A stretch of 64,000 bases of DNA, taken from NCBI RefSeq assembly GCF_000378245.1, contig NZ_KB899491.1, positions 372,001-436,000 of the forward strand. The letters are read 5' to 3'. The position numbers and the translations under genes were made by a program. Below are positions 1-64,000 of this stretch, piece after piece. Under the pieces are notes generated by a model. It searched no databases, was not told the origin of the DNA, and saw nothing but the letters and a program-made list of their open reading frames with translations. How positions within the stretch are numbered: position 1 is the first letter of the stretch; each line of letters begins with the position of its first letter. Origin of the DNA: Aromatoleum toluclasticum ATCC 700605. Its GTDB lineage: Bacteria > Pseudomonadota > Gammaproteobacteria > Burkholderiales > Rhodocyclaceae.

Positions 1-161
1 TTGGGCAGGGAATCGGTGTCGGATGCACCGAGTTGCCGTGCGGCCTTGCGCTTGGCGAAGCCGAAATCGGAGATGCCGTCTTCGGCCATCATGCGGGCCG
101 CCGCGGCGGCGATTTCACGCCTCAGGGTCGCGGAGCGGGATGGAGGCACGCGGAATGTCAT
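1..161 (-). CDS. N-terminal part of a conserved hypothetical protein, cut by the window edge
   Basis: The minus strand reads from an ATG at 161 without a stop to the left edge, giving 53 complete codons that begin MTFRVPPSRSATLRREI. The segment is rich in Ala and Arg and holds a short helical stretch (MMAEDGISDFGFAKRKAARQ). It resembles, from memory, the N-terminus of a betaproteobacterial nucleotidyltransferase-like protein found beside mpl, but the catalytic part is outside the window, so function stays open. It diverges from mpl across a palindromic promoter region. The overlapping plus-strand frame that runs into mpl is not a sensible protein. Confidence 0.55.
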   Translation of the reverse strand, partial: MTFRVPPSRSATLRREIAAAAARMMAEDGISDFGFAKRKAARQLGASDTDSLP

Positions 162-180
162 GGTCGCGAGTCCGGCTGAG

Positions 181-215
181 GGTCCGTGTAGAATGCGCAC
201 CATTCTACACGGACC
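181..215. promoter_or_regulatory. Perfect palindrome with mirrored TAGAAT -10 boxes between divergent genes
   Basis: Bases 181-195 (ggtccgtgtagaatg) and 201-215 are exact reverse complements around a 5-base centre (cgcac). Each arm carries TAGAAT, on the plus strand at 189-194 and on the minus strand at 207-202. TAGAAT is a common -10 form in this group and the site lies between two divergent starts (161 and 259). No good -35 is seen at 17 bp on either side, so promoter function is inferred from the -10 boxes and position. Confidence 0.5.
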
Positions 216-258
216 GGTTTCAGGCACATTGCAGCGGTCCGTCAGTCCCGGAGTTTCG

Positions 259-1608
259 ATGCACATCCACATCCTTGGAATCTGCGGCACCTTCATGGGT
301 GGCGTGGCGCTGCTCGCGCGTTCGGCCGGTCACAAGGTGACCGGTTGCGACGCGAACGTCTATCCGCCGATGAGCGTCCAGCTCGAAGCGCAGGGCATCG
401 GCCTGACGGAAGGCTACGATGCGTCGCAGATCGACCTTGCGCCCGACGTGTTCGTCATCGGCAATGCCATCTCGCGCGGCAATCCGCTGCTGGAGGCCAT
501 CCTCGAGCGCGGGCTCCCCTACGTGTCCGGTCCTCAATGGCTCGCCGAGCACGTCCTCCAGGGGCGCTGGGTGTTGGCCGTCGCGGGCACGCACGGCAAG
601 ACGACGACAACCTCCATGCTCGCGTGGATGCTGGAGGACGCAGGGCTGAATCCCGGCTTCCTCGTCGGCGGCGTGCCGGGCAACTTCGGCGTGTCGGCGC
701 GCCTCACCGATTCGCCCTTCTTCGTCATCGAAGCGGACGAGTACGACACCGCGTTCTGCGACAAGCGCTCGAAGTTCGTGCATTACCGTCCGCGCACGGC
801 GATCCTCAACAATCTCGAATTCGACCACGCCGACATCTTTGCGGACCTCGCGGCGATCGAGACGCAGTTCCATCATCTCGTGCGCACGATTCCGACATCT
901 GGCCGTATCGTCGCCAATGCTGCCGAAGAGAGCCTGAAGCGCGTGCTGGCGCGCGGCTGCTGGTCCGAGCTGGAGTGGTTCGGCGATGCGTCGCAGTGGT
1001 CGGCCGAGCCGGGTGCGGATGAGGGCGAGGCCGTGTTCAGGCTGCGCGGGGAGGAGGTCGGGCGTATCGCGATGCCGATGTCCGGGAGCCACAACCGCGG
1101 CAATGCGCTGGCGGCCATCGCTGCGGCCCGCCATGTCGGCGTGACGCCGACGCAGGCCATCGCGAGCCTTGCGCGTTTCCAGGGGATCAAGCGTCGCATG
1201 GAGGTGCGCGGGAGTGTGGGCGGGATTACCGTCTATGACGATTTCGCCCACCATCCGACGGCGATTGCACTGACGGTCGAAGGGCTGCGCAAACGTGAAT
1301 CGCAGGGGCGCATCCTCGCGGTGCTCGAGCCGCGCTCGAACACAATGAAGCTAGGGGTAATGAAGAGTCGGCTGCCGGAAAGCCTGGCGCTGGCCGATCG
1401 CGTCTTCTGCTACGCGAACGGCTTGGGCTGGGATGCAGGCGAAGCGCTGGCGCCACTGGGCGGGCGGGCCGGCGCCTTCGATTCGCTGGAAGAGCTGGTC
1501 GCTGCGGTCGTCGCCGAGGCGCGCTCCGGCGATCACGTGCTGGTCATGAGCAACGGTGGTTTCGGCGGCGTGCACGACAAGCTGCTCGCCGCGCTGCAGG
1601 CACGGTGA
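259..1608 (+). CDS. mpl: UDP-N-acetylmuramate:L-Ala-gamma-D-Glu-meso-DAP ligase
   Basis: This is the murein tripeptide ligase of cell wall recycling. It joins tripeptide recovered from old peptidoglycan to UDP-MurNAc in the cytoplasm. The 449-residue product starts MHIHILGICGTFMGG and carries the Mur-ligase P-loop GTHGKTTT at residues 110-117, followed by a VIEADEYDTAF motif and a DFAHHPTA motif typical of Mpl. Mpl rather than MurC is chosen because of the IHILGICGTFMG start and because a separate full murC lies in the dcw cluster. The open frame extends 86 codons upstream, but that part covers the promoter palindrome and does not look like Mpl, so the ATG at 259 is used. Confidence 0.95.
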   Translation: MHIHILGICGTFMGGVALLARSAGHKVTGCDANVYPPMSVQLEAQGIGLTEGYDASQIDLAPDVFVIGNAISRGNPLLEAILERGLPYVSGPQWLAEHVLQGRWVLAVAGTHGKTTTTSMLAWMLEDAGLNPGFLVGGVPGNFGVSARLTDSPFFVIEADEYDTAFCDKRSKFVHYRPRTAILNNLEFDHADIFADLAAIETQFHHLVRTIPTSGRIVANAAEESLKRVLARGCWSELEWFGDASQWSAEPGADEGEAVFRLRGEEVGRIAMPMSGSHNRGNALAAIAAARHVGVTPTQAIASLARFQGIKRRMEVRGSVGGITVYDDFAHHPTAIALTVEGLRKRESQGRILAVLEPRSNTMKLGVMKSRLPESLALADRVFCYANGLGWDAGEALAPLGGRAGAFDSLEELVAAVVAEARSGDHVLVMSNGGFGGVHDKLLAALQAR

Positions 1609-1656
1609 TGTGCGGCGCTTGCGGGATCGGCGTCCCGCAAGCGCCCGGGCCTGACT

Positions 1657-2288
1657 TCAGTCCTTCTTGCCTTCGAGCTGGCGGGCCTGCTGGTCGGTGA
1701 TGTATTCGAACACCTTCACGACCTTGCGTACGCCATCCGTGCGGCGCGCCACCTCGGTGGCTGCGTCTGCCTCGCGGCGCGTCACGATGCCGAGCAGGAA
1801 CACGGTGCCGGCTTCGGTCACAACCTTGACGTGATTCGCGCTGAACTGCGCTGAATCGACGAAGCGGGCTTTCACCTTCGATGTGAGAAGCGAGTCGTTG
1901 CCGCGCGAGGTCATCGACGACGTGCCGGCGACCTGGATCTCATTGACGATACCCTTGACGTTGGCGATCCCGCTGGCGACGCGCTCGGCTTCGGCGCGAT
2001 GCGCCTCGGAGGGGGCTTCTCCGGTGAGTAGCACGTTGCGGTTGAAGGACGTCACGTTGATATGCACCGCGTCGCCGAGACGATCGCGCAGTGCGCTCGA
2101 GGTGCGCCATTCGATGCCTTCGTCCTCGACGTAGGCGCCCGAGGTGCGGCGGTCGGCGACCAGGGCCGCGCCCGCTCCGACTCCGCCCGCGACGAGCGGG
2201 AAGCAGCCCTGCAACAGCGGCAGCGTCGCCGCTGCGGCCAGGCCGAGAAGCAGGGTGCGCCGGCTGGCTTGGAGGGTCTTGTTGTTCA

Positions 2289-2289
<1 letters not shown>
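1657..2289 (-). CDS. dolP: BON-domain outer-membrane lipoprotein, DolP/YraP-like
   Basis: The 210-residue protein has a lipoprotein signal peptide ending in the lipobox LLQGC (Cys29) and two BON domains at about residues 60-125 and 132-200. In E. coli the equivalent DolP is an outer-membrane lipoprotein that binds anionic phospholipid and supports envelope integrity near the division site. Gene order supports this: it follows diaA/gmhA and yraN, as in the E. coli yra locus. Its ATG overlaps the TAA stop of the upstream gene by one base, so the two are probably translationally coupled. The signal peptide also contains SRRTLLL, close to a twin-arginine motif, so Tat export is possible. Confidence 0.88.
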
Positions 2290-2894
<605 letters not shown>

Positions 2895-3009
2895 TCACTT
2901 CTGTCGGGGACAAAAGTCTAGCATGAGGCGGCCACCGGCCCTGTCGCGGCCGCTTTGCGGCGCTAGTGTGCCGTGGGCTGTTCGGTTGTGGGGCCCTCCT
3001 TACAGACGC

Positions 3010-3429
3010 TTACCACGCGCCCGCGTCGAAGGCGCCGCGCAGCCACTCGATGCTGCTTTCGTCGAGTGCGCTCATCAGGACCGCGTCGAAGCGGCAGGGG
3101 TTTTGCGCGTAGCGGCGGCCGTCGCCCGCGAGCCACCAGCGGGCCGCGAGCACGATGCGCCGGCGCTTCGTCGCGGTGATGCTCGCCGCCGCGCCGCCGA
3201 AGCCGGGATTGCTGCGCAGGCGGACCTCGACGAACACCGCCGTGCCGCGGTCGAGGCAGATGAGATCGACTTCGCCGCCGCGGCAGTGCACGTTGCGTGC
3301 GATCACCGTCAGGCCCTTGCGCGCGAGGAACCGTCCGGCGAGCTCCTCGGCTGCCTTGCCGCGCCCTTGCGCGGGAGGCGTCGGCCGCCTGACAATGCCT
3401 TCCCTTCTGCTGCTTTTTCCGGTGTCCAT
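3010..3429 (-). CDS. yraN: UPF0102 family protein YraN (predicted nuclease fold)
   Basis: The 139-residue protein carries the family signature GGEVDLI followed by AVFVEVRLRS, which forms the D-(x)n-ExK-like core of a restriction-endonuclease fold. A GGAAASIT segment and a C-terminal CRFDAV motif are also typical of UPF0102. Its biochemical role is not established. The length fits the family (about 120-135 residues). The ATG at 3429 overlaps the ATG of the divergent rsmI within the shared tetramer CATG, so neither gene has a 5' untranslated region outside the other's coding sequence if both starts are right. Confidence 0.88.
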   Translation of the reverse strand: MDTGKSSRREGIVRRPTPPAQGRGKAAEELAGRFLARKGLTVIARNVHCRGGEVDLICLDRGTAVFVEVRLRSNPGFGGAAASITATKRRRIVLAARWWLAGDGRRYAQNPCRFDAVLMSALDESSIEWLRGAFDAGAW

Positions 3430-4288
3430 GTCGACCAGCCCGTCTCCGCTTTCAAGTACGCCGTCATTGTATGTGGTGGCGACGCCGCTCGGGAACCTTC
3501 AGGACGTCAGCATGCGTGCGCGGGGCGTGCTGGCAGAGGTCGGCGCGATCGCCGCCGAGGATACGCGTCACAGTCAGCGCCTGCTCGACGCGCTGGACGT
3601 CCACACGCGGCTCTTTCCGCTGCATGAGCACAACGAGCAGGCCGCCGTCGGGCAAGTGATCCGGATGCTGGAAGGGGGACAGCACGTCGCGCTGATCAGC
3701 GACGCCGGCACGCCGGCTATCTCGGACCCCGGTGCGCGGGCCGTCGCGCGCGTACGCGAGGCGGGCTTCCCGGTGGTGCCCGTTCCCGGTCCGTGTGCGG
3801 CCATCGCGGCGCTGTCCGCATCCGGTTTTGTCGACGACGGTTTTCGCTTCGTCGGCTTCCTGCCGGCCAGGCAGGCCGCGCGGCGTGCCCGGATCGAGGA
3901 GTTGCGTGCGCAGGAGGTGCCGCTGGTTTTCTACGAATCGCCTCATCGCATCGCCGAATGCGTCGACGATCTCGCGGCCGTGCTGGAGCCGTCGCGCGAC
4001 ATCGTGATCGCGCGCGAAATCACGAAGATCTATGAGCAGATCGCCCGCATGCCGTTGGGTGAGGCGCCGGCGTGGCTGGCGGCCGATGCGAACCGTTGCC
4101 GCGGTGAGTTCGTGCTGATCGTTGCCGGTGCGCCCGCTGCCGAGGGGCTCGGTGCGGATGCCGAACGCACCCTGGCGCTGCTGCTGGAGGAACTACCGCT
4201 AAAGACAGCCGCGCGGCTTGCCGCGGACATCACCGGCGCGCCGCGCAAGCAGCTGTATGCGCGCGCGCTGGAGCTGAAGGGCAGTTGA
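3428..4288 (+). CDS. rsmI: 16S rRNA (cytidine(1402)-2'-O)-methyltransferase
   Basis: RsmI methylates the ribose of C1402 in the decoding centre of 16S rRNA with SAM. The 286-residue product matches the E. coli protein in length and carries the tetrapyrrole-methylase fold motifs YVVATPLGNLQD near the N-terminus, AEDTRHSQRLL, LISDAGTPAISDPG and VPGPCAAIAALSASG. The start MSTSPSPLSS was chosen because the extended upstream frame is antisense to yraN. In E. coli lpoA sits beside rsmI and yraN; no lpoA is present here. Confidence 0.95.
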   Translation: MSTSPSPLSSTPSLYVVATPLGNLQDVSMRARGVLAEVGAIAAEDTRHSQRLLDALDVHTRLFPLHEHNEQAAVGQVIRMLEGGQHVALISDAGTPAISDPGARAVARVREAGFPVVPVPGPCAAIAALSASGFVDDGFRFVGFLPARQAARRARIEELRAQEVPLVFYESPHRIAECVDDLAAVLEPSRDIVIAREITKIYEQIARMPLGEAPAWLAADANRCRGEFVLIVAGAPAAEGLGADAERTLALLLEELPLKTAARLAADITGAPRKQLYARALELKGS

Positions 4289-4297
4289 GCCCGCATA

Positions 4298-4303
4298 TAT
4301 AAT
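4298..4303 (+). promoter_or_regulatory. Consensus -10 box (TATAAT) upstream of pyrC
   Basis: A perfect TATAAT lies 55 bases before the pyrC ATG, just after the rsmI stop. No convincing -35 hexamer is seen at the usual spacing, so the site is a candidate promoter only. Confidence 0.45.
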
Positions 4304-4357
4304 TGGCGCAAGTCGTTGGCGCAATCGAAGGCGCCCGCATCCCGATCCCGGAGCCCC

Positions 4358-5392
4358 ATGCACACCATTTCCCTTATCCGCCCCGACGACTGGCACCTGC
4401 ACGTGCGCGACGGCGCGGCGCTCGCGACTGTCGTGCCGCACACTGCGCAGCGCTTCGGCCGCGCGCTCATCATGCCCAACCTGCGGCCGCCCGTGACCAC
4501 CACGGCACAGGCCCTCGAATACCGCGACCGTATCCGCGCGGCGGTTCCGGCCGGCGTCGAGTTCGAGCCGCTGATGAGTCTCTACCTCACCGACAACATG
4601 GCGCCGGACGAAATCGACCGTGCCAGCGCGAGCGGCGCGGTGGTGGCGGTGAAACTCTATCCGGCAGGCGCGACGACCAATTCGGATGCGGGCGTGACCG
4701 CGATCGAGAAGGTCTATCCGGTGCTGGAGCGGATGGAGCGCGTCGGGATGGTGCTCTGCGTGCATGGTGAGGTGACGCAAGGCGACGTCGATGTCTTCGA
4801 CCGCGAGCAGGTGTTCATCGACCGTGTGCTCGCTCCGCTGACACAGAGATTTCCCGGACTGCGCGTCGTGTTCGAGCACATCACGACCGCCGATGCCGCC
4901 CAGTTCGTGAATGCGGCGGGCGACAACGTCGGTGCGACGATCACCGCCCACCACCTGCTGCTCAACCGCAACGCGATCTTCGCCGGCGGCATTCGGCCGC
5001 ATCATTACTGCCTGCCCGTGCTCAAGCGCGAGACCCACAGGCGCGCGCTGGTCGAGGCGGCGACCTCCGGTAGTGCGAAGTTCTTCCTCGGCACCGACTC
5101 GGCGCCGCATGCGCGCTCGACGAAAGAGGCCGGCTGCGGCTGTGCAGGCTGTTACACCGCGCACGCAGGGATCGAGTTGTATGCCGAGGTCTTCGAACAG
5201 GCTGGGGCGCTCGACCGACTCGAGGCGTTCGCGAGCCTCAATGGTCCGGCGTTCTATGGTTTGCAGCCCAATTCCGCGCGTATCACGCTGGTGAAGCAGG
5301 TGTGGGAGGTTCCGGCCGCCTACGATTATCTTGCCGGCGATCCGCTGGTGCCCCTGCGTGCCGGCGAGACCATCGCCTGGCGTCTGCTCTGA
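4358..5392 (+). CDS. pyrC: Dihydroorotase
   Basis: PyrC closes carbamoyl-aspartate to dihydroorotate in pyrimidine synthesis. The 344-residue product is the class II, E. coli-like form. It starts [19 protein letters not shown], with metal ligands H13 and H15, the carbamylated-lysine segment [12 protein letters not shown] (K99), metal-binding His in HGEVT and EHITT, and the catalytic GTDSAPHAR motif. An upstream in-frame ATG would add 14 unrelated residues. The start at 4358 matches the family N-terminus and is preceded by GGAG. Confidence 0.95.
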
Positions 5393-5404
5393 TCGGGAGT
5401 CCAT

Positions 5405-5824
5405 ATGCCGAGTGCCCGGACGAAAGCGATTGCTGCGCTGGCGATGTTGCCCATGCTTGCCGCGTGCGAGAACAGTGCGACCGCCTTCATGATCGAGGGG
5501 AGCCAGCACGCTCTGATTCTGGTGCGCGAGAAGCCGTACTTCTGGCAGAGCACGGTCAATCAGGCGCTCATCGCGTCGCGTCTGCCGCATTGCCAGAGGC
5601 GGATTCCGATTCATCCGGACGGTACCGAACTGACACCGATGGAGGTGTTCGAGGCGGGGGACCGCCTGTGGGCGCTCCGCCAGGGCAGTCGCTGGTACCT
5701 CGTCGGGACCGACAAGTGCCAGGTGCAGGACTGGGACAATGCCGCGGGTTCGGCTCCGGGCGCTGCGCTCGGGACCTTCCGCTTCAAGGACGGCGTTGCG
5801 ACCTTCATTCCCGCGGGCAAGTGA
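5405..5824 (+). CDS. Small putative lipoprotein of unknown function
   Basis: The 139-residue product has an N-terminal signal peptide with an MLAAC lipobox (Cys20), so it is predicted to be a lipoprotein exported to the periplasm. The mature part has a possible disulfide pair (HCQRR and DKCQVQDWDN) and ends with a FRFKDGVATFIPAGK strand. I recognise no family. It starts 12 bases after pyrC and may be co-transcribed with it. The rnpB promoter follows its stop codon almost directly. Confidence 0.72.
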   Translation: MPSARTKAIAALAMLPMLAACENSATAFMIEGSQHALILVREKPYFWQSTVNQALIASRLPHCQRRIPIHPDGTELTPMEVFEAGDRLWALRQGSRWYLVGTDKCQVQDWDNAAGSAPGAALGTFRFKDGVATFIPAGK

Positions 5825-5836
5825 GCGCGCGTCGCG

Positions 5837-5842
5837 TATAAT
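5837..5842 (+). promoter_or_regulatory. -10 box of rnpB
   Basis: TATAAT lies 8 bases before the predicted 5' end of the RNase P RNA, the expected distance from -10 to the start site. No clear -35 is visible. Confidence 0.6.
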
Positions 5843-5849
5843 CCGCAGC

Positions 5850-6233
5850 GGGAAGTTCGCCAGGCAGTCGCTGCGTACCTTGTGTGCGTGGAGGAAAGTC
5901 CGGGCCCCGCAGAGCAGGATGCCGGCTAACGGCCGGGCGCCGTGAGGCGACGGAAAGTGCAACAGAAAGCAAACCGCCGATGGCCTGTTCGCAGGCTCAG
6001 GTAAGGGTGAAATGGTGGGGTAAGAGCCCACCGCAGGACTGGCGACAGGACTGGCACGGCAAACCCCATCCGGGGCAAGGCCAAATAGGGGAGCAATGGC
6101 GTGGCTCGCGCTGCTCCCGGGTAGGCTGCTAGAGCGCCATGGCAACATGGCCCCCAGAGGAATGACTGCCCGGCGGTCGCGACCCAGGTCGCGGCCGTTC
6201 GACAGAACCCGGCTTATCGGCGAACTTCCCTTC
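5850..6233 (+). ncRNA. rnpB: RNase P RNA, bacterial type A
   Basis: This is the catalytic RNA of RNase P, which trims tRNA 5' ends. The universal core segments are present in order: gaggaaagtccgggc near 5890, aacagaaagcaaaccgccga near 5960, ggtaagggtgaaa near 6001, ggcaaaccccatccggggca near 6057, and gacagaacccggcttatcgg at 6201-6220. The ends close the P1 helix: 5850-5861 (gggaagttcgcc) pairs perfectly with 6219-6230. The 3' boundary is approximate. Open frames across this stretch are not genes. The RNA sits directly upstream of the dcw cluster. Confidence 0.96.
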
Positions 6234-6425
6234 TCCCGCCGAGCTGTTTTTCGCCACTTTAGTGTGCGTTTTCCCACACTTCCCCACTTCGGGTCCGTCC
6301 GGCGCTCGAGTCTCTACGTTTTTCTCATGAAGTTGCGCTATCTGCCTTGATTTTTCAGGGTTTATGGCGGCGCTTCGCTCGTTCATAAGTCATTGTGTAG
6401 CAACGGAAAACTCCCTGCGCGCGGC

Positions 6426-6454
6426 TTGACCCCCCAATTCCTTTACTCTAAAGT
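6426..6454 (+). promoter_or_regulatory. Promoter of the dcw cluster (Pmra)
   Basis: A -35-like TTGACC (6426-6431) and a -10-like TAAAGT (6449-6454) are separated by exactly 17 bp and lie about 75 bases before mraZ. The -10 overlaps the first of the GTGG repeats, the expected layout for autorepression by MraZ. The rest of the 6234-6425 stretch after rnpB shows only AT-richer sequence and a T-run, with no gene. Confidence 0.65.
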
Positions 6455-6487
6455 GGGGTCTGGTGGTGAAAAGTGGGTCGAAGTGGC
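6453..6487 (+). promoter_or_regulatory. MraZ operator: four GTGG boxes at 10-bp spacing
   Basis: GTGG occurs at 6453, 6463, 6473 and 6483, exactly one box per 10 bp, with further G or T after each. In E. coli and mycoplasmas MraZ binds three or four TGGG/GTGGG-type repeats separated by 5-6 bp upstream of its own gene. The array here overlaps the -10 and the likely start site, consistent with repression of the whole cluster. Confidence 0.8.
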
Positions 6488-6526
6488 ATATGCATGCTGC
6501 CTCGGCGGGCAAAATCAGGGGGTGGA

Positions 6527-6970
6527 ATGTTCCAGGGAGCCGCTGCGCTCAGTCTCGATGCCAAGGGTCGCGTTGCGATCCCCGCGCGGCATCGTGACGC
6601 CCTCGTTCCCGACGGGGCGCCGCTGGTCGTCACTGCCCATCCCCACAAGTGTCTGCTGGTCTATCCGCAAGCGGTCTGGGAGCCGATCCGCGCGCAGGTC
6701 GCGGCGATGCCCGGCCTCGATCCCGCCGCTGCCGCGCTCAAGCGTCTGCTGATCGGTTTTGCCCAGGAGGAAGAGCTCGATGGCGCGGGGCGTGTGCTGA
6801 TCGCCCCGTCGTCGCGTCAGTGGGCCGGGCTGGACAAGCAGGTGTGGCTGGTCGGGCAGGGAACCCACTTCGAATTGTGGTCGGATGCCGGCTGGCAGAA
6901 GCAGCAGGAGGCGATGCTGGCGCTTTCCGGCGCCGCCCTGCCGGCAGGATTCGAGAGCCTAGCGCTGTGA
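6527..6970 (+). CDS. mraZ: Transcriptional regulator MraZ
   Basis: MraZ is a ring-forming DNA-binding protein with two AbrB/SpoVT-like halves that represses the mra/dcw operon. The 147-residue product shows both half-sites with the DxxxR signature: [17 protein letters not shown] near the N-terminus and [16 protein letters not shown] about 70 residues later. The ATG at 6527 is preceded by GGGGGTGG and matches the family start [11 protein letters not shown]. The longer upstream frame would run through its own operator. Its stop overlaps the GTG start of rsmH (GTGA). Confidence 0.96.
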
Positions 6971-7905
6971 GCCTTCAGCCCAAGCACGTGACCGTGCTCC
7001 TTTCCGAAGCTGTCGATGCGTTGGCGATCCGGCCCGACGGTGTCTATGTGGACGGCACCTTCGGTCGCGGTGGTCATAGCCGGGCGATTCTCGCGGCGCT
7101 GGGGCCGGAGGGGCGGCTCATCGCCTTCGATCGCGATCCGTCGGCGATCGAGGTCGGGCGTGAGATCGCCGATTCCCGTCTGACCCTCGTCCATGCGCCT
7201 TTCAGCTCGTTTGCCGAGGAACTCGACGACCTCGGCGTCAGCCGGGTTGACGGCGTGCTACTCGATCTTGGCGTGTCCTCTCCGCAGCTCGACGAGCCGG
7301 AGCGGGGCATGAGTTTCCGTTTCGATGCGCCGCTCGACATGCGTATGGACACGAGCCGCGGGCAGACCGTGGCGCAATGGCTGGCAGATGCGTCTGTCGC
7401 GCAAATCACGGAGGTACTCAGGGATTATGGGGAAGAACGGTTTGCTTATGCGATTGCAAAGGCGATTGCAGCTGCTCGGACAGGGGGGGCTGTTGCAACC
7501 ACTCGACAGCTTGCCGAGATCGTGGAAAAGGCGGTCCGCACACGCGAGCCGGGGCAGCACCCGGCGACCCGCAGTTTCCAGGCTCTACGGATTTTCATCA
7601 ATCAGGAGCTCGAAGAGCTTTCGCTGATCCTGCCGGATGCGGTGGCGCGACTGAAGCCGGGCGGGCGGCTCGCGGTGATCAGCTTTCATTCGCTCGAGGA
7701 TCGTATCGTCAAGCGTTTCATGCGTGACGAGTCGCGACCGCCGCAGCTGCCCTCGCGGTTGCCGGTGCGTGCCGCGGACCTGCCCAAGCCGCGTCTGGCG
7801 CTGGTCGGCAAGGCCGCCCGCCCGAGCGAGGCCGAGGTTGCGGCCAATCCGCGTGCCCGCAGCGCCGTGATGCGCGTGGCCGAGCGCACGGAGGCGCAGG
7901 CGTGA
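6967..7905 (+). CDS. rsmH: 16S rRNA (cytosine(1402)-N4)-methyltransferase
   Basis: RsmH (MraW) methylates the N4 position of C1402 in 16S rRNA, the same nucleotide whose ribose is methylated by RsmI, also encoded in this window. The 312-residue protein has the N-terminal [13 protein letters not shown], the SAM-binding [10 protein letters not shown] loop, [27 protein letters not shown] and the C-terminal [14 protein letters not shown] motif. The GTG start at 6967 overlaps the mraZ stop, and its own stop overlaps ftsL in the same way. Confidence 0.95.
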
Positions 7906-8168
7906 TCCGCACCGATGCCTTCCTCGTCGCGGTGGCGGTGGCGAGCGCGCTGGGCGTGGTCGCGTCGCAGCACCAGGCGCGCAAGCTGTTCTCGGAGCTC
8001 GAGCGCGAGCAGACCCGCGCTCACGGCCTCGAAGTGGAGTGGGACCAGTTGCAGCTCGAGCAGAGCACCTGGGCTGCCCATGCGCGCGTCGAGAAGATCG
8101 CCCGCGAGCGGATCGGGATGCGTGCTCCGGTGCCGGGGCAGGTCTTTTCGATCGAGGGGGCCAAATGA
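7902..8168 (+). CDS. ftsL: Cell division protein FtsL
   Basis: FtsL is a bitopic inner-membrane protein that forms the FtsQLB complex and activates FtsWI. The 88-residue product has one N-terminal membrane segment (about residues 5-22) followed by a heptad-like coiled coil (residues 25-65). Small size, position between rsmH and ftsI and topology identify it; sequence conservation is low in this family. It starts with GTG at 7902, overlapping the rsmH stop, and ends in an ATGA overlap with ftsI. Confidence 0.9.
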
Positions 8169-9919
8169 GCAAACAGCGGACGGTGACCTTCAATCACAAC
8201 CCCTTGCTGCGGCACGGCCTGCCGACCTGGCGTCCGCGGGCCGTGATGCTGGCTCTGATGGCCTGCTCGCTGGCGCTGATCGGACGTTCGATGTACCTGC
8301 AGGGGGTCAATAACGAGTTCCTGCAGGCGAAGGGCGAGTCGCGCTACGCACGGGTGCTCGAGGTGCCGGCGACGCGCGGCCGCGTCACGGACCGCCATGG
8401 CGACATGCTGGCGGTGAGCACCCCGGTGCGTTCGATCTGGGCGATCCCCACCGACGTGAATCTCACTCCGCCGGACGCGCGCAAGCTCGCGGGCCTGCTG
8501 GAAATGGACGTCCAGGAACTCAACCGCCGTCTCGCCGCGGGTCGCGATTTCGTCTACCTGAAACGCCAGCTGTCGCCCGAGACTGCACAGCAGATCGCCG
8601 ACCTCAAGCTCGCCGGCATCCATCAGCAGCAGGAATACCGCCGCTACTATCCCGGCGGCGAGGTGATGGCTCACGTGCTGGGTTTTACCGGTGTCGATGA
8701 CAAGGGGCAGGAAGGCGTCGAGCTCGCGTTCGACGGCATCCTTGCCGGCAAGTCGGGCGCGCGGCGCGTTATCCGCGACCGTCGCGGGCAGATCATCGAG
8801 GACGTCGAGGCCATCCGTGCGCCGCGCGACGGGCAGGATCTCGCGCTGTCGATCGACGCCAAGATCCAGTACCTCGCTTATTCGGCGCTGCGCCAGGCGA
8901 TGCAGACGCACAAGGCGAAGGCCGGTGCGTCGGTGGTGCTCGATGCGCGCACCGGCGAGGTGCTGGCGCTGGTCAATGCGCCCACCTACAACCCGAACAA
9001 TCGCACGAATCTCAGCGGTGCACAACTGCGCAACCGTGTGCTCACCGACGTGTATGAGCCGGGCTCGATCATGAAGCCGTTCATCGTGAGCCTGGCTCTC
9101 GAGCGCGGCAAGGTGCAGCCCGGGACCATCATCGACACGTCTCCCGGTCGATTGACGATCGGCCGTGCGACGATTTCCGATTCGCACCGTCACGGCGCAT
9201 TGACGGTGGCACAGGTGATTCAGAAGTCGTCAAATATCGGCACGGTGAAGGTTGCGTTCAACTTCTCGCCCGACGAAATGTGGCGCCTTTACGACGACCT
9301 GGGTTTCGGCAAGCCGCTCAACCTCGGCTTCCCGGGCGAGGCGGGCGGGCGCCTGCGTCCGGCGAAGACGTGGAAGCCGATCGAGCAGGCGACGATGTCC
9401 TACGGCCACGGTATTTCCGTGAGCCTTATCCAGATGGCGCACGCTTACCTTGTGTTCGCTCGCGACGGCGAGTTGGTGCCCCTGTCGTTGACGCGCCTCG
9501 ATGCGCCACCGGTTGGCGGCAAGCATATTTTCTCGGCGGCGACGGCGCGCGACATGCGCGGGATGCTCGAACTAGCGTCCGGGCCGGGCGGCACGGCGCC
9601 GCAGGCGCAGATCGCCGGCTACCGCGTCGCGGGCAAGACCGGCACGGCAATCAAGCTGGATGGTGCGCACTACACCAACAAATATGTTTCGTCCTATGTC
9701 GGACTGGCTCCCGCCTCCGATCCGCGGCTTATCGTTGCCGTGATGATCGACGAACCCTCTGCGGGACAGTATTACGGCGGCGCAGTCGCGGCGCCCGTGT
9801 TTGCCCAGATTACTGAAGGAGCGCTACGCGCGCTCGGCGTGGCGCCCGACGCTCCGTTGGTGCCGCTGCAGCTCGCACAGAAGCAGGGGGCGGTTGTGCC
9901 TGTGCGGGAGCGCATGTGA
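8165..9919 (+). CDS. ftsI: Peptidoglycan D,D-transpeptidase FtsI (PBP3)
   Basis: FtsI cross-links septal peptidoglycan and works with FtsW. The 584-residue class B penicillin-binding protein has one membrane anchor (about residues 25-45), a pedestal domain, and a transpeptidase domain with catalytic S301 in SIMK, SSN at 355-357 and KTGT at 491-494. The start at 8165 gives [13 protein letters not shown]; the longer frame upstream overlaps ftsL and is not used. Confidence 0.96.
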   Translation: MSKQRTVTFNHNPLLRHGLPTWRPRAVMLALMACSLALIGRSMYLQGVNNEFLQAKGESRYARVLEVPATRGRVTDRHGDMLAVSTPVRSIWAIPTDVNLTPPDARKLAGLLEMDVQELNRRLAAGRDFVYLKRQLSPETAQQIADLKLAGIHQQQEYRRYYPGGEVMAHVLGFTGVDDKGQEGVELAFDGILAGKSGARRVIRDRRGQIIEDVEAIRAPRDGQDLALSIDAKIQYLAYSALRQAMQTHKAKAGASVVLDARTGEVLALVNAPTYNPNNRTNLSGAQLRNRVLTDVYEPGSIMKPFIVSLALERGKVQPGTIIDTSPGRLTIGRATISDSHRHGALTVAQVIQKSSNIGTVKVAFNFSPDEMWRLYDDLGFGKPLNLGFPGEAGGRLRPAKTWKPIEQATMSYGHGISVSLIQMAHAYLVFARDGELVPLSLTRLDAPPVGGKHIFSAATARDMRGMLELASGPGGTAPQAQIAGYRVAGKTGTAIKLDGAHYTNKYVSSYVGLAPASDPRLIVAVMIDEPSAGQYYGGAVAAPVFAQITEGALRALGVAPDAPLVPLQLAQKQGAVVPVRERM

Positions 9920-11424
9920 GCCTCGCACTCGCATCCGCGATCCTCGAACGCCTACACCAGGCCGGCGTCGCGCCGACCGGCATCACGGCGGACTCGCGCC
10001 GCGTGCAGGCTGGCGACCTGTTTGCCGCGTGGCCCGGGTTGAGCTCGGATGGACGCAAGTTCATCGGTGCCGCGGTCGAACGCGGCGCTGCCGCAGTATT
10101 GTGGGACGACCGCGGCGGATTCCGCGCGGAAGGGATGCCGGTGCCGGCAATTCCGGTCGCCGAACTGCGTAGCCTCGGGGGCTATTTCGCGCACCTGATT
10201 CATGGTTGCCCGTCCGACAGGCAGTGGGTCGTCGGAGTGACCGGCACCAACGGGAAGACCACCGTCACCCAGTGGCTGGCTGCCGCCCTTGCCCGCCTGG
10301 GCGAGAAATGCGGCGTGATCGGAACGCTGGGCAACGGCTTTCCGGGGCAGCTCGCCGATACGCTGAACACGACGCCGGATGCGCTCGAAGTTCACCGCGT
10401 GCTGGGTGACTTCCTGTCTGCGGGCGGGAGCGCGGCGACGATGGAAGTGTCGTCGATCGGCCTCGACCAGGAGCGCGTCAACGCCGTCGCTTTCGATGTC
10501 GCCGTGTTCACGAACCTGAGCCGCGACCATCTCGACTATCACGGCACGATGGAAGCCTACGGTGCCGCGAAAGCCCGGCTGTTCGATCAGCCCGGCCTGG
10601 GTTGCGCGGTGATCAATGTCGACGACGCCTTTGGCCTGGGGCAGGCGCGTCGTCTCGCCGGCTCAGGGCTGCCGGTGATCGGTTATACCCAGTCTGTCGC
10701 GGCGACGCCCGTGCAGGGCGTGCGCCTGCTGTGCGCGCAGGATGTCCGGATGTCGGCATCGGGCTTGCGCTTCGTCATGGCTCATGAAGGCGCACGGCGC
10801 GAACTGGACGTGCCTATGGTGGCACCGTTCAACGTGTCCAACCTGCTCGCGGTTGCCGGGGCGCTGCTCGCGCGCGGCTTGCCGCTGGACGAGATCGTGC
10901 ATGCGATCGCGCATCTGACGCCGCCGCAGGGGCGCATGCAGCTTGTGGGCGGTGTTGCCGAGCCGCTGGTCGTCGTCGATTACGCGCATACCCCGGACGC
11001 GCTGGCGAAAGTGCTCGAGTCCGTGCGCGCCACCGTCGCGACGCGTGGCGGGCGCCTCGTGTGCGTGTTCGGTTGCGGCGGCGACCGCGATCCGGGCAAG
11101 CGCCCGCTGATGGGCGAGGCCGCGCGGGACCGTGCAGATCGGGTGATCGTCACCAGCGACAATCCGCGTTCCGAGGATCCGGCGAAGATCATCGATGCCA
11201 TCATGCAGGGTGCGGGTTCGCAGGCCGAGCGGGTGGTCGACCGGGCGCAGGCGATCCGCATCGCGGTCGCCGAGGCCGGTGCCAACGATGTCGTCGTGCT
11301 CGCCGGCAAGGGGCATGAGCCCTATCAGGAGATCCTGGGCGTGCGTCTGCCCTTTTCGGATGTCGAGCAGGCGCACATCGCCCTGCGCGAATGGACCCTG
11401 GCCAGGGGGGCGGGCGCATGCTGA
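9916..11424 (+). CDS. murE: UDP-MurNAc-tripeptide synthetase (meso-DAP adding)
   Basis: MurE adds meso-diaminopimelate to UDP-MurNAc-L-Ala-D-Glu. The 502-residue protein has the ATP loop [10 protein letters not shown] (K114), TTPDALE, and the DNPRSEDP motif (D415-R418), which is diagnostic for enzymes that use meso-DAP rather than lysine. It starts with GTG overlapping the ftsI stop and overlaps murF by 7 nt. Confidence 0.96.
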   Translation: MSLALASAILERLHQAGVAPTGITADSRRVQAGDLFAAWPGLSSDGRKFIGAAVERGAAAVLWDDRGGFRAEGMPVPAIPVAELRSLGGYFAHLIHGCPSDRQWVVGVTGTNGKTTVTQWLAAALARLGEKCGVIGTLGNGFPGQLADTLNTTPDALEVHRVLGDFLSAGGSAATMEVSSIGLDQERVNAVAFDVAVFTNLSRDHLDYHGTMEAYGAAKARLFDQPGLGCAVINVDDAFGLGQARRLAGSGLPVIGYTQSVAATPVQGVRLLCAQDVRMSASGLRFVMAHEGARRELDVPMVAPFNVSNLLAVAGALLARGLPLDEIVHAIAHLTPPQGRMQLVGGVAEPLVVVDYAHTPDALAKVLESVRATVATRGGRLVCVFGCGGDRDPGKRPLMGEAARDRADRVIVTSDNPRSEDPAKIIDAIMQGAGSQAERVVDRAQAIRIAVAEAGANDVVVLAGKGHEPYQEILGVRLPFSDVEQAHIALREWTLARGAGAC

Positions 11425-12818
11425 GCCTCGCGGAAGCGGGACGACTCGCCGGATTCCGCGTGCTTGGCGACGCGACCTTCTCGTGCGTTGGCACCGACAG
11501 CCGGCGCATCCTGCCCGGCCAGCTGTTCGTCGCGCTGCGCGGCGAGCATTTCGACGGCCACGACTTCGTCGAGCAGGCCGCGGCGGCAGGTGCCGTTGCC
11601 GCGCTGGTCGATGAAGCATGGCAGCGCGAACATGAGGACGTCGAGTTTGCGCGCCTGGTCGTGAGCGATACCCGCATCGCGCTCGGTGCCCTCGCGGCGC
11701 ATTGGCGCAGCCGCTTCGACATCCCGCTGATCGGCGTGACCGGCAGCAACGGCAAGACCACGGTCAAGGAGATGTGCGCCGCGATCATGCGCGCCCAGGC
11801 CATGCATGACGGCCATGCAGCGGACTGCGTGCTCGCGACGGCCGGCAATCTCAACAACGACATCGGTCTGCCGCTGACCTTGCTCGAGTTGCGTGAGCAT
11901 CACCGTGCCGCGGTGATCGAGATGGGCATGAACCACCCGGGCGAGATCGGCTACCTGACTGCCCTTGCCCGACCGACCGTGGCGATCGTCACGAACGCCC
12001 AGCGTGCCCATCTGCAGGGCATGGGTTCGCTGGTCGGGATCGCGAAGGAGAAGGGTGCCATCTATGGCGGCCTGGGCGACAAGGGCATTGCCGTGGTGAA
12101 TGCCGATGATCCCCATTGCGCGCTGTGGCGGGAGCTGAACCGCGGACGCCCCGTAGTGACTTTCTCCGCCAGTCACGCGGCGGATGTGAACGCGAAGGCC
12201 GATTTTCACGGGCTCGGCGCCCGCCTCACGCTGACCACCTCGGCGGGCAGCGTCGAGTTCGACCTGCCGGTGCCGGGCGAGCACAACGTGCGCAACGCGG
12301 CGGGTGCCGCTGCGGCCTGCCTTGCCGCCGGTGCATCGCAGGCTGCGGTCGTCGAGGGGCTTTCCGGCTTCAGCGGGGCGCCGGGCCGCCTGCAGCGGCG
12401 TGCGGGTCTGAACGGAGCGCTGGTCATCGACGACACCTACAACGCGAATCCCGACTCGGTACGCGCGGCGATCGACGTTCTGGCCTCGACGGCCGGGCAT
12501 ACCGTACTGGTGCTGGGCGACATGGGCGAAGTCGGCACGACCAGCGCGCAACTGCACGACGAGGTCGGAGGCTACGCCAAGAGCAAGGGCGTGGATGAGC
12601 TCTACGCCCTGGGTGAAATGAGCGCGGTTGCAGCGCACAACTTCGGCGAAGGCGGGCAGAAATTCGCCACCGCCGAGGCTCTGCTGGCTGCGCTGGCGCC
12701 GCGACTCGATGCGAACACGGTGGTGCTGGTGAAGGGCTCCCGTTTCATGCGGATGGAGCGGGTGGCGAACGGGCTTGCGGCGGTGCACAATGGCGCCCCT
12801 TCACAGGAGTCTCATTAG
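11418..12818 (+). CDS. murF: UDP-MurNAc-tripeptide:D-Ala-D-Ala ligase
   Basis: MurF adds D-Ala-D-Ala and completes the pentapeptide precursor. The 466-residue product has the VGTDSRRILPGQLFVAL N-terminal substrate motif, the P-loop GVTGSNGKTT, EMGMNHPGEI, and the DDTYNANPDS motif typical of MurF. The start at 11418 (MLSLAEAGRLAG) fits the family. A start 27 bases upstream would be inside murE without added homology. Confidence 0.96.
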   Translation: MLSLAEAGRLAGFRVLGDATFSCVGTDSRRILPGQLFVALRGEHFDGHDFVEQAAAAGAVAALVDEAWQREHEDVEFARLVVSDTRIALGALAAHWRSRFDIPLIGVTGSNGKTTVKEMCAAIMRAQAMHDGHAADCVLATAGNLNNDIGLPLTLLELREHHRAAVIEMGMNHPGEIGYLTALARPTVAIVTNAQRAHLQGMGSLVGIAKEKGAIYGGLGDKGIAVVNADDPHCALWRELNRGRPVVTFSASHAADVNAKADFHGLGARLTLTTSAGSVEFDLPVPGEHNVRNAAGAAAACLAAGASQAAVVEGLSGFSGAPGRLQRRAGLNGALVIDDTYNANPDSVRAAIDVLASTAGHTVLVLGDMGEVGTTSAQLHDEVGGYAKSKGVDELYALGEMSAVAAHNFGEGGQKFATAEALLAALAPRLDANTVVLVKGSRFMRMERVANGLAAVHNGAPSQESH

Positions 12819-12821
12819 GCC

Positions 12822-13910
12822 ATGCTGCTCGAACTCGCCCTCTGGCTGGGTCAGGATATCCGCACCTTCAACGTGTTCGGCTACATCACGCTGCGCACGG
12901 TCCTTGCGGCGCTCACCGCGCTGATCATTTCCTTTGTCTTCGGTCCGTCGCTGATCCGCTGGCTGGCGGCGAAAAAGATCGGCCAGGCTGTGCGCGATGA
13001 CGGCCCGAAATCGCATCTCACCAAGGCCGGCACTCCCACGATGGGCGGCGCGCTGATCCTCATCGCGATCGCGGTCACGACGCTGATGTGGGGCGATCTG
13101 CGCAACCAGTACATTTGGGTGACACTGTTCGTCACGCTGGGCTTCGGCGCGGTCGGTTGGGTCGATGACTGGCGCAAGGTCGTGCGTCGCGACCCGAAGG
13201 GCCTGCCGAGCCGCTGGAAGTATCTGTGGACCTCTCTGATCGCGCTGGCCGCGGCGCTGTTTCTGGGGCTCACTGCGCACGAGCCGGCACAGACCGAACT
13301 GATCGTGCCCTTCTTCAAGGCCGTCTCGTACCCGTTGGGCATCTACGGTTTCATCGCGCTTTCGTACTTCGTCATCAATGGCACGAGCCACGCGGTGAAC
13401 CTCACCGACGGTCTCGACGGCCTCGCGATCATGCCGACCGTGATGGTCGCCGGCGCGCTCGCGATCTTCGCCTACGTCGCCGGCCATGCCGGTTTCTCGA
13501 AGTATCTCGGCGTGCCCTACATCAACGGTGCGGGTGAACTCGCCGTGTTCTGCGGCGCCTTGTGCGGGGCGGGCCTCGGCTTTCTGTGGTTCAACGCCTA
13601 CCCCGCGGAAGTCTTCATGGGCGACGTCGGCGCGCTGGCGCTGGGGGCCGCGCTGGGAACGGTTGCGGTCGTCGTGCGCCAGGAAATCGTGCTCTTCATC
13701 ATGGGTGGTCTCTTCGTTGCCGAGACGATGTCGGTGATGGCGCAGGTGTTGTACTTCAAGTACAGCGGCGGCAAGCGCATCTTCCGCATGGCGCCCCTGC
13801 ATCACCACTACGAACTGGGTGGCTGGAAGGAAACCCAGGTCGTGGTGCGCTTCTGGATCATCACGATCATGCTCGTGCTGTTCGGCCTTTCGACCCTGAA
13901 GCTGAGATGA
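12822..13910 (+). CDS. mraY: Phospho-MurNAc-pentapeptide translocase MraY
   Basis: MraY transfers phospho-MurNAc-pentapeptide to undecaprenyl phosphate, forming lipid I at the inner membrane. The 362-residue multi-pass protein has the KAGTPTMGG loop, the catalytic region [32 protein letters not shown] and the C-terminal [23 protein letters not shown] ribosome-binding site lies inside the end of murF. The gene ends in an ATGA overlap with murD. Confidence 0.96.
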
Positions 13911-15304
13911 GCGCCGCATCCGACAAGCTCGTACTGGTTCTCGGGCTCGGCGAGTCCGGCCTGGCGATGGCGCAGTGGTGCGCACGGCAGGGTGCGCGCG
14001 TGCGCGTGGCCGACAGCCGCAGCGAGCCGCCGGGTCTCTCGGTGCTCAGGGCGAGCGTGCCGGCGGCCGAGATCGTCCTCGGCGAGTTCACGGACCGTCT
14101 TCTCGACGGCGTCGCGCGCATTGCGCTCAGTCCGGGCATCGACGCACGCACGCCGGTGCTTGTCGAGGCGCGTCGCCGCGGCATCGCGGTGGTCGGCGAG
14201 ATGACGCTGCTTGCCGACGCGCTCGCGGGGCTGGCGCGGGCCCGCACCCGAATCCTTGCGATCACGGGCACGAACGGCAAGACCACGACTACCGCGCTGA
14301 CGGCGGCGCTGTGCCGCGCGGCCGGACTGGATGCCGTCGCCGCGGGCAACATTAGCCCCGCCGCGCTGACCGTGCTCATGGAGCGGCTCGATCGCGGTGC
14401 TGCGCTCCCCGACTGCTGGGTGCTGGAGCTGTCGAGCTTCCAGCTCGAAACCACCGCCGGTCTGAATGCCGAAGGTGCGACGGTGCTGAACGTCACCGAC
14501 GACCATCTCGACCGCCACGGCGACCTCGACGGCTACGCGGCCGTCAAGGCGCGCATCTTCGACGGCGATGGCGTGCAGGTGCTCAACCGCCAGGACGCGC
14601 GCGTGATGGCGATGGCGCAATCCGGGCGGCGTGTCGTGTCCTTCGGCACGGACGCACCGGCGGGCCCCGACGATTACGGCATCGTCGCCGACGCGGAAGG
14701 TGCCGAATGGCTCGCCTGCGGCGGGCAGAGCCTGCTGCGTGTCGCCGAACTTCCGATCGCCGGTGCGCACAATGCGGCGAACGCCATGGCTGCACTGGCG
14801 CTCGCGCGCGCGATCGATCTTCCCTATCCGGCGCTGATCGCGGGCCTGAAGGCATTCCGCGGGCTGCCGCACCGCGTCGAGCCCGTTGCACGGCGGGCCG
14901 ACGGCGTGGTGTTCTACGACGATTCCAAGGGCACCAACGTGGGGGCGACGCTGGCCGCTCTGGAAGGACTGGGCCGGCGGGTCGTCCTGATCGCCGGCGG
15001 TGACGGGAAAGGGCAGGATTTTTCGCCGCTGCGCGAGGCCGTTGCGCGCCACGCGCGTGCCGTGATGCTCATCGGCCGCGACGCCGCACTCATCGATACG
15101 GCGCTGGCCGGTTCGGGCGTGCCGACCGAGCGTGTGGCAGACATGGATGCGGCCGTTGCCCGCGCCGCGGCGCTCGCGCAGCCGGGCGATGTCGTGCTGC
15201 TTTCGCCCGCCTGCGCAAGCCTCGACATGTTCCGAAATTATGCGCATCGCGCAGAAGTGTTCGTTGCCGCGGTGCTTCGTCAATCGGGGGTGAGCGCGAC
15301 ATGA
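13907..15304 (+). CDS. murD: UDP-MurNAc-L-Ala:D-Glu ligase
   Basis: MurD adds D-glutamate to UDP-MurNAc-L-Ala. The 465-residue product starts [21 protein letters not shown] and carries the P-loop [32 protein letters not shown] and the C-terminal [10 protein letters not shown] motif, all typical of MurD. The start overlaps the mraY stop, and the stop overlaps the ftsW start. Confidence 0.96.
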
Positions 15305-16533
15305 AATTCGTGTCGGCCCTGAGCGGCTGGATCACCTCGCGCAACGCCGGTGGCATCGGTTCGGACACGAGCCGCGCGGTCAATCGCCTGATGCGCCCGC
15401 AGACCCCCGCGCGCGACCTCGATCCGCTGCTGATCTGGTCCGCGGCCGCGCTGCTGCTCATCGGTCTCGTGATGGTCTATTCCTCGTCCATCGCGATCGC
15501 CGAAGGCAGCAAGTTCACCGGCTACCAGCAGTACTACTTCGTGATCCGCCACGCGATCTTCCTCGCGATCGGCGTGATCGGCGGCCTGACGGCCTTTCAG
15601 GTGACGATGCGCCAGTGGCAGCAGTTTGCGCCGCTGCTGTTCCTTGCCGGCCTCGCACTGCTGGTCGTGGTGCTGATCCCCGGGGTCGGTCGGGAAGTCA
15701 ATGGCGCGCAGCGCTGGCTGCCGCTCGGCCCGGTCAATCTGCAGCCCTCCGAGCTGATGAAGCTCTTCGCCGCGTTGTATGCAGCGGACTACACGGTGCG
15801 CAAGCTCCCGGACATGGGCAGCTTCCGCCGCGGCTTCCTGCCGATGGCGGTCACCATCGTTCTCGTCGGATTCCTGCTGCTGCGCGAGCCCGACTTCGGC
15901 GCCTTCGTCGTCGTCGCCGCGATCGCGTTCGGCGTGCTGTTCCTCGGCGGCATCAACGTGCGCGTGTTCGTGCTGCTTGCGATCGTCGCGGTGATCGGCC
16001 TCGCGTTGCTGGTCTGGCTCTCCCCCTACCGCCGGGACCGTCTGTTCGGCTTCATGGACCCGTGGCAGGACGCCTTCGGCAAGGGTTACCAGCTCTCGCA
16101 CGCACTGATCGCGTTCGGACGCGGCGAGTGGTTCGGCGTCGGCCTCGGCGCGAGCGTCGAAAAGCTCTTCTACCTGCCCGAAGCGCACACCGACTTCCTG
16201 CTTGCGGTGATCGCCGAGGAACTCGGTTTCGTTGGTGTACTGACCATCGTCGTGCTGTTCGCGATCCTCGTGCACCGCGCGATGCTCATCGGGCGCGAGG
16301 CGATCAAGCTCGAACGTTATTTCTCGGGCCTCGTGGCGATGGGTATCGGCCTGTGGATCGGCGTGCAGTCCTTCATCAACATGGGGGTGAATACGGGTTT
16401 GTTGCCCACCAAAGGGCTCACGCTCCCGATGATGAGCTTCGGCGGCTCGGGCATCGTCGCGAACTGTGTCGCGCTCGCGATCCTGCTGCGCGTTGACTGG
16501 GAGAACCGCCAAGTGATGCGGGGGCGCTCATGA
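15301..16533 (+). CDS. ftsW: Septal peptidoglycan polymerase FtsW
   Basis: FtsW is the SEDS-family glycosyltransferase that polymerises septal glycan with FtsI. The 410-residue protein has an N-terminal cytoplasmic tail of about 45 residues, then roughly ten membrane segments. SEDS motifs visible are VMVYSSS, the [17 protein letters not shown] region with its conserved acidic residue, [17 protein letters not shown], and the [21 protein letters not shown] stretch. It overlaps murD and murG by 4 nt each. Confidence 0.96.
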
Positions 16534-17600
16534 AGACGCTCCTCGTCATGGCCGGAGGCACGGGCGGTCACATCTTCCCCGGCATTGCCGTGGCGGAAGT
16601 GCTGCGCGCGCGCGGATGGCGCATCGTGTGGATGGGCAACCCCGACGGCATGGAGGCGCGCATCGTCCCGGAGCGGGGCTACGAGACCGCATGGGTGCGC
16701 TTCACCGCGCTGCGCGGCAAGGGCATCGTGCGCAAGCTACTGCTGCCGTTGAACCTGCTGCGCGGGTTCTGGCAGGCGCTGCGCGAACTGGGGCGCATCC
16801 GCCCCGACGTCGTGCTGGGCATGGGCGGCTACGTGACCTTCCCGGGCGGCATGATGGCCGCGCTCACGGGTCGTCCCTTGCTTCTGCACGAACAGAATTC
16901 GGTTGCGGGGCTTGCGAACCGCGTGCTCGCCGGTGTTTCTGACCGGGTTCTCGCCGGCTTCCCGAAGGTGCTGAAGAAGGCTGCCTGGGTCGGCAACCCC
17001 GTGCGTGCCGACATCGCGGCCGTCGCCGCACCTGCCGAGCGCTTTGCCGGCCGGAGCGGTGCGCTCAAGGTGCTGGTGGTCGGCGGCAGTCTGGGGGCTG
17101 CGGTCCTCAATGAAACGGTGCCGCAGGCGCTCGCGCGCATGAAGCCGGGCGAGCGCCCGCTCGTCACGCACCAGGCCGGCACGAAACAGATCGACGCGCT
17201 GCGCAGCGCCTACGCCGCGGCCGGCGTCGAGGGCGAGCTGCTGCCCTTCATCGACGACATGGCGACGAAATACGCCGAAGCCGATCTCGTCATCTGCCGC
17301 GCCGGTGCGCTGACCGTCGCGGAACTGGCGGCTGCGGGTGCCGCGAGCCTGCTGGTGCCGTTCCCGCATGCGGTGGACGATCACCAGACCGGCAACGCGC
17401 GCTTCCTCGCCGATCAGGGAGCGGCCTATCTGCTCCCGCAAACCGAACTCAACGCCGAGCGGCTGGCGGGCATCCTGGCGAGCCTCGATCGCACGCGCCT
17501 GCTCGACATGGCCACAAAGGCGCGCGCGCTGGCAAAGCCGAACGCCGCCGAGGCGGTCGCGAAAGTCTGCGAAGACCTCGCGGCCGGGAGAAAGCAATGA
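16530..17600 (+). CDS. murG: Lipid II synthase MurG
   Basis: MurG is a GT-B glycosyltransferase that transfers GlcNAc from UDP-GlcNAc to lipid I on the cytoplasmic face of the membrane. The 356-residue product has the N-terminal [15 protein letters not shown] loop, [21 protein letters not shown], and the donor-site region [16 protein letters not shown]. It is tightly coupled by 4-nt overlaps to ftsW and murC. Confidence 0.96.
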
Positions 17601-19012
17601 AGCACAAAGTCAAGCGCATCCATTTCGTCGGCATCGGCGGCGCCGGCATGAGCGGCATTGCCGAGGTGCTGGTCAATCTCGGCTACACCGTGAGCGGCTC
17701 GGATCTCGGCGAAAACGCAGCGACACGCCGCCTGCGCGCGCTCGGTGCGCATGTCGTTTCCGGCCACGCTGCCGAGAATGTTGCCCAGGCCGATGCCGTC
17801 GTGATCTCCACCGCGGTGCGCAACGACAACCCGGAAGTGACGGCCGCGCGAGCACGCCACATCCCGGTCGTGCCCCGCGCCCAGATGCTCGCCGAGCTGA
17901 TGCGCCTCAAGCAGGGCATCGCGATCGCGGGCACCCACGGCAAGACCACGACGACCTCGCTCGTCGCGAGCATCCTCGCGGAGGGTGGCCTGGACCCCAC
18001 TTTCGTGATCGGCGGCAAGCTCAATGCAGCCGGCGCGAATGCGCGTCTCGGCAAGGGCGACTTCCTGGTCGCCGAGGCGGACGAGTCCGATGCCTCCTTC
18101 CTGCTGCTGACTCCTGTGATCTCGGTTGTCACGAACATCGACGCCGACCACATGGATACCTACGGACATGACTTCGCCCGCCTCAAGCAGGCCTTTGTCG
18201 ACTTCCTCCAGCACCTGCCGTTCTACGGCGTCGCGGTGCTGTGCGAAGACGACCCGCACGTGCGCTCGATCATGCCGCTGGTGTCGAAGCAGATCGTCCG
18301 CTACGGCCTGTCGGAGACCGCCAACATCCGCGCCGAGAACATCCGCGCCGAGAGCGGCCGCATGCTGTTCGACGCCGTGCGCGTGAACGGCACGACGAGC
18401 CGCCTGCCGATCGAGCTGAACTTGCCGGGCCTGCACAACGTGCTCAATGCGCTCGCCGCGATCGCCGTGGCGACCGAGGCGCAGGTGCCGGACGAAGCGA
18501 TCATCAAGGCGCTCGCCGAGTTCAAGGGCGTCGGGCGGCGATTCCAGCGCTACGGCGAGATTGCGTTGCGCGGCGAGGATGGCAGCGAGCGCGGCAGCTT
18601 CACCCTTATCGACGACTACGGCCACCACCCGGTCGAGATGGCCGCGACGCTTGCGGCCGCGCGGGGCGCGTTCCCCGGCCGCCGTCTCGTCCTTGCCTTC
18701 CAGCCGCACCGCTACACCCGCACGCGGGACTGTTTCGAAGACTTCGTGAAGGTCTTGTCGACCGTCGATGCCCTCCTGCTGGCGGAAGTGTATGCCGCTG
18801 GCGAGGCGCCGGTGGTCGCGGCGGACGGGCGCTCGTTGGCGCGTGCGATCCGCGTGTCGGGCAAGGTCGAGCCGGTCTTCGTCGAGGACATCGGCGACAT
18901 GCCCGCGACGATCCTCTCGGCTGCGCGCGACGGCGACGTGGTGATCACGATGGGGGCGGGCTCGATCGGCGCCGTGCCCGGAAAACTGGCGAACAACGAG
19001 GAAGTGGCGTGA
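17597..19012 (+). CDS. murC: UDP-N-acetylmuramate:L-alanine ligase
   Basis: MurC adds L-Ala, the first residue of the stem peptide. The 471-residue product has [17 protein letters not shown], the P-loop GTHGKTTTT (G112-K116), [10 protein letters not shown] and DDYGHHPVE. Bases 18323-18352 are a perfect tandem 15-bp duplication that encodes [10 protein letters not shown] in the middle domain, an in-frame five-residue repeat. murB is not found next to it or elsewhere in the window. Confidence 0.96.
18323..18352 (+). repeat. Tandem 15-bp direct repeat inside murC
   Basis: The 15-mer aacatccgcgccgag occurs twice without a gap (18323-18337 and 18338-18352). The frame is kept and five codons (NIRAE) are doubled. 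Confidence 0.9.
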
Positions 19013-19965
19013 GCGGCGAAGTGATGGACAAGGCGGTGGTCGATCCGGCCATGCGTGCCAGATTCGGCAAGGTTGCGGTGCTGTTGGGCGGCACTTCGGC
19101 CGAAAGGGACGTTTCGCTGATGTCGGGCGGCGCCGTGCTCGCGGCCCTGCGTGCTGCGGGCGTCGATGCACATGGCTTCGACCCGGCCGAGCTCGACCTC
19201 CACGTTCTCAAGGAGCAGGGCTACGACCGCGCCTTCATCGCGCTGCACGGCCGCGGCGGCGAGGACGGCACGGTGCAGGGCATGCTGGAATTGCTCAAGA
19301 TCCCCTACACGGGCAGCGGCGTGATGGCGTCCGCGCTGGCGATGGACAAGTGGCGCACGAAGATGGTGTGGGCGGCCTGCGGCCTGCCGACCCCGCGCTA
19401 CGCGATCCTGAACGCCGATACCGATTGGGATGCGGTCGCGGCCGACCTGGGCCTGCCGATCTTCGTCAAGCCGGTGCATGAAGGTTCCAGCATGGGCGCG
19501 ACCAAGGTCACCGAGCCCGGCCAGCTGAGGGCCGCATGGGAGCTCGCGGCCCGCTACGACAATCTCGTGATCGCCGAGGAGTTCATCTCCGGTGCGGAAC
19601 TGACCGCGCCCTTCCTGCATGACCGGGCCCTGCCGCTGATCCGCATCGAAGCGCCCGGTGGCAACTACGACTACCAGAACAAGTACTTCACCGACGATAC
19701 GCGCTACCTGTGTCCCTGCGGGCTGCCCGCCGAGCAAGAGCAGGCCCTGCAGGCGTTGATCATGCAGAGCGCCCGCGTGCTCGGTTGCCGCGGCTGGGGC
19801 CGTGCCGACCTGATCCTGACCGAGGACGGACGCCCCTATCTACTCGAAATGAACACCAGCCCGGGCATGACCGGCCATTCGCTGGTGCCGATGGCGGCAC
19901 GCGTGGCTGGCATGGACTTCACCCAACTGTGTCTCGCGATCCTCGAGGATGCCCGCCTTGGCTGA
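19009..19965 (+). CDS. ddl: D-alanine:D-alanine ligase
   Basis: Ddl makes D-Ala-D-Ala for MurF. The product is an ATP-grasp enzyme of 318 residues from the GTG at 19009, which overlaps the murC stop, or 313 residues from the ATG at 19024. Motifs are [43 protein letters not shown] and [17 protein letters not shown]. The coupled GTG fits the pattern of the cluster, but the ATG cannot be excluded. Confidence 0.94.
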
Positions 19966-20797
19966 ATTCCGCCTCCGCTCTCCGCTTGCCGCGCGCGGGC
20001 TTTCCGGCACCAGCCGGATTCCCGGCCGCACGCATGAGCGCGAGGGTGTGTGGCACCGGCCGGCTGTGCTGAACCTGTTTTCGGACCTCCTGATGCTGTT
20101 CGCTGCGGTTGCGTTCGGCTATGCCTTCGTCGCGTGGTTCCTGTCGCGTCCGCTGTTTCCGCTGCGCGAGGTCGTCGTGCTGACGCCGCCGGCGCAGGTG
20201 ACCAACGAGCAGCTCGAATACGTGGCCCGGAGCGCGATCCACGGCAATTTCTTCTCGGTGGACCTCGAAACCGTGCGTGAAACCTTCGAGAAACTGCCCT
20301 GGGTCCGGCGTGCCGAAGTCCGCCGCCGCTGGCCCGACGTGCTGGAGTTGCGCCTCGAGGAACATCAGGCCGTGGCGTACTGGACCGTGTCCGGAAGTGG
20401 CGACTCGCAGCTCGTGAACCGCCAGGGCGAAGTCTTCGTCGCAGCGAGCAATGCCGCCATGCCTTCCTTCTCGGGGCCCCAGGGCTCGGCGGCCTACATC
20501 CAGGCGAAGCATCGCGAATTCGGCGCGATGCTCGAGCCGCTCGGCCGCAGGCTCGTCGGTCTCGCACTGTCGGCGCGCGAGGCGTGGCAGCTCAAGCTCG
20601 ACGACGGCATGGTCATCATGCTCGGACGCGACCAGGAAAAGGCGCCGATCGGCGAGCGCCTGGAACGTTTCGTGAGCGCCTGGCCGCAGGCGCGGGACAA
20701 GGTTGGTGTGCAGGTGGCGGTAGCGGACCTCCGCTATCCGAGCGGATTCGCCCTCACCCCGGTGGGGGACTTCAAGGCAGCGAAAGGCAAGCAATGA
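19949..20797 (+). CDS. ftsQ: Cell division protein FtsQ
   Basis: FtsQ is the bitopic scaffold of the FtsQLB complex. The 282-residue product has a cytoplasmic tail of about 45 residues, one membrane helix (about residues 46-66), a POTRA domain beginning PLREVVVL and containing [17 protein letters not shown], then the FtsQ beta domain. The ATG at 19949 overlaps ddl by 17 nt. A TTG ten bases downstream is in another frame, so this start is preferred. Confidence 0.93.
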
Positions 20798-22023
20798 GCA
20801 AGGAATACAAGGACCTGATCGTCGGGCTGGACATCGGTACCGCCAAGGTCACGTGCATGGTCGCGGAGGTTCGTCCCGACGGGCGGATCAATGTCGTCGG
20901 GGTCGGCACGCAGCCGGCCAGCGGCCTCAAACGCGGCGTAGTCGTGAACATCGAGGCCACGGTCGATGCGATCTCGCGCGTGATCCAGGAAGTCGAGTTG
21001 ATGGCGGAATGCAAGATCCGCGACGTCTATACGGGGATCGCGGGCAGCCATATCAAGAGTTTCAACTCGAATGGCATGGTCGCGATCAAGGACAAGGAAG
21101 TCACCCCGCTCGACGTCGAGCGCGTGATCGAGGTTGCCCGCGCGATGCCGGTGCCGGCCGAGCAGCAGATCCTGCACACCCTCACCCAGGAGTTCATCAT
21201 CGACGGGCAGGGCGGGGTGCGCGAGCCGATCGGCATGAGCGGCGTCAAACTCGAAGTCAAAGTGCATATCGTCACCGGCGCCGTGTCGGCCGCACAGAAC
21301 GTCATCAAGTGCGTGCGCCGCTGCGGGCTCGAAGTCATGGATCTCATCCTGCAGCCGCTCGCATCGAGCTACGCGGTGCTGACCGAGGACGAGAAGGAAC
21401 TGGGTGTGTGCCTCGTCGACATCGGCGGCGGCACCACCGACATCGCGGTCTTCACGCACGGCGCGATCCGCCACACGGCGGTGCTCCCGGTCGCGGGCGA
21501 CCAGATCACCAACGACATCGCGATGGCGCTGCGTACGCCGACCTCCGAAGCCGAGGAGATCAAGATCCGCCACGGCGTCGCGATGCACACGCTGGCCGAC
21601 CCCGAGGAGATGATCGAGGTGCCCGGTGTCGGCGACCGCCCGCCGCGCCCGCTGTCGCGCCAGCGTCTTGCCGACGTCATCGAGCCGCGCGTGTCCGAAC
21701 TGTTCGAACTCGTGCAGGCCGAACTGCGCCGCAGCGGTTACGAAGAGCTGCTGTCCTCGGGAATCGTGCTCACCGGGGGCTCGTCCGTGATGCTCGGCAT
21801 GGTCGAGCTCGGCGAGGAAGTGTTCCACATGCCGGTGCGCGTGGGTGCGCCGCAGTACTCGGGCGGCCTCGCGGATGTCGTGTGCCACCCACGCTATGCC
21901 ACGGCCATGGGCCTGGTCATGGAAGGCCACGCCCAGCGCCGTCGCGGCATGCTGGCGCGCGAGACGCGCAGCGTGCGGCAGGTGTTCGGCCGCATGAAAT
22001 CGTGGTTCGAAAAGAATTTTTGA
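20794..22023 (+). CDS. ftsA: Cell division protein FtsA
   Basis: FtsA is the actin-like protein that tethers FtsZ to the membrane. The 409-residue product has the ATPase motifs VGLDIGTAKV, LVDIGGGTTDIAVF and GIVLTGGSSVMLG. Its C-terminus, GRMKSWFEKNF, is the amphipathic membrane-targeting helix. It overlaps ftsQ by 4 nt. The frame upstream of 20794 is antisense-like and not used. Confidence 0.96.
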   Translation: MSKEYKDLIVGLDIGTAKVTCMVAEVRPDGRINVVGVGTQPASGLKRGVVVNIEATVDAISRVIQEVELMAECKIRDVYTGIAGSHIKSFNSNGMVAIKDKEVTPLDVERVIEVARAMPVPAEQQILHTLTQEFIIDGQGGVREPIGMSGVKLEVKVHIVTGAVSAAQNVIKCVRRCGLEVMDLILQPLASSYAVLTEDEKELGVCLVDIGGGTTDIAVFTHGAIRHTAVLPVAGDQITNDIAMALRTPTSEAEEIKIRHGVAMHTLADPEEMIEVPGVGDRPPRPLSRQRLADVIEPRVSELFELVQAELRRSGYEELLSSGIVLTGGSSVMLGMVELGEEVFHMPVRVGAPQYSGGLADVVCHPRYATAMGLVMEGHAQRRRGMLARETRSVRQVFGRMKSWFEKNF

Positions 22024-22062
22024 CGGAATGGCGTGAATTTTTCAGCCAAATTGAATGAGTTG

Positions 22063-22091
22063 TTGATCAGGTCCCCGTATTTAGTTGTAAA
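22063..22091 (+). promoter_or_regulatory. Possible internal promoter upstream of ftsZ
   Basis: The 144-bp ftsA-ftsZ spacer is clearly more AT-rich than its surroundings. A weak TTGATC (22063-22068), 17-bp spacer and TGTAAA (22086-22091) could drive extra ftsZ expression, which is common in other bacteria. The match to consensus is only moderate. Confidence 0.35.
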
Positions 22092-22167
22092 CTTTTGATT
22101 TATTACTAGATGTAGACTCGGCGGCAGCTCGGTGCATATTGGGGTTGTTTCTCAGGAGGCGAGGCAA

Positions 22168-23307
22168 ATGTTTGAAATCATTGAGAAGGAGCAGACCGGC
22201 ACGATCATCAAGGTGATCGGTGTCGGTGGTGCCGGCGGCAATGCCGTCGATCACATGATCCGGGAAGGGGTGCAGGGCGTCGAATTCATCGTCGCCAACA
22301 CCGATGCGCAGGCGCTCAACCGCTGCCTCGCCCCGAACAAGATCCAGCTGGGCGACTCGGGTCTGGGTGCGGGCTCGAAGCCCGAGGCCGGCCGTGCCGC
22401 CGCGCAGGATTCGCGCGAATCGATCGCGGCGGCGCTCGACGGCGCCCACATGTGCTTCATCACCGGCGGCATGGGTGGCGGCACCGGCACCGGTGCAGCG
22501 CCGGTCGTGGCCGAGATCGCCAAGGAGATGGGCATCCTGACCGTTGCGGTCGTGACCAAGCCCTTCGACTTCGAGAACCGCCTGCGCGTTGCGGAAAGCG
22601 GCGTCGAGGAACTGACCCGCTACGTCGACTCGCTGATCATCGTCCTCAACGACAAGCTGCTCGAAGTGTACGGCGACGACGCCGGCTTCGAGGACTGCTT
22701 CCGTTCGGCGGACAACGTGCTGCGCAGCGCCGTTGGCGGCATCGCCGAGATCATCAACGTGCCCGGCCTGGTGAACGTCGACTTCCAGGACGTGCGTACC
22801 GCGATGGGCGAGATGGGGCGCGCGATGATGGGTTCGGCCGAAGCCTCCGGCATGGACCGCGCACGCATCGCCGCCGAGCAGGCCGCCGTGAGCCCCTTGC
22901 TCGAGGGTACGGAACTGTCCGGCGCGCGCTGCGTGCTGATCAACATCACCGCCAGCCGCTCGCTGAAGATGTCCGAAGTGCGCGATGCCGTGAAGACCGT
23001 CCAGGCCTTCGCCGCGCCCGAAGCCTTCGTCAAGTACGGCACCGTGTTCGACGAGTCGATGGAAGACCGCGTCCGCGTCACCGTCGTCGCGACCGGCCTC
23101 GGCATGCCGCGCGCCGCGCGCCAGCCGGTGATGCAGGTCGTGCAGGGCACGGGCACCTACGGTCCTTCGGTCGGCGGTATCGATCTCACCAACCTGGACG
23201 TTCCGGCGGTCATTCGCACCAACCGCCGCACGACGGTCGAGGCGATGAGCGCGAACGGCATGGGTACGTACGACATCCCGGCCTTCCTGCGCAAGCAGGC
23301 CGACTGA
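22168..23307 (+). CDS. ftsZ: Cell division GTPase FtsZ
   Basis: FtsZ is the tubulin-like GTPase that builds the division ring. The 379-residue product has VIGVGGAGGNAV, the tubulin signature GGMGGGTGTGAAPVVAE, NVDFQDVRTAM, a short C-terminal linker and the conserved tail DIPAFLRKQAD that binds FtsA and ZipA-type partners. The ATG at 22168 follows an AGGAGG site. An in-frame start 36 bases upstream is less likely because it precedes the ribosome-binding site. Confidence 0.97.
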   Translation: MFEIIEKEQTGTIIKVIGVGGAGGNAVDHMIREGVQGVEFIVANTDAQALNRCLAPNKIQLGDSGLGAGSKPEAGRAAAQDSRESIAAALDGAHMCFITGGMGGGTGTGAAPVVAEIAKEMGILTVAVVTKPFDFENRLRVAESGVEELTRYVDSLIIVLNDKLLEVYGDDAGFEDCFRSADNVLRSAVGGIAEIINVPGLVNVDFQDVRTAMGEMGRAMMGSAEASGMDRARIAAEQAAVSPLLEGTELSGARCVLINITASRSLKMSEVRDAVKTVQAFAAPEAFVKYGTVFDESMEDRVRVTVVATGLGMPRAARQPVMQVVQGTGTYGPSVGGIDLTNLDVPAVIRTNRRTTVEAMSANGMGTYDIPAFLRKQAD

Positions 23308-23328
23308 GCATAACCGGCTCCGCCCATG

Positions 23329-23377
23329 ACGGGCGCGTGCTGTGGACCGTCGCCTCCGGTCTGCGGCACGCGCCCGT
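23329..23377 (+). terminator. Rho-independent terminator after ftsZ
   Basis: A 12-bp perfect stem (acgggcgcgtgc at 23329-23340 with 23366-23377) encloses a 25-base loop that can itself pair, and is followed by ttctgttt. It closes the dcw transcript before lpxC. Confidence 0.75.
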
Positions 23378-23513
23378 TTCTGTTTCCGTCGACGCAGCAG
23401 AGGCGTGATGGCATCACATAGCAACGCTGTGTTGCATGTTGCGATGCAGCGAAACTTGCCGCGTGACGCCGTGCCTGCGTGCTAAACTGCTGTCGTGTAA
23501 CGGGAATTTAACG

Positions 23514-24434
23514 ATGATCAGGCAGCGCACCCTCAAATCGCTCATCAAGGCCACCGGTGTTGGTCTGCACGGCGGACGCAAGGTCCAGCTGGTGTTGCGT
23601 CCGGCCGCGCCCGATACGGGCATCGTCTTCCACCGCGTCGATCTCGATCCGCCCGTGGACTTCCCGGCCGACCCCTATTCGGTGTGCGACACGCGCATGT
23701 GTTCTGGCCTCGAGCGCGGCGGCGCCAAGGTCGGCACCGTCGAACACCTGATGTCGGCCCTCGCCGGCCTGGGTATCGACAACCTGCACGTCGACGTCGA
23801 TGCACCTGAACTCCCCATCCTTGACGGCAGTGCAGGTCCCTTCGTGTTCCTGCTGCAGTCGGCTGGCATCGAGGAGCAGAAGGCCGCGAAACGCTTCCTG
23901 CGCGTGAAGAAGGCCGTCGAATACCGTGAGGATGACAAGTGGGTGCGTCTCGAACCCTACGACGGTTTCCGGCTGGATTTCTCCATCGTGTTCAACCACC
24001 CTGCGATCGACAAGACCTCGACCCAGGTTAGCATCGATTTCGCCGAACACTCCTACGTCCGTGACGTCGCGCGCGCGCGCACCTTCGGCTTCATGCAGGA
24101 CGTCGAGTTCATGCGCGCCAACGGCCTGGCGCTGGGCGGCAGCCTGGACAACGCGATCGTGATGGACGAATACCGCGTGCTCAATGCCGAAGGCTTGCGC
24201 TACGTGGACGAGTTCGTCAAGCACAAGGTCCTGGATGCGATCGGCGACCTCTACCTGTGCGGTCACCCGCTCCTTGCCCGGTATTCCGCACACAAGGCCG
24301 GGCATGCGTTGAACAACCAGGTGCTGCGCGTGCTGCTGGAAGACAGCAGCGCATGGGAAATCGTGACGTTCGAGCAGGACGCAGCGACCCCGGCGGCGGT
24401 CAGCCACCAGTTCGAACTCTCCCTCGCTGTCTGA
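23514..24434 (+). CDS. lpxC: UDP-3-O-acyl-N-acetylglucosamine deacetylase
   Basis: LpxC is the zinc enzyme of the committed step of lipid A synthesis. The 306-residue product starts [21 protein letters not shown] and has the predicted zinc ligands H78 (VEHLMSAL), H237 and D241 (HKVLD). A TAAACT box at 23483-23488 may be its -10, and the terminator after ftsZ suggests its own transcription. The longer frame upstream of 23514 is not family sequence. Confidence 0.96.
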
Positions 24435-24444
24435 GCGCCCGGCG

Positions 24445-24633
24445 ATGCTGGTGATCCGGCTGTTTGCCATCCTTGCAGTGATCGGCATCGGCGGATCGCT
24501 CGTCGCGTGGATGCTCACGGGCAATCCCAAGTACCGCGTCTGGGCGTGGAACTGCCTCCGCGCCGGGATTGCCGTGCTGTTCGTGTTCCTCGCCTTGTTC
24601 GCGCTCGAACGCGTGTTCGTGCCCTTCGTCTAG
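24445..24633 (+). CDS. Small two-helix membrane protein, unknown function
   Basis: The 62-residue product starts ten bases after lpxC and is likely co-transcribed. It has two predicted membrane helices, about residues 3-24 and 40-58, separated by a short positive loop (NPKYRVWAWNCLRAG). I recognise a pattern of small conserved betaproteobacterial membrane proteins but no named family. Confidence 0.65.
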   Translation: MLVIRLFAILAVIGIGGSLVAWMLTGNPKYRVWAWNCLRAGIAVLFVFLALFALERVFVPFV

Positions 24634-24738
24634 CCTCCTCCCGGCAGGGGATGGGCTCGGGCGGGGGCTGCCGAAGCGCTGTCGCCGACATTCGGCAGCT
24701 CGGGTGCGAGCGAAGCCGGTTGATGGTCTGGCGGATGA

Positions 24739-25230
24739 TCAGTCGCGGCGACTGCGTCGCACCAGGCGTTCGAGCGACTCGCGCAGCGGCGAATCCGCAG
24801 GCAGCGTGGCCGAGAAATCCGCGATGCTGCGGCTGCCGTCCTCCGAAATCGTGCGTTGCGGCGGAGGGCGCCGTTCCTCGTGCGTCTCGAGCACCTTCAC
24901 CTTCACCTGCACGGTCTTGATAGGCAGCCCGACAGCGCCAAATTGCTGGATCAGCGAAGGCGCGATCTGCTTCAGGCGTGCGGCCGCGGCGCCACCGTTG
25001 GCGAGCAGCACCAGCGTGTCGCCCTTCAGGTTGGCGACCGAGCAGGCCGACGCAAGCGCGGGCGGGAGGTGTTGCTGGAGCAGGTTCTGCAGGCGCACCA
25101 GGCGCGCCGCGTGGTCCTTCAGGCGCGCAAGAGCGTCGCCGGTGCCCAGGAAGCGCTGGATGAGCTGGGTCATTGAGGTGCCGAAGTCGGATTGCGCCCT
25201 GATGGTAGGTCGGGCAGTCCTCGGCCGCAA
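24739..25230 (-). CDS. dciA: DUF721 protein, DciA-like helicase loader
   Basis: The protein is up to 163 residues and carries a DUF721 domain (about residues 20-115), the family of DciA, which loads the replicative helicase DnaB in bacteria without DnaC. In Pseudomonas and related groups dciA sits between lpxC and secA, as here. The start is uncertain: the ATG at 25230 adds 19 residues, whereas the ATG at 25173 gives MTQLIQRFLGTGDALARL, nearer to the family start. It is transcribed opposite to lpxC and secA. Confidence 0.8.
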   Translation of the reverse strand: MRPRTARPTIRAQSDFGTSMTQLIQRFLGTGDALARLKDHAARLVRLQNLLQQHLPPALASACSVANLKGDTLVLLANGGAAAARLKQIAPSLIQQFGAVGLPIKTVQVKVKVLETHEERRPPPQRTISEDGSRSIADFSATLPADSPLRESLERLVRRSRRD

Positions 25231-25341
25231 GCGTGGATCTTCAATAGCGTGCCCGTACCCCGTCGCCGCATCCGCTGCGGGGCCTTGCGGCCGGCATGCT
25301 AAACTTCCCTTTTTGCCGAATCGGTCCCATCAGATACCCAC

Positions 25342-28065
25342 ATGATTTCCGGCCTGCTCAAGAAGATTTTCGGTAGTCGCAACGACCGCCTCATCCGCCA
25401 GTATTCCCAGACGGTACGCACCATCAATGCGCTGGAGCCGACGATCTCGGCCTTGACGGACGAGGCCCTGCGGGCCAAGACGGACGAATTCAGGCAGCGC
25501 GTCGCCAACGGCGAAAGCCTTGACAGCCTGCTGCCCGAAGCTTTCGCGGTCGTGCGCGAGGCGGCGAAGCGTGTCCACGGCATGCGCCACTTCGACGTGC
25601 AGCTGATCGGCGGTATGGTGCTGCACAACGGCAAGATCTCCGAAATGCGCACCGGCGAAGGCAAGACGCTGGTTGCGACGCTGCCGTCCTACCTCAATGC
25701 GCTCAGTGGCAAGGGTGTGCATGTCGTCACCGTCAACGACTACCTCGCGAGCCGCGATGCGGACTGGATGGGGCGCATCTATGGCTTCCTCGGACTGACG
25801 ACGGGGTGCAACCTGTCGCGCATGTCGCACGAGGAAAAGCAGGCTGCCTACGGCGCTGACATCACCTACGGCACGAACAACGAATTCGGCTTCGATTACC
25901 TGCGCGACAACATGGTGTATTCCACCAGTGAGCGCGTGCAGCGCAGCCTCAACTTCGCGGTCGTCGACGAAGTGGACTCCATCCTGATCGACGAGGCGCG
26001 CACGCCGCTGATCATTTCCGGCCAGGCCGAGGACCACACCGAGCTGTACCTCAAGCTCAACCAGGTCGCGCCGATGCTCACGCAGCAGGAAGGCGAGGGT
26101 GAGGAGGTCACCAAGCCCGGCGACTACACGCTGGACCTCAAGGCGCGCCAGGTGCTGCTGACCGAACAGGGGCACGAGAACGCCGAGCAGATCCTCACGC
26201 GCATGGGCCTGCTGGCGGAGGGCGCAAGCCTGTACGACCCGGGCAACATCCTGCTCGTGCATCACCTCTACGCGGCACTGCGCGCGCACTCGCTGTACTT
26301 CAAGGACCAGCACTACGTCGTGCAGAACAACGAGGTGGTGATCGTCGATGAATTCACCGGCCGCCTGATGGCCGGTCGTCGCTGGTCCGAGGGGCTGCAC
26401 CAGGCTGTCGAGGCCAAGGAAGGCGTGCGCATCCAGGCCGAGAACCAGACGCTCGCGTCGATTACCTTCCAGAACTACTTCCGTATGTACGGCAAGCTCG
26501 CCGGCATGACGGGCACCGCCGACACCGAAGCCTACGAGTTCCACCAGATCTATGGCCTGGAAACGGTCGTGGTCCCGACCAACCGGCCGATGCAGCGTCG
26601 CGACGACAACGACAAGGTGTACCGCACGGCGAAAGAAAAGTGGGATGCGGTGATCAGCGACATCCGCGAATGCGTCGGTCGCGGCCAACCGGTGCTGGTC
26701 GGCACGACTTCGATCGAGATCAACGAATTCCTCTCCGGCCTGCTGCAGCGCGAAAAGCTGCCCCATCAGCTGCTCAACGCCAAGCAGCATGAACACGAAG
26801 CCGAGATCGTCGCGCAGGCGGGTCGTCCCGGGGTCATCACGATCGCCACGAACATGGCCGGCCGCGGTACCGACATCGTGCTCGGCGGCAGCATCGAGCG
26901 CCAGATCGCCGCGATCCGCGACGACGAAGCGCTGCCCCAGGAACAGAAGGATGCGCGCATCGCGGAGATGCGTTCGGAATGGCAGAAAGTGCACGAGCAG
27001 GTGCTCTCGGCGGGCGGGCTGCACATCGTCGGTACCGAGCGGCACGAGTCCCGGCGCATCGACAATCAGCTGCGTGGCCGCGCTGGCCGCCAGGGCGACC
27101 CGGGCAGCTCGCGTTTCTACCTCTCGCTCGAAGACCCGCTGATGAAGATCTTCGCCGGCGAGCGGCTCAATGCGATCATGGTGCGGCTGAAGATGCCCGA
27201 AGGCGAGGCGATCGAGCACGCGATGGTCACGCGCTCGCTCGAGTCGGCCCAGCGCAAGGTCGAGCAACGCAACTTCGACATCCGCAAGCAGCTGCTTGAA
27301 TATGACGATGTTGCCAACGACCAGCGCAAGGTCATCTACCAGCAGCGCAACGAGCTGCTCGAGAGCGAGGACATCGCCGACACGATCCATGCAATGCGCC
27401 AGGGGGTGTTGCACGATGCCTTCCGCATCTACGTGCCGGTCGATAGCGTCGAGGAACAGTGGGACATCGCGGCGCTGGAGCAGGCCCTCGCGGCGGAATT
27501 CCAGCTCCGCCTGCCGGTGGGCGAGTGGCTGAAGGCCGAATCGAATCTGGATGACGAGACCATTCTCAAGCGCATCCTCGCCGCGGCCGACGAGGCTTAT
27601 GCTGCAAAGATCGCGCAGGTCGACGTGGGGGCGTGGCACAAGTTCGAGCGTGACGTGATGTTGCAGAGCCTCGACACGCACTGGCGCGAACATCTGGCCG
27701 CGCTGGATCATCTGCGTCAGGGCATTCATTTGCGCGGTTACGCGCAGAAGAACCCGAAGCAGGAGTACAAGCGCGAAGCCTTCGAGCTTTTCGAGGGCCT
27801 GCTCGAGACCGTGCGCAGCGAAGTCTCCAAGCTGCTGATGACCGTGCAGGTCCGCACCGAGTCGCAGCTCGAGGAGGCCGAACGTCCGCCCGAGCTGGAC
27901 AATGTGCAGTACCACCACGCCGACTACGACGAGGCGCTCGGTGCCGCGGCGCAGGAGCAGGAAGGCGGTGTTGCCGTTGCGCAGGCCCCGAAGGTCGGGC
28001 GCAACGACCTCTGCCCCTGCGGCTCGGGGAAGAAGTACAAGCACTGCCACGGCAAGCTGAGCTGA
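25342..28065 (+). CDS. secA: Preprotein translocase ATPase SecA
   Basis: SecA drives post-translational export through SecYEG. The 907-residue protein has the Walker A segment MRTGEGKT (residues 102-109), the DEAD-like [46 protein letters not shown] and a C-terminal zinc and SecB-binding motif with C891, C893, C902 and H903. secD, secF and yajC are also in this window on the other strand. A TAAACT at 25300-25305 is a possible -10. Confidence 0.97.
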
Positions 28066-28154
28066 GAAACGATGGGCGGCACGACGCGTTCCCGCCATGT
28101 TTCCGAACGGCCCCCCGCGGGCCGTTCTTGGCTTAACGCGAAGCGTTTCCTGAC

Positions 28155-29702
28155 ATGAGCGGCCCGGCTGATTCCAAGGGCCGGCGCCCCGGCGAGCCCG
28201 CACTGTTTCCGGAGCTGCAACTCGGCGTTCCGGAGGATGCCGCGGAGCAGGGGGTGCGCGACCCACGCGGCCTTGGGGAGTGGGTCGCCTTCATTCGCGA
28301 CCAGGAGATGCCTGCGCTCGGCGCGACGGTAGCCCTGATCCATTCCGTCACCGAGGACGAAAAATCCCCGACCGGGAAACTCGCCCAGGCCATCCTGCAG
28401 GACGCGGCAATGACGGCGAAGGTGCTCAAGCTCGCCAACAGCGTCCTGTACAACCCCACACGCCACGGCGTAAGCACGATCAGTCGCGCCATCGTCGTGC
28501 TCGGCTTCAATGCCGTCGCGGAGATTGCGGTTGCGATCCGCGTGATTGATGCGCTGCTCGCCGGCGGTGTCCGGCAGCGCGTCGTGAACGAGATGGCGCA
28601 CGTGTTCCATGCGGCCGTGCAGGCGCGCGCACTGGCCGCTCTGCGGCGCGATGGGCGCAGCGAAGAGGTCTTCATCGCCGCGCTGCTGTCCCGCGTCGGC
28701 GAGATGGCCTTCTGGTGCTTCGGCGGCAAGCTCGCGCAGCGGCTGGATGAAGCCCTCGCCGCCGGCCAATCCGACGACGAGGCGCAGATGAGCGTACTCG
28801 GCTTTCGCCTGCGCCAGCTTTCACAGGGGCTGGCGCGCGAGTGGAAGCTCGGGCCGCTGCTCCAGTCCGTGCTCGATGGCAGCGGTCGCCCGGGCGTGTC
28901 GGAGCAGGCAATCCACTTTGCCCACCGGTTCGCCGTCGAAGTCGAGAACGGCTGGGATAGCCCGGGCCTGGAAAAGCTCGTTTGCAGCCTGGCGATCTTC
29001 GCCGGACTCTCGTCCGAGGCGATGCGCGAGGAGCTTGCAGCCAACAGCGTCGAGGCCGCGCGCATTGCCGGATATTTCGGCGCAGCCGAAGCCGGTGAAC
29101 TGATTCCGCGGCCCGCTCCCGCCGTGGGACCCCCGGAGGCCGGTGAGGCCGAGGCGGCGGAAGTGCTCGCGATGGAGCCTGATCCGCAGCTCCAGTTGAG
29201 GATCCTGCGGGAGATTTCGGGCCGCATCGCGGCGGGCGCGAACCTTAACGAAATCCTGCAACTTGTGCTCGAAGGCATCTATCGCGGCGTCGGCTTCGAC
29301 CGCGTGCTGTTCGCCCTGATGTCGCAGAACCGCTTGCAACTGGTAGGGAAAACATCGCTTGGTAGCGGCGCCGAGGCCTTGCGGCAGGCTTTCATCTTTT
29401 CCCTCGACGGCACGCCCGGTGACCTGTTCAACGAATTCTTCCGCAACCCGCGCGCGATGCGTTTCGGTCCTGGTCAGACGTCGCCGGAAATCCGGCTCGA
29501 CCGCCTGTTGCAGGTGACCGATGCCCCCTGTGCCTGCATCGCGCCCATCCTCGCGCAGGGACGCCCGATCGGCCTTTTCTACGCCGACCGCACCCATCCG
29601 GCGGAGGGTATCGATGACGAACGTTTCGAGGCCTTCCAGCTGTTCGCCCAGCAGGTCTCGCTCGCCGTCACGGCAGCTTCGTCGTCGCGTCAGAACGGTT
29701 GA
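28155..29702 (+). CDS. HDOD-GAF signalling protein
   Basis: The 515-residue protein has an HDOD domain at about residues 48-245 and a GAF domain at about 350-505, joined by an Ala/Glu/Pro-rich linker. HDOD domains are HD-like helical domains without the full metal-binding HD pair and often act in signalling or motility control. GAF domains sense small ligands. No catalytic output domain is present. It follows secA in the same direction at 89 bp, and its precise role is unknown. Confidence 0.85.
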   Translation: MSGPADSKGRRPGEPALFPELQLGVPEDAAEQGVRDPRGLGEWVAFIRDQEMPALGATVALIHSVTEDEKSPTGKLAQAILQDAAMTAKVLKLANSVLYNPTRHGVSTISRAIVVLGFNAVAEIAVAIRVIDALLAGGVRQRVVNEMAHVFHAAVQARALAALRRDGRSEEVFIAALLSRVGEMAFWCFGGKLAQRLDEALAAGQSDDEAQMSVLGFRLRQLSQGLAREWKLGPLLQSVLDGSGRPGVSEQAIHFAHRFAVEVENGWDSPGLEKLVCSLAIFAGLSSEAMREELAANSVEAARIAGYFGAAEAGELIPRPAPAVGPPEAGEAEAAEVLAMEPDPQLQLRILREISGRIAAGANLNEILQLVLEGIYRGVGFDRVLFALMSQNRLQLVGKTSLGSGAEALRQAFIFSLDGTPGDLFNEFFRNPRAMRFGPGQTSPEIRLDRLLQVTDAPCACIAPILAQGRPIGLFYADRTHPAEGIDDERFEAFQLFAQQVSLAVTAASSSRQNG

Positions 29703-29786
29703 TGCGAGGCCCTGCAGTGATGTCCTTGCCGACGTCCAATGAAACCACGGCGGCGCCGGCCGCCCTTTGCCCGATGGAGACCCGTC

Positions 29787-31025
29787 ATGCCCGTTAACCT
29801 CTCGACCCCGGTTGCCTCGGAGCTGCGTCCGGTCGCAGGCGTTCGCCTCGGGGTTGCCGAAGCCGCGATCCGCAAGCTGAACCGTCGCGACCTCACCCTC
29901 ATCGAAGTGGCGGCCGGCAGCCGCGTGGCGGGGGTGTTCACGCTCAACCGTTTTTGCGCCGCGCCGGTCCAGCTGTGCAAGGAACACCTTCCCGGCGGCA
30001 AAGTCCGCGCGCTCGTGATCAATACCGGTGTCGCCAACGCGGGAACGGGCGCGGAAGGACTGGCGAATGCCAATGCCACCTGTGCTGCCGTGGCCGGGCT
30101 GATGGGGATCGAGCCCGAGCAGGTTCTGCCGTTCTCGACCGGCGTGATTCTCGAGCCGCTGCCGGTAGACCGACTGGTGGCCGGCCTCCCCGCTGCGCAG
30201 GCCAATCTGCGTGCCGACGGGTGGTTCGATGCCGCGCACGCGATCATGACGACCGATACCGTGGCCAAGGCCGTGTCGCGCCAGGTGACGATCGCGGGGC
30301 GCACGGTCACGCTGACGGGCATCAGCAAGGGCGCGGGCATGATCAAGCCCAACATGGCAACGATGCTCGGCTTCCTCGCCTGCGACGCGGCGATCTCGCA
30401 GTCCCTGCTGGACGCGCTCGCACGCGAGGCGGCCGACCTGTCGTTCAACAGCATCACCATCGATGGCGACACCTCGACCAACGATTCCTTCATCATCATC
30501 GCGACCGGCAAGGCCGGCAACGCCGAGATCAACGATCCGCTGGGCGAAGACTTCCGCGCGCTGCGCGAAGCGATCATCGACGTCTCGATCAGGCTCGCGC
30601 AGGCGATCGTGCGCGATGGTGAAGGTGCCACCAAGTTCATGACGATTGCCGTCGAGGGCGGTAAGGACCGTGCCGAGTGCCGCAAGGTGGGCTATGCGAT
30701 CGGCCATTCGCCGCTGGTCAAGACCGCCTTCTTCGCCTCCGATCCCAACCTCGGACGCATTCTTGCGGCGATCGGCTATGCGGGCATCGACGATCTCGAC
30801 GTGAGCGGGCTGCGTGTGTGGCTGGGTAGCGCAAGCGAAGAGGTGCTCGTCGCCGAGAACGGCGGCCGTGCGGCAACGTACCGCGAAGAGGCCGGGGCGC
30901 GCGTGATGCAGGAGTCCGAAATCACCGTGCGCGTGGATCTCGGGCGCGGCCTCGAGCGCGCCACGGTGTGGACCTGCGATTTCTCTTACGACTACGTGAA
31001 GATCAACGCCGACTACCGCAGCTGA
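29787..31025 (+). CDS. argJ: Bifunctional ornithine acetyltransferase / N-acetylglutamate synthase
   Basis: ArgJ recycles the acetyl group in arginine synthesis. The 412-residue precursor cleaves itself before T192 in KPNMATML into alpha and beta chains, and T192 is the nucleophile. Other motifs are [10 protein letters not shown] near the N-terminus and GDTSTND in the beta chain. The ATG at 29787 follows GATGGAGA. The upstream frame extension is not homologous. Confidence 0.96.
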
Positions 31026-31070
31026 TGTTTCGGTGCAAATCGCGCACTGGCTGCATTGCTATGCTGTACG

Positions 31071-31076
31071 TATAAT
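31071..31076 (+). promoter_or_regulatory. -10 box (TATAAT) upstream of the PAS histidine kinase
   Basis: A perfect TATAAT lies 28 bases before the ATG at 31104, preceded by gtacg. No good -35 is visible. Its position argues against a start at 31056 for the downstream gene. Confidence 0.5.
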
Positions 31077-31103
31077 CCGGGAAACGGATCGGCCCGGATC
31101 AAG

Positions 31104-32690
31104 ATGGCAGACAAGCAGCAGTCGATGCGCCAATCGCGGGGTCAGAACGACCTCTCGCCCCTGTTCGACATCATGCTCGAAGGGGTGGTTGTGCGCGACG
31201 GTGCGGGCCGCATCACCGCATGCAATCGCACGGCGCAACAGATCTACGGACTCTCTGCTGCCGAACTCGAAGGCCACACGGCGGCGAGCCTGCCGGTCGG
31301 CTTCCTCTACGAGGATGGCTCTTCCTGTCCGCCGGACCTGCACCCGGCGATGGTCACCTTGCGCACGGGCCAGCCCCAGCGCGGCGTGGTGATGGGAATT
31401 GCCCATCCGGGGAAGGATCCGGTGTGGATCCAGGTGAACAGCCAGCCGATTGCCGATGCCGAGGGCCGGATCACGTCGGTGATCACCAGCTTCGCCGACA
31501 TCACGCCGATCAAGCGTGCGGAAGACGCCCTGCGGGCGAGCGAGGCGCGCAACCGGACGCTCGCCGAAGCGATCGCGCAGTCCGGCTGTTCGGTCATCAT
31601 CACCGATGGCGACGGGCGTATCGAATACGTGAATCCTGCCTGCTGCAAGGCCTACGGCTACTCCGAGGATGAGCTTATCGGAGAGCGGCCGAGCATTTTC
31701 AAGTCCGGAGAGACGACGCAGGAGGAGTATGCAAGCCTGTGGCGGACTATCCTCGCCGGGGAGGCCTGGCGCGGCGAGATGTCGAATCGCAGCCGCGACG
31801 GCAAGCTGATCCGCGAGGCGGTATCCGTGTCACCGGTGCGGGACGAGAGCGGCGAGGTCCGTCATTTCGTCGCGCTCAAGGAAGACATCACGCAGCTGCG
31901 CGAGGACGAGCGCAGGCGCCACGAACTGTTCGAGCGCGTTGCGCGGCTCGAGCGCATGGAGCTCGTCGCCACGTTGGCGGGGGGCATCGCGCACGATTTT
32001 AACAACGTCCTCGCTGCCATCCTCGGCTACTCGCAGCTGGCGGCCACGCAGCTCAAGCAGGACGGCGGGCAGGCGCGCGTGTTGAAGTACGTCGAGGAGA
32101 TTCGCTCGGCCGGCCAGCGTGCGCGCGAACTGATCCAGCAGCTCCTGAGCTTCCGCCGCGGCGGCGCGGTGCAGCAGGGCAGCGCCGAGCTCGCCGTGAT
32201 CGGCCGCGAGGCCGTCGGCCTGCTGCGCGCGACCCTTCCCGACACGCTCGCGGTGGTTGCCGATATCGATCCCGGTCTGCCGCGGCTATCCGTTGATCCG
32301 GCACATCTTCACCAGATCATGATGAACCTGCTGATCAACGCGCGCGATGCGATCGCCGGCATCGGCACCATCCGGTTGACGGCCCGCCGTGTGTCCTTCG
32401 ACGGTGCGCAGCGCTGCGACTCCTGTGGTCACGAGTTCAGGGGAGCCTATGTGGCGATCACGGTGACGGACGTCGGCGTGGGGATCGCACCCGAGCACCG
32501 CGAGAAACTGTTCGAACCCTTCTTTACGACCAAGGACGTCGGACAGGGAACGGGCATGGGGCTGGCCGTAGTGCACACCATGACCCACCTGTACGACGGG
32601 CACGTACGCGTCGAATCGGAGCCCGGCAAGGGCACGGCCGTGCAGGTCGTGCTGCCGGTGCAACTGCTCAAGGAGGGCGGTGCCGAGTAG
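31104..32690 (+). CDS. PAS-PAS sensor histidine kinase without an adjacent response regulator
   Basis: The 528-residue soluble kinase has two PAS domains (about 17-130 and 150-265), a HisKA domain with phospho-acceptor H297 in GIAHDFNN, and a HATPase domain with NLLINARDA, DVGVGIAP, LFEPFFTTK and GTGMGLAVVH. No membrane helices are seen, so it likely senses a cytoplasmic signal. The ATPase domain contains an unusual C438-D-S-C441 pair within CDSCGHEFRG, which may bind metal or sense redox. No receiver gene is next to it. The ATG at 31104 is chosen because the promoter box lies upstream. Confidence 0.87.
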   Translation: MADKQQSMRQSRGQNDLSPLFDIMLEGVVVRDGAGRITACNRTAQQIYGLSAAELEGHTAASLPVGFLYEDGSSCPPDLHPAMVTLRTGQPQRGVVMGIAHPGKDPVWIQVNSQPIADAEGRITSVITSFADITPIKRAEDALRASEARNRTLAEAIAQSGCSVIITDGDGRIEYVNPACCKAYGYSEDELIGERPSIFKSGETTQEEYASLWRTILAGEAWRGEMSNRSRDGKLIREAVSVSPVRDESGEVRHFVALKEDITQLREDERRRHELFERVARLERMELVATLAGGIAHDFNNVLAAILGYSQLAATQLKQDGGQARVLKYVEEIRSAGQRARELIQQLLSFRRGGAVQQGSAELAVIGREAVGLLRATLPDTLAVVADIDPGLPRLSVDPAHLHQIMMNLLINARDAIAGIGTIRLTARRVSFDGAQRCDSCGHEFRGAYVAITVTDVGVGIAPEHREKLFEPFFTTKDVGQGTGMGLAVVHTMTHLYDGHVRVESEPGKGTAVQVVLPVQLLKEGGAE

Positions 32691-32699
32691 TGCCGGAAC

Positions 32700-34558
<1,859 letters not shown>

Positions 34559-34598
34559 ACGCGCGCTCCGGCGGCGGCCGGCACGGTACGCAACGAAG

Positions 34599-34620
34599 AA
34601 CGCCACCTGCGGGTGGCGTT
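34599..34620 (+). terminator. Terminator after purB
   Basis: A 9-bp perfect stem (aacgccacc / ggtggcgtt) with a 4-base loop (tgcg) is followed by tcattt. It lies 40 bases past the purB stop. Confidence 0.75.
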
Positions 34621-34649
34621 TCATTTAAGACGACGGAAAGGAAACTGGA

Positions 34650-34967
34650 ATGGCGTTTGCCGACAATCTCAAGCCGCTGCCCAAGGTGTCGCACCTGGCG
34701 GCCCTCAACCTCCTCGACGCCGATGGTGCGCTCGTCGCGACTATCGAGAACAAGGCCGGTCAGGCCGGCTCGCTGGCGGTGTATAACCACCTCGCACAGC
34801 TCTACGGCTCGATCAACGCCGAGGCGGCGAAGAAGGGGCTGGAGCTGTATGCAGAGCACACCGAGGACGCGCGTGCGAATCCGGGCAAGCACCCGAATAT
34901 CGACCGGCTGATCGGGATCATCGAGCGTGGCGAGGTGCTGCGCGTGAAGCAGGTATTCGCGGTCTGA
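34650..34967 (+). CDS. DUF2322 family protein
   Basis: The 105-residue cytoplasmic protein matches, from memory, the DUF2322 family, with SHLAALNLLDADGALVATI near the N-terminus and the conserved ARANPGKHPNIDRL segment. Its function is unknown. It has its own start region after the purB terminator and an ATG preceded by GGAAAGGAAA. Confidence 0.78.
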   Translation: MAFADNLKPLPKVSHLAALNLLDADGALVATIENKAGQAGSLAVYNHLAQLYGSINAEAAKKGLELYAEHTEDARANPGKHPNIDRLIGIIERGEVLRVKQVFAV

Positions 34968-34985
34968 ACTCCCGGTAACCCACTG

Positions 34986-35046
34986 CCGTTCGGGCTGAGC
35001 CTGTCGAAGCCCAGCAAACGCCCTTCGACAGGCTCGGGGCGAACGG
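34986..35046. repeat. Dispersed palindromic (REP-like) repeat
   Basis: Two 24-base arms (34986-35009 and 35023-35046) are inverted copies with three mismatches around a 13-base centre. The core motif cctgtcgaag with gagcctg is a repeat often seen between genes in proteobacterial genomes. It lies between the convergent DUF2322 gene and marC and could also end transcription from both sides. Confidence 0.7.
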
Positions 35047-35081
35047 GACTGACTTGCGGGACGGAGCCTCGCTGGTGCCCG

Positions 35082-35702
35082 TCAGGCGCCGCCCAGGCCG
35101 AAGAAGTCGCGTATACCCAGCATGCCGATCTGGAAGCCGATGGCGACCAGGATCAGGCCCATGAAGCGGGTGAAGATGCGCTCGACGCGCGGTGTGGCCA
35201 GCCGCTGGCGGACGAGCGCGAGACGCAGCGTCGCCCATAGCACGGCAGCGGTCGCGACCGACGCAAACAGTGCGATGACCGGCAGGTAGAGGCGCGACGG
35301 GTAGGCGACCGACAGCGTGATCGCGGTCGTGATCGCGCCCGGGCCGGCGATCAGCGGCATCGCGAAGGGAACGACGATGCGGTCCTCGGCGTCCTCGGGC
35401 GAGGCCTCGTCGCGCTGGATGCCGCTGGGGCTGCCGCGCAGCATGTCGAGCCCGACCAGGATGATGACGAGGCCGCCGGCGGTGCGGAAGGCGTCGAGCG
35501 AGATGCCGAAGAGTTCGAGGATGTAGCGTCCGCCGATGGCGGCCCCGGCGAGGATGGCCAGCACGGCCATCGCAGCCTGTCCGGCCGCGCGGCGGCGTGC
35601 GGCGACGGGCATGCCGGCGACGATGCCGAGGAACATCGGTGCAGCGATGATCGGGTTCGTGATCGCCAGAAGGCTGACGAAGGCCTGCAGGAACTCGTTC
35701 AT
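35082..35702 (-). CDS. marC: MarC family integral membrane protein
   Basis: The 206-residue protein has about six membrane helices and the family motifs NPIIAAPMFLGI near the N-terminus and PFAMPLIAGPGAITTAI in the second half. The MarC family was once linked to multiple antibiotic resistance, but its transport substrate is not established. It begins 19 bases after the secF stop and is probably co-transcribed with yajC-secD-secF. Confidence 0.88.
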   Translation of the reverse strand: MNEFLQAFVSLLAITNPIIAAPMFLGIVAGMPVAARRRAAGQAAMAVLAILAGAAIGGRYILELFGISLDAFRTAGGLVIILVGLDMLRGSPSGIQRDEASPEDAEDRIVVPFAMPLIAGPGAITTAITLSVAYPSRLYLPVIALFASVATAAVLWATLRLALVRQRLATPRVERIFTRFMGLILVAIGFQIGMLGIRDFFGLGGA

Positions 35703-35721
35703 CGCCGTGTAGGGGAAGGGG

Positions 35722-36651
35722 TCAGACGACCGCTTCTTCCTTTTCCTTCTTCGGCTTCATGAACTGTTCGCGCGAAACGCCCAGCCACATCACCAGCGGG
35801 CTCGCGACCAGCACCGAGGAGTAGATGCCGAAGAGGATGCCGATCGTCAGCGCCATCGCGAAGTAGTGCAGGGTCTCGCCGCCGAACAGCAGCATCGCCA
35901 GTACCATCATCTGCGTGCTGCCGTGGGTGATGACGGTGCGCGAGATCGTGGAGGTGATGGCGTGGTCGAGCACTTCCGGAGTCGTCAGGCCGCGCTTCTT
36001 CTTGAAGGTCTCGCGCACGCGGTCGAAGACGACGACCGACTCGTTGACCGAATAGCCCAGCACCGCGAGCACGGCAGCCAGCACCGGCAGCGAGAATTCC
36101 CACTGGAAGAAGGCGAAGAAGCCCAGGATGATCACGACGTCGTGCAGGTTGGCGATGATCGCGGACACCGCGAAGCGCCACTCGAAGCGTACCGCCAGGT
36201 ACACGACGATGCCGAAGATCACGAGCAGCAGCGCCATCGCACCGTCCGAGGCGAGTTCCTTGCCGACCTGCGGGCCGACGAATTCGACGCGCCGCAGCTC
36301 CGGTGTGGCGCCCACGGACTGAAGCGTCGCCATCGTGCGCTCGGACATCTTGGCGGTGTCGAGGTCGTCGCGGTTCGGCAGGCGGATCAGTACGTCGCGC
36401 GCGCTGCCGAAGTTCTGCACCTGAGCGTCCGGGTAGCCGCTGGTGGCGAGCGCAGAGCGGATCGGTTCAAGTTGCGGCGCCTCGGTATAGGTGACCTCGA
36501 CCAAGGTGCCGCCGGTGAATTCCACCGACAGGTGCAGGCCGCGCGTCGCGAGGAAGAACACCGCCAGCACGAACGTGATCAACGAGATGATGTTGAACAC
36601 GAGCGCATGGCGCATGAACGGGATGTCTTTCTTGATACGGAAAAATTCCAT
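35722..36651 (-). CDS. secF: Protein translocase subunit SecF
   Basis: SecF partners SecD as an RND-type, proton-driven unit that helps pull exported proteins out on the periplasmic side. The 309-residue product has six membrane helices, the periplasmic FTGGTLVEV motif, and the RND-like segment LGYSVNESVVVFDRVRE. The C-terminal tail is Lys/Glu-rich. It lies 38 bases after secD. Confidence 0.96.
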   Translation of the reverse strand: MEFFRIKKDIPFMRHALVFNIISLITFVLAVFFLATRGLHLSVEFTGGTLVEVTYTEAPQLEPIRSALATSGYPDAQVQNFGSARDVLIRLPNRDDLDTAKMSERTMATLQSVGATPELRRVEFVGPQVGKELASDGAMALLLVIFGIVVYLAVRFEWRFAVSAIIANLHDVVIILGFFAFFQWEFSLPVLAAVLAVLGYSVNESVVVFDRVRETFKKKRGLTTPEVLDHAITSTISRTVITHGSTQMMVLAMLLFGGETLHYFAMALTIGILFGIYSSVLVASPLVMWLGVSREQFMKPKKEKEEAVV

Positions 36652-36689
36652 GATTCAGCCCTGTATTCAGCCTTGTACGTGCGCGGCGT

Positions 36690-38549
36690 TCAGTTGCCCG
36701 GCTTCCAGATCTGCCCGATCGACACCGACTCGAGCTTGCGGCGGCGACCGTAGATGATGTTCACGAGCATGCGCGAGATCAGGATGGCGCTGAACATCGA
36801 GGTCAGGATGCCGAGGCAGTGCACTACCGCGAAGCCTCGCACCGGTCCGGAGCCGAAGACGAGCAGCGCGATGCCGGCGATCAGCGTCGTGATGTTCGAG
36901 TCGAGAATCGTGTCGAAGGCGCGTTCGTAGCCTGCATGGATGGCAGCCTGCGGCGAGACCCCGTTGCGCAGCTCCTCGCGGATGCGCTCGTTGATCAGCA
37001 CGTTCGCGTCGATCGCCATGCCCAGGGTCAGCGCCATGGCCGCGATGCCGGGCAGTGTCAGCGTCGCCTGCAGCAGCGACAGCAGGGCGACGAGCAGCAG
37101 CAGGTTGGCGGCCAGCGCGATCACCGACACGAGGCCGAACAGCATGTAGTACACGCTCATGAAGATCGCGATCGCGACGAAGCCCCACAGCGTCGAGTGG
37201 AAGCCCTTCGCGATGTTCTCGGCGCCGAGGCTCGGGCCGACGGTGCGTTCCTCGATGATCTCCATCGGCGCGGCGAGGCTGCCGGCGCGCAGCAGCAGTG
37301 CGACGTCGCTCGCTTCCTGGGTCGTCATGCGCCCCGAGATCTGCACGCGTCCGCCGCCGATCTCGGTGCGGATCACCGGCGCCGTGACGACCTCGCCCTT
37401 GCCCTTCTCGATCAACAGGATGGCCATGCGCTTGCCGACGTTCTCGCGCGTGACGTCGCGGAAGATGCGGCTGCCGGCGGCGTCCAGCGTCAGGTGTACG
37501 GCGGGTTCGTGCGTCTGGCCGTCGAAGCCCGGCTGGGCATCGGTGAGGCGGTCGCCGGTGAGCACCACCTGGTTGCGCACGAGGATGGGGGAGCCGCCGC
37601 GCTCGTTGTAGATCTCGGTGCCGAGCGGCACGCTGCCCGCAAGGGCGCCTTCGAGCGCGCCCGGCGTCTCGTCGACGAGGCGGACCTCGAGCGTCGCGGT
37701 GCGCCCGAGGATGTCCTTCGCCTTCGCGACGTCCTGCACGCCGGGCAGCTGCACGACGATGCGGTCGACGCCCTGCTGCTGGATCACCGGTTCGGCGACG
37801 CCGAGCTCGTTGATGCGGTTGTGCAGCGTGGTGATGTTCTGCTTGATCGCGAAATCGCGGATGTTTTTCTGCGCAGCCTGGGACAGCGTCGCGACCAGCC
37901 TGAGATCGTCGGCGGAGTCGTCGCGGTCGGCGAGCTGCAGATCCGCGGTGCTGCCGGCAACCGCCCTGCGCGCGGCTTCGCGCTGTTCGGCATCACGGAA
38001 GCGCAGCACGACGTTGTTGCCTTCACGCGTGATGCCGGCGTGGCGCACGTTCTTGTCGCGCAGCAGCGTGCGCAGGTCGGCGGCGGTCGCATCCAGGCGC
38101 TTCGTGATCGCACCGGGCATATCGACCTGGAGCAGGAAGTGCACGCCGCCGCGCAGGTCCAGACCGAGGTACATCGGCAGGGCGTGGATCGCGGTGAGCC
38201 AGTTCGGCGAGGCGGAAAGCAGGTTCAGGGCAACGACATAGGACGGGTCGCGCGGATCGGGGTTCAGGCGCTTTTCGATGACGTCCTTCGCGCGCAGCTG
38301 CACGTCGGTATTGGCGACGCGCACACGGATGCTGTTGACGTCGATGAACAGCCCGGTGTGTTCGATTCCGGCATCCCGGAGCGTCTGCTCGATCGTGCCG
38401 TTGAGCGAGGCATCGAGCTTGAGCGTGGCTTTGCCGCTGGAGACCTGGACCGCGGGTACTTCACCGTAGAAGTTGGGAAGGGTGTAGATCAGGCCGAGGA
38501 TCAGGACCAGACCGATGAGAATGTTCTTCCAGAGCGGATAGCGGTTCAT
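36690..38549 (-). CDS. secD: Protein translocase subunit SecD
   Basis: SecD forms the SecDF complex with SecF. The 619-residue product has an N-terminal membrane helix, a large periplasmic region with LGLDLRGGVHFLLQVD and VVQLPGVQD, and five more helices near the C-terminus that include GMAIDANVLINERIREE, the proton-relay helix with its Asp. It follows yajC in the same direction. Confidence 0.96.
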   Translation of the reverse strand: MNRYPLWKNILIGLVLILGLIYTLPNFYGEVPAVQVSSGKATLKLDASLNGTIEQTLRDAGIEHTGLFIDVNSIRVRVANTDVQLRAKDVIEKRLNPDPRDPSYVVALNLLSASPNWLTAIHALPMYLGLDLRGGVHFLLQVDMPGAITKRLDATAADLRTLLRDKNVRHAGITREGNNVVLRFRDAEQREAARRAVAGSTADLQLADRDDSADDLRLVATLSQAAQKNIRDFAIKQNITTLHNRINELGVAEPVIQQQGVDRIVVQLPGVQDVAKAKDILGRTATLEVRLVDETPGALEGALAGSVPLGTEIYNERGGSPILVRNQVVLTGDRLTDAQPGFDGQTHEPAVHLTLDAAGSRIFRDVTRENVGKRMAILLIEKGKGEVVTAPVIRTEIGGGRVQISGRMTTQEASDVALLLRAGSLAAPMEIIEERTVGPSLGAENIAKGFHSTLWGFVAIAIFMSVYYMLFGLVSVIALAANLLLLVALLSLLQATLTLPGIAAMALTLGMAIDANVLINERIREELRNGVSPQAAIHAGYERAFDTILDSNITTLIAGIALLVFGSGPVRGFAVVHCLGILTSMFSAILISRMLVNIIYGRRRKLESVSIGQIWKPGN

Positions 38550-38630
38550 GACTTGGAGGGGCTGGAAAGAGGAGGCGACGGAGCGTCGCGGTTGCGCAGC
38601 GCCGGCGTGGCCGGCGCATGACGCGCGACC

Positions 38631-38957
38631 TTACAGGGTCTTCAGCGTGCCCTTCGGCAGCACGGTGGTGACGGCCTGGTTCTGCACGAGGATATTGACG
38701 TTGTCCGCGATTTCGATGCGCAGGAAGCTGTCGCCGACCTGGGTCACGCGGCCGGCGATGCCGCCCTGGGTGACGACCTCGTCGCCCTTCGCGAGCGCCG
38801 AGACCATCGCCTTGTGTTCCTTCGCGCGCTTCATCTGCGGACGGATCATCAGAAACCACAGGACGATGAACATCAGGATCAGCGGCAGCATGCCCATCAG
38901 GCCGCCGGTGGGATCGCCGCCGGTCGCAGCCTGGGCGTATGCGTTGGAAATGAACAC
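38631..38957 (-). CDS. yajC: Sec translocase accessory subunit YajC
   Basis: YajC is a small inner-membrane protein associated with SecDF and with the AcrB pump. The 108-residue product has one membrane helix (about residues 22-41, LPLILMFIVLWFLMIRPQ), a basic KRAKEHK segment and the family motifs GDEVVTQGGIAG and VLPKGTLK. It is the first gene of the yajC-secD-secF(-marC) unit. Confidence 0.96.
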   Translation of the reverse strand: MFISNAYAQAATGGDPTGGLMGMLPLILMFIVLWFLMIRPQMKRAKEHKAMVSALAKGDEVVTQGGIAGRVTQVGDSFLRIEIADNVNILVQNQAVTTVLPKGTLKTL

Positions 38958-38989
38958 GGGTGACTCCGGGTGGTTGCTTAAAGCGGCCG

Positions 38990-38995
38990 ATTATA
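38990..38995 (-). promoter_or_regulatory. -10 box of the yajC-secDF unit
   Basis: The minus strand carries TATAAT here, 32 bases before the yajC ATG. The spacer separates the unit from tgt, which ends at 39091. No clear -35 is seen at 17 bp. Confidence 0.5.
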
Positions 38996-39090
38996 GCAGC
39001 AGGCCTTGGCGCGCCTGTGGCAAGCCGAAGCGGAGCCGGGAAATCGCATGATCGGCTGAAGCCGCTCCACGGTCGGGCGACGCCGGTCGT

Positions 39091-41230
<2,140 letters not shown>

Positions 41231-41234
41231 GCGC

Positions 41235-41264
41235 TTGCCGCTTGCAGGGGCTTTCATGGATAAT
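41235..41264 (+). promoter_or_regulatory. Promoter of tRNA-Leu
   Basis: TTGCCG (41235-41240), an 18-bp spacer and GATAAT (41259-41264) end 14 bases before the mature tRNA 5' end. It overlaps the start region of the divergent queA. Confidence 0.6.
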
Positions 41265-41278
41265 GCGGCGCTTCCCGG

Positions 41279-41363
41279 GCCGGGATGGCGGAATCGGTAG
41301 ACGCAGCGGATTCAAAATCCGCCGCCGCAAGGTGTGTGGGTTCGAGTCCCACTCCCGGCACCA
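41279..41363 (+). tRNA. tRNA-Leu (anticodon CAA)
   Basis: The 85-nt sequence folds as a class II tRNA. The acceptor stem gccggga pairs with tcccggc (41353-41359), followed by A73 and an encoded CCA. The anticodon loop is ttcaaaa with stem gcgga/tccgc, giving CAA, which reads UUG codons. A D-loop with ggtaga, a long variable arm and gttcgag in the T-loop are present. Confidence 0.96.
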
Positions 41364-41682
41364 GTCTTTCTCCAGCGGAAAGCGCAGCAAAGGTCGCGGA
41401 TTCTAGCAGAGTTCGCGGAACGCCAATGCGGCTGCGCGGTCTCCTGTCTGTCCCCTTCCTGTTCGACATTCCTTCCTCGTGGCGGTACTCGCCGCGTCGT
41501 TTGTGAGCGAATGTCCTGCGCCGTGCAGCGTCACCGCGCACCGGCGAGAGCAGGGGTAGATAATTTCAAGTTCGTAAAAAACTGAACTTCGTTCATTTCC
41601 AATCTTCTTTTTTGGAAATTGTCGGGCGTCCATACTTCTTCTGCGGGCCGGCTTGCCGGCTCATCACGAAGGAGATGGTGCA
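41364..41682. other. Non-coding spacer between tRNA-Leu and the HPF-like gene
   Basis: No convincing gene is seen in this 319-bp stretch. It holds a small hairpin after the tRNA (ctttc near 41366 with gaaag), an AT-rich tract, a possible -10 GATAAT at 41559-41564, and a 7-bp stem-loop (atttcca at 41595-41601 with tggaaat at 41613-41619). The last two probably belong to the control region of the next gene. Confidence 0.5.
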
Positions 41683-42030
41683 ATGCGAATCGATCTGCAA
41701 TGTAACGGTGTCGAACCCCCTGCCGGTCTACGTGAATACGTCGCACGGCGGATGAAATTCGCAATCGGCCGCTTCCGCGATCAAATCAAGTGGGCGCGGA
41801 TCAAGGTGGCTGACGTGAATGGGCCGCGGGGCGGCGTGGATAAGCGTTGCGTGGTACAACTGCGCCTGCGCAACCTGCCCGACGTGATCTTCTCGATCAC
41901 CGAAGTCGAGGCACGCTCGGCGATCGATCGCGCGGCCGAACGCGTATCGCAGGTGCTGGCTCGCCGGCTCGAACGCCAGCGCCGCATCGTGCGCGAACTC
42001 CTGCCGGAAGCAGTGCCGGCCGGCGCCTGA
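41683..42030 (+). CDS. hpf: HPF/RaiA-family ribosome-associated protein (short form)
   Basis: The 115-residue protein has the beta-alpha-beta fold of the HPF/YfiA family, with MRIDLQCNGVEPPAGLREYVARR at the N-terminus and an AIDRAAERVSQVLARRLERQR helix at the C-terminus. Family members bind the 30S subunit in slow growth and block or dimerise ribosomes. There is no long C-terminal dimerisation domain, so it is a short type. The ATG at 41683 follows AAGGAGATGG. It is not in the usual rpoN context, so hpf is a family-level name. Confidence 0.75.
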   Translation: MRIDLQCNGVEPPAGLREYVARRMKFAIGRFRDQIKWARIKVADVNGPRGGVDKRCVVQLRLRNLPDVIFSITEVEARSAIDRAAERVSQVLARRLERQRRIVRELLPEAVPAGA

Positions 42031-42071
42031 CGGATTTCACCCAAAACTCGAACAACGGAGGTAATCACTCG

Positions 42072-42737
42072 ATGGAAAACCGCATCGCAACAATGACCCG
42101 CCCGGAGGCCTCGGTCCTCTCGACCAACCGGGTCATCCGCAACACCTACATGCTCCTGTCGATGACGCTGGCGTTCTCGGCAGCAACCGCGGGGCTTTCG
42201 ATGGCGCTCGGCCTGCCGCATCCGGGGTTGATCATCACGCTGGTGGGCTACTTCGGCCTGCTGTTCCTGACGACCAAGTTCCGCGACAGCGGCTTGGGCG
42301 TGCTGTTCGTGTTCGCGCTGACCGGCTTCATGGGCTTCACGCTGGGGCCGGTCGTGTCGAAGTACCTGGCGCTGCCCAACGGCCACCAGATCGTGATGCA
42401 GGCGATGGGCGGCACGGCGGCGATCTTCCTGGGTCTGTCGGCCTACGCGGTGACGACGCGCAAGGATTTCTCATTCATGGGCGGGTTCCTGACGGTCGGC
42501 ATCCTCGTCGCCTTCCTCGCCGGCCTCGGCGCGGTGTTCTTCCAGATGCCGGGCCTGTCACTGGCGGTGTCGGCGATGTTCGTGCTGCTGATGTCGGGCC
42601 TGATCCTGTACGAGACCAGCAACATCATCCACGGCGGCGAGACGAACTACGTGATGGCGACCGTGACCTTGTACGTGTCGATCTACAACCTCTTCACCAG
42701 CCTGCTGCACCTGCTGGGGGTCATGAACGACGACTGA
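42072..42737 (+). CDS. yccA: Bax inhibitor-1 family membrane protein, YccA-like
   Basis: The 221-residue protein has about seven membrane helices and the BI-1 (UPF0005) pattern, with an N-terminal cytoplasmic tail (LSTNRVIRNTYMLLSMTLAFSA) and a GLILYETSNIIHGGETNY segment before the last helix. YccA in E. coli interacts with the FtsH protease and protects the Sec translocon. GGAGGT precedes the ATG at 42072. It follows the HPF-like gene by 41 bases and may share its transcript. Confidence 0.88.
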   Translation: MENRIATMTRPEASVLSTNRVIRNTYMLLSMTLAFSAATAGLSMALGLPHPGLIITLVGYFGLLFLTTKFRDSGLGVLFVFALTGFMGFTLGPVVSKYLALPNGHQIVMQAMGGTAAIFLGLSAYAVTTRKDFSFMGGFLTVGILVAFLAGLGAVFFQMPGLSLAVSAMFVLLMSGLILYETSNIIHGGETNYVMATVTLYVSIYNLFTSLLHLLGVMNDD

Positions 42738-42776
42738 TGTCGCTGCGCCCCTCGCGGGCGGGCGTGGGAGTGAAGG

Positions 42777-42802
42777 ACGGGGCGCCCTGCGGGGCGCCCC
42801 GT
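42777..42802 (+). terminator. Terminator after the YccA-like gene
   Basis: An 11-bp stem (acggggcgccc at 42777-42787 with 42792-42802) and a 4-base loop are followed by ttgtttt on the plus strand. The convergent P-type ATPase gene ends at 42838. Confidence 0.8.
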
Positions 42803-42837
42803 TTGTTTTGTGCGTGGGGGGGCTTCCGCGGGGGCTC

Positions 42838-45525
<2,688 letters not shown>

Positions 45526-45573
45526 CGCCGGACTGTCCTCGCGCAGGCGGCGCGGCGGCGGGCCGCGCCGGCG

Positions 45574-46908
45574 TCAATCGGCGGGCGGTGTGTCGGCCTG
45601 CGAGGGGGCTTCCTGTTCGGCCGAGATCTCGACCAGGCGCGTCGCAAGTACCTTGTCGATGCGCTTGCCGTCGAGGTCCACGACTTCGAGCCGCCAGTCT
45701 TCCCAGGTCGTAACGTCGCCGGTATGCGGGATGCGGCCGAGCAGCCACATGACCATGCCGCTCAGCGTGTGGTAGCGGCCCTTGTCTTCTTCGGGGACGG
45801 TCTTGATCTCCAGACGGTCCTTGAGTTCGGGGAGCGGGATCATGCCGTCGAGGAGCCAGGAACCGTCCTCGCGCTGCACCGCCCACGCCTCGTCCAGGCT
45901 GGACGGGCGGAATTCGCCGGTGACGGCTTCGAGCACGTCCTGCAGGGTGACCACGCCCTGGATCTCGCCGTACTCGTCGATCACGAACACCATGTGGGTG
46001 CTGGAGGCGCGGAACTGGTCGAGCAGTTCCATGCCGGTGAGCGATTCGGGGACGTAGATCGCGGGTTCGAGCTGTTTCGTAAGATCGGGCGCGCCGCCCT
46101 TGAGGGTCTGGTTGAAGAGTTGCTTCGACGAGATGATGCCGAGGATGTCGTCGAGGCCGCCGCGGCACACGGGGAAGCGTGAGTGCTCGGATTCGGCCAT
46201 GCGCGCAAGGTTGTCGTCGAGCGGCAGGTTGATGTCCAGCCACACGACGTCGGAGCGCGGGACCATGAGCGAGGCGATCTGGCGTTCGTCGAGGCGGAAC
46301 ACGTTGCGCACCATCTCGTGCTCGTTCTTTTCGATGACGCCGGCTTCGGAGCCTTCCTCGAGCAGGGCGTGGATCTCTTCTTCCGTGACGCCGGGGGCAG
46401 CCTCGTCGCGTTTGCCCAGCAGGGTGAGCAGCAGCACCGTCGACCAGCTCAACAGGCGCACGAAGGGGCGCGAGGCGACGGAGAGCGCGTTCATCGGCCG
46501 GGCCACGAGGCGCGCGATGCCCTCGGGGTTGATCTGGCCGACACGCTTGGGCACCAGTTCGCCCACGACGATCGAGACGTAGGTGATGACGACGACGACC
46601 AGCACGGTGGCGCCGATTTCGCTGGGGTGCTGTGCGAGGCCGAGTTCCTGCAGCCAGCGGGCGAGCGGCGCGGCGAGCGCGGCTTCGCCGACGATGCCGT
46701 TGAGGATGCCGATCGAGGTGATGCCGATCTGGATCGTGGAGAGGAAACGCGTCGGCTCCTCTCCAAGCTTGATGGCGACCGCTGCCGCGGCGTCTCCGTC
46801 TTCGGCAAGCCGGGAGAGTCGTGCGCGACGTGCCGTGACGAGGGCGATCTCGGACATGGCGAAGACCCCGTTGAGCAGGATCAGGGCGACGAGAATGATG
46901 ATTTCCAT
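45574..46908 (-). CDS. CNNM/CorC-type transporter-associated protein (DUF21-CBS-CorC)
   Basis: The 444-residue protein has a DUF21/CNNM membrane domain with about three or four helices (residues 1-190), two CBS domains (about 205-330) and a C-terminal CorC/HlyC domain (about 345-430, with VSGMVMWLLGR-like GMVMWLLGRIPHTGD). This family is linked to magnesium or cobalt efflux and resistance. Pairing with the cation ATPase downstream suggests a shared role in divalent cation balance, which is an inference. Confidence 0.87.
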   Translation of the reverse strand: MEIIILVALILLNGVFAMSEIALVTARRARLSRLAEDGDAAAAVAIKLGEEPTRFLSTIQIGITSIGILNGIVGEAALAAPLARWLQELGLAQHPSEIGATVLVVVVITYVSIVVGELVPKRVGQINPEGIARLVARPMNALSVASRPFVRLLSWSTVLLLTLLGKRDEAAPGVTEEEIHALLEEGSEAGVIEKNEHEMVRNVFRLDERQIASLMVPRSDVVWLDINLPLDDNLARMAESEHSRFPVCRGGLDDILGIISSKQLFNQTLKGGAPDLTKQLEPAIYVPESLTGMELLDQFRASSTHMVFVIDEYGEIQGVVTLQDVLEAVTGEFRPSSLDEAWAVQREDGSWLLDGMIPLPELKDRLEIKTVPEEDKGRYHTLSGMVMWLLGRIPHTGDVTTWEDWRLEVVDLDGKRIDKVLATRLVEISAEQEAPSQADTPPAD

Positions 46909-47351
46909 TTTTGCGGGCTATGCGGAACAGGGGCGCGCGTCGCGTGCCGGCACGCACGGCGGACGTGCGGGGAAAACCGCTTGGTGTGCTGCCGTTACGG
47001 CAGGGAGCAATCGGGCTGCCGTCGGGAAGGGATGCCTGCGCTGAGCAAGGCATGCGGGCAGTCCGTGTGCCCGGGCGAGCCGGGTGGCGGAGTGCGCCGG
47101 ACAACATCGACCGGGCAAGGCGCTGGCGCCCGGAGGGCTCGCCAGGCGGGGCCTGCGGCGTGGATGAGGCGAAATTCGACTACCCATAGCGCGGGGTTCG
47201 TGCAGATCCCGCTACTCCTTCCTTGTGTGCTGAACGGCACCATGATGCATCAGTGGTGCAGTCGCTGTCACGCCCCCGGGTGAAGGCCGCAATGCGATGC
47301 CGGCGTACGAAGCGTTACAATGGCGCGTTTTGGTTACTTGGAACGGGTCGG
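46909..47351. other. 443-bp intergenic region between the CNNM gene and accA
   Basis: The stretch is GC-rich and has short open frames on both strands, but none has a family-like sequence or a convincing ribosome-binding site. It separates divergent genes and should contain both promoters. The accA side shows TACAAT at 47316-47321. I see no tRNA or recognised riboswitch. Confidence 0.55.
47316..47321 (+). promoter_or_regulatory. -10 box upstream of accA
   Basis: TACAAT lies 31 bases before the accA ATG and resembles the -10 boxes of other genes in this window. No strong -35 is seen. Confidence 0.45.
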
Positions 47352-48320
47352 ATGAAGACCACCTTTCTGGATTTCGAACAGCCGATTGCCGATCTCGAAG
47401 AGAAGATCGAGAAGCTGCGATTCGTGCAGGACGACTCGGCGGTGGATATCTCCGAGGAAATTTCTCGCCTCGAAGCCAAGAGCGCGTCGCTGACGAAGGA
47501 CCTGTACGCCAAGCTCACGCCCTGGCAGATCGCGCAGGTGGCGCGCCACCCGCAGCGTCCCTATACGCTGGACTACGCGCGCCATATCTTCACCGATTTC
47601 CAGGAGCTGCACGGTGACCGCTCGTTCGCCGACGACAAGGCGATTGTCGGCGGACTGGCGCGCTTCAACGGGCAGAGCTGCATCGTGATCGGCCACCAGA
47701 AAGGGCGCGACACGAAGGAAAAGATCCTGCGCAACTTCGGCATGCCTCGTCCCGAGGGCTACCGCAAGGCGCTGCGCCTGATGCGCATGGCTGAGAAGTT
47801 CGGGATGCCGGTGTTCACCTTCGTCGACACCCCGGGCGCGTATCCGGGTATCGGCGCTGAGGAGCGCGGCCAGTCGGAGGCGATCGGCCGCAACCTCTAC
47901 GTGATGGCCGAGCTCAAGGTGCCGATCATCGCCACGGTGATCGGCGAGGGTGGTTCGGGCGGCGCGCTGGCGATCGCGGTCGGCGACCAGGTGATGATGC
48001 TGCAGTATTCGACCTACGCGGTGATTTCGCCCGAGGGGTGCGCGTCCATCCTGTGGAAGAGTGCCGAGCGGGCCTCCGAGGCGGCCGAGACGATGGGTAT
48101 CACCGCCGCGCGCCTGAAGTCGCTCGGATTGATCGATCGCGTCATCAATGAGCCGCTGGGCGGTGCGCACCGTGATCATCGCGCGATGTCGCAGTCGCTG
48201 AAGCGGGCGTTGCAGGATGCGCTGCGCCAGGTCGCAGACCTGTCGCCGGCCGAACTCGTCGAGAAGCGTTTTGAGCGACTGATGAGTTATGGCCGCTACA
48301 AGGAACAGAACGCCGCCTGA
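47352..48320 (+). CDS. accA: Acetyl-CoA carboxylase carboxyltransferase subunit alpha
   Basis: AccA forms the carboxyltransferase with AccD and makes malonyl-CoA for fatty acid synthesis. The 322-residue product starts [19 protein letters not shown] and has [48 protein letters not shown] and [16 protein letters not shown] frame extension upstream is not family sequence. tilS begins 32 bases before its stop. Confidence 0.97.
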
Positions 48321-49632
48321 TCCGGCCGCGGAAGAGGCCGTCGCTGCGGTGCTGGCGACGGCCGGCGTCGCGCCGGGTGAGACCGTGTGCGTGGCGCTGA
48401 GCGGCGGGGTCGATTCGACCGTGCTGCTGCACATCCTGGTGCGCCTGCGCGAGCGCGGCGGCTTCACGCTCGCGGCTGCGCATGTCCACCATGGCCTGAG
48501 CCCCAACGCCGACGCGTGGCTGGAAGCCTGTCGCGCGTGCTGCGATGCCCTCGGCGTCGACTTCCACGCCTTTCGTGTGCATGTCCGGCGCGACGATCCG
48601 GCGGGGCCGGAGGCTGCAGCCCGCGCCGCGCGTCATGCCGCGCTTGCTGGTGTGCCGTGCGCCTGGCTGGCCTTCGGGCACCATCAGGACGATCAGGCCG
48701 AGACGCTGATGTTCCGCCTGCTGCGGGGAGCCGGGGTGCGCGGAGCGGGTGCGATGGCAGCGGTGGAGCCGGGAGCGCCGGGAGCGCCGGGGCGGTTGCG
48801 GCCGCTGCTGGGCCTGCGGCGTGCGCAGATCGTCGCCTGGGCGCGGGCGCACGGGCTGGCGTGGGTCGAGGACGAGAGCAACTCCGATCAGCGCTATACG
48901 CGCAACCTGCTGCGTCACCGCGTGATGCCCGTGCTGGAAGAGGCTTTCCCTGGCGCGGTGGCGGTGCTCGCGCGTGCGAGCGCGCAGTTTCGCGAGGCGG
49001 ACGCCCTGCTCGGGGATCTGGCGCGGCTCGACGAGGCGGCCTGCGGCGACGCGACGCTGGAGCGCGCGAAACTGTTGCTGCTGTCCGACGAGCGTGTGCG
49101 CAACCTGCTGCGCTGGCGGATCCGCGCGATGGGACTGGAGGCTCCTGCACGGGCGCGGCTCGTCGAGGCGGTTCGGCAACTGCGGGAGGCGCCGGAGCAG
49201 GCCTTGCGCCTGCCGCTGGGGGCTGCCGTGTGTTGTGCCTATCGCGGCAGGCTGTGGCTGGAGCCGGAGGGGGCGGTGGCGGTTCCCGGGGCGACCGTCT
49301 GGCATGGCGAGGCGGAGTTGCCGTGGGGTGCCGGCACGGTGGTTCTTGCGACGGCGGTCGGTGCCGGGCTGAGCCGGGCGGCCCTGGAGCGTGCGCAGGA
49401 GGTGGTGCTGGGGCCGCGCTGGGCCGGGCTCGCGTTGCGCGAAGGCGTCGGCCGGCCGCGCCGCAGCTTCAAGAACCTGTGCCAGGAAGCCGGGATCCCG
49501 TCGTGGCTACGTGACGGCCTGCCGGTGCTGAAGGTGGACGGGGCGGCGGCGTGGATCGGGGAGGTCGGCGTCGCGGCGGAGTTTCGCTGTGCGCCCGGCG
49601 AGCCGGGTGTCGTGCCGGTGTGGCGGCGCTGA
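48289..49632 (+). CDS. tilS: tRNA(Ile)-lysidine synthase
   Basis: TilS modifies C34 of the tRNA-Ile CAU anticodon to lysidine so that it reads AUA. The 447-residue product has the PP-loop [13 protein letters not shown] near residue 40, [13 protein letters not shown], the [19 protein letters not shown] motif and a C-terminal TilS domain ending near PVWRR. The start overlaps accA by 32 nt and should be checked. A Gly-Ala-Pro-rich stretch near 48777 replaces part of a loop. Confidence 0.93.
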
Positions 49633-49659
49633 AGGCGGCCTGCGGACGGCGTCTCGCGT

Positions 49660-50079
49660 TCAGAAGCCTTCGTTGAAGCCGCGCATCTGGCGGCGAGCCT
49701 TCTTGGTCGGGCGGCCGTGCAGGTCGCTGCCGGGCACGGGGGCGAGGCGCCGCTCTTCCTTCTCCGCCGCGCGGCGCGTGCTGCTCTCGGGCGTTTCCTC
49801 GTATAGCTGCTGCGCCTCGACGGCGGGGCGGCGCTGTTCGTTGAGGCCGCGCACGATGACGGTCCACTGCGCGCCCCCGGCGACGATGTCGAGGCTGTCG
49901 CCGATGCGCAGTTCGCGTGCGGGCTTCACCGTCTGCCCGTTCAGCTTGACATGGCCGCCTTCGATGGCCTGGTTGGCGAGCGAGCGGGTCTTGAAGAAGC
50001 GCGCGGCCCACAGCCATTTGTCGATGCGCATGCGCTCGGCGGCCGAGTGGCGGTCGGAGGTGAGATCGGAGGGGGGCAC
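49660..50079 (-). CDS. hslR: S4-domain RNA-binding protein HslR (heat shock protein 15)
   Basis: HslR binds stalled 50S subunits carrying nascent chains and helps recycle them. The 139-residue product has the S4 domain RIDKWLWAARFFKTRSLANQAIEGGHVKLNGQ (about residues 18-50), with a basic C-terminal tail (KKARRQMRG). The first ATG at 50079 is used. An internal ATG at 50031 gives MRIDKWLWAARFF and matches the usual start equally well. Confidence 0.9.
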   Translation of the reverse strand: MPPSDLTSDRHSAAERMRIDKWLWAARFFKTRSLANQAIEGGHVKLNGQTVKPARELRIGDSLDIVAGGAQWTVIVRGLNEQRRPAVEAQQLYEETPESSTRRAAEKEERRLAPVPGSDLHGRPTKKARRQMRGFNEGF

Positions 50080-50101
50080 GGTGGCGCGGGTTCCGTCGGG
50101 T

Positions 50102-50719
50102 TCAGTGGGTGCCGCGGCTGCGGACCAGATTGACGAGTTGCGCGAGTTCGACGGCGGAGCGCACTTCCATCTTCTCGAATATCTTGGAGCGGTGCGCTTC
50201 CACAGTGCGCATCGAGATGCACAGGTCGTCGGCGATGACCTTGTTGAATTTGCCCGCGAGAATCAGTTCCATGACCTCCTGCTCGCGCGCGGTGAGCAGG
50301 GCGAGGCGCGCTTCGACCGTCTCGCGCGTGGCCTCGGCGTGCTGGTTCTTTGCGTCGATTTCGAGCGCACGCATGACGATGTCTACGAGATCGCTGTCGT
50401 TGAAGGGCTTCTCGATGAAGTCGAACGCGCCTTTCTTCAGTGCGGCCACGGCCATCGGCACGTCGCCGTGGCCGGTGATGAAGATGACGGGCAGCTGGTT
50501 GCCGCGCTGGCGCAACACGTCGAAGCATTCCAGGCCGCTCATGCCTTCCATGCGGATGTCGAGCACGACGCAGCCGCGCCAGCCGGGCTGCAGCGCCGCG
50601 AGGAAGCTCTCGGCGCTCGGCCACGTGGCACACGCGACGTCGCGCGTCTTGAACAGCCACTGCAGGGCGTCGCGGATCGCTTCGTCGTCGTCGATGATGT
50701 GGGCGCAGGGCAGGGTCAT
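50102..50719 (-). CDS. dctR: Two-component response regulator, FixJ/DctR type
   Basis: The 205-residue regulator has a receiver domain with D54 as phospho-acceptor (VVLDIRM) and K104, and a C-terminal LuxR-type helix-turn-helix (about 140-200, LTAREQEVMELILAGKFNK). In Rhodobacter, DctS-DctR activates dctPQM uptake of C4-dicarboxylates. The gene lies with dctS and divergent from dctPQM here, which supports this role. The ATG overlaps the end of dctS. Confidence 0.9.
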   Translation of the reverse strand: MTLPCAHIIDDDEAIRDALQWLFKTRDVACATWPSAESFLAALQPGWRGCVVLDIRMEGMSGLECFDVLRQRGNQLPVIFITGHGDVPMAVAALKKGAFDFIEKPFNDSDLVDIVMRALEIDAKNQHAEATRETVEARLALLTAREQEVMELILAGKFNKVIADDLCISMRTVEAHRSKIFEKMEVRSAVELAQLVNLVRSRGTH

Positions 50720-52686
50720 GGAGTTTCCACGGGTAGCGACAGGGTGAAGATGGTACCGCCGTCGGGGTTGGTTTCGAAACCGAGCCGGCCGTGGTGCAGT
50801 TCGGCAATGGAGCGGCAGATGTTGAGGCCCATGCCCATGCCTTCGGCCTTGGTCGTGAAGAAGGGTTCGAACAGCCGGCGGCCGGTTTCGGCATCGATGC
50901 CGGTGCCGTTGTCCGCGACGCGCACGACGAGGGTGTCGCCCTCGCGCCGCGTGCTGACGCGCACGGTGCGCCGCGCGGGGGGATTGTCGCGCATCGCGTC
51001 CATGCCGTTGCGCACGAGATTCACGATGACCTGTTCGATCATGACGGGGTCGGCGGCGACGGCCGGCAGCGATTCCTCCAGCTCGGTCTCGATGCGCATG
51101 CCGCGTTTGGCGGAGTCGGCTTCTATGAGGCCGATCGCTTCGCGGATCATCAGGTTGATGTCGAGCGGCTCGCGCTTGGGCTCGGAGCGGCGCACGAAGT
51201 CGTGTACCCGGCGGATGATGTCGCCGGCGCGCCGTGCCTGCCGGCCGATGCGGTCGAAGATGTCCTTCAGCTCGCTGCGGTCGATTTCGGGCTGCTCGAG
51301 GCGGTTGACGCAGCCGGTGTTGTAGCTGGCGATCGCGGCGAGCGGCTGGTTGAGTTCGTGGGCCAGCGTCGAGGCCATCTCGCCCATCGTGATCAGGCGC
51401 GAGGTGGCCTGCAGGCGCTCTTCCTGCTGGCGCGCGAGTTCTTCGGCGCGCTTCTGCGCGGAGATGTCGAGCATGGAGCCCATCCAGCCGGTGTGGCGGC
51501 CGGCGGCGTCGATCAGGGGGGCCTCGAAGATCAGCGCGTCGAAACGCTCGCCGTCCTTGCGTCGCAGGCGCAGCTCGAAGCCTTCCGGCGGGGCGTCGCC
51601 GCCGAGGATGCGGTCGTGGATCTCCTGCGTCTGCTGCAGGAACTCGGGATCCCAGTACGGCATGGGCGGCGTGTGGCCGACGAGCTCCTCGGCGCTGTAG
51701 CCGACCATCCTGCAGAAGGCGGGGTTCACGTAGGTGATGCGTCCGTCGAGGTCGCGCGCGCGAAGGCCGGTGAGCATGGAATCTTCCATCGCCCGGCGGA
51801 ACAGGGATTCGCTGCGCAGGGCCTGCTCGGCCCGGTGGCGGCGCTGCAGTTCGCGGCGCAGCTGCAGCACGCTCCAGATCAGGATGCCACCGAGCAGCAG
51901 GATGGAGCCGATGAGCAGCACCTGCACCCAGCGCGTCTCGCCCTGGTAGGCCGTGACCTGCAGCGTGAGGCCGCCGCCCGGGGGGTCGAAGGCCATCGAA
52001 TAGCTCTGGCGGTCCGACAGCGGGGCGACCTTGGACTTCGCGACGAGCTCGCGTCCGTCGCTGTCGAGCACGCTCACGCGATAGCGCTCGGCGAACCACC
52101 ACGGCAGTTCGTTGGTGACGAGGTCGTGCAGCGAGTACACGCCGATCATCGCGCCCGCGAAGCCGTCTTCGGCGTAAATCGGTACATGCACCTCGAACTG
52201 CTGGCGGTCGCCCGCGGCCGCATAGACCTGGCTGTAGACGCGCCGCTCCAGGGCCTGGGCGAGGCGGAGGGTGGAAACCGACTGTGCGCCCAGCGTCTCG
52301 CCGATCATCTCGCCGTCGCCGATCGGCGGCAGCGCCCCCTGCAGCCGCCCGGCGGCGTCGAGCCACATCACCCGCACGAGGCCGTTCTCTGCGCGCACGA
52401 GTTGGCGCAATGCGGCGACCGCCTGGGACGTGTGGCGGTCCGCGGCAAGGATTTCCTGCCCGATCTGGGCGAGCTGCGCGGCGTTGCGTTCGAGCTTGAA
52501 CTGGAGGTTCTGCTCCATCCACAGCACGTCGCTGATGAGCGTGGCGCGCTGCTCCTCTTCGTCGTAGCTGCGCGTGAACCAGACCAGGGCGGCGATCACG
52601 CCGAGGAACAGCAGCACCGTCAGGTAGGGCACGGCGGTGAGCCAGCGCTGCCGGACGGAGAGGGCGGTCGTCTGCGGGGGACTCAT
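50716..52686 (-). CDS. dctS: C4-dicarboxylate sensor histidine kinase DctS
   Basis: The 656-residue membrane kinase has helices at about 18-38 and 254-274 that enclose a periplasmic sensing region, a PAS domain (about 295-410), phospho-acceptor H443 in LAHELNQPLA, and a HATPase domain with NLVRNGMDA and DNGTGID (592-598). It likely senses external dicarboxylates and phosphorylates DctR. The start at 52686 (MSPPQTTALS) is preferred, since a longer start would cover the divergent promoter region. Confidence 0.9.
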   Translation of the reverse strand: MSPPQTTALSVRQRWLTAVPYLTVLLFLGVIAALVWFTRSYDEEEQRATLISDVLWMEQNLQFKLERNAAQLAQIGQEILAADRHTSQAVAALRQLVRAENGLVRVMWLDAAGRLQGALPPIGDGEMIGETLGAQSVSTLRLAQALERRVYSQVYAAAGDRQQFEVHVPIYAEDGFAGAMIGVYSLHDLVTNELPWWFAERYRVSVLDSDGRELVAKSKVAPLSDRQSYSMAFDPPGGGLTLQVTAYQGETRWVQVLLIGSILLLGGILIWSVLQLRRELQRRHRAEQALRSESLFRRAMEDSMLTGLRARDLDGRITYVNPAFCRMVGYSAEELVGHTPPMPYWDPEFLQQTQEIHDRILGGDAPPEGFELRLRRKDGERFDALIFEAPLIDAAGRHTGWMGSMLDISAQKRAEELARQQEERLQATSRLITMGEMASTLAHELNQPLAAIASYNTGCVNRLEQPEIDRSELKDIFDRIGRQARRAGDIIRRVHDFVRRSEPKREPLDINLMIREAIGLIEADSAKRGMRIETELEESLPAVAADPVMIEQVIVNLVRNGMDAMRDNPPARRTVRVSTRREGDTLVVRVADNGTGIDAETGRRLFEPFFTTKAEGMGMGLNICRSIAELHHGRLGFETNPDGGTIFTLSLPVETP

Positions 52687-52708
52687 GTGCGGGCGTCCGT
52701 GTCCGGTG

Positions 52709-52724
52709 TTGTGGATGTCCACAA
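52709..52724. promoter_or_regulatory. Palindromic operator candidate between dctS and dctP
   Basis: ttgtgga (52709-52715) and tccacaa (52718-52724) are perfect inverted halves around two bases. It sits between the divergent dctS and dctP starts (52686 and 52845), the natural place for a DctR or other regulator site. No direct evidence identifies the binding protein. Confidence 0.45.
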
Positions 52725-52844
52725 TGTAATAGAGGCGCGCGGCTTCATAAACTGTTGAAAGTGTCCGGCGCCTTTGGTCGCCGCACGGCACCCGCCCGGA
52801 CATGGGTCAGGTAAATAACTATGCAATTTGGAGGAGATACGGGA

Positions 52845-53849
52845 ATGAAATTCCGCGCCCTGTTCATCGGTCTTGTCGCCATGGGGCTGTCCGCCGCTGC
52901 GGTCGCCGCCGATCCCGTCGTAATCAAGTTCAGCCACGTCGTCGCCAACGATACGCCCAAGGGCAAGGCTGCAGACAAGTTCAAGGAACTTGCCGAGAAG
53001 TACACCAAGGGGGCCGTCAAGGTCGAAGTCTACCCGAACAGCACCCTGTACAAGGACAAGGAAGAGATGGAGGCGCTGCAGCTGGGCGCCGTGCAGATGC
53101 TCGCGCCCTCGCTGGCGAAGTTCGGGCCGTTGGGCGTCAAGGAATTCGAGGTCTTCGACCTGCCCTACATCTTCGACGGCTATGACGATCTGCACAAGGT
53201 CACCCAGGGCTCGGTCGGCAAGCAGCTCCTCGGCAAGCTCGAGGCGCGTGGCATCAAGGGGCTCGCGTTCTGGGACAACGGCTTCAAGTCGCTGTCGGCG
53301 AACACGCCGATCAAGGCGCCCGAGGACCTGAAGGGCAAGAAGCTGCGCGTGCAGTCGTCCAAGGTGCTCGAGGAGCAGATGCGTGCGCTCGGCGCGATCC
53401 CGCAGGTGATGGCCTTCTCCGAGGTTTACCAAGCGCTGCAGACGGGCGTTGTGGATGGCACGGAGAACCCGCATTCGAACCTCTACACCCAGAAAATGCA
53501 TGAGGTGCAGAAACACATGACCCTGACCGACCACGGTTACCTGGGTTACGCGGTGATCACCAACAAGAAATTCTGGGACGGTCTTCCCGCCGAAGTGCGC
53601 GGCCAGCTCGAGCAGGCGATGAAGGAGTCCACCGAGTACGCGAACAAGATCGCCAAGGAAGAGAACGACAAGGCGCTCGAGGCAGTGCGCGCGTCCGGCA
53701 AGACCCAGATCTACAAGCCGACCGACGCCGAGAAGCTGGCGTTCAAGAAGGCGCTCGTGCCGGTGCACAAGAAGATGGAATCGCGCATCGGTGCCGAGAC
53801 CATCCAGTCCATCTACAAAGACACCGGGTTCGATCCGTCCAGGCTGTAA
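52845..53849 (+). CDS. dctP: TRAP transporter substrate-binding protein DctP
   Basis: DctP is the periplasmic receptor for C4-dicarboxylates. The 334-residue precursor has a Sec signal peptide cut near AVAA-DP (about residue 22), then a DctP-family domain with the PHSNL and GVVDGTENP signatures around the binding site and an IKFSHVVANDTPKG strand start. GGAGGAG precedes the ATG at 52845. dctQ and dctM follow in the same direction. Confidence 0.95.
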   Translation: MKFRALFIGLVAMGLSAAAVAADPVVIKFSHVVANDTPKGKAADKFKELAEKYTKGAVKVEVYPNSTLYKDKEEMEALQLGAVQMLAPSLAKFGPLGVKEFEVFDLPYIFDGYDDLHKVTQGSVGKQLLGKLEARGIKGLAFWDNGFKSLSANTPIKAPEDLKGKKLRVQSSKVLEEQMRALGAIPQVMAFSEVYQALQTGVVDGTENPHSNLYTQKMHEVQKHMTLTDHGYLGYAVITNKKFWDGLPAEVRGQLEQAMKESTEYANKIAKEENDKALEAVRASGKTQIYKPTDAEKLAFKKALVPVHKKMESRIGAETIQSIYKDTGFDPSRL

Positions 53850-53945
53850 TCGCTCCGTCGTAACGTCACGACCCCCATTTGATCCCGCTTCGTCCCCGCC
53901 GCGTTCGCGCGCAGCGGGGACGTCGTCGCGCGACGGGAGAATCCC

Positions 53946-54647
53946 ATGCTCAAAGTGCTCGATCACCTCGAGGAGTGGCTCATCACCTTCCTCATGGGTG
54001 CGGCCACGCTCATCATCTTCGTGTCCGTCCTCCACCGCTACGGTTCCGGCCTGTCCATTCCGGGCGTGCAGGACTGGCTGCTGTCGCTGAACCTGGGCTG
54101 GGCCCAGGAGCTCACCATCATCATGTTCGTGTGGATGGCGAAGTTCGGTGCGGCCTATGGCGTGCGCACCGGTATCCACGTCGGCGTCGATGTGCTGATC
54201 AACCGCCTGTCGGATGCAAACCGGGCCAAGTTCGTCGTCATCGGCCTCGGCGCCGGGGCGCTGTTCACCGGTATCGTCGGCACGCTCGGCCTGACTTTCG
54301 TGCTCGAGAACGGTGCGCATTACCAGTTCCTGACCTGGTTCGGCATGGACACCGGCGACCTCTACGAAGGTCCGACGACGCCCGACCTCGAATGGCCGAC
54401 CTGGATCGTGTACTCCGCGATCCCCTGCGGCTCCTACCTGATGTGCTTCCGCTTCCTGCAGGTGATGGTGTCCTTCATCCGCACCGGCGAGCTGCCGCAC
54501 CATGACCACGGTCACGTCGAGGGCATCGAGGAGGAGAACATCCCGCTCGACGCAAACTACCTCGACATGGGGGACAACCTGCATCCGCACGACCTGAAGC
54601 ACGCACAGATCGGCGAAGGCCGCGACGTCAAGGGAGGCAAGCAATGA
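53946..54647 (+). CDS. dctQ: TRAP transporter small membrane subunit DctQ
   Basis: DctQ is the small helper subunit with four membrane helices. The 233-residue product is long for the wider family because of an insert between the last helices (ENGAHYQFLTWFGMDTGDLYEG) and a C-terminal tail of about 55 residues rich in His, Asp and Glu (HHDHGHVEGIEEEN). The larger form is known for the DctPQM type. It overlaps dctM by 4 nt. Confidence 0.92.
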   Translation: MLKVLDHLEEWLITFLMGAATLIIFVSVLHRYGSGLSIPGVQDWLLSLNLGWAQELTIIMFVWMAKFGAAYGVRTGIHVGVDVLINRLSDANRAKFVVIGLGAGALFTGIVGTLGLTFVLENGAHYQFLTWFGMDTGDLYEGPTTPDLEWPTWIVYSAIPCGSYLMCFRFLQVMVSFIRTGELPHHDHGHVEGIEEENIPLDANYLDMGDNLHPHDLKHAQIGEGRDVKGGKQ

Positions 54648-55927
54648 GCGCCGCAATCATCTTCGTGATCCTGCTGGTGCTGATGCTCACCGGCATGCCG
54701 ATCTCGATCTCGCTGGGTCTGACGGTCCTGACCTTCCTGTTCACGATGACCCAGGTGCCGATCGAGTCGGTTGCGCTGAAGCTGTTCACGGGCATCGAGA
54801 AGTTCGAGATCATGGCGATCCCGTTTTTCATCCTCGCGGGCAACTTCCTCACCCACGGGGGCGTGGCGCGACGCATGATCAACTTCGCGACCGCGATGGT
54901 CGGCCACTGGTATGGCGGCCTGGGCCTGGGCGGCGTGATGGCATGCGCGCTGTTTGCGGCGGTTTCCGGTTCGAGCCCGGCGACGGTGGTCGCGATCGGC
55001 GCGATCCTGCTGCCGGCGATGGTGAAGCAGGGCTTCCCGCAGAAATTCGGCGCCGGCATCATCACGACCTCGGGCGCGCTGGGCATCCTGATCCCGCCGT
55101 CGATCGTGATGGTCATGTACTCGGTGTCGACCAACACCTCGGTCGGGGCGCTCTTCATGGCCGGCGTGATTCCGGGCCTGCTGCTCGCGCTTTTCCTCGG
55201 TTTCACGACTTGGTACCGCGCGCGCAAGTTCGACTATCCGCGCCAGCCCAAGGCGAGCTGGGCCGAGCGCCTGCGCGCGTTCAAGGAGTCGGCGTGGGGC
55301 CTGTTCCTGATCGTCGTGGTGATGGGCGGTATCTACACCGGCATCTTCACGCCGACCGAGGCCGCCGCGATGAGCGCGGTGTATGCGTTCTTCGTCGCGG
55401 TGTTCGTGTACAAGGACCTGCGCATGTCGGACGTGCCCAAGGTGCTGCTGAACTCCGCGAACATGAGCGCGATGCTGCTCTACATCATCACCAACGCGGT
55501 GCTGTTCTCCTTCCTGCTCACGCACGAGAACATCCCGCAGGCGATGGCGGACTTCATGATCGGCAGCGGCGTGGGTGTGATCGGTTTCCTGATCATGGCC
55601 AACATCCTGATGCTGATCGCCGGCAACTTCATGGAGCCCTCGTCGATCGTGCTGATCCTGGCGCCGATCCTGTTCCCGATCGCGATCAAGCTCGGCATCG
55701 ATCCGGTGCACTTCGGCATCATCATGGTCGTGAACATGGAAGTCGGCATGTGCCACCCGCCGGTCGGCCTGAACCTCTATGTCGCCTCCGGCATCACCAA
55801 GATGGGGATCACCGAGCTGACGGTGGCGGTGTGGCCGTGGCTGATGTCGATGCTGGTGTTCCTCGTCCTCGTGACCTACGTGCCGGCTATCTCGCTGGCG
55901 CTGCCCAGGGCGCTCGGCATGATGTAG
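54644..55927 (+). CDS. dctM: TRAP transporter large permease subunit DctM
   Basis: DctM is the large channel subunit that couples Na+ or H+ entry to solute import. The 427-residue product has about twelve membrane helices. Motifs visible are GMPISISLGLTVL, LAGNFLTHGGVARRM, SGSSPATVVAIGAI, IPPSIVMVMYS and PTEAAAMSAVYAF. The gene starts in an ATGA overlap with dctQ and ends at a clear terminator. Confidence 0.95.
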   Translation: MSAAIIFVILLVLMLTGMPISISLGLTVLTFLFTMTQVPIESVALKLFTGIEKFEIMAIPFFILAGNFLTHGGVARRMINFATAMVGHWYGGLGLGGVMACALFAAVSGSSPATVVAIGAILLPAMVKQGFPQKFGAGIITTSGALGILIPPSIVMVMYSVSTNTSVGALFMAGVIPGLLLALFLGFTTWYRARKFDYPRQPKASWAERLRAFKESAWGLFLIVVVMGGIYTGIFTPTEAAAMSAVYAFFVAVFVYKDLRMSDVPKVLLNSANMSAMLLYIITNAVLFSFLLTHENIPQAMADFMIGSGVGVIGFLIMANILMLIAGNFMEPSSIVLILAPILFPIAIKLGIDPVHFGIIMVVNMEVGMCHPPVGLNLYVASGITKMGITELTVAVWPWLMSMLVFLVLVTYVPAISLALPRALGMM

Positions 55928-55946
55928 CGCCCCGGCGCTCCAGGAA

Positions 55947-55976
55947 AAGCCCGCCCCTTTCCGGCGGGCTTTTTTT
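55947..55976 (+). terminator. Rho-independent terminator after dctM
   Basis: A 9-bp stem (aagcccgcc / ggcgggctt) with a 7-base loop is followed by a run of seven T. It separates dctPQM from the next gene. Confidence 0.9.
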
Positions 55977-56050
55977 CGCCTGCACCAGTCTGGAGTAGAC
56001 TGACCCATCGGCCGTGCGCGGCCTCATCGTTAAAGGAAGACTTCGCGCAA

Positions 56051-57004
56051 ATGACGATCTACCTGAAGGAAGAAGAGGTCGGCAGTCTGCTGGACATGCC
56101 GATGGTGCTGGATGCCGTGGAGCAGGTCATGGCCGCCCACGGGCGCGGCGAAACCGTTGATTATCCGCGCCAGCGCGTGCGTCTGCCGGCGTCGATGACG
56201 CATCTGCTGCAGGGCGGAGTGCCGGATCTGAACCTCTCCGGTCTCAAGGTCTACACCTCTGCGGGTGGGCGCAACCGCTTCTGGGTCCATTTGTTCGACG
56301 CGACCAGCGGCGACCCCGTCGCGGTGCTGGAGGCGGACCGCCTCGGCATGATGCGGACCGGCGCGGCCGGCGGGATTGCAGCGAAGTGGCTGGCGCGGGC
56401 CGATGCACGCGTCGCCGGCGTGTTCGGATCGGGCTGGCAGGCGCAGGGGCAGGTGCTCGCGCTGTGCGCGGTGCGGCCGATCGAGCGCGTCAAGGTATTC
56501 GCGCGCAACCCGGAGCGGCTGGCGGCTTTCTGCGCGCAGATGAGCCGCGCGACCGGGCGCGAGGTCGTGCCGGCGGCGAGTGCCGAGGAGACCGTGCGCG
56601 GGTCGGACGTGGTCGTGACGATCACGACATCGCCGAAGCCGCTGTTCGATGCGGACTGGCTCGAGGAGGGCACGCACATCACCGCTGCGGGCTCCAACAG
56701 CCTGGCCCGCCAGGAGCTGTCCGAGGCGGCGGTGCGGCGGGCCGGCGTGATCTGCGTCGATTCGCGCGAGATCGCAGTGCGCGAGGCGGGCGACCTGATG
56801 CCGCTGCTGGAGAAGGGACGCACCCAGCCGGGGCGCTGGGTGGAGCTGGGGGAAGTGATCGCAGGCGTGCGGCCGGGGCGTACCTCGCCTGCGCAGATCA
56901 CGCTGTTCGAGTCGCAGGGCATGGCGATCCAGGACATTGCGGTCGCGGCCCGTGTCGTCGCGCTCGCGCGCGAGCGCGGCCTCGGTTGCGAGTTGCCCTA
57001 CTGA
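56051..57004 (+). CDS. Ornithine cyclodeaminase / mu-crystallin family protein
   Basis: The 317-residue protein has the NAD-binding core of the family (GVFGSGWQAQGQ), RTGAAGGIAAKWLA and ITAAGSNS. True ornithine cyclodeaminases make proline and ammonia from ornithine, while relatives act on other amino or imino acids, so the substrate is not fixed. It has its own transcription unit after the dctM terminator. The next gene starts 25 bases downstream. Confidence 0.87.
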   Translation: MTIYLKEEEVGSLLDMPMVLDAVEQVMAAHGRGETVDYPRQRVRLPASMTHLLQGGVPDLNLSGLKVYTSAGGRNRFWVHLFDATSGDPVAVLEADRLGMMRTGAAGGIAAKWLARADARVAGVFGSGWQAQGQVLALCAVRPIERVKVFARNPERLAAFCAQMSRATGREVVPAASAEETVRGSDVVVTITTSPKPLFDADWLEEGTHITAAGSNSLARQELSEAAVRRAGVICVDSREIAVREAGDLMPLLEKGRTQPGRWVELGEVIAGVRPGRTSPAQITLFESQGMAIQDIAVAARVVALARERGLGCELPY

Positions 57005-57029
57005 GGGGCTGATCGGGGCACGCCAGATC

Positions 57030-57800
57030 ATGTCCGCCGTTTCGCCGATCCGCATCGAGTTCTGCGCGCGCAGCGACGTAGGGCGGGTGCGCAAGCGCAA
57101 CGAGGATTCGCTCGCGGCGGACGAGCGTCGCGGCTGGGCAGTGCTGGCGGACGGCATGGGAGGCTATCGCGGCGGCGACGTCGCGTCGCGGGTGGCCGTG
57201 GAGGTGAGCTTGCAGCGCCTGGCGCGCGAGCTTGTCGCCCCGGATGGCGGTGAGCCGGGGCGCGTCGCGGCGGTGCTCGAGGCCGCCGTGCACGATGCCA
57301 ATGCCGAGATCCGGGCCGCGGCGGGGCGCGATCCCGATTTGTCAGGCATGGGTTCGACGCTGGTGGTTGCGGCGTTTCTCGCCGATTGCGTGGTGACCGC
57401 GCATGTCGGCGATTCGCGCATGTACCGGCTGCGTGGCGGCGTGCTGGAGCAACTGACGCGCGACCACACGATGCTGCAGGAACTGGTGGATGCGGGCATC
57501 CTCGCGCCGGAGGAAGCCGGGCATTCGAAATTTCGCGGCCTGCTGACCCGCGGCCTGGGCGTCCTGCCGCTGGTGCTGCCCGAGCCGGGAAGCCATTCCG
57601 CCCGGCCCGATGACGTCTTCCTGTTGTGTTCCGACGGGCTGACCGACATGCTCGACGACGATGCGATCGCTGCGGTGCTGCAGCCGGTCACGTCGCGGGA
57701 GGCTCGTCTCGAAGAGGCCGCCGACCGTCTGGTGGCGCTGGCAAACGCGCGGGGCGGGCGCGACAATATTTCGGTGATTCTGGCGCGCATGGTGACATGA
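57030..57800 (+). CDS. PP2C-family serine/threonine protein phosphatase
   Basis: The 256-residue soluble phosphatase has all the main PP2C motifs: RKRNEDS, VLADGMGGYRGGD with metal-binding Asp, GDSRMYRLRGG, SDGLTDML and DNISVIL. It is close to the Stp/PppA form that opposes Hanks-type kinases. No Ser/Thr kinase gene is in the window. A FHA-domain gene follows 28 bases downstream. Confidence 0.92.
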   Translation: MSAVSPIRIEFCARSDVGRVRKRNEDSLAADERRGWAVLADGMGGYRGGDVASRVAVEVSLQRLARELVAPDGGEPGRVAAVLEAAVHDANAEIRAAAGRDPDLSGMGSTLVVAAFLADCVVTAHVGDSRMYRLRGGVLEQLTRDHTMLQELVDAGILAPEEAGHSKFRGLLTRGLGVLPLVLPEPGSHSARPDDVFLLCSDGLTDMLDDDAIAAVLQPVTSREARLEEAADRLVALANARGGRDNISVILARMVT

Positions 57801-57828
57801 GCGCCGCGTGGACGAAGGAAAGGTAACG

Positions 57829-58533
57829 ATGCCGAAGCTCATCCTCAGCATGGACGGTCTGGTACTCAAGGAAATCGCGCTCGACAAGGAGAAAATTTCG
57901 ATCGGGCGAAAGCCCAACAACGACATCCAGATCGACAATCTCGCGATCAGCGGCCAGCACGCGCTGATCACAACCATCCTCGATGACTCCTTCCTCGAGG
58001 ACCAGAACAGTACGAACGGCAGCTACGTGAACGGTCAGCCGGTCAAGAAGTGCGTGCTGCGCAACAACGACGTGATCGAACTCGGCAAATATCGGCTCAA
58101 GTTCATCGCCGATGTGCAGCGCCGTTCGCGTGGGGATCGCGTTGAGCCGTCCGCTTCGCTGCGTTCGTCCGCGGTGGCCGCAGGCGCGGACCAGCGCGCT
58201 GACGCGACCCAGATGCTGCCGCCCGAAGTCCTCGCGGGCTTGACGGCGGATGCGGACGGGGAAAACTCCCGGCTCGGGATCGTGAAGGTCCTGACCGGCC
58301 CCACGGCCGGTCGCGAACTGCGGCTCGCGAAGGCGATGACCACGCTGGGAAAACCCGGCGTGCAGGTTGCCGTGATCACGCGGCGCGCCCAGGGGTATTT
58401 CATCGCCCCCGCCGAGGGCGAGAGTTTTCCTCAGGTGAACAACCGTCCGATCGAGGCGGGTGCGCATCCGCTGAACGACGGCGACATCCTCGAGATCGCC
58501 AGCGTGCGCATGGCGTTCTCGCTCGCAGACTGA
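57829..58533 (+). CDS. Double FHA-domain protein
   Basis: The 234-residue protein starts MPKLILSMDGLVLKEI. The first FHA domain (about 1-100) is canonical, with R27, S41, H44 and the STNGSYVNG loop, and should bind phosphothreonine. The second (about 150-234) keeps the fold pattern, including VNNRPI and NDGDILEIASVRMAF, but lacks the SxxH pair (VITRR instead), so it probably does not bind phosphate. The ATG at 57829 follows GGAAAGGT and is preferred to the one at 57808. Confidence 0.88.
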   Translation: MPKLILSMDGLVLKEIALDKEKISIGRKPNNDIQIDNLAISGQHALITTILDDSFLEDQNSTNGSYVNGQPVKKCVLRNNDVIELGKYRLKFIADVQRRSRGDRVEPSASLRSSAVAAGADQRADATQMLPPEVLAGLTADADGENSRLGIVKVLTGPTAGRELRLAKAMTTLGKPGVQVAVITRRAQGYFIAPAEGESFPQVNNRPIEAGAHPLNDGDILEIASVRMAFSLAD

Positions 58534-58648
58534 GTCGGGCCATGTGCCTTACTGCACGACCTTTCCGCAGGGCTGGTGCTAGCGTATCGGAAACACAAAA
58601 CGAGCCGCTGAGCCATCGGGTCGGGCGGCATTGCATCCGCGGGGAACG

Positions 58649-59416
58649 ATGAAGCTGAAGGTGCTCGGCTGCAGCGGAGGCATTGGCGGACCCGAGGCCC
58701 GCACGACTGCCTTCCTCGCCGACGACGATATCCTGATCGACTGCGGCACCGGGGTTGGCGACCTGGCGCTGGACGCGCTCGCGGCCATCGACCACATCTT
58801 CGTCACGCACTCCCACATGGACCACATCGCGGCGATTCCGCTGATCGTCGATGCGGTCGGCGAGATGCGCGGCGTGCCGATTACCGTGTATGCCATCCCG
58901 GAAGTCCTGCGCATCCTGCGCGCCCACATCTTCAACTGGCTGGTGTGGCCCGATTTCACGGCCATCCCCGACCGCCGCCGGCCCTTCCTGCGCCTGCAGC
59001 CGATCAAGGTCGGCGAGGAAATCAAGTTGGGCAAGCGCACGATCACGCCGCTGCCGGCGCTGCACAGTGTGCCCGCCGTGGCCTATTGCCTCGACGCCGG
59101 GAACGGCCAGCTGGTGTATTCGGGAGACACCGCGTACTCACCGGAACTGATTGCGGCAATCAACGGTTGTCGCGACCTGCGCCATCTGATCATCGAGACG
59201 GCCTTTCCCGACGAGCAGCACGGCCTCGCACTGGCGGCACGTCACCTGAGTCCCGGCATGGTGGCGGCCTTCCTCAACGAAATCACGAGCGCCCCCGAAG
59301 TACATATCAGTCATATCAAGCCGGGGCAGGGCGAGCGCGTCATGGCGCAGATCGCGGCAGCGGGGGCGCGTCTGCACGCCTCCGCGTTGCGCCAGGGGCA
59401 GGTCATCGAGTTCTGA
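58649..59416 (+). CDS. Metallo-beta-lactamase-fold hydrolase, possible cyclic-nucleotide phosphodiesterase
   Basis: The 255-residue protein has the MBL metal site: HSHMDH near residue 55, a later His in ALHSVPAVAY, SGDT, and HISHIKPG toward the C-terminus. The pattern is like class II cAMP phosphodiesterases and RNase Z relatives, but the substrate is not shown by sequence. The start at 58649 follows GGGGAAC and gives MKLKVLGCSGGIGG. It sits between the FHA gene and the GspE-like ATPase gene. Confidence 0.85.
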   Translation: MKLKVLGCSGGIGGPEARTTAFLADDDILIDCGTGVGDLALDALAAIDHIFVTHSHMDHIAAIPLIVDAVGEMRGVPITVYAIPEVLRILRAHIFNWLVWPDFTAIPDRRRPFLRLQPIKVGEEIKLGKRTITPLPALHSVPAVAYCLDAGNGQLVYSGDTAYSPELIAAINGCRDLRHLIIETAFPDEQHGLALAARHLSPGMVAAFLNEITSAPEVHISHIKPGQGERVMAQIAAAGARLHASALRQGQVIEF

Positions 59417-59439
59417 TTCTCGCGCTGCCCGGGTACCGC

Positions 59440-59445
59440 TAGAAT
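59440..59445 (+). promoter_or_regulatory. -10 box (TAGAAT) upstream of the GspE-like gene
   Basis: TAGAAT lies 57 bases before the ATG at 59497 and would place the start site near 59452. This is a reason to prefer 59497 over the ATG at 59458 for the downstream gene. Confidence 0.45.
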
Positions 59446-59496
59446 GGCCGGTTCAGAATGTTTGCCGTTCAACCGTCCCGCACAGCAGGTGCCCGC

Positions 59497-61857
59497 ATGT
59501 CCATCAGCACGATGCAAGGAAAGCCCGGAGCCGGAGGAGAAGTCGCGACGCGGCTGGCCTTCTTCAAGGGCTTGCAGGCGATCACTGCACGTATCCACGC
59601 GAGCAAGGATATCGACGAGATCGTGTCCGAGCTGTCGCCCGAGCTGTGCTCGCTGTTTGCGGCCGAACGCTTGTCCTTCTTCGTCGTGAGCAAGTCGGGG
59701 ACGTATCTCGAGGCGCGCGTGAAGACCGGTCACGGTGCAGTGCCGGGGGCACGTCTGGCCATCGACGGGAGCAGCATCGCGGGCTATGTCGCGCAGACGG
59801 GGGAGACGCTCAATCTGCACGACGTCTACGATGCCGCGGAGCTCGCCGCGATTTCGCCGACGCTGCGCTTCCGCACGATAAGCGACAACCTCGCCGGGGT
59901 GCGCACGCGGCAGATGCTGTGCGCGCCAATCATTGATCCGAACAGCGGCAAGCTGCACGGCGTCATCCAGGTGATGAACCCCGAAAGTGGGGCGGACTTC
60001 TCGCCCGTCGCGAAGGAAGGCCTGCTGGGGTTGGCGCAGACGCTGGGGGTGGCTTTCGCGCAGCGCAGCAACGCGCCGGCGGCACTGCGCTCGCGCTACG
60101 ATGCGCTGATCGCCGACGGGCGTGTCGTCGTGGGCGAATTCGATGACGCGACGCGCATCTCGCGCGAGACCGGGGCCCACGTCGAGGACGTGCTGGTGGA
60201 AAAATACGGCCTCACGCTGCCGCAGATCGGCGATGCGGCGGCGCGTTTCTTCAACGTCGCGTACGAGCCGTTCCGCTCCGATCGCGTCAAGCAGCTGGAC
60301 CTGCTGCGCAACATCAAGCGCGAATACGTGCAGCAGAACCGGTGGCTGCCGCTGGAGGAGACCAACGAGGGCGTCGTCCTGCTTACCTACGACCCCGAGC
60401 AGGTGCGCGTGTCGCGTGTCGCCGAGAACGTGTTCCCGCGGAAGAAGCTCGCCTACCGCGTCACGACGCAGTGCGAGTTCGAGCAGACCGTCGACCACTA
60501 CTTCGAGCCGACGATGGAGAGCGGCTCGGTCGATGATCTGCTGCACGACCTCATGGACGACGAGCAGGAGGGCTCGGTCGCCGACGACGTCTCCGCGGCG
60601 GCCGACAACGAGCTCGTCAAGCTCGTGAACAAGATCATCATCGACGCCCACCGCCAGGGCGCCTCGGACATCCACATCGAGCCGCGTCCGGGCAAGGAAA
60701 AGACGCTGATCCGCTTCCGCAAGGACGGCACGCTCGTGCCCTACATCCAGATCCCCGCGAGCTACCGCAATCCGCTCGTGACGCGCATCAAGATCATGTG
60801 CGACCTCGACATCTCCGAGCGCCGCAGGCCGCAGGACGGCAAGATCAAGTTCCGCAAGTTCGCGCCGCTCGACATCGAGCTGCGCGTCGCGACGGTGCCG
60901 ACCGCGGGCGGGATGGAAGACGTCGTGATGCGCGTGCTCGCCAACAGCGAGCCGCTGCCGCTCGACAAGCTGGGGCTCAGTCCGCACAACCTCGCGCGTC
61001 TGAAATCGGTGATCGTGAAGCCCTACGGTCTGTTTTTCGTGTGCGGCCCGACCGGATCAGGCAAGACGACCACGCTGCATTCCATCCTCGGCCACATCAA
61101 CACGCCCGAGACGAAGATCTGGACCGCCGAGGACCCGGTCGAAATCACGCAGAAGGGTCTGCGCCAGGTGCAGGTGAACCGCAAGGCCGGTCTCGACTTT
61201 GCGACGATGATGCGCTCCTTCCTGCGTGCCGACCCGGACGTGATCATGGTGGGCGAAATGCGCGACAAGGAGACCGTTTCGGTCGGCATCGAAGCCTCGC
61301 TGACCGGCCACCTCGTTTTCTCGACGCTGCACACGAACAGCGCGCCGGAATCCATCGTGCGCCTGCTCGACATGGGCATGGACCCGTTCAACTTCGGCGA
61401 CGCGCTGCTCGGCGTGCTGGCGCAACGGCTGACCAAGCGGCTGTGCAAGTGCAAGGAAGCCTATCGCCCGGAAGACGGCGAAGTGGAGCAGATCCTCGAC
61501 GAGTACTGCGAGGACATGGCCGCGACGCCGGATTTCCGCGCTGATCCGGCGGCGGCGCGCGCGGCGGTGCTGGCCCGGCTGAAGGCCGAGCATGGCGGCG
61601 CGGACGGCCAATTCACGCTGTACCGCCCGGTGGGCTGCACGGAGTGCAACGGCGGCTATCGCGGGCGCGTCGGCCTGCACGAGCTGATGGTTGCCTCGAA
61701 CGAGGTCAAGCGCCTGATCCAGGAGCGTGCGCGCGTCGCCCAGCTCCTCGCGCTGGCGTTGGCCGAAGGCTTGCGTACGCTGCGCCAGGATGGCATCGAG
61801 AAGGTTTTCGCGGGCGTCACCGATATGGAGCAGGTGCGGCGGGTGTGCGTGCGCTGA
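59497..61857 (+). CDS. GAF-domain GspE/PilB-type secretion ATPase
   Basis: The 786-residue protein has an N-terminal GAF domain (about 30-190), a T2SSE-N/MshEN-like region (about 195-330) and a full secretion ATPase domain. The ATPase has the Walker A GPTGSGKT (517-524), the VGEMRDKETV Walker-B-like box, TLHTNSAPESI, and zinc-binding cysteines C650, C652, C714 and C717. No pilin, GspF or secretin gene is near, so it is an orphan ATPase. The GAF domain suggests ligand-controlled activity. Confidence 0.87.
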   Translation: MSISTMQGKPGAGGEVATRLAFFKGLQAITARIHASKDIDEIVSELSPELCSLFAAERLSFFVVSKSGTYLEARVKTGHGAVPGARLAIDGSSIAGYVAQTGETLNLHDVYDAAELAAISPTLRFRTISDNLAGVRTRQMLCAPIIDPNSGKLHGVIQVMNPESGADFSPVAKEGLLGLAQTLGVAFAQRSNAPAALRSRYDALIADGRVVVGEFDDATRISRETGAHVEDVLVEKYGLTLPQIGDAAARFFNVAYEPFRSDRVKQLDLLRNIKREYVQQNRWLPLEETNEGVVLLTYDPEQVRVSRVAENVFPRKKLAYRVTTQCEFEQTVDHYFEPTMESGSVDDLLHDLMDDEQEGSVADDVSAAADNELVKLVNKIIIDAHRQGASDIHIEPRPGKEKTLIRFRKDGTLVPYIQIPASYRNPLVTRIKIMCDLDISERRRPQDGKIKFRKFAPLDIELRVATVPTAGGMEDVVMRVLANSEPLPLDKLGLSPHNLARLKSVIVKPYGLFFVCGPTGSGKTTTLHSILGHINTPETKIWTAEDPVEITQKGLRQVQVNRKAGLDFATMMRSFLRADPDVIMVGEMRDKETVSVGIEASLTGHLVFSTLHTNSAPESIVRLLDMGMDPFNFGDALLGVLAQRLTKRLCKCKEAYRPEDGEVEQILDEYCEDMAATPDFRADPAAARAAVLARLKAEHGGADGQFTLYRPVGCTECNGGYRGRVGLHELMVASNEVKRLIQERARVAQLLALALAEGLRTLRQDGIEKVFAGVTDMEQVRRVCVR

Positions 61858-61875
61858 CGTCCGGCGCGATTTTCC

Positions 61876-61949
61876 TGTGGGAGCGGCTTCAGCCGCGAAT
61901 GGGCGCCGATTCGCGGCTGAAGCCGCTCCCACATAGCCCGCTCCCACAG
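61876..61949. repeat. REP-like palindrome: perfect 25-bp arms plus a partial copy
   Basis: The first arm (61876-61900) and second arm (61909-61933) are perfect reverse complements around an 8-base loop. The core gtgggagcggcttcagccg matches a REP family common in pseudomonads and Rhodocyclales. A partial copy (gctcccacagg) follows at 61940-61950. It lies between the convergent-free ends of the GspE-like gene and rpe and may also act as a terminator. Confidence 0.8.
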
Positions 61950-61967
61950 GGTACAAGGTTCGCGCGC

Positions 61968-61973
61968 TAAAAT
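61968..61973 (+). promoter_or_regulatory. -10 box upstream of rpe
   Basis: TAAAAT lies 31 bases before the rpe ATG, just after the REP-like repeat. No clear -35 is seen. Confidence 0.4.
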
Positions 61974-62003
61974 GGCGTTCCGGCCCCCCTGGAGAACATA
62001 ACA

Positions 62004-62699
62004 ATGTACCGCATCGCCCCCAGCCTGCTTTCGGCCGACTTCGCCCGCCTTGGCGAGGAAGTGCGCAACGTCATCGCCGCCGGCGCGGACTGGATCCACT
62101 TCGACGTGATGGACAACCATTACGTGCCGAACCTCACGATCGGGCCGCTGGTGTGCGAGGCGATCCGCCCGCATACCGAGGCGCCGATCGACGTGCACCT
62201 GATGGTGAAGCCGGTCGATCGCCTCATTCCCGACTTCGCCAAGGCCGGTGCGAACGTGATCACCTTCCACCCGGAAGCGTCCGATCACATCCACCGCACG
62301 CTCGCGCTGATCCGCGACCACGGCTGCAAGGCCGGCCTGGTGTTCAACCCGGCCACCCCGTTGCACTACCTCGACCACGCGCTCGACGACATCGACATGG
62401 TGCTGCTGATGAGCGTGAACCCCGGCTTCGGCGGACAGAAGTTCATCCCCGGCACGCTGGCCAAGCTGCGCGCGGCACGCGAGCGGCTCGACACCTACGA
62501 GGCGGCGAGCGGGCGTCACATCCTGCTGCAGATCGACGGTGGCGTGAAGGTCGACAACATCGCCGAGATCGCCGCCGCGGGAGCCGACACCTTCGTCGCC
62601 GGCTCGGCAGTGTTCGGCGCCGGCCGTGATTCCGATCCCAACCGTTACGACAGCGTGATCGCCGCGCTGCGTGCCGAACTCGCCAAGGCACGGCCGTGA
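62004..62699 (+). CDS. rpe: Ribulose-phosphate 3-epimerase
   Basis: Rpe interconverts ribulose 5-phosphate and xylulose 5-phosphate in the pentose phosphate and Calvin pathways. The 231-residue TIM barrel has [49 protein letters not shown] and IDGGVKVDN. It overlaps gph in a GTGA junction. The rpe-gph-trpE order is common in proteobacteria. Confidence 0.97.
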
Positions 62700-63373
62700 G
62701 CACCGCGCGCTTCCCGGTGCGGGCGGTGCTGTTCGACCTCGACGGCACGCTGCTCGACACCATTCACGACCTGGCCGACGCGGCCAACCTGATGCTCGGC
62801 GAAGTGGGTCGCCCGGCACGACCGCTGAAGCAGATCCACTCCTTCGTCGGCAAGGGCATCCCCAACCTCGTGCGCCGCTGCATGACCGAGGACGCCGAGG
62901 CCGGCGAGGACGAGATCGAGCAGGCGGTTGCGGTGTTCCGCCGCCACTATGCCGACGTCAACGGCCGCAGTACGCGCATCTATCCCGGCGTGATCGAGAC
63001 GCTGGAGGCGATGCGCGGGATGGAGCTGCGGCTGGCCTGCGTCACGAACAAGGCCGAAGCCTTCACCCTGCCGCTGCTCGAGCGCATGGGGCTGACGTCG
63101 TACTTCGGCGCGGTCGTGAGCGGCGACACGCTGCCGGTGAAGAAGCCCGATCCGGCCGTGCTGCACCACGCCTGCGAGCTCTTGGGCGTGCCGTCGCCCC
63201 AGGCGCTGATGATCGGCGATTCGGCCAACGACGCGCTCGCCGCCCGCGGCGCGGGCATGCCGGTGCTGCTCGTGACCTATGGATATAGCGAAGGCATGGC
63301 GGTGGACACCATAGAATGCGATGGGCTACTATCGATCGCTACCGGGGCGCTCGACCGCATCGAGGCGGCGTGA
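62696..63373 (+). CDS. gph: Phosphoglycolate phosphatase
   Basis: Gph removes phosphate from 2-phosphoglycolate. The 225-residue HAD-family protein has motif [12 protein letters not shown], a cap domain, the VTNK motif II region, KKPDPAVL with the motif III Lys, and the motif [12 protein letters not shown]. The GTG start at 62696 overlaps the rpe stop, indicating translational coupling. Confidence 0.95.
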
Positions 63374-63431
63374 AGTTCCGGCGCATCTCGGCAAGAAACG
63401 CCGCAAGACACCATCATCCGATTGAGACATC

Positions 63432-63530
63432 GTGACCTACAGGAACCGGGATTCGGTAAAGGAAAGCATCCAGTTTGTCGCCGCGCAGTTGCGCTGGCGC
63501 GGCTGGCGCTCGTGGCCTGCGGGCCACTAA
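63432..63530 (+). CDS. trpL: Candidate trp leader peptide
   Basis: An open frame of 32 codons starts with GTG at 63432 and ends in TAA at 63528-63530, upstream of trpE. Trp codons fall at 22, 25 and 28 (63495, 63504, 63513), in WRGWRSW, with the third inside a stem and the stop just after it. An in-frame TGA at 63423 rules out a longer N-terminus. The ribosome-binding site is weak, so translation is inferred. Confidence 0.6.
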   Translation: MTYRNRDSVKESIQFVAAQLRWRGWRSWPAGH

Positions 63531-63564
63531 TACGCGACTGCTTCGCGGGCCACGACGCGCCCGC
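63512..63564 (+). promoter_or_regulatory. Candidate trp attenuator with alternative hairpins
   Basis: gtggcc (63512-63517) can pair with ggccac at 63522-63527 or, through a 9-nt direct repeat gcgggccac (63519-63527 and 63545-63553), with a second ggccac. The second copy can instead pair with gcccgc at 63559-63564. A cgcga/tcgcg hairpin lies between (63533-63547). These exclude one another, as in attenuators, but there is no strong T-run right after the last stem; TTTT lies at 63586-63589. Confidence 0.5.
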
Positions 63565-63602
63565 ACCCCTTGCCGAATCGAACCGTTTTCTGTGGAGTCT
63601 CC

Positions 63603-64000
63603 ATGCTTGAGCAGGAATTCAACGCGCTGGCCGCGCGGGGCTACAACCGCATCCCGGTCACGCTCGAAACCTTCGCCGACCTCGACACGCCGCTGTCGAT
63701 CTACCTGAAGCTCGCCAACGAACCGTATTCCTACCTGCTCGAATCGGTGCAGGGCGGCGAGCGCTTCGGCCGCTATTCGATGATCGGGCTGGCGGCCTCG
63801 ACGCGCATCGAGGTCTATGGCCGCTCCGCGCTGCTGCTGACCGGCAACCGCCTCGTCGAGCGGCGCGACTACGGCGATCCGCTCAACTATGTCGCCGAGT
63901 TCATGGAGCGCATCAAGGTGCCGCCGCGCGACGGCCTGCCGCGCTTCGCGGGCGGCCTGGTGGGCTGCTTCGGCTACGACACCGTGCGCTACATCGAGCC
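63603..64000 (+). CDS. trpE: Anthranilate synthase component I, N-terminal part cut by the window end
   Basis: TrpE makes anthranilate from chorismate, the first step of tryptophan synthesis. About 132 codons are visible, from MLEQEFNALAARGYNRIPVTLETFADLDTP to GGLVGCFGYDTVRYIE. The LLES motif near residue 46 (PYSYLLESVQGGERFGRYS) belongs to the Trp feedback site and is intact. The ATG at 63603 has a GTGGAG site upstream. It follows the candidate attenuator. Confidence 0.94.
   Translation, partial: MLEQEFNALAARGYNRIPVTLETFADLDTPLSIYLKLANEPYSYLLESVQGGERFGRYSMIGLAASTRIEVYGRSALLLTGNRLVERRDYGDPLNYVAEFMERIKVPPRDGLPRFAGGLVGCFGYDTVRYIE

Follow-up and report, generated by a model that had tools for sequence, protein, structure and literature searches.

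Trp attenuation is the standard textbook example of gene control through termination of transcription. In the classical enteric trp attenuator (RF00513) a leader peptide with clustered Trp codons precedes trpE, and the position of the ribosome serves as the sensor. The locus described here has such a leader and probably such a sensor as well. It differs in that its Trp codons are spaced by three, the Shine-Dalgarno (SD) sequence of trpE is paired with the leader start, and neither an intrinsic terminator nor an Rfam match above the cut-off was found. Because the defining terminator was tested for and not found, we count the leader as a variant of leader-peptide attenuation that stands outside the classical trp attenuator. 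In Bacillus subtilis, a hairpin driven by TRAP sequesters the SD sequence of trpE and is closed when tryptophan is plentiful. The target would be the same here, a trpE ribosome site closed at plentiful tryptophan, whereas TRAP was not found in the 21 genomes that we searched.

The cat resistance genes are controlled by the same type of translational attenuation as erm. For erm, an antibiotic-stalled ribosome at a fixed leader codon is described as the signal (PMC10219788). This type resembles our locus in having a leader ORF and a helix that holds the SD sequence of the next gene and that ribosomes on the leader open, or in our locus would open; it differs in that our modelling suggests that a stalled ribosome alone leaves the helix closed. 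The closest published architecture that we found is the LEU element that Seliverstov et al. (2005, PMC1262725) described upstream of leuA in Actinobacteria, where a run of leucine codons pairs with the SD sequence and a pseudoknot has been proposed. Mutated leucine codons were reported not to alter regulation (PMC1262725). Both elements carry codons for the product amino acid in a leader ORF and a base stem that joins leader codons to the SD sequence of the structural gene. In our leaders, however, it is the start region that pairs, with the Trp codons further downstream at distances of 3 to 96 nt (median 43) from the anti-SD. In those parts of the literature that our search covered, we recognised no account of such a betaproteobacterial trpE leader; two attenuator surveys lay outside its scope. 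These surveys, by Lopatovskaya et al. in 2010 and by Vitreschak et al. in 2004, may include this leader.

The window analyzed is a stretch of 64,000 nucleotides from Aromatoleum toluclasticum ATCC 700605. Its end comprises rpe, gph, the leader ORF and the start of trpE, in that order. In Pfam, rpe (62004-62699) corresponds to ribulose-phosphate 3-epimerase and gph (62696-63373) to a HAD hydrolase; the name gph comes from the first-pass annotation. On the forward strand, trpE starts with the ATG at 63603, and its 5' part (63603-64000, the rest lying beyond the window end) matches Anth_synt_I_N and Chorismate_bind. ORFs 3' of trpE in the genome match GATase, Glycos_transf_3 and IGPS and were read as trpG, trpD and trpC. 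Among named relatives, Aromatoleum evansii and A. tolulyticum are closest in the first part of TrpE (99%). The end of gph contains a promoter-like site on the forward strand (63303-63332, TGGACA-18-TACTAT), which agrees with the consensus in 9 of 12 positions (0.0 expected in shuffles) and is likely to be the promoter of the leader and trpE. A -10-like hexamer 20-135 nt upstream of the leader start is present in 109 of 149 relatives compared with 12.1 in shuffles, a count to which the coding constraint of gph adds.

The leader ORF (63432-63530, forward strand) consists of 32 codons with a GTG start and a TAA stop (63528-63530) and encodes the peptide MTYRNRDSVKESIQFVAAQLRWRGWRSWPAGH. Between 63495 and 63515 on the same strand it contains Trp codons 22 (63495-63497), 25 (63504-63506) and 28 (63513-63515). 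The first-pass annotation had described this frame correctly; only its wording of Trp "at every third position" needs to be corrected to three Trp codons that are three codons apart. All 17 genomes of the genus, our own counted, match the region and contain the ORF, with 32 codons in 16 of them and 33 in one via an in-frame insertion. W22 and W28 are present in 17 of the 17 genomes and W25 in 16, so that the conservation of the Trp codons in relatives, proposed earlier as a check, was found. In the 16 leaders of equal length, the changes summed over pairs (763, 683 and 595) are spread about equally over the codon positions. Apart from Trp, the residues are therefore not conserved in the manner of a functional protein. 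That the leader is translated is argued solely from the open frame and its Trp codons. By eye, no clear SD sequence was found at the leader start; frequent initiation on the leader is thus not assured.

The sequence from 63432 to 63606 folds with a predicted energy of -89.5 kcal/mol compared with -67.6 +/- 3.9 kcal/mol for dinucleotide shuffles (z = -5.65, none of 200 as good). A longer segment (63339-63660) is also more stable than its shuffles (z = -3.2, none of 100 as good). The region from 63530 to 63620 folded alone shows nothing unusual (z = +0.67), and the fold signal thus stems from the pairing with the leader. This pairing is predicted as a 27-bp helix, P0, reaching from 63434:63599 through 63462:63568. 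Its 27 pairs have probabilities above 0.5 and do not change when the region is folded within four different stretches of 175-501 nt. The 5' arm (63434-63462, forward strand, as are all elements named below) begins with the last base of the start codon and runs to codon 11. The 3' arm (63568-63599) runs through the trpE Shine-Dalgarno region GUGGAGU (63592-63598), which is paired to the leader with a mean probability of 0.85-0.86 in the four contexts. Leader codons 2-3 act as the predicted anti-SD (63435-63440). A long-range pair of 63450-63462 with 63568-63579, which the first-pass annotation had put last, is indeed predicted; it forms the inner part of P0, which extends to 63434:63599. By the folding, this pair is the main element of the leader, and it reaches the SD sequence of trpE.

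RNAalifold recovered P0 unprompted from the 17 genus sequences, with three hairpins inside. Hairpin PW (63484-63508) holds Trp codons 22 and 25 and contains two pairs with changes on both sides. Hairpin P1 (63512-63527, GUGGCC-UGCG-GGCCAC), which is also backed by the genus counts, holds Trp codon 28. Hairpin P3 (63545-63564, GCGGGC...GCCCGC) is located 3' of the leader stop, and both the sequence and the terminator scan show no T-run behind it. When P0 and these hairpins are counted jointly, 97.6% of the cells pair compared with 41.0-45.7% with the partners slid, a control that is lenient because the structure was derived from the same genus sequences. Both-side changes were observed in 17 cells (ten of them in PW) compared with a shuffle mean of 6.6 (0 of 500 shuffles). 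The number of pairs carrying such changes shows no excess (3 vs 3.0 in shuffles). For P0 alone 96.9% of the cells are paired. One of its pairs is changed on both sides in 7 sequences, a cell count that is also attained in 5 of 500 shuffles; the shuffles show more further pair types than P0 does (10.5 vs 9). Compensatory changes in the stems, the other check proposed earlier, thus occur in the genus but are thin: one pair (7 cells) in P0 and two pairs in PW. As judged from the alignment, the genus backs P0 by retention more than by covariation. The anatomy of the leader element is well supported.

Beyond the genus we collected 117 trpE upstream regions, 70 from 193 matching genomes of the family and 47 from 140 matching genomes of the order. 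The family regions were returned as loci (30) or picked by place (40), mostly one per genus; those of the order comprise 27 loci and 20 regions by place, with two duplicates removed. At least two Trp within the last 22 codons of an ORF were found in 100 of the 117 regions and were missing in 17. Among the 116 regions with enough sequence, an ORF with at least two Trp was present in 100 and one with at least three in 68. The corresponding values are 14.3% and 1.4% for dinucleotide shuffles, and 16 and 1 of 116 for the reverse strand. Windows further upstream in coding DNA, a less flattering control, gave 50 and 17 of 112. In this ORF survey and in the arm-swap test below, the automatic leader rule chose an apparently wrong ORF in some loci, e.g. 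L101 and L113; a stricter rule, employed for the one-locus-per-family test below, corrected L113 and left L101 as it was. Upstream of trpE in one genus (g37), two regions (L033 and L034) contain leader-like ORFs with one Trp codon, perhaps a decaying sensor. Second matches in five genus genomes (L139-L143) were discarded as chance similarity. This was judged from L141 alone, which we take to resemble a murG coding sequence.

On a wider alignment of 28 sequences (A2) RNAalifold did not return P0, probably owing to a loop that varies too much for alignment, and we therefore used tests on individual sequences. Since a free duplex search over 180 nt was noisy (large bulges), a swap test with fixed windows was employed instead. 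For the 96 leaders with a start codon, the cognate arms pair with a mean of -19.1 kcal/mol compared with -14.8 kcal/mol for swapped arms, and none of 2000 permutations reached the cognate mean; individually, only 18 of the 96 leaders beat 95% of the arm swaps. The cognate pairing was stronger than that of a 5' window moved upstream by 45 and 90 nt in 84% and 77% of the leaders. Moving it 45 nt downstream resulted in a mean of -17.1 kcal/mol, with the cognate stronger in only 56%. In partition-function folds the SD sequence is paired to leader nucleotides 1-45 with a mean of 0.53 (above 0.5 in 59 of 96 leaders, below in 37). Shuffling codons 2-15 among themselves lowers the mean to 0.17 and leaves a single leader of the 96 above 0.5. 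Within the genus of the window, pairing in L011 depends on the context, with 0.79 in one and 0.01 in another.

A second set of 80 named loci, partly from the same species as the first, yielded 78 usable loci and 61 with leader and start. Here the SD-leader pairing exceeds 0.5 in 32 of 61 compared with 6 of 61 after codon shuffling. Counted from 30 nt before the leader start, a window without a matched shuffle, 45 of 61 rows exceed 0.5. In the class of Dechloromonas and Azonexus, the SD sequence pairs about 10 nt upstream of the leader start and the first Trp is at codon 7. Taking at most one locus per family left 33 families, 26 with a leader and 7 without. The SD sequence is paired above 0.5 in 17 of these 26 compared with 2 of 26 after shuffling (p = 0.0005). 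Among the nine families with a leader and no such pairing, L115, L118 and L120 have longer spacers. The evidence for P0 across families is stronger than that from the genus because the arms differ among families yet stay complementary.

In our reading, the element is probably a tryptophan-sensing translational attenuator whose leader start region would hide the trpE ribosome site. The predicted pairing strongly suggests that P0 represses translation of trpE. That tryptophan is the signal is suggested by the codons themselves, and we hypothesize from the folding that ribosomes open P0. The first-pass annotation had allowed for a mechanism other than the classical one, by Rho, translation coupling or an RNA switch. 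Translation or Rho is indeed likelier than a classical attenuator; the weight placed on a switch made of the repeat stems was not supported (see below).

In order to model the opening of P0, ribosomes were represented as unpaired masks of 30 nt in equilibrium folding. Opening the trpE site of the window costs 20.9 kcal/mol without a ribosome, and a single ribosome placed on W22, on W28 or on the stop codon leaves this cost at 20.9 kcal/mol. The masking thus lends no support to the release of P0 by a lone stalled ribosome. With one ribosome queued behind W22 the cost decreases to 14.1 kcal/mol, with a full queue of three to 10.2 kcal/mol and with one initiating ribosome to 10.5 kcal/mol. Averaged over 149 leaders, opening costs 13.0 kcal/mol without a ribosome, 11.9 kcal/mol with one on the first Trp codon, 8.2 kcal/mol with the full queue and 7.9 kcal/mol with an initiating ribosome. 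A drop of at least 3 kcal/mol was calculated for 28 of 149 leaders with one stalled ribosome, for 90 with the queue and for 92 with an initiating ribosome; for L011 no drop was observed (7.0 to 7.5). The effect on the unpaired share of the SD bases is modest, from 0.18 to 0.28-0.30 in 11 leaders of the window's clade and from 0.20 to 0.32-0.35 in all 96. Since one stalled ribosome had no effect in the window, the sensing step would need trailing ribosomes or timing during transcription. The modeling argues against direct release by one stalled ribosome and points to the occupied leader start as the control point. Equilibrium folding is blind to timing, and a ribosome that has loaded onto the nascent leader before the SD sequence emerges may be more important than a queue.

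Based on these results we propose the following mechanism. The trpE ribosome site would pair with the leader start region to form P0, closing both initiation sites together. Ribosomes at the Trp codons of the leader would read the supply of charged tRNA-Trp. If tryptophan is ample, they would clear the leader, P0 would close and trpE would not be translated; the unprotected, untranslated message may then be lost, perhaps via Rho. If tryptophan is scarce, ribosomes would stall at these codons and those behind them would queue as far as the leader start. Queued ribosomes would then cover the anti-SD arm, and the trpE site would remain open.

The SD sequence is paired to the leader start region in 118 of 149 leaders. 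In these, the distance from the anti-SD to the first Trp codon (the 3 to 96 nt given above) clusters mainly at 24-36 nt (32 of 118 leaders) and at 48-60 nt (36 leaders). It is suggestive that these correspond to approximately one and two ribosome lengths, a spacing that would suit a sensor based on queueing, but the comparison is confounded by shared ancestry. A widespread attenuator of betaproteobacteria that reads tryptophan shortage by whether the queue reaches the leader start, not by the stalled ribosome, is conceivable, though we hold it doubtful. Equally tentative is the corollary that the trpE ribosome site and the initiation site of the leader would lock each other. A large bacterial group, in which neither TrpR nor TRAP was detected among the 21 genomes checked, thus seems to retain a Trp-codon sensor with its output rewired to hiding the trpE ribosome site in the leader start. 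If true, this would explain how many betaproteobacteria may control tryptophan synthesis. It would also mean that one sensor was rewired to a different switch, with ribosome queueing as a regulatory signal that is directly testable.

The strongest alternative is transcription attenuation, in which the leader would set termination versus read-through before trpE and P0 would be secondary. Its most likely route would be termination by Rho in the spacer, which is C-rich and untranslated, or a weak hairpin terminator. Clustered codons for the product amino acid in a leader are what characterizes transcription attenuators. In addition, the strong GC hairpin P3 is kept in the genus, and a hairpin with a T-run occurs in a few relatives (L118 and L047). 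However, a scan of 63250-63700 yielded no intrinsic terminator (hairpin plus T-run), as the first-pass annotation had noted for the last stem. Terminator-like sites around or after the leader stop were found in 14 of 149 distinct leaders, near the 9.2 expected by chance from mononucleotide shuffles. Antiterminator and terminator as covarying alternative pairings are unsupported in the genus (no both-side changes). The Rfam Trp_leader (RF00513) did not reach its cut-off in any of 21 genomes (13 of the genus and 8 others of the order, one of these 68% complete), while the E. coli positive control was found. Transcription attenuation would also leave unexplained why the SD sequence pairs with the leader start across families, and we regard it as unlikely. 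As to other regulators, neither the Trp repressor TrpR nor TRAP (PF02081) was found in any of the 21 genomes, with the positive controls (B. subtilis in the case of TRAP) detected.

It is considerably less probable that tryptophan is not the relevant signal and that P0 merely couples trpE to leader translation or lowers trpE translation. Any ribosome at the leader start opens the site in the folding, and changes in the leader are not enriched at third codon positions. Mutations of the leucine codons of the LEU element are likewise reported to be without effect on regulation (PMC1262725). Against this stand the clustered Trp codons upstream of trpE, which are far more frequent than in shuffles, and their presence in 16 or 17 of the 17 genus genomes while other residues drift.

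The first-pass annotation had emphasized mutually exclusive stems that share a 9-nt repeat. The repeat, gcgggccac, is present at 63519-63527 and 63545-63553, and the core of the alternative pairing between P1 and P3 overlaps both hairpins, so that the genus counts do not speak decisively against it. In the genus, L125 and L126 have GCGGGCGAC in place of the second copy, and L131 has GCGGGCTGC. An independent switch between P1 plus P3 and this alternative pairing, formed by the stems around 63512-63564 and not involving P0, is highly improbable: its helix (63512-63521 : 63544-63553) belongs to the minimum-energy fold of the leader region (63432-63606), and in the genus 95.3% of it is paired, but it shows no both-side change, its values equal those of shuffles, the repeat itself varies within the genus and no T-run follows P3.

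Some further observations were made at these loci. Upstream of trpE in family f4 (L118), an ORF with Trp codons is followed by a GC hairpin and a run of six T, and no SD-leader pairing was found; given this hairpin and T-run, a classical attenuator may replace P0 there. In family f1 (L061) a hairpin formed by the last Trp codons abuts the stop codon and a run of six T, a terminator-like layout at the leader end. Two regions of one genome (G202, family f5; L225 and L226) contain Rfam Trp_leader matches below the cut-off (31.4 and 29.3 vs 41 bits), located away from trpE. An Rfam scan of 63100-64000 with E-values up to 5 returned snoZ6, Cis52_sRNA and mir-3017, all far under their gathering scores and judged to be chance. 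In family f14 (L099) the leader start and the SD region upstream of trpE form a long, near-perfect inverted repeat of the type CCACAGAGACACAGAGGCACAGAG with a duplex energy of -50.5 kcal/mol. It resembles a widespread simple repeat and was perhaps recruited as the P0 helix. In the window itself, the interval that separates rpe from the upstream gene, which ends at 61857, contains a REP-like element at 61876-61940, an inverted repeat made up of GTGGGAGCGGCTTCAGCCGCGAA and the reverse complement of this sequence. This element gave 78 match rows in its own genome, most places appearing in rows for both strands because it is nearly palindromic.
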